A DNA stretch of 20,465 nt, from IMG/VR virus record IMGVR_UViG_3300025853_010767, positions 1 to 20,465 of that record, one strand, 5' to 3'. Source of the stretch: a virus. The notes under the pieces were generated by a model, which worked only from the letters and a program-made list of their open reading frames with translations, made no database searches and had not been told where the DNA came from. Below are positions 1-20,465 of this stretch, in pieces. Numbering within the stretch: the first letter of the stretch is position 1; the number at the start of each line of letters is the position of its first letter. Position numbers and translations under genes: made by a program.

Positions 1-44
1 CCCCCTCTACTTTGTGGGATTTTATGATGAGTGTACAATTTCAT
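1..44 (-). CDS. possible start of a downstream gene, cut by the window edge
   Basis: An ATG at 44-42 opens a frame of 14 codons (MKLYTHHKIPQSRG) that is still open at base 1. It begins 16 bases after the nrdA stop on the same strand, the spacing expected of the next gene in the operon. No clear Shine-Dalgarno sequence precedes it, and 14 residues are too few to recognise a family. It could equally be a chance open frame. Confidence 0.22.
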   Translation of the reverse strand, partial: MKLYTHHKIPQSRG

Positions 45-60
45 ACTCTATTTTAAACGA

Positions 61-1968
61 TTATCCTTCACATGCGGCGCACTCGCTGTACTTAGTTTCT
101 CCACCTGTTAGCTTCTTTGCGAGTTCTGTATAGCCTCCGACGTATTGGCCATCAAGCCAAATCTGAGGAACAGTCTTATAAGGGAAGTCCTCAACATCTT
201 CGCGCTTAACTTCTTTATATGAGATACCCTGTGAGCTAAGAAGAGCTTTGGCTCTTACGCAATAAGGGCAGTCATCTTTGGTAATAATTTTAACTCGTTG
301 TTCAGTTGCCTTAGGAGCAGACTTCTTAACAAGTAAAGAAGAGCTCTTCAGGTAGTAGAGGCTCTTGAGGCCCATCTTCCATGCGCTGAGATGGAGTTTG
401 AAGATATACTCAGGAGAGGCCTCAGGGTCTACAAAGAGATTGAGAGATTGGCCTTGGCAAACATATGGTTGGCGATCTGCGGCTTGTTTGATAAGCTCAA
501 ACTGATCGATTTCTCTTGCAGTTTTAAAAATGTCCTTCTGTTCTTGAGTAAGAAAGTTCAAGTGCTGGACAGAGCCTCTCATTTCTAGAATGCTTTCCCA
601 TACATCCTCGTTGTTCTTATCGATGCTCTCAAGCAGTTCTTGAAGGTACGGGTTCTTACGAACGAAGGTGCCCTTAGCTTGCTTGGCCACATAAAAATTG
701 GCATCTTGCGGCTCCACGCCCTGGCTAACTGCTCCAGAGATCACAGAATTAGACCGAGTCGGCGCAATAGCGATCAAATGGGTGTGTCGCATTTCGTTGC
801 CTTTACACCACTCAGGCTCACCGTACTCTTTAGCCATCTGCCTCGAGGCTTTCTCTGCGTTTTCTTTGATAAACTTATGACATTCAATATTAAGCTTACG
901 AGCCTCTTCTGATTTAAAAGCATAGCCACGACTCTGATACAAGGCATGCAAACCCATTGTACCAATGCCTAACGCCCTTGATTTCCTAGCAAAACGTACA
1001 CTTCTGCCCATTGATGGCAAACGATCGCCTTTATGGCAAAACTCCTCCACAACGGCGTCGAGTAGGTAGGTTGTGAGTTCGGGCACAGTCTTGCCTGTGT
1101 TCTTACCCTTCCAGTTCTTCCACTCATCAAACTTAGCCAGGTTCAGAGAACTCAAGACGCAAACAAAAGAATGGGACTCATCAGTATGCAAGAAGATCTC
1201 GGAGCAGAGATTAGAGGTAGAGACTTTAAGCCCTCTCTGGTTATAACACTCAGGGTTTTGACGATTGGCGTTGTCGATATAAACAATATAAGGAGACCCG
1301 CTAACCATGCGGATTTTTAGTACCTCGCCAAAGAGTTTCTGCTTTTCTACATCTCCAGCAAGCATCGAGTTAATAAACTCGTCGTCAACAGTAACTGCTA
1401 CATTGCTATCAATAAAGCTACGAGGGTCACCTTGAGAATGATCTTTTGAGCGAAGGAGTTCAGGTAGATCTGGGTGAGTGATGGGCATATAGATAGCAAA
1501 ACTACCCCGTCTTACACCACCTTGACTTACTACACTTGCTGCCAGGTCGTATTGTTGAGCCCACGGCACCACACCAGTGCTTTTTCCCCCGGCCGTGATG
1601 GGAGAACCAGCGGGACGAATGTCACCAAAATATACTCCAACTCCTCCGCCGTTTTTGGACAGTGCAGCTACCTCCTTCAAATGTGAGTAGATAGACTGCA
1701 CAGAATCAGATAGATGAACAGAATAGCAAGAGATGGGGAGACCACGAGGAGTGCCGAAATTAGCAGCAACAGGTGTTGCGAGTCCAATGTACCCATTCCA
1801 AAGAGCCTCAACTAGATCTTCTGCAATGTCATCTCTTTTTAAAATCCTAGCCGCGTTGTTTGCAACTCTTTCCCACATGCCTCGTGGGGTTTCGGCTTGC
1901 CAAAGATAGCCGCGTGACAGCGTATCAACGGCTTCCTGGCTCATCCATTCAGGAACCTGTAGCGTCAT
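61..1968 (-). CDS. nrdA: class I ribonucleotide reductase large subunit with internal glutaredoxin domain
   Basis: This is the catalytic alpha subunit that reduces ribonucleotides to deoxyribonucleotides with NrdB. Residue numbers are from the ATG at 1968 (635 aa). The longer frame from the TTG at 1974 adds only two residues and is less likely. Seen: active-site Cys81, the N253-x-C255-x-E257 motif, Cys270 (partner of Cys81), and the radical-transfer pair Tyr538-Tyr539. The RNR core is only about 545 aa and starts close to the catalytic barrel, so the N-terminal ATP-cone that gives dATP feedback inhibition in E. coli NrdA is absent. At about 558-623 there is a complete glutaredoxin fold with CPYC (567-570), the cis-Pro motif TVP (599-601) and a GGYTEL segment. 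A short tail then ends in C630-x2-C633, which corresponds to the redox-shuttle cysteines at the C-terminus of NrdA. The gene is last of the recognised genes in a minus-strand nrd group. No good Shine-Dalgarno sequence is visible. Confidence 0.95.
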   Translation of the reverse strand: MTLQVPEWMSQEAVDTLSRGYLWQAETPRGMWERVANNAARILKRDDIAEDLVEALWNGYIGLATPVAANFGTPRGLPISCYSVHLSDSVQSIYSHLKEVAALSKNGGGVGVYFGDIRPAGSPITAGGKSTGVVPWAQQYDLAASVVSQGGVRRGSFAIYMPITHPDLPELLRSKDHSQGDPRSFIDSNVAVTVDDEFINSMLAGDVEKQKLFGEVLKIRMVSGSPYIVYIDNANRQNPECYNQRGLKVSTSNLCSEIFLHTDESHSFVCVLSSLNLAKFDEWKNWKGKNTGKTVPELTTYLLDAVVEEFCHKGDRLPSMGRSVRFARKSRALGIGTMGLHALYQSRGYAFKSEEARKLNIECHKFIKENAEKASRQMAKEYGEPEWCKGNEMRHTHLIAIAPTRSNSVISGAVSQGVEPQDANFYVAKQAKGTFVRKNPYLQELLESIDKNNEDVWESILEMRGSVQHLNFLTQEQKDIFKTAREIDQFELIKQAADRQPYVCQGQSLNLFVDPEASPEYIFKLHLSAWKMGLKSLYYLKSSSLLVKKSAPKATEQRVKIITKDDCPYCVRAKALLSSQGISYKEVKREDVEDFPYKTVPQIWLDGQYVGGYTELAKKLTGGETKYSECAACEG

Positions 1969-1989
1969 ATTCAAAGTGATTCGTAGTCT

Positions 1990-1998
1990 ATTATATCA
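1990..1998 (-). promoter_or_regulatory. possible extended -10 promoter for nrdA
   Basis: On the minus strand the bases read TGATATAAT, a full TGnTATAAT extended -10 element, identical over nine bases to the one in the strong promoter at 5772-5800. No convincing -35 lies 16-18 bp upstream. Predicted start would be near 1983, leaving a 5' leader of about 15 bases before the nrdA ATG. It lies just after the HNH gene and a hairpin, so it could let nrdA be transcribed independently. Confidence 0.4.
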
Positions 1999-2024
1999 AA
2001 AATTTTCTATCTTTAATCGATAGA
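1998..2024 (-). terminator. weak hairpin after the HNH gene, possible terminator
   Basis: The minus strand forms a 6-bp stem TCTATC/GATAGA with a 7-base loop, followed within three bases by TTTTT. It sits five bases after the HNH stop. The stem is AT-rich and short, so termination would be inefficient; it may instead be an mRNA-end stabiliser or part of a regulatory site. Confidence 0.35.
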
Positions 2025-2028
2025 GTTA

Positions 2029-2391
2029 TTATTTGTCGATCAATCCGTCGTCGTAGGCGTCTTGAGTATTTTGCTTCCTCGTACCCCACTTCAAATTAGA
2101 GATCTTGTTGTCCTGTCCGTTGTTGTTTTTGTGCATGATAACGGGGTTGCCAGAAGGCTTAGGAGGGCCGAAGAGCTCCATGACCATGGCATGGACTTTA
2201 GGCGCTTCTCTCTTACCATTGTAGGTTAGGTTGACCCTGTAATGGCCTCGGTCGTCGTCACGGAGGGCGCGGATTTCTCCATCGCGCTTCACTCTGCCTT
2301 TATTACTTACGTAATATGGCGACTTCTTCCATTGTTTCCACTCTTCTCCAAAGTCAGACCAGCCGTCTGGTACTTGATAGTTGTTGCTCAT
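2029..2391 (-). CDS. free-standing HNH homing endonuclease with NUMOD4-like domain
   Basis: The 120-aa protein has an N-terminal NUMOD4-like segment (about 18-35: W..SPYYVSNKGRVKR, the usual W...Y.VSN.GRV pattern). An HNH_3-type nuclease core follows: H67 in VHAMVMELFG, H87, then NN..DN..SNLKWGT...N over 89-109. Such enzymes cut phage DNA at a specific site and spread their own gene by repair. It stands alone between nrdB and nrdA, the same intergenic niche used by homing endonucleases such as mobE in T4-type phages. Its start overlaps the 3' end of a 48-aa ORF by 38 bp, which suggests insertion into or beside that small gene. No Shine-Dalgarno sequence is visible, so translation may be coupled or low. 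The nuclease residues look intact. Confidence 0.88.
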   Translation of the reverse strand: MSNNYQVPDGWSDFGEEWKQWKKSPYYVSNKGRVKRDGEIRALRDDDRGHYRVNLTYNGKREAPKVHAMVMELFGPPKPSGNPVIMHKNNNGQDNKISNLKWGTRKQNTQDAYDDGLIDK

Positions 2392-2500
2392 TTCTATGTT
2401 TTTCTAAATATACGTCTGATCTAGGATCAGTGATTAAATATAAAGCGCCGGTGGCCTGCTTAAGTAGCTCTTTGTTTACCTCAGGAGTCCTTGGTTTCAT
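2354..2500 (-). CDS. small 48-aa ORF, overlaps the HNH gene start
   Basis: An ATG at 2500-2498 opens a 48-aa frame starting MKPRTPEVNKELLKQATGAL and ending at TGA 2356-2354. It is preceded by AGG four bases before the ATG, a weak ribosome site. It overlaps the 48-aa ORF following nrdB by 20 bp and the HNH ORF by 38 bp, each in a different frame. The first 38 residues look protein-like (mixed charged and hydrophobic). The last ten or so are the HNH start read in another frame, so the original C-terminus may have been replaced when the HNH gene arrived. Function unknown. Confidence 0.5.
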   Translation of the reverse strand: MKPRTPEVNKELLKQATGALYLITDPRSDVYLEKHRNEQQLSSTRRLV

Positions 2501-2627
2501 TATACCTAGCTCTGTTAATTAAATAAAAGTCTTCTGCCGTTTCCCCATCAGTAAAATGATGGGCACGGTCGTCAAACTCAACTGTCCACTTTTTGATTTT
2601 TGGGTCGTAGTAGGGTTTTTTAATCAT
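2481..2627 (-). CDS. small 48-aa ORF coupled to nrdB
   Basis: The ATG at 2627-2625 overlaps the nrdB stop as ATGA, the classic signal for translational coupling. The frame gives 48 residues beginning MIKKPYYDPKIKKWTVEFDD and ends at TGA 2483-2481. The composition (aromatic and charged residues, a probable pair of beta strands KKWTVEFDD...HHFTDGETAEDFY) looks like a real small protein and not random translation. I do not recognise the family. The position suggests co-expression with the reductase. Confidence 0.6.
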   Translation of the reverse strand: MIKKPYYDPKIKKWTVEFDDRAHHFTDGETAEDFYLINRARYNETKDS

Positions 2628-3619
2628 ACAAGAGAAAGTTCTAAAGATGTTAAATCTACCGACATAAAATCTTGAGAAATCTTTGAGGTATAGTTAGATC
2701 CGTCTTTTGATTGAGCAAAGAAGTCATGGCTACTTGCTCCTCTAATTGTTGGATCAAACCATGCGGCAATAGACTTCGCTTTTGAGAGTTCCTCGGTAGA
2801 GAGTTTGAAAATTTGATCTAGTCCGAGTTGAAGCAGGCGTTCGTTTGCACGATTCCTTATGTAAGCCTTCAACTCTTGGGCATCGATAGTGGTTAGTTTG
2901 TAACCATTAAAGATATTATCAATGAATTTCTCTTCGTTATCAACCACGAGGCGAAATCCTTTGTACACTCCTTCACGCTCTTCGTCAGTTAGCCCAGTTT
3001 CCTCTACTAACTTGCGGAATAATTTACATCCGGCTTCAGAGTGAATTTGTTCGTCAATGGCAGACCAAGAAATAATCTGGCTCAAACCCTTATAACGTCC
3101 GTCCTTATTGAAGCTCAAGAGTACCGAAAAAGAGCTAAATAGACTTACCCCTTCTCCTGCACCAGAAAATACCCCTAAAGACACTTTATCAGAGTAAGTA
3201 TCAAAGAAAGTCTCTACCTTTTTACGGGCCACTTCGTCGTTGATGAACTCATCGTACTCATCGAGGCCGAGAATATCGTTAAGGTAAGAGTACGCTCCAG
3301 CGTGGATTGTCTCAAAGAAACTAAATGCTCGGGCCATTGCTTGGATCTCAGGCTTAGGGAAGATAGAACAAACTTTATCAGCCCAATAACAACCAATGCC
3401 AAGCTCTGCGCTAACAAACCCCTTAAGAATCCCTGCAATTACATTGCGTTCTTCTGGAGTGGAGTTGAACTGCCAGTCACGGAGATCTGACTCCATGGCA
3501 ACTTCTTGATGGCGCCATACGCTAGCAACTGCTTTCTCATAGTACTCATAGAACTCTGGAAAATCAAACCCTCCATCTTTCTTGAAGAGCATAGGATCAT
3601 GATTAAGAATACTGGTCAT
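2624..3619 (-). CDS. nrdB: class I ribonucleotide reductase small (radical-generating) subunit
   Basis: This is the beta subunit that houses the dimetal site and passes a radical to NrdA. I chose the ATG at 3619 (331 aa, MTSILNHDPM), which follows the phosphatase stop by one base. The longer frame to 3703 adds 28 residues inside that gene and is unlikely. By hand alignment to E. coli NrdB the metal ligands are E72, E103, H106, E156, E190 and H193. The Tyr equivalent to Y122 is Y110 in FETIHAGAY. The radical pathway residues W35, D189 and the C-terminal Y310 are also present. The first ligand is Glu where E. coli has Asp84, a change known from class Ic and Id enzymes. Because a Tyr is kept at position 110, Id (Mn2) is the closer fit, but this is inference. 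nrdA lies downstream, separated by two tiny ORFs and an HNH gene. Confidence 0.95.
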   Translation of the reverse strand: MTSILNHDPMLFKKDGGFDFPEFYEYYEKAVASVWRHQEVAMESDLRDWQFNSTPEERNVIAGILKGFVSAELGIGCYWADKVCSIFPKPEIQAMARAFSFFETIHAGAYSYLNDILGLDEYDEFINDEVARKKVETFFDTYSDKVSLGVFSGAGEGVSLFSSFSVLLSFNKDGRYKGLSQIISWSAIDEQIHSEAGCKLFRKLVEETGLTDEEREGVYKGFRLVVDNEEKFIDNIFNGYKLTTIDAQELKAYIRNRANERLLQLGLDQIFKLSTEELSKAKSIAAWFDPTIRGASSHDFFAQSKDGSNYTSKISQDFMSVDLTSLELSLV

Positions 3620-3620
3620 T

Positions 3621-4355
3621 TCAATTATCGTAAATAGTAATTTCGTGTTGAAGAGCGTTATATACTCCGATTGTACCGTCAGTCTTATGTCCACCTGGAT
3701 CATTGACTACACAGTTATTAGTAACAATTACTTGTTCCCAGTGACCTGCACATAAAACGTGGTTATCAACTGCGCCTCGTTTCTGAGGATTTTTCCAGAA
3801 ACCGATGTATTTGCTATATTTCTTTCCCTGATATAGCCAGCTAGTTTTAATACCTCTAAGAGTACGATTAATATCGTCTGGAGATAGAGACGATGGATCT
3901 TTGTAGTTTAACTTGCGATCATGAAATGCATGCGCAATGTGATAGTTTTTTCCGTTATCCAAGGTATAGCTAACTCCTAGAGGTCTAGAGTCTAGCCACT
4001 CTATCATGTTTTTTCTGTATTCTTCATCGAGTTGATCAAGCTCTGCAATAGTATGCTTGAAGCCCATAATACTCTTCCTGACCTTTCTTCTTTCGAGGTA
4101 ATGATCACAAAGGTTTTCGGAGTGATTTGAATGGACTAGAGTGGCATAGCCTTCGTCGCAGAGCTGACGAACTAGTTTGTAAATTTTTTCGAAGCTACAT
4201 TGGTCTTGGTATGACTTATCTCGGCAGTCATTTAGATCTCCGAGAAACACAAGATGAGCTCCGTTGTTAAGCTGAGGTGTAAGCTTCTCAATGAGCCGGG
4301 GAAGAGCATCGTCACGGGAATGGATGTCTGAAATCAGAAGGATGTTTTCCGGCAT
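3621..4355 (-). CDS. calcineurin-like metallophosphatase
   Basis: The 244-aa protein carries the metallophosphoesterase signature set in order: D10-x-H12 (SDIHS), GD40-xx-D43 (LGDLND), N77-H78 (HSNHSE in place of the usual GNHE/D), a His-rich segment H139/H142/H145 (HIAHAFHD), and GH205 (AGHWEQ). These bind the two metals and activate water for phosphate-ester hydrolysis. Size and motif layout resemble lambda-type Ser/Thr phosphatases and dinucleotide (Ap4A-type) hydrolases; the substrate cannot be told from sequence. It is one base upstream of nrdB, so the two are co-translated or at least co-transcribed, hinting at a role in nucleotide metabolism or in regulating host or phage enzymes. No Shine-Dalgarno sequence is seen; a small hairpin lies 13-29 bases before the ATG. 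Confidence 0.85.
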   Translation of the reverse strand: MPENILLISDIHSRDDALPRLIEKLTPQLNNGAHLVFLGDLNDCRDKSYQDQCSFEKIYKLVRQLCDEGYATLVHSNHSENLCDHYLERRKVRKSIMGFKHTIAELDQLDEEYRKNMIEWLDSRPLGVSYTLDNGKNYHIAHAFHDRKLNYKDPSSLSPDDINRTLRGIKTSWLYQGKKYSKYIGFWKNPQKRGAVDNHVLCAGHWEQVIVTNNCVVNDPGGHKTDGTIGVYNALQHEITIYDN

Positions 4356-4367
4356 TAGAGACAGGTA

Positions 4368-4384
4368 GATAGAGTTATTCTATC
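4368..4384 (-). promoter_or_regulatory. small hairpin in the phosphatase leader sharing a 12-base motif with the nrdA leader
   Basis: The minus strand reads GATAGA-ATAAC-TCTATC, a 6-bp stem with a 5-base loop, 13 bases before the phosphatase ATG. The 12 bases AATAACTCTATC recur exactly upstream of nrdA (2019-2030). It may be an RNA element or operator; the function is unknown. Confidence 0.35.
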
Positions 4385-4410
4385 ACGGTCAGCCCAGGAT
4401 GTACATGGCT

Positions 4411-4593
4411 TTAGCCACCGTAAGAACTGACATCTGGCTTATCAGACTTAGCAGCTCCGTATTTGCCATCTGGGTCTACGTACTGAGAATGATATTCATC
4501 TTCGCCAGTCTGTGGCCCTGGTTCTACTTTCTCTACGTTTTCTTCGGAGTAAGTGTTCCAACCTTCTGGAACTACTAAGTCTTTTTCTTTCAT
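4411..4593 (-). CDS. 60-aa acidic hypothetical protein
   Basis: The frame encodes a 60-residue, acidic, Gly/Asp/Glu/Pro-rich, hydrophilic protein with no membrane segment or cysteine, and probably disordered. It starts MKEKDLVVPEGWNTYSEENV and ends in DVSSYGG. The N-terminal pattern V-P-[DE]-G-W-x-x-[FY]-x-E-E is shared with the start of the nearby HNH protein. It lies between a strong upstream terminator hairpin (4625-4656) and the metallophosphatase (55 bases further on), so it may head the nrd transcript. The family is not recognised. Coding is plausible from its compact context and biased composition, but not proven. Confidence 0.55.
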   Translation of the reverse strand: MKEKDLVVPEGWNTYSEENVEKVEPGPQTGEDEYHSQYVDPDGKYGAAKSDKPDVSSYGG

Positions 4594-4624
4594 GTTTTAT
4601 TTTGTGCGGTAACTTGCCTTTAAA

Positions 4625-4656
4625 CAAAAAAATCCCCGTAACATTAGTTACAGGGA
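4625..4656 (-). terminator. rho-independent terminator or attenuator
   Basis: The minus strand forms a 9-10 bp stem (CCCTGTAAC / GTTACGGGG, one G-U pair) around a TAAT loop, followed directly by A and seven Ts. It is a textbook intrinsic terminator. It lies 32 bases upstream of the 60-aa ORF and a second terminator precedes it, so read-through here would control the nrd group. Confidence 0.85.
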
Positions 4657-4731
4657 CTCTTAATCATTCCGCGCACCCTCTCAGGACATCTTTACTCCTC
4701 ATACGAGTAGTATACATAGTGTGTTTTATTC

Positions 4732-4763
4732 ATAAAAATAAAGACCCTCCGTAGAGAGTCTTT
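4732..4763 (-). terminator. rho-independent terminator after the SSB-like gene
   Basis: The minus strand folds into a 10-bp stem AAAGACTCTC / GAGGGTCTTT (one G-U pair) closed by a UACG loop on a C-G pair, the extra-stable UNCG type, followed by ATTTTTAT. It begins 24 bases after the stop of the 307-aa gene and would end its strong-promoter transcript. Confidence 0.85.
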
Positions 4764-4787
4764 AAACTTAGAAGACTAAATTTAGTT

Positions 4788-5711
4788 CTAAAAATCCAAA
4801 TTTAAGTCCTCGTCAGAGCTTTCTTGCTGTGCAAGGAGCAGAGTCGAGCGGATACGAATACGACCGTTATCCATTTCTTCTTTGCTACGCAGAGTCAAGG
4901 TAGCAGGCTTATCTGGAGTGATCTCAGGCTTAGTTGCCAAGAGAGGACGGATGGAGCTATGAGCCCATGCGCCTGCAATGTTACCCTCTTCTGGAGTATT
5001 GTTGATCAAGATGCGATAAGTCAAACCATACGAAGTCTTACAAGGATAATATCCAATAACCTCATAAGGAGTGTTGAGTTCGAGTTCGCGAAAGTCAACT
5101 TCATCGGTGGCTTCGATACGGGTTCCACCACCACCTTTAGGGGTGACTTTTTGAAGTAGAGCAACAATATCAGCAGGCTTCTTTTTAAGAAGAGCGTTCA
5201 TTGCCTTAGGCTCAACAGGGTTTTCCCAATCGGTAAACCGAACAGCAACAGGGAGAACAGTTTGGCCGCCTTCGACGTCTACCGCCATGAAGAGCGCCGC
5301 ATCCTCGCCTCGTCCAGAGAAATTATAGGAACCAAATTCGGCCTCAATCTCTCGTCCGTTTGAGGTCTTGAAACCACCATTTACAACTTGAAGAGGAATG
5401 AATCGAGGGCCCCACTGAACATAGAGTTCGCCTTCTTTAGTGCCTTCAACGCCTTCAGCGCCAACCTTGAGAACAGGGCCGAAGAGGCGAAAATAAATGC
5501 TATCACGGGATTTGATGAGGAAAGTATTTTCATCAAGAGGAAGTTCCTCAGTGGTCAGATACTGGAAGACAGTATCGAGATCCTTACGCATTCCTTTAGG
5601 AAGGTTAGCGTTAGGAAGAGAAGTGTACTCACTAGTATACTCACGACCTGCAAGGGGAGCCAAAGCAGGGGCGTTAGTAGAAATGTCGACAGTATTAATA
5701 GTGAAAGACAT
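4788..5711 (-). CDS. 307-aa protein with SSB-like acidic C-terminal tail, probable ssDNA-binding or replication protein
   Basis: I do not recognise the family with certainty. The last residues are ESSDEDLNLDF, an acidic stretch ending in an aromatic residue, the arrangement used by bacterial SSB (DDDIPF) and similar proteins to recruit partners. Residues 206-260 (about FRELELNTPYEVIGYYPC...YGLTYRIL...GAWAHSSIRPLL) have the strand-turn pattern of an OB fold that binds nucleic acid. A GGGG linker at 193-196 divides the N-terminal part (1-190) from it. There is no zinc finger of the T4 gp32 type. It is a single-gene transcription unit with a consensus sigma70 promoter, a good ribosome site (AAAGGAA six bases before the ATG) and its own terminator, fitting an abundant, early-expressed protein. 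It lies upstream of the nrd genes. The SSB role is inference. Confidence 0.75.
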   Translation of the reverse strand: MSFTINTVDISTNAPALAPLAGREYTSEYTSLPNANLPKGMRKDLDTVFQYLTTEELPLDENTFLIKSRDSIYFRLFGPVLKVGAEGVEGTKEGELYVQWGPRFIPLQVVNGGFKTSNGREIEAEFGSYNFSGRGEDAALFMAVDVEGGQTVLPVAVRFTDWENPVEPKAMNALLKKKPADIVALLQKVTPKGGGGTRIEATDEVDFRELELNTPYEVIGYYPCKTSYGLTYRILINNTPEEGNIAGAWAHSSIRPLLATKPEITPDKPATLTLRSKEEMDNGRIRIRSTLLLAQQESSDEDLNLDF

Positions 5712-5717
5712 GTTAAG

Positions 5718-5724
5718 TTCCTTT
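5718..5724 (-). promoter_or_regulatory. Shine-Dalgarno site of the SSB-like gene
   Basis: AAAGGAA lies six bases before the ATG at 5711. It is one of the few good ribosome sites in the minus block, where most genes lack one, and it fixes the start. Confidence 0.75.
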
Positions 5725-5745
5725 AAGTAAGTGTGTCCTTTGGAG

Positions 5746-5759
5746 TAAGATCTCTCTTA
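5746..5759 (-). promoter_or_regulatory. small 5'-leader hairpin
   Basis: TAAGA-GAGA-TCTTA forms a 5-bp stem with a GNRA-type GAGA loop, starting about six bases after the predicted transcription start of the SSB-like gene. Hairpins near a 5' end can slow mRNA decay; that role is inferred. Confidence 0.35.
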
Positions 5760-5771
5760 GCTCACTTAGAA

Positions 5772-5800
5772 ATTATATCATAGGAGGAGACAAGTGTCAA
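5772..5800 (-). promoter_or_regulatory. consensus sigma70 promoter with extended -10
   Basis: On the minus strand TTGACA (5800-5795) and TATAAT (5777-5772) are separated by exactly 17 bp, with TG one base before the -10, so every canonical element is perfect. The predicted start is near 5765, giving a leader of about 54 bases to the SSB-like gene. The -35 begins about 20 bases after the stop of the Mo-nitro_C-like gene. Confidence 0.92.
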
Positions 5801-5819
5801 CCCCATGTAGCTCTTTAAC

Positions 5820-6128
5820 CTATTCTCGCTCGAGATCGAAGATGTATGTTTTGGCTTCCAACTTTATTTCATAGAGTTGCTTAGAGATTGGATTTAACGG
5901 GCAAAGCGGTGGAATATATAGTACAAGTGTATCATCGATCCAAATTTGCCTCTCAAACGGGCATTTATCTGGGATAGCGTTTATCCACTTATAGGCAAGC
6001 TTTTTACTCCAGGTCTTAGGGCGGAGAAAAGGCACAGAAAATTTTGGCAAGCTATCTGCAAAAATAGCCCACCATCTAGGAGCCCTGGCTTTCCGACCAG
6101 AGCTCGAGCGTTTAAAACTAATTTTCAT
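5820..6128 (-). CDS. small protein with Mo-nitro_C-like (PF06967-type) C-terminal domain
   Basis: The 102-aa protein has a basic N-terminus (1-20, many Lys/Arg) and a C-terminal part (about 45-98) reading IPDKCPFERQI...LVLYIPPLCPLNPISKQLYE. This matches, from memory, the conserved IP..CPFER.I....L..IPPLC.LNP...QL pattern of the cyanobacterial 'Mo-dependent nitrogenase C-terminus' family, including its two cysteines (C56, C76). Despite the name, members of this size have no nitrogenase catalytic domain, and the family's biochemical role is not established. The ATG lies four bases after the fibre stop with AGGA eight bases ahead, so it is translated from the fibre mRNA. A host-derived gene is likely. 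No membrane segment is clear. Confidence 0.72.
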   Translation of the reverse strand: MKISFKRSSSGRKARAPRWWAIFADSLPKFSVPFLRPKTWSKKLAYKWINAIPDKCPFERQIWIDDTLVLYIPPLCPLNPISKQLYEIKLEAKTYIFDLERE

Positions 6129-6132
6129 TAGC

Positions 6133-9100
6133 TTATCCTACCACAATGAAGTCAAATCCATCTTGGTCTGCATTTTCATTATTACCCACGCCTGGATCGT
6201 TAGAAGACCAAGTAAATCCGCTGGTAAGCTTACCTGTTACTTGCATAACGTGGTCTTCGCCGCCAGTAATTGTCATTATAACTGCATAATTTGTGTTAGG
6301 CATCGGAGTAGCAAAAGTAATACCTCCAGAGTTAGCACCAGACGTATTACCAGTAACGTTTCCTCCAGAAACTACACCATTAAGAGAAACAGTTCCCCAG
6401 GCTCTAATTGCGTACGCCGGGGCAGATCCTCCCTGACCACCACTTAGCTTAGAGGCTGTTACAGCACTATTGTTAATCTGAGCTGTCTCTACGGCGTTAT
6501 CTGCAATTTGTGCAGTATCAACAGCGTCGTCCGCAATGTGCTCGTTGGCAACAGCGTCATCCGCTATTTTATCTCCATTAACTGCGTCATTAGCAATTTT
6601 ACCGTTAGTCACCGCTCCGTTGCCGAGCTTTGCTTCAGTAACCGCGTTACTTGCTATTTTACCCGATGTAACAGCCTCAGAAGCCAGTTTATCAGTAATA
6701 ACGGCCCCGTCGTTAATTTTTGCTGTTTCTACAGCGCTATCTACTAACTGATCAGTACCGATTTGATAGAGTCTTAGCGCCCTTGCCGATACTAACTGAG
6801 CTGATTGTACTTCCGCAGTTCCAGACTTATCGAAGCTATTTGTAACTGAAGTAACTAATTGGCCGGTGGTAGATCCAAGTCTCAACCCTGCTAACTTAGC
6901 CTCGTTTTGGTTACCTGCATCCAATCCAAGCTGAATGGTAAACTGAAGGATGTTATCACTATCATCATTAGGATCGCCGCCGGGTGCTTCAACACTAGTC
7001 TCAGAAACAGTAAGAGGGCCAGAGGCCTGGACAACATTATCGAGCCTGAGATTAAGCTCTGTGGCAAGTTCAGCAGCAGTTACAACAACCTTATCTGCAA
7101 TACCGGTATTTGCGTTTCCAAATGCTCCACGGATCTCTGCCTGAGAAGCTAATTCAACAAATCCTGCACGGTCGGTTGTGGCGTATACGTCAGGGACAGT
7201 AGTACTTGCCTGAATAGGACCAAGGTCAGTTCTAAGTTCTGTTCCGCTATTAAAGATTAGAGTCGTGTTAGGACCAAATCTCATAGTAGAGTCATCGTTC
7301 ATATAGAGCTGACCCTTAACAATAACGTTGTTAAGAACCTGGTTTGTTACGTTGCCTAGCTCATTGTCAGCCTTAAGAGGAATGGAGAATTGCTCGCCGG
7401 ACTTGAGGTCATAGACATTAGTACCAATGTAGAAGTTACCTTCTTCATTCATACCAGAAGCATACACTCTTCCTCCGGTTTGTTCAACAATAATCTTACC
7501 TAGCTTAAAGTCTTGCTCAAGAGGCTCGCCTTGATAGATTGGGAAAGCAGTGTCGTAGTTAAGATAACCAGTCCACTCCCAAGTGTGACCAGAGGCTCTT
7601 ACAACAGAGGGACGGTGGAGGCCAATTAAGAAACCAATTTGGTTTGTAGAGGTATTTTCTCTGATTTGGATCGGGTTTACGCTAGGGCCTAAAGAAGAGC
7701 TAAATACCACATTGGGTCTGTTTCCGAACTTCTGAAGAGCAACTTTTGTTACAGAGTTAGATGGATCGGCCGATGCTTCCGGCTCGTCTAGATCAAGCTC
7801 GGGTACAAAATCGGCAGTAAAAACGTCTCTTGCGTCTGCTGAAGTTGTCATGTAAGTAATGTACTTACCAGGGAACGGATTAGTTGCGTCTGTGTATGTT
7901 ACTCCAGGGTTGCTGTAGGTGTGGTAGTTTCTTACGTCCGTAATTGTTAAAGGATCGCTGAGTAGTTCGTCTCCTCCGTTAAGCGGATAACCGGCAACAC
8001 CCTGCTGCTTTTCGAGTACGTAATAAGCCTGAGGCTTTCTTAAACCATCTTCTTTTAAGAAACCATCGAGTACAACTCGATACACTCTTTCGTCAGCAGT
8101 TCTTCTATCGACAGCTCTTCTAATTTTAAGAGGTGAACCATCAAAAATGAAATCTAAAGAGTCGAATGGGCTATCTGTAGAATCTAAAATATACCTAAAG
8201 GCATAGTCATATTTTTTCTGTAGGTATCCATCTACGTCGCCAATCTGGCCATCAGTTGTTTCTTCAGCAATTGCAGAAGTTCTGATGTTAACGTACCACT
8301 TAGAGGTTGTGCTGTCCCACCCAAAGATCTTAGAAGCGTCATCTAAGTCATCAAATTTAGTTTCCGAAGGATCTTGAATTTGGATCTCTCCGGCAAAAAG
8401 AATAGAATTGCCATTCTCATCGAAACCTGCTACGTACAGAGTTTTTCTTTCTTGGTTGCCATCTCCGCCAGATAAGTAGTAGGTTCCATCAGCTGACTTT
8501 CTTGTATAGGTAAACTGACCAAATCCAAGTAGAGACGCCGAAGGAACGTTAGTTGCAGAGAAGGGGCTTCCTATATCGGAGTTTCTGATATATACTCTAA
8601 TTACAGAAGGAGCGCTAGTTCCTACTTTATTTGCAAGAACGTAAGCTTTAGTTTGAGTATAATCGATATTAAGACCAGTGCTTACCTCACTTGTTCTTAT
8701 TGTTGCGTCTCTTCCGTTAGCTAAAGGAGAAAAGCTTAAAGGTAAAGGAGGAATAACCTGGATAATCTTTGTTCCAGAAGTTGTTGCTGTGGGTCTTCCT
8801 TCGTCTTGAGAGAACGCTTTTTCTTTAAATCCAATAGATCTTAGAGAAATGTCTCCGAAGTCAGAACAGGAGTTTGTAATAGAAAGATCCGCTCCGCTTT
8901 CCGCAATAAAGTGATCAGCGTTACCAATAACAAAGCAAGAAACTAACTGAATTGTAGAATCAGCTGATCCTCTAAATCCAAAGTGGCGATATTTAAACTC
9001 GTCAGCAGAACAAGTTCTATATTTCTTGCCACTTCCAGAGCCTTTGTTAATTGGAGGATCAGAGAAGTACTCAGTAGAAGGAGTTTCAAAGCAGTTAGGG

Positions 9101-11616
9101 TCAGTTTGTAGAGAAACCTGAGTAAAGTTTGCAGTAACCATGGACTTGAAGCCACCAACTCTGGTTCCGTCAGCCCATAGACCTTGAAGACCAAAGATAG
9201 ACCTTACTGAGCAATTAAATACATAAGGAGAAGAAGATCTCGTAGAGTTAACGTCAGGTAACTTGAAGAAGTTTACGCTTCCGCCTTCTTCTACCTTGAG
9301 TAGCGCTGGGCCTGGATATGCAGGAGGAGAGTTAGGATCAAGGTCGGGAGTTTGAGCACCGGTCTGGTTTTGCTCTACGTCGTTTCCACGGTTTTCCTTG
9401 CCTGCTACAACAGAAGCAACAATAGTTGTCTCACCAGGTACTTCTAATAGTCCGTCATTGCCCCATCCATCAATACCTGCAAAGAGAGAAGTGATTTTTG
9501 CATAGTAAGAAGTCTCGTTATTGCTTCCTCTAATCTCTGCTTGAGAAGCAAAGCCAACAGAAGTAACGGTGTTATGAGTTCTTGCGAATTGCTGGTTATC
9601 AGCAAACGTCATTAGTGATACATAGGTACCACCGGTTACTTTAAAGATATACGTTCTTTGCGCCTGGGCAGTATTTTGTCCTGGAGTTAATGCAGGAACA
9701 TACATCGGGCGAATTCTAACTTTTCTTAGGTCAACGCCATTGATAGAAATACCTCTGGGGACAATTAGACCACCGGTCGTAGGGTTGAAGTCGGAAGTTC
9801 TGTTATAAAAAATTTCGTCTCCGATATTAAAGTTTCCTTTTACATACTGAAGATATACCTTCCATCTAGTAGCAGAAACGGAATTTTTTTCAATCTTTTT
9901 AATAGTACCTACCGAACCAGTAGAAGTATATAATACTCTTCCTAGGTTTAGAACAACGGGAGGCTGTGAATTTGCGCTACCTACATCTATAATGATGAAA
10001 GGATTTTCTGTACTATAAGCAGTTAGTGTAGAGTATCCAGTAGTAACCTGCTTAATATATCTATCAGCGGCAGAGATTCCTGTAATAGCATTTACTCCAG
10101 GAGAGTTGTCTACATAGTAATCACCAGGGGCAAGCTCAATTACTGTTGTATCGTACGCGTCTGTAGCGCCACCTCTTCTACTGGCTCTTGCTGCTTCAAG
10201 AAGTGCTCTTTCAAGAGTTCTAAATGGCCTATCGTTATCGGTTCCGTTATTATTTAATTCGTCAGTTCCTACAGAAGGATCTACATAGATGATATTTCTG
10301 ATTGCAGTGGAAGAGTCAGCAATTGTTCTTTTATTACATCTATTTGCGCCAAATACTTTAATTAGCCCACCTTCTCCGTTAGAGTAGATAGCTGTTGCTT
10401 CTCTAATTTCTTTATAGCACTTCTGAGAAGATACTTCGTAACGATATACTCCTTCAGAAGGGTTGGGGTACACTGCAGGAATTGGCTGGCCGTCTGGGCA
10501 TTCTCCAGCGGTTCTTGTACCAATAAACTCTTTTCCTCCGCAGCTAATAAATGTTCCTAGCTTAGGATTACATTCAGAACCAGGAGTTTCTTCAAATTTC
10601 CATTCAGCAGTAGATGCGTTATAGAATAGCTCTAAGTGAGCATCGCGAATATTTACGATCCAGTCGTCTACAGACCCATTAATTTTAGTATCGGTTCCAG
10701 GTCTTAGGACAATGGGGAATCTGTCAAAAGATCCTTCTAAGTCAACAATTGCAACTCTATCGTTATCAGATGCTTTATTAGCTCCTGATGCTCCAGGTAG
10801 GCTGATAACAATAGATCCGTTTGTGGTATCTGCAATTGCTCTGTCCCACGAGCTAATAGTAGTAGATGTAGCTAATACGTCGGTATTTTTTAAGATACCT
10901 GTTCCGTAGTTATTTAATGCACCAACGAATAGGTTAGGACGGAGATCAATCACTCCAGTTCCCATTACATCACCATCGGAATCTGTGTTAAATTCTCCGT
11001 CGGTAAAATTAATTTCCGCAAGAGGAACGTATGGGTTAGAAGTAGGATCAGGGAGAGTAGAAGCAATCGCAAGAACACCGCCGTCTGTTAAAGAATCGTC
11101 TTCTTTTACATAAATATAATTTGTACCTGTTGGATTAGATACGCCACTCTGACCTGTAGAAGCAGAGATTATTCCGACAATTTGCCTGTTCCAAGAGAAC
11201 AAAGTTCCATTAGAAAGAACAATTTTTCCGGCTTCTACAATTACGCCCCTTGGAGCAGCTGCAGTACCCTCAACGGTGCTAATTGCATTATTTGCGCCAA
11301 TAGAAATCCTAACGGTTTTAGGCTTGGTAAATGTTGCGTCGGTGATGGTCCACCCGGTACCGATAGTGCTGTATCCAAGAACTACACCATCATGGGCCAG
11401 TCTGCCGATTGCTGTTTCTTTTTCGTTTCTAGGATTAGAAATTTCGTAGTCCTTGAGTCCGTCTCTTTCTGTAATATCCCAGCTGTTTTCGTCGGTAGAA
11501 GACAGTGTATAGAAATCTGCCCTAGCTCCGCCAGAGAAGCTAGTACCTTTTTGTACCTCATTAAGGTACTCCTTAGTTACAATCGTTCCGTTTTGGAATG
11601 TAATTTTGTCAAGCAT
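6133..11616 (-). CDS. giant tail fibre / virion adhesin, 1827 aa
   Basis: This very long structural protein begins MLDKITFQNGTIVTKEYLNE. Around 240-345 lies a compact beta-rich module (TTISSWDRA...GSIVISLPG...INGSVDDWIVN...LELFY) of a type repeated in phage fibres. Cysteines sit at 349, 359, 373 and 400. At about 440-520 the IYVDPSVGTD...RPFRTLERAL pattern marks the start of a right-handed beta-helix (pectate-lyase-like). The middle is beta-rich. At about 1478-1515 a phage tail-fibre repeat appears (TTDRAGFVELASQAEIRG). Residues 1627-1726 are ten exact 10-residue repeats of [DNSGE]AV...KIA type, and 1728-1827 form a Gly/Thr-rich tip domain ending GFDFIVVG. It probably contacts the host surface. 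It follows a small structural gene and is followed at four bases by the Mo-nitro_C-like gene. No Shine-Dalgarno sequence is seen. Confidence 0.87.
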   Translation of the reverse strand: MLDKITFQNGTIVTKEYLNEVQKGTSFSGGARADFYTLSSTDENSWDITERDGLKDYEISNPRNEKETAIGRLAHDGVVLGYSTIGTGWTITDATFTKPKTVRISIGANNAISTVEGTAAAPRGVIVEAGKIVLSNGTLFSWNRQIVGIISASTGQSGVSNPTGTNYIYVKEDDSLTDGGVLAIASTLPDPTSNPYVPLAEINFTDGEFNTDSDGDVMGTGVIDLRPNLFVGALNNYGTGILKNTDVLATSTTISSWDRAIADTTNGSIVISLPGASGANKASDNDRVAIVDLEGSFDRFPIVLRPGTDTKINGSVDDWIVNIRDAHLELFYNASTAEWKFEETPGSECNPKLGTFISCGGKEFIGTRTAGECPDGQPIPAVYPNPSEGVYRYEVSSQKCYKEIREATAIYSNGEGGLIKVFGANRCNKRTIADSSTAIRNIIYVDPSVGTDELNNNGTDNDRPFRTLERALLEAARASRRGGATDAYDTTVIELAPGDYYVDNSPGVNAITGISAADRYIKQVTTGYSTLTAYSTENPFIIIDVGSANSQPPVVLNLGRVLYTSTGSVGTIKKIEKNSVSATRWKVYLQYVKGNFNIGDEIFYNRTSDFNPTTGGLIVPRGISINGVDLRKVRIRPMYVPALTPGQNTAQAQRTYIFKVTGGTYVSLMTFADNQQFARTHNTVTSVGFASQAEIRGSNNETSYYAKITSLFAGIDGWGNDGLLEVPGETTIVASVVAGKENRGNDVEQNQTGAQTPDLDPNSPPAYPGPALLKVEEGGSVNFFKLPDVNSTRSSSPYVFNCSVRSIFGLQGLWADGTRVGGFKSMVTANFTQVSLQTDPNCFETPSTEYFSDPPINKGSGSGKKYRTCSADEFKYRHFGFRGSADSTIQLVSCFVIGNADHFIAESGADLSITNSCSDFGDISLRSIGFKEKAFSQDEGRPTATTSGTKIIQVIPPLPLSFSPLANGRDATIRTSEVSTGLNIDYTQTKAYVLANKVGTSAPSVIRVYIRNSDIGSPFSATNVPSASLLGFGQFTYTRKSADGTYYLSGGDGNQERKTLYVAGFDENGNSILFAGEIQIQDPSETKFDDLDDASKIFGWDSTTSKWYVNIRTSAIAEETTDGQIGDVDGYLQKKYDYAFRYILDSTDSPFDSLDFIFDGSPLKIRRAVDRRTADERVYRVVLDGFLKEDGLRKPQAYYVLEKQQGVAGYPLNGGDELLSDPLTITDVRNYHTYSNPGVTYTDATNPFPGKYITYMTTSADARDVFTADFVPELDLDEPEASADPSNSVTKVALQKFGNRPNVVFSSSLGPSVNPIQIRENTSTNQIGFLIGLHRPSVVRASGHTWEWTGYLNYDTAFPIYQGEPLEQDFKLGKIIVEQTGGRVYASGMNEEGNFYIGTNVYDLKSGEQFSIPLKADNELGNVTNQVLNNVIVKGQLYMNDDSTMRFGPNTTLIFNSGTELRTDLGPIQASTTVPDVYATTDRAGFVELASQAEIRGAFGNANTGIADKVVVTAAELATELNLRLDNVVQASGPLTVSETSVEAPGGDPNDDSDNILQFTIQLGLDAGNQNEAKLAGLRLGSTTGQLVTSVTNSFDKSGTAEVQSAQLVSARALRLYQIGTDQLVDSAVETAKINDGAVITDKLASEAVTSGKIASNAVTEAKLGNGAVTNGKIANDAVNGDKIADDAVANEHIADDAVDTAQIADNAVETAQINNSAVTASKLSGGQGGSAPAYAIRAWGTVSLNGVVSGGNVTGNTSGANSGGITFATPMPNTNYAVIMTITGGEDHVMQVTGKLTSGFTWSSNDPGVGNNENADQDGFDFIVVG
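6439..6738 (-). repeat. ten 30-bp coding repeats in the fibre gene
   Basis: Ten consecutive 10-residue units (SAVETAKIND, GAVITDKLAS, EAVTSGKIAS and so on to SAVTASKLSG) are encoded without any length variation. The consensus is xAVxxxKIAx, with A-V fixed in every unit. The bases are diverged, so this is an old protein-level repeat and not a recent expansion. It most likely forms a trimeric stalk before the receptor-binding tip. Confidence 0.85.
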
Positions 11617-11634
11617 CGGAGGTAATTAAAATTA

Positions 11635-12189
11635 TTATGTAGTGCTGTCGTTAATCCAGAGTAACCGACCCATCCATTCTGAACTAGGACCAAAAGAGCT
11701 TAATTCAACTAACATTTTTCTTCCAGAAGCTTTATAAGCATCTATAGGGTTTTCAGCGCTTTCGTCTATGGCTATACCACCATATCCCCAAGTAATTCCG
11801 CCGGAGAAGATAAACCAAGTGTTCTTTTCTCCCCAGTTTACTGGGTAGTCAAAATAGGTTGTTACATTGCTCACGGGATCTGTTGAGAAGGTAAGCAAAA
11901 TTCTCATTTCTCTATAAAACCCTTCTGGTACCGAAAGAGGATTTGTATTAGGAACCGGAAGGTTGTCCGATTGAGCTAGATCTACAGACAAATAGTTTGA
12001 AGATCTTAAAGAGCCCATCGGCTTATTCTTTACTGCTCCGCCTAGTTCTATTGGAGAACCTACAGAGTCTCCTAGCCAAACTCTTCCATCAGCGTTATTG
12101 CCAAAGAGTTCCCCCTCACCTAAGTCCCCAATGAAAGGTTCTTCACCAACGACGTTTGACGTTAAAATTTGAATAGATGCTTGACTCAT
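11635..12189 (-). CDS. 184-aa virion structural (fibre-associated) protein
   Basis: Residues 14-50 (VGEEPFIGDLGEGELFGNNADGRVWLGD in outline) follow the P..L..GEL..N.ADG..(W/F/Y)(L/V)GD pattern found at the N-terminus of many phage fibre and tropism proteins. There it makes an attachment domain to the baseplate or to another fibre. The rest is beta-rich, with aromatic and Gly-rich segments (FYREMRILLTF, WFIFSGGITWGYGG). There is no signal peptide or cysteine. It is the first gene of the minus-strand fibre operon and ends 18 bases before the giant fibre, so it may be its adaptor or a short companion fibre. A CTAAATA late-promoter-like motif lies 13 bases before the ATG. Exact role unknown. Confidence 0.72.
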   Translation of the reverse strand: MSQASIQILTSNVVGEEPFIGDLGEGELFGNNADGRVWLGDSVGSPIELGGAVKNKPMGSLRSSNYLSVDLAQSDNLPVPNTNPLSVPEGFYREMRILLTFSTDPVSNVTTYFDYPVNWGEKNTWFIFSGGITWGYGGIAIDESAENPIDAYKASGRKMLVELSSFGPSSEWMGRLLWINDSTT

Positions 12190-12202
12190 TTACAAGAAAT
12201 TG

Positions 12203-12209
12203 TATTTAG
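12203..12209 (-). promoter_or_regulatory. possible phage late promoter (CTAAATA)
   Basis: CTAAATA on the minus strand ends 13 bases before the ATG of the 184-aa gene. It resembles the late -10 element of T4-type phages (TATAAATA) and the variant reported for cyanomyoviruses. A structural operon is where such an element is expected. A single seven-base match in AT-rich DNA is weak evidence. Confidence 0.4.
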
Positions 12210-12219
12210 TCTATCTTTC

Positions 12220-12246
12220 CTTTAAACTGATTTCCACGGTTTAAAG
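12220..12246. repeat. 8-bp inverted repeat in the divergent intergenic region
   Basis: CTTTAAAC and GTTTAAAG are perfect inverted copies separated by 11 bases, midway between the divergently transcribed fibre and baseplate operons (12190-12273). They could be an operator for a dimeric regulator or an RNA hairpin. No T-run follows on either strand, so it is not a terminator. Confidence 0.5.
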
Positions 12247-12273
12247 CTGTATTAGAATAATAACAATAAAGAT

Positions 12274-13161
12274 GTGGCAAAGAATAATTTTCTTACAGAC
12301 AACCTTTCAACTGTAGGAGGACTGGCCGCCATTGCCTACGGGTCTTCTGCTTATTTTCAAACAGTAACAGACCAAGTTAGACAAGATTCTTCAACTAAAG
12401 AACTAGATTATCAGCTTCCTTCTAATGCTTTATTAGATTACACAGGTACTGATAAATTTGTCTATGACATTTTTTATGCTGCCATAGAAGAGGAATATAA
12501 TTCTGGGAGTACTTTAACAGATTTTATAGATATTAACACAGCTGGAGAAGAAGAATTTTCCAAAAAATTACTGGAAATATTTTTATATAATATCAATAGG
12601 CTATCAGACTATCAAGATAATTACTCGTCATTGGTAGATGAGGCAATTGAAGAAACAATCTATTATTTTAATAGAGAGACAGATTTAGAAGTAAGCATAG
12701 ACTCTTTAGCTCAAAAAATACACAATGGATTTTTAAACTCAGAATATTTAGGAAGAGATATTGCCAAGGTAGTTACTCTTTTGATAAGAAATCCTAAAAC
12801 AAAAATTGCAGCGGCTCCTCCTGATTCTATTGTGTCTCTGTATGCTTCTCCAAGACAAGATAAGGATTTTAGAGGAGTGGACATGTATTGCGGTTATTTA
12901 ACTAAGTCTCAGTACTATGGGGACACAGGCTATGTTTTAAAGAACGGGTCTATCAGGAAATCTGTTTCTGAGGGATACGTGGGGTATCCTGCAGTGACCT
13001 TAATAGGTGAAAGTTTATATAATTCTGACAGTTCCGATAACATAAGCTTAAAAGATTTAAGCTATTCTTCTAGCAGTCTTTTTGACTCGGGTGTAAGATT
13101 TTCGGCAACAGAAAGACAAATTTATAGTATTAACCTTGCTTCAATAAATACAGGTAACTAA
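12274..13161 (+). CDS. 295-aa protein of unknown function heading the baseplate operon
   Basis: The start is a GTG at 12274 (protein MAKNNFLTDNLSTVGG). An ATG two bases earlier is in another frame. The protein is acidic and soluble. Its middle (about 60-190) is rich in helices and charged and aromatic residues (IEEEYNSG, FLYNINRLSDYQDNY, VDEAIEETIYYFN). Its C-terminal part is Ser/Gly/Tyr-rich and probably beta. It sits three bases before the baseplate J gene, where gp25/gpW-type sheath-initiator or wedge proteins often lie, but I see no gp25 motif and it is about twice that size. A virion or baseplate assembly role is inferred from position only. Its AT content is clearly higher than in the minus-strand genes. 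Confidence 0.7.
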   Translation: MAKNNFLTDNLSTVGGLAAIAYGSSAYFQTVTDQVRQDSSTKELDYQLPSNALLDYTGTDKFVYDIFYAAIEEEYNSGSTLTDFIDINTAGEEEFSKKLLEIFLYNINRLSDYQDNYSSLVDEAIEETIYYFNRETDLEVSIDSLAQKIHNGFLNSEYLGRDIAKVVTLLIRNPKTKIAAAPPDSIVSLYASPRQDKDFRGVDMYCGYLTKSQYYGDTGYVLKNGSIRKSVSEGYVGYPAVTLIGESLYNSDSSDNISLKDLSYSSSSLFDSGVRFSATERQIYSINLASINTGN

Positions 13162-13164
13162 ATA

Positions 13165-14475
13165 ATGGCTGATATAAGAGGACCTATACTACCTCTCCAA
13201 TTAGATCCTAGAAATACTCCGGCTCTAGTTAGAGATACACAAACAAAAATATTTTTAGAATCTGGTGGTCAGTTAAATGACTTTAGTGCAGCTTCTCCCT
13301 TGTCTGCAATAGTAGAAGGACAGGCCTATGCACAAAGCGAACTCTTGTATTATCTCAATTCGCTTCCTGAAGCTTTTACACTTCAGTGGTTTAGGCAATT
13401 AGGAATTCAAAGGTCTATTGGCGCAAAAGCAATTGTAGAAATTACTTTTACTAAGGTAGAAGGATTTGCAAGAACTGTAATAATTCCTAAAGGAACAATA
13501 CTTTCTACTGTAAGTAATTTAAATTACATTTTAGATGAAGAAGTAAGAATCAATAACGATCAGCTTATTGCAACAGGGAGAGCAATATCTGAGAAGTGGG
13601 GAACAGTTTATAATGTAGCTACAGGAGCTATACAAAAAATCAATCTTAATATCTTGGGTCTTGGTGCTCAAACTAATGAAAGACAGGCGCAAGGGGGCAA
13701 AGACTTAGAGTCTATTGAAAATTTAAAAACAAGAGCATTTACTTTATTACGAAGAAGAGGACTGATTTCTGCTAATGACTACGAAAATGAAATTAGAGAA
13801 ATTGCCTCCGAAGCCTCTATTGTTAAAGTAATTACTCATGAGGAAAAAGAAAGGATAAGTGAGGATATTCCTACAGGAGTTATTGCAGTTTGTTTAGGAG
13901 ATCAAGATGGTAGAGAACTCGAGGCAACAATAAGACAAAACCTTGTTAAGGCTCTAAGAAAAAGAGTTCCTCTTGGTACCGCAATATACCTTACCTCACC
14001 AGAGATCACTCCCTTAGAAACCACAGTTGTTATTGAATACGACGATGAGGTATTTACTACAGGTATAGATGCAAGAGCAGCGGCTATTAACAATATAATC
14101 TCTTCTTTTTTAAATATTCAAGAAATACCTCTTGGAGAGACATTTAATTTTCAGCAAATTAGAAATGCTGTATTTGATCTTAACTTCGTAGACAAAGTTA
14201 GATCCTTATCTATAAAGCTTCTAAAGACAGAATCAGTGGCAACAGACTCGAGCAATTTTTGTAATGCTCCTTTTGCTTCAGAATTAGTTAATGGAGTCTG
14301 TGTAACAGAGTACGAAGCAACAGTAGATAATACTGATGAGTCTTTTACTAATACAAACGCATTAAGAAGCTTTAGGTATTATAAAAACACAATAACTTTG
14401 ATTGCAAAATCAACCCAAGCACCTCTTACATACACCTTTGTTGATCCTGATTATCAAACTTTATTAGGAGGCTGA
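13165..14475 (+). CDS. baseplate J-like (gp6-type wedge) protein
   Basis: The 436-aa protein follows the layout of P2 gpJ / Mu gp47 / T4 gp6 core proteins (COG3299 type). It has an N-terminal helical part (about 20-75), then a beta domain with IPKGTILS.....Y.....V..N..Q (about 110-140). The hallmark segment LKTRAFTLLRRRGLISANDYENEI..I follows (about 186-215), then VKV.T..E...DIPTGVIAVCLGD with helices leading to KRVPLGTAIYLTSPEITPLE. In contractile tails two copies join one gpI/gp7 to make the wedge that forms the iris ring of the baseplate. The ATG is three bases after the previous stop. The next gene begins one base after its own stop, so the three genes form one operon. Confidence 0.9.
   Translation: MADIRGPILPLQLDPRNTPALVRDTQTKIFLESGGQLNDFSAASPLSAIVEGQAYAQSELLYYLNSLPEAFTLQWFRQLGIQRSIGAKAIVEITFTKVEGFARTVIIPKGTILSTVSNLNYILDEEVRINNDQLIATGRAISEKWGTVYNVATGAIQKINLNILGLGAQTNERQAQGGKDLESIENLKTRAFTLLRRRGLISANDYENEIREIASEASIVKVITHEEKERISEDIPTGVIAVCLGDQDGRELEATIRQNLVKALRKRVPLGTAIYLTSPEITPLETTVVIEYDDEVFTTGIDARAAAINNIISSFLNIQEIPLGETFNFQQIRNAVFDLNFVDKVRSLSIKLLKTESVATDSSNFCNAPFASELVNGVCVTEYEATVDNTDESFTNTNALRSFRYYKNTITLIAKSTQAPLTYTFVDPDYQTLLGG
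14466..14471 (+). promoter_or_regulatory. strong Shine-Dalgarno site for the tail protein I-like gene
   Basis: AGGAGG, a full consensus site, lies inside the last codons of the J-like gene and five bases before the ATG at 14477. Most other genes in the window lack such a site, so this one may be translated at a higher rate. Confidence 0.8.
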
Positions 14476-14476
14476 T

Positions 14477-16729
14477 ATGGAGTATCTTTCAGTTTGGGAT
14501 CAAAGAAATAGAAGGCCTATTGCTAGGGGCTTTAGAGCAGCTAAAATTGTTGCAGAGTTTGATAGAACAAAAAAGATTAAAATTGCAGAGCATACACTCG
14601 GAGAAATAGAATTTGGTACAAATCCAGAGTTAAATAAATCAAGAAACGAGGTTATTGATAGAGATATCGGTAAGCTAACGACTTCTGGTTTTCAGTATGA
14701 AAATATTGGAAATGTATTTTCTCCTGATCCTGAGTTTTTAGAAAAAGACTCCGATGACAAGTATACTGTTCTTGGTCACGGTACTCCGGTAGAAGGAGAC
14801 TTAACAGGAGGTAGAGAGAATTGTGCAATAGAGGGTTTGGTTTGCGCAAGTGGCCAAGGTACAAATAAATCCTGTAATCCTGGGAAATGCAAATTAGGAA
14901 AACTTCAAAAAATTACTAACTATAAGTGGAAATATACTTCTGAAAACGGGTATCCAACGGCAAAAGTAGAATATTTTGTTGGAGGTAAAGAGTACGTAGA
15001 ATTAAAAACTATAGCAAGAGGTGCACATACAAATAAGGATGGGACAGAAATAAACGTAAACAAACCTGCAAGTAAGGGAACAAGTATATACCTCCCTCCT
15101 GTAGGTTATATGGGGGATTTGTTTAACGAAGATTATTTAAAGGTAGATCAGGGTGGAATTATTACCACAGAGGAAGATTTTGTAAGACAAATTATTGAGA
15201 GAGGGTATAAGAAACATCCGGTTATTGGAAAGTCTTTGGGTAAAGGTGGTTTGTATACTTCTATTGCAGATTCTCCTCTATCAGAAGAGGTATATACTGC
15301 TTTTTTAGATTTCTTTTTTAAGCTACCCAATCCCTGGAAAAAAGTTGTTAAGGATCTTGCTGATGCTAAGTGGAATGTAAAGGGAACAAGTCACGAAACA
15401 AACAGGGTTTTTATTGGAAGTTTATTTAATACTTTTAAAGTTAAGTTTACTCAGGCTATTCAAATAACTGACTCGAGTTGGAAAGAGTCTAAGATCAAAT
15501 ATATTTCCGACCAAGGAGTAAGACCCACTTATCTAAGATTACCTGGGGCTTCTTTAAATTATAGAATATCTGAAGATAACGATATTGTAGTTGTATCTGA
15601 AGAAAAAGATAGATTCGATGTAAATATTTCTGCTCTAGAGATAGGAACTATAGTAACCACGAGCAATAGAAAAATTGCTTATCAATTCTTGCCTAGGGTA
15701 ATAGAGGATAGAGACGAAAGAGAAGAGTTCGGTATGTCTCCTGTACTAGATAACCGAACAAAGGAAGAGCTTTATTCTCCTAAAGACCCTAAATCTTGGC
15801 GTCCGCTACTAGAGGATCAGCTTCCAAAAGCCCCAGTAGCCAAGTGGATAATGGCCGGTGTTGATGAGTTCTTAAGAGAAAAGAAACATGATATAGATTC
15901 GTTTTATTTTAAGTATCTTGATCCTACGGAATGTAGCGTTAAAAATATAGATTGGCTGGCTCAGCACGTAGGACTTTGCGAACCAGTTTGGAATATAGCC
16001 TGGGATTTAGACTATAAAAGAGCGCTAATAAGAAATGCTTTAGGATGGTTTGATAAAGAGTTAATAAGTACGGTAGGAGATACAGACTACGACACTATCA
16101 AAGGCCAGATTCTTAAAGAGGCGCCATTTACCTCCTCTTCGTGGAGAGATACCGAAGCTGTAGAAACAGGTGATGGTACAGATATTAGCGAAATAGATCT
16201 AACAAAAGTTGCTGCTTCTGGCTTCTTTAAAAAAGATGGTACTTTAACCACTGGATTTTCTGTTTACAAGAAAGAGTGGGACGGACTGATGGAATCAAAA
16301 GGTTCTATTTTAACTCTAGTATTTTTATTTAGTTTGTTTAATGTAAAAGCTCATTCAGAAGACGAACTAATAACCGTCGGGTCTATCACCAAAGTTAGAA
16401 ACGGTTTAAGATCTTATGAATCTAATGCACCTGTTCTTTTGCCTTACAAACTAGAATTTTTGCAAACAGGAACCGAGGATGAAAAAGCTGTAGAAACTTA
16501 TAGCAATCAAATGACCGTGGGGTCTGTAGTTGCAGATCTAGAGGGAGTAAAAACTACGTTCTTTAGAATGCCTTTCTATTACAATAGAGGAGGCAGAACG
16601 TGGGACCTTGTAGAATCAATCTCTAAATACTGGGTTCATCACACAATGAACTCTAGAGTGCAATACGCGTACCTAGCTGCGGATCTCTGGAGACAGGGAG
16701 ATGCGTATTTCCACTACGAGCAAAGTTAA
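14477..16729 (+). CDS. large tail protein I-like (gp7-type wedge) protein
   Basis: The 750-aa protein contains, at about 455-530, the P2 gpI-type core: PVAKWIMAGVDEFL... then DPTECSVKNIDWLAQHVGLCEP.W...W...KRALIRNA, matching the usual 'DP..CP...L.WLAW.LSVD.W...W....KR.LI' pattern. gpI-type proteins pair with J/gp6 to form the baseplate wedge, and they directly follow J in P2-like genomes as here. At 750 aa it is several times longer than P2 gpI and nearer to T4 gp7, which shares this domain. The 1-450 extension has four cysteines at 116, 123, 133 and 138, perhaps a small metal or disulfide knot. A C-terminal extension (530-750) ends in an aromatic-rich segment. The ATG is fixed by a strong ribosome site. 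Confidence 0.78.
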   Translation: MEYLSVWDQRNRRPIARGFRAAKIVAEFDRTKKIKIAEHTLGEIEFGTNPELNKSRNEVIDRDIGKLTTSGFQYENIGNVFSPDPEFLEKDSDDKYTVLGHGTPVEGDLTGGRENCAIEGLVCASGQGTNKSCNPGKCKLGKLQKITNYKWKYTSENGYPTAKVEYFVGGKEYVELKTIARGAHTNKDGTEINVNKPASKGTSIYLPPVGYMGDLFNEDYLKVDQGGIITTEEDFVRQIIERGYKKHPVIGKSLGKGGLYTSIADSPLSEEVYTAFLDFFFKLPNPWKKVVKDLADAKWNVKGTSHETNRVFIGSLFNTFKVKFTQAIQITDSSWKESKIKYISDQGVRPTYLRLPGASLNYRISEDNDIVVVSEEKDRFDVNISALEIGTIVTTSNRKIAYQFLPRVIEDRDEREEFGMSPVLDNRTKEELYSPKDPKSWRPLLEDQLPKAPVAKWIMAGVDEFLREKKHDIDSFYFKYLDPTECSVKNIDWLAQHVGLCEPVWNIAWDLDYKRALIRNALGWFDKELISTVGDTDYDTIKGQILKEAPFTSSSWRDTEAVETGDGTDISEIDLTKVAASGFFKKDGTLTTGFSVYKKEWDGLMESKGSILTLVFLFSLFNVKAHSEDELITVGSITKVRNGLRSYESNAPVLLPYKLEFLQTGTEDEKAVETYSNQMTVGSVVADLEGVKTTFFRMPFYYNRGGRTWDLVESISKYWVHHTMNSRVQYAYLAADLWRQGDAYFHYEQS

Positions 16730-16731
16730 CT

Positions 16732-18150
16732 ATGGCGCAAGAAGCTTCATTTATAAGAAAACAAATTCAGGCTCAGCAGGCTTTTGAGATTCTTTCAAAA
16801 AAGACTGGTGGGCTTGAGTCTGATGCTTTTATCCATCCCGGTATTATTGCAGACGTCAATGATCCAGACAAAAAAGGAAGAGTAAAAGTTGTATATGGTG
16901 AAGATGAAGCTAATACAAAAACAGAGTGGGTTCCGGTACTTAATGCGGGAAAGGGCGTTCTTACGTCTCAATTGTTAGGATCTAACGTAATTGTAGGATC
17001 GATTTCTGGTAACGTTAATGACAATATTGTACTAGGACTTTATAACAACGAGATGGTTCCGTCGCTTCCAGCGTCTATTCCTATCGTTGATAAATCCGCC
17101 ATTCAATACGCAGGAGATCCTGGTACTCAATGTAACAAAGAAAATGAGGGGAGGATGTATGTTTTCTCTAACAACGTATCGCAGGACTTAAAAATTTGTC
17201 TTAGAAGAAACAACAGACAAGGAGGACCTGATAAGGATGTGTACGAATGGAAAAATATTACTAGAGGGTTAGTAGTTCAAGGCTCTGGTGATCCTAAAGA
17301 AATTGAGCAGGGCAACGTACTAATTGAACAAGACCCACTTGGCAAATGTACTCAAGAAAGAGAGGGAGAGCAAGTTCAGTTTGCAGAAGATAGAGACTAT
17401 AGGCAAATGCTTCTTACCTGTAAAAAAGATGAGAATAAAGAATGGGGATGGGTTCCGGTCTCTACGATCCCTACATATTTTAAATCTACACTACCTAAGT
17501 GCACTGAAAAAGTCCATGGGCAAACCGCTCTTCATGACGACGGAAATAACTCGGAGATGATTATTTGCGTTAGGTACAATAAAGAAATGAAGTGGGTGAA
17601 GTATGGGAGCAGGGAGGTTGTGCAATGGGAAGGAACACCCGTACCCACTCCAGAAGAGGTTGCTAAAACAATACCCAATGCTTTATTACAAATCGGAGGA
17701 GCAGCGGCCGCTGCGGCAGCTGGAGGTTCTTTAGGTGCCCTATCTTCTGTTATCTCTAATCCTGACAACGTAAATAGTATTTTAGGTTCGGCCCTGGGAG
17801 CGATGGAAGGTCTGGCCGACGCCGGCTCTCTAGGAGGAGTTGCAGATCAGATTAGTGGAGTAGCTGATATAGCCACTAGCGTAGCTGGTACATATGCAAA
17901 CATTGCTGCAGGAGGAGTGCCTATAGCCGATGCTATGACATCTATATTAGATACCGCAACAAGCATTGCTCAGATACCTAGTAACATACCCAATACATAT
18001 CTCACTCCAGATGGCGCTAAAACTCTTGCAGATCAGGCCGCTCTAAACCCTGACAACGCAAACTTAAACTTTTCGGAAGAACTTTCCACAGAAAACTTTA
18101 AAGATAAATACGGTGTAGACGATGACAATCCAGCCTTAGAACTATTATAA
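16732..18150 (+). CDS. gp5/gpV-type baseplate spike protein with three Cys modules
   Basis: Residues 34-105 form the gp5/gpV N-terminal OB-fold (Phage_base_V type): HPGIIADVNDPDKKGRVKV....E.EWVPVL, then GVLTSQLLGSNVIVGS...NDNIVLGLYNNE. This domain joins the hub to the spike at the centre of the baseplate. After it come three similar modules, each with two cysteines and a closing Trp: C134...C156...W173, C206...C230...W240 and C257...C279...W288. There is no lysozyme domain as in T4 gp5 and no regular VxGxxxxx triple-helix repeat. From about 315 on the chain is Ala/Gly-rich and hydrophobic (GGAAAAAAAGGSLGAL) and could bury in a membrane or mediate assembly. It starts two bases after the previous stop, with only a weak ribosome site. 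Confidence 0.85.
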   Translation: MAQEASFIRKQIQAQQAFEILSKKTGGLESDAFIHPGIIADVNDPDKKGRVKVVYGEDEANTKTEWVPVLNAGKGVLTSQLLGSNVIVGSISGNVNDNIVLGLYNNEMVPSLPASIPIVDKSAIQYAGDPGTQCNKENEGRMYVFSNNVSQDLKICLRRNNRQGGPDKDVYEWKNITRGLVVQGSGDPKEIEQGNVLIEQDPLGKCTQEREGEQVQFAEDRDYRQMLLTCKKDENKEWGWVPVSTIPTYFKSTLPKCTEKVHGQTALHDDGNNSEMIICVRYNKEMKWVKYGSREVVQWEGTPVPTPEEVAKTIPNALLQIGGAAAAAAAGGSLGALSSVISNPDNVNSILGSALGAMEGLADAGSLGGVADQISGVADIATSVAGTYANIAAGGVPIADAMTSILDTATSIAQIPSNIPNTYLTPDGAKTLADQAALNPDNANLNFSEELSTENFKDKYGVDDDNPALELL

Positions 18151-18154
18151 AATA

Positions 18155-19774
18155 ATGTTTAATTCTACCGAAATTTTAACAAGCTCTGGTATTGAGGCAA
18201 TGTCAGCTGCTTATCAGTCTATACTAAGCCCTCAAGAAAGGGGAGTTTTTTCGGCCGCTCTAGTTGGTGGTGCTGCCGGAGCATTTGATGCCGCTGCTCA
18301 GTACGGAATGGATAAGCTTCCATCAGGCCCTATTGGCGATTTTGCAACTGCAGCTACTAGCAATCTAGATCTTACAAAAGCACCAGGTGCTATACAAAAT
18401 GTTATCGATGGAGGATTAAGCGGAGGATTATCAGCTGCCATTGGCGATATTGCTGGAGGAATAGATTTTAATAACGTTGACATAGCAAGTTTAAGCAGTC
18501 AATTAGCTGGAGGTAGTTTTGGCAATGTCGCCGGACTTATGCAAAATTTTTCTAACCAGCCTGGCCTTAACTCTTTAGTCCCTGGTCTTACAACAACGGC
18601 TTCTTCTGTCTTAGGAGCAGCCGGTCTAGGAGGACCTTGGGCAGCAGCTATTCCTGCTGCAGGTTTAGGAATCCAAGGTGCTACTGCTCTATTAGGTGGG
18701 CAAAATCCCATGGGTGCTATACTCGGTGGTGGCGGAGCTTTTGGATCGTTACTCGGTGGGATTGGCGGATTATTTGGAGGAGGCGGCGGTAACCCCTGTC
18801 CTTGTCTACCCAAGTGTAGAAAAGTAGATCATGGTGCCGCAAGCAACGGAGTAAATCCACTAGAAGCTACTGGGGCATTAATAGAAAATAACTCTAATAA
18901 ATACGGATCTGATATTCTTAATAACAACGCCACTTGCCTCGCACAAGCCGCAGGATTAGATTTTTCTGGTATTGGAGAATCGCTTATCCCCAGTAACATT
19001 CTTAATTTAACAGGGGCAATTAATAGCATACCTGCATTAAACGACCCCGCAGGAAGGCTAGAAAAAGCAATAAAGGGAGGAGCGGAACAGTCTGACTTAA
19101 TGCTAGAGTTTATGTACGCTTTTGAGGGTATGGAGAAGGGGCTTAAGTTTGCAGATAATAATATTAGCCAGTTAGAATGGATTAATCATATTAACTTAGT
19201 AAAAGGATTACTAGGTTATGACAAAATAATCACAGGGAATAAATCTATACTAGATTTAAATGCTGTAGATACAACGGAGCATGCTCAAGCAATTACAGAT
19301 TTGTTTGCAATGGTTCAAAAACTTGATGGTGCTCTATATAGAGGAGCGTTGGGAATAGCACCTACTCCGGCAATCTTAGCTTCCGCTGCTAATATAAAAG
19401 AAATCCCTGCAAAATACGCAAAGAATAAAGCATTTTTAATAGCAAACGTAATCAAAGATATAAAGCAAGCCCTTGATCTTTTAACGGATTTAGATCCAGA
19501 GTTCGGGATTGCATTTGATCTAAGCGATAGCGATCAAAAATTTAATCAGTCTAAAGTCTTAAACGATTCCTTATCAGCAAAAATATCAAGCTCTGCACCT
19601 CAGGAAGATAAGGTGAACTATACTTTCTCGGCAGCAGCGGGTAATAACAGCTCACAGAATCCATTTAGGTCGTTGAGTAATAGCCAGATTGGCTCTGGCG
19701 AATTTGATACATTAATCTCCCAAGTAAATAATGAAAAAGAAAGAGCTGCTCGTAAACAGGGCTCGTGTGATTAA
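18155..19774 (+). CDS. Gly/Ala-rich baseplate- or tail-associated protein with a CPC motif
   Basis: The 539-aa protein has a long Gly/Ala/Leu-rich N-terminal half (about 30-212) with hydrophobic stretches such as PWAAAIPAAGLGIQGATALL and GAILGGGGAFGSLLGGIGGL. A sharp switch follows at NPC215PC217LPKC221RKVDH226, which could bind a metal. The C-terminal half (230-539) is mainly helical and acidic. It follows the spike gene by four bases, and both proteins share Gly/Ala-rich hydrophobic segments, so they may act together at the tail tip, perhaps contacting the host membrane. I do not recognise the family. A virion role is inferred from position and from the composition, which resembles tail-tip and membrane-inserting phage proteins. 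No signal peptide is present. Confidence 0.72.
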   Translation: MFNSTEILTSSGIEAMSAAYQSILSPQERGVFSAALVGGAAGAFDAAAQYGMDKLPSGPIGDFATAATSNLDLTKAPGAIQNVIDGGLSGGLSAAIGDIAGGIDFNNVDIASLSSQLAGGSFGNVAGLMQNFSNQPGLNSLVPGLTTTASSVLGAAGLGGPWAAAIPAAGLGIQGATALLGGQNPMGAILGGGGAFGSLLGGIGGLFGGGGGNPCPCLPKCRKVDHGAASNGVNPLEATGALIENNSNKYGSDILNNNATCLAQAAGLDFSGIGESLIPSNILNLTGAINSIPALNDPAGRLEKAIKGGAEQSDLMLEFMYAFEGMEKGLKFADNNISQLEWINHINLVKGLLGYDKIITGNKSILDLNAVDTTEHAQAITDLFAMVQKLDGALYRGALGIAPTPAILASAANIKEIPAKYAKNKAFLIANVIKDIKQALDLLTDLDPEFGIAFDLSDSDQKFNQSKVLNDSLSAKISSSAPQEDKVNYTFSAAAGNNSSQNPFRSLSNSQIGSGEFDTLISQVNNEKERAARKQGSCD

Positions 19775-19780
19775 ATTCTG

Positions 19781-19813
19781 AACAAAAATGTACTAGTTTT
19801 AAAATTTTTTGTT
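19781..19813 (+). repeat. AT-rich inverted repeat after the baseplate operon
   Basis: AACAAAAA and TTTTTGTT are exact inverted copies with 17 bases between them, just after the 539-aa gene stop. With no G-C base pairs beyond one per arm it is a poor intrinsic terminator, but it could slow polymerase before the following HNH gene. Confidence 0.3.
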
Positions 19814-19824
19814 TAAAGTATAGT

Positions 19825-20465
19825 ATGAACTACAGAAGAACATACTTTGCCTTAATCAGAAAAGCACTGAAGCGAAACAAGTGTGCCAAAGGCGTTTATT
19901 GCGAAGATCACCATATCATACCTAAAAGTTTTGTAAAAAATAATTGGACAGTTACATTGACTCTAAGAGAGCATTTTATATGTCACAAGTTGATATATAA
20001 GTATTGCTTAAAAAGATATGGCCCAAGCGGATCTAAAACCAATAAGGCTTTATTGGCATTCTTTTTTATGTCTAATAGGATGGATATAAAAAGATCTAAA
20101 GAGTACGAGCAAGCAAGATCTGCATTTGTAGATTATTTACGTTCAATACAACGACCAGAGTACGTTTTTTATCACAAAAAGTACGGCAAGTTTGTCGGTA
20201 CAATGCGAGAGTTTATCGAAAAATACCCCAATTTAAAAACGAATAATCTTTCGAGTGTGTGGAATGGCTATAAGCATCATTATAGAGGTTGGTGTATAAG
20301 CGAGGAAATGATGGATAAAGTAGAGAAGGGACTACATACTAAGAAAAAAGTTTATAAATTTGTTCATAACCAACACGGAATATTTGAAGGTAGTCTTTTT
20401 CAAATGAAAGATAAGTTTTCTCATATGAAACTAAACATATCGACATTAGCGGCAGTCTATCGAAA
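19825..20465 (+). CDS. HNH homing endonuclease, 3' end beyond the window
   Basis: The frame opens at ATG 19825 and stays open for 213 codons to the window edge. Seen: YCEDHHIIPKSF (25-36) with the paired His29-His30, followed by LTLREHFICHKL (45-56) with His54. This is the HHIIP...LT.REHF..H pattern of free-standing phage HNH endonucleases. The second half has two copies of a roughly 32-residue unit (about 117-147 and 181-212) with H..xG.F.G....(EQ)......(FY)...K.......V(WY). These probably read the target DNA, as NUMOD-type repeats do. It stands 50 bases after the baseplate operon, and its AT content is high. No good ribosome site is visible. It is not the same subtype as the HNH gene between nrdB and nrdA. 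Confidence 0.85.
   Translation, partial: MNYRRTYFALIRKALKRNKCAKGVYCEDHHIIPKSFVKNNWTVTLTLREHFICHKLIYKYCLKRYGPSGSKTNKALLAFFFMSNRMDIKRSKEYEQARSAFVDYLRSIQRPEYVFYHKKYGKFVGTMREFIEKYPNLKTNNLSSVWNGYKHHYRGWCISEEMMDKVEKGLHTKKKVYKFVHNQHGIFEGSLFQMKDKFSHMKLNISTLAAVYR

Follow-up and report, generated by a model that had tools for sequence, protein, structure and literature searches.

In PMC2821919, all1439 is listed with nifE on one side and nifK on the other, under the name of a Mo-dependent nitrogenase family protein. The literature searched gave no description of a molecular function for PF06967 (Mo-nitro_C). Among phages, the closest described protein is that of S-TIM5 (H6WFZ1 / AEZ65716), which the UniProt tables (BFVD) name Mo-dependent nitrogenase C-terminal domain-containing protein and GenBank a hypothetical protein, and for which no functional work was found in the literature searched. 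Many of its neighbours in the S-TIM5 record, even a 60-aa protein, are marked as virion structural, while this protein remains hypothetical there.

We analyzed a viral DNA stretch of 20,465 nucleotides (the window; IMG/VR record IMGVR_UViG_3300025853_010767), which carries an orthologue of this S-TIM5 protein with 92% identity and a shared position. Since the S-TIM5 orthologue was already named after the family, the family assignment is not new. What we add to the known annotation is a fuller picture: the gene is a single-domain copy of a module from cyanobacteria, core and probably old, located at the edge of a receptor-binding cassette. The observation made in the initial annotation was correct, and about half of its interpretation held. 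The relevant features are as follows:

4788 to 5711, minus strand: 307-aa SSB-like protein, phrog_25892 (unknown function), with an acidic C-terminal tail; constant companion of the PF06967 gene
5772 to 5800, minus strand: promoter match of the sigma70 type, perfect (TTGACA-17-TATAAT) and with a TG preceding the -10 element, in the gap that separates the PF06967 and SSB-like genes
5820 to 6128, minus strand: PF06967 (Mo-nitro_C) protein of 102 aa, Pfam profile match, ATG start
6133 to about 6930: hypervariable receptor-binding region, bounded by the PF06967 gene; in loci L018-L077 it also includes the genes between the fibre and the PF06967 gene
6133 to 11616, minus strand: tail fibre of 1827 aa, PHROGs phrog_529 (E 1.8e-236), with counterparts annotated as "tail fiber" in the S-TIM5, S-TIM54, and S-TIM61 records
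11635 to 12189, minus strand: 184-aa protein whose gene opens the same-strand block; conserved across the clade wherever the locus extends far enough

The 102-aa product matched PF06967 over residues 42-98 with an E value of 1.4e-13 and 51 bits against a gathering cutoff of 27, which bore out the membership proposed in the initial annotation, and a search at the DNA level also hit the family. The match spans positions 17-73 of the 83-position profile, which is most of it, and the last ten positions (the tail) were unmatched. The protein consists of a basic phage-specific N-terminus, a helix, a CPFE-hairpin-PPLCxLNP core in which both KCPFER and IPPLCPLNP are present, and a long C-terminal helix, and the cyanobacterial CGED..YC tail is missing. 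No PHROG model up to E 0.1, no NCBIfam model up to E 1, and no PADLOC model matched the product. Of 21 pairs, 9 allowed dN/dS of the gene to be calculated and gave 0.05-0.15, the remaining 12 having saturated synonymous sites. Judged from these sequences, the ORF is a real gene under purifying selection.

An AlphaFold2 model built on an alignment of 42 rows reached a pLDDT of 90.3 and a pTM of 0.67, with helices at residues 18-26 and 42-51, a hairpin at 60-72, and a helix at 82-101. No PDB chain was related by sequence profile, Foldseek against the PDB gave no match at E <= 0.001, and none of 127 VIA-align comparisons with the PDB reached Z >= 2. The sole BFVD match at E <= 0.001 was the protein's own orthologue. 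Thus, no sequence or fold kinship with known fibre assembly proteins was found in PHROG (up to E 0.1), the PDB, or BFVD.

By tblastn, the protein matched 5 of 50,697 phage records, two of which represent one S-TIM5 genome, and all of which are S-TIM5-type Synechococcus cyanophages with 86-95% identity. The same five records, and no other phage, were recovered with a divergent phage member as the query and, at E 2e-6 to 5e-6, with a cyanobacterial member. Gene order was the same as in the window in the three records that were opened (S-TIM5, S-TIM54, and S-TIM61), whose taxonomy line reads Aurunvirus. The window therefore belongs to an Aurunvirus-like cyanophage of the S-TIM5 group with Synechococcus hosts. 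The cyanobacterial host suggested earlier was right, and the gene, once regarded as the best host clue in the window, is superseded in this respect by the nearly identical S-TIM5-type phages, whose hosts are Synechococcus WH 8102 and CC9605.

An alignment-based scan of viral contigs yielded 62 loci with the gene. Because these loci had been chosen by the PF06967 gene itself, a second scan was made through the 307-aa neighbour, in which 63 of 63 viral loci carried the PF06967 gene (largest E 5.4e-37) with the KCPFE and P[PA]LC motifs intact. Three of them (L175, L178, and L183) were absent from the first list; because the two sets share most of their contigs, neither count is independent of the other. 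S-CBWM1 and A-HIS1, which encode distant relatives of the 307-aa protein, have no PF06967 gene within 8 kb. These results indicate that PF06967 is a core gene of the Aurunvirus-like cyanophage group, a new observation.

The layout was compared in 66 loci (62 viral contigs, three annotated phages, and the window). As far as each locus reaches, the order is the 184-aa gene, the fibre, variable genes, PF06967, the SSB-like gene, nrdB, HNH, and nrdA. The window neighbours of the PF06967 gene are tail genes, the SSB-like gene, and nrdA/nrdB. In the window the gene starts 5 nt after the fibre stop codon, and thus straight behind the fibre as the initial annotation had it; in 61 of the 66 loci the distance between its start and the stop codon before it falls between -40 and +20 nt. 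A fibre homologue adjoins it (<=60 nt) in 23 of the 63 loci with a fibre match; the remaining ones have 73 nt to 4.3 kb between the two, mostly occupied by other ORFs.

Several other genes of the window were also inspected. The large subunit of ribonucleotide reductase (61-1974, minus strand) has a C-terminal glutaredoxin domain at residues 561-612 (E 1.5e-10). The gene at 3621-4355 (minus strand) has a counterpart annotated as PhoS in S-TIM5, and its best library match was part of a bacterial polynucleotide kinase-phosphatase (E 5.3e-11, far under the model's cutoff). The ORF at 19825-20463 (plus strand) is homing-endonuclease-like (phrog_655) and extends past the window end.

PF06967 matches occurred in 110 of 291 sampled genomes of the cyanobacterial phylum, with up to 6 copies per genome, in agreement with the earlier view of a cyanobacteria-centred family. 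Thirty of the 36 genomes with the alpha-carboxysome marker CsoS2, which we take to mark marine picocyanobacteria and their kin, had no match, and the six others comprised four clear long genes and two marginal ones. The long genes of CsoS2 genomes look TerB-fused by eye. Pfam TerB was above its cutoff in all four long cyanobacterial frames tested and absent from one short form; L114, L116, L118, L119, L127, and L128 were judged from their sequences to be TerB-fused, and two TerB fusions weakly matched PDC-S48 in PADLOC. In cyanobacteria, the PF06967 domain thus also ends TerB-domain proteins, which is new here and makes the nitrogenase name misleading. The cyanobacterial gene neighbourhoods showed no single common context. 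Four loci (L084, L126, L132, and L133) have in common a neighbouring ORF that appears NifE-like by eye, which agrees with the placing of all1439 in PMC2821919. The family is thus not a nitrogenase family as such.

In a tree of 66 columns, from which L015 and L085 were left out as short frames, 41 phage rows were split from 53 cyanobacterial rows by a branch with support of 99/93 and a long stem. The phage copies form one clade, and repeated recent capture is not supported, which is also new. Nesting of phage copies inside a host lineage, as would mark a recent host acquisition, was not seen in this 66-column tree. The single clade on a long stem therefore points to an old single transfer rather than a recent host gene, and its direction would be from a cyanobacterium to the phage ancestor, once and long ago. 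The proposal that the gene is host-derived was only partly right: the phage clade is far from all 53 cyanobacterial copies and most CsoS2 genomes gave no match, so no recent donor can be named; nor did the tree, with so few columns, yield the donor lineage for which the initial annotation had suggested it.

We propose the following explanation. The ancestor of Aurunvirus-like cyanophages would have taken a stand-alone PF06967 domain from a cyanobacterium and then retained it as a core gene. The gene is the last cistron of the fibre/adhesin block, with start-stop coupling to whichever gene stands in front of it, and its protein would be made late with the tail genes and would not be a bulk part of the virion. 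In the cell it may serve as a small adaptor or binding protein by means of its CPFE-hairpin-PPLCxLNP surface, an action that may parallel that of the PF06967 domain behind TerB in cyanobacteria. Most likely, the protein is a small helper that is produced along with the tail genes and stays outside the virion. Its most likely role would be in late phage development (tail/fibre assembly), as a general helper irrespective of the adhesin type. The identity and history of the gene are highly probable, the role as a general late helper is doubtful, and the whole explanation is put forward tentatively.

Late expression had been suggested earlier and is plausible from the position of the gene. The late-promoter motif CTAAATA is at chance level, with eight copies in the window against 5.96 expected; ahead of the 184-aa gene, it was seen in the window and its near-identical relatives but nowhere else (3 of the 10 loci examined). 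Only the position, therefore, makes late expression of the fibre block likely. The spacer in front of the 184-aa gene (12190-12273, minus strand) contains a near-palindrome, TTTAAACCG..CAGTTTAAA, which is kept in close relatives.

Alternatively, the protein may be directed at the host. As a bare domain without the cyanobacterial C-terminal tail, it would compete with or replace the cyanobacterial PF06967 proteins, whether short forms or TerB fusions, and change host stress or nitrogen physiology late in infection. The multiple copies and TerB fusions of this cyanobacterial family agree with such a function, as does the missing structural mark on the S-TIM5 orthologue, but 30 of the 36 CsoS2 genomes gave no match and only 4 of the 6 matching ones carry a clear long gene. 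Moreover, auxiliary metabolic genes are retained patchily, unlike this core gene of single origin. We therefore regard a host-directed function as possible but somewhat improbable.

The PF06967 protein might also work together with the SSB-like protein in DNA metabolism. The SSB-like gene lies <=160 nt after the PF06967 gene in 59 of 61 loci, the two co-vary, and the basic N-terminus of the PF06967 protein would suit this function. The model of the 307-aa neighbour (pLDDT 85) weakly resembles OB-fold RPA/SSB proteins; its top Foldseek rows include RPA and SSB OB folds (probability 0.91 and 0.82), and since no row reached E <= 0.001, the label "SSB-like" is provisional. However, the strong sigma70-type promoter match separates the two genes in the S-TIM5 group, where it would serve the SSB-like gene. 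This match was perfect (12/12) in 12 of 48 distinct gaps and at least 10/12 in 17 of them, compared with 1.85 expected from shuffles (two further loci with large gaps were skipped), and most of the distant relatives had no clear match. Together with S-CBWM1 and A-HIS1, whose relatives of the SSB-like protein come without a PF06967 gene nearby, this makes the partnership rather unlikely.

The fibre is common to most relatives up to about residue 1,560-1,670 of 1,827, and its C-terminal end is hypervariable; the match runs to the end in the S-TIM5-like copies, to residue 1727 in L057, and only to residue 427 in L076. The receptor-binding region, namely the fibre C-terminus with the extra adhesin genes, fell into 10 similarity groups in the 55 loci with an adhesin region in which the PF06967 gene is present and the SSB-like protein exceeds 250 aa. 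In these loci, PF06967 identity correlated best with that of the SSB-like protein (r 0.638), followed by the fibre N-terminal part (0.367) and the adhesins (0.308). The partial correlations were 0.61 for the SSB-like protein given the fibre N-part and 0.29 for the fibre N-part given the SSB-like protein. This tracking speaks against a function in the fibre, but plain linkage and recombination within the PF06967 gene could produce the same pattern. For the adhesins given the SSB-like protein the partial r was 0.21 (permutation p 0.0005), so some co-variation between PF06967 and the adhesins remains.

PF06967 identity reached 81-88% between loci with an adhesin similarity of 0. DNA identity was about 0.3-0.5 in the adhesin and, inside the PF06967 gene or just past it, rose to 0.9-1.0 in two of the three pairs examined and to about 0.8 in the third. 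The gene therefore forms the right-hand limit of the exchanged stretch. The preceding adhesin genes change while the PF06967 gene stays in place ahead of the SSB-like gene, a new observation which indicates that it is not tied to the fibre of the window. Moreover, 453 of 458 phage records with a relative of part of the fibre show no PF06967 gene by tblastn, most of the fibre matches spanning under a third of the queried fibre stretch.

A chaperone or tip subunit specific to the fibre or adhesin C-terminus, the fibre chaperone of the initial annotation, would suit the position, comparable to that of T4 gp38 and Tfa-like proteins after the fibre, the start-stop coupling, and the residual co-variation, but the conservation across unrelated adhesins, the many fibre-bearing records without the gene, the direct contact with a fibre homologue in only 23 of 63 loci, with other genes intervening in most of the rest, and the lack of any PHROG family match up to E 0.1 make it quite unlikely.

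The preferred reading remains a late helper that does not depend on the adhesin. In its broadest form, a cyanobacterial interaction domain, found behind TerB, would have undergone a single domestication into an essential late factor of a whole cyanophage lineage, independent of the adhesin; this is conceivable but less than probable. If true, the phage gene could be the simplest handle on the action of PF06967 in cyanobacteria. A phage lineage with a bare copy in every sampled locus, at a constant place, offers a compact system for tests. As the right-hand boundary of the hypervariable receptor-binding region, the gene is also useful for host-range studies.

Compared with the described systems, all1439-type genes sit beside nif genes, whereas no nif gene was found among the window genes searched, and thus the phage gene does not lie beside nifHDK/EN as a nitrogenase component would. 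Its nitrogenase link is a matter of name only. Unlike the cyanobacterial members, the phage form has neither the CGED..YC tail nor TerB, carries a basic N-terminus, and forms a separate long branch, while the (K/Q)CPFER...IPP(L/M)C.(L/I)NP core is common to it and to both the short and the TerB-fused cyanobacterial proteins.
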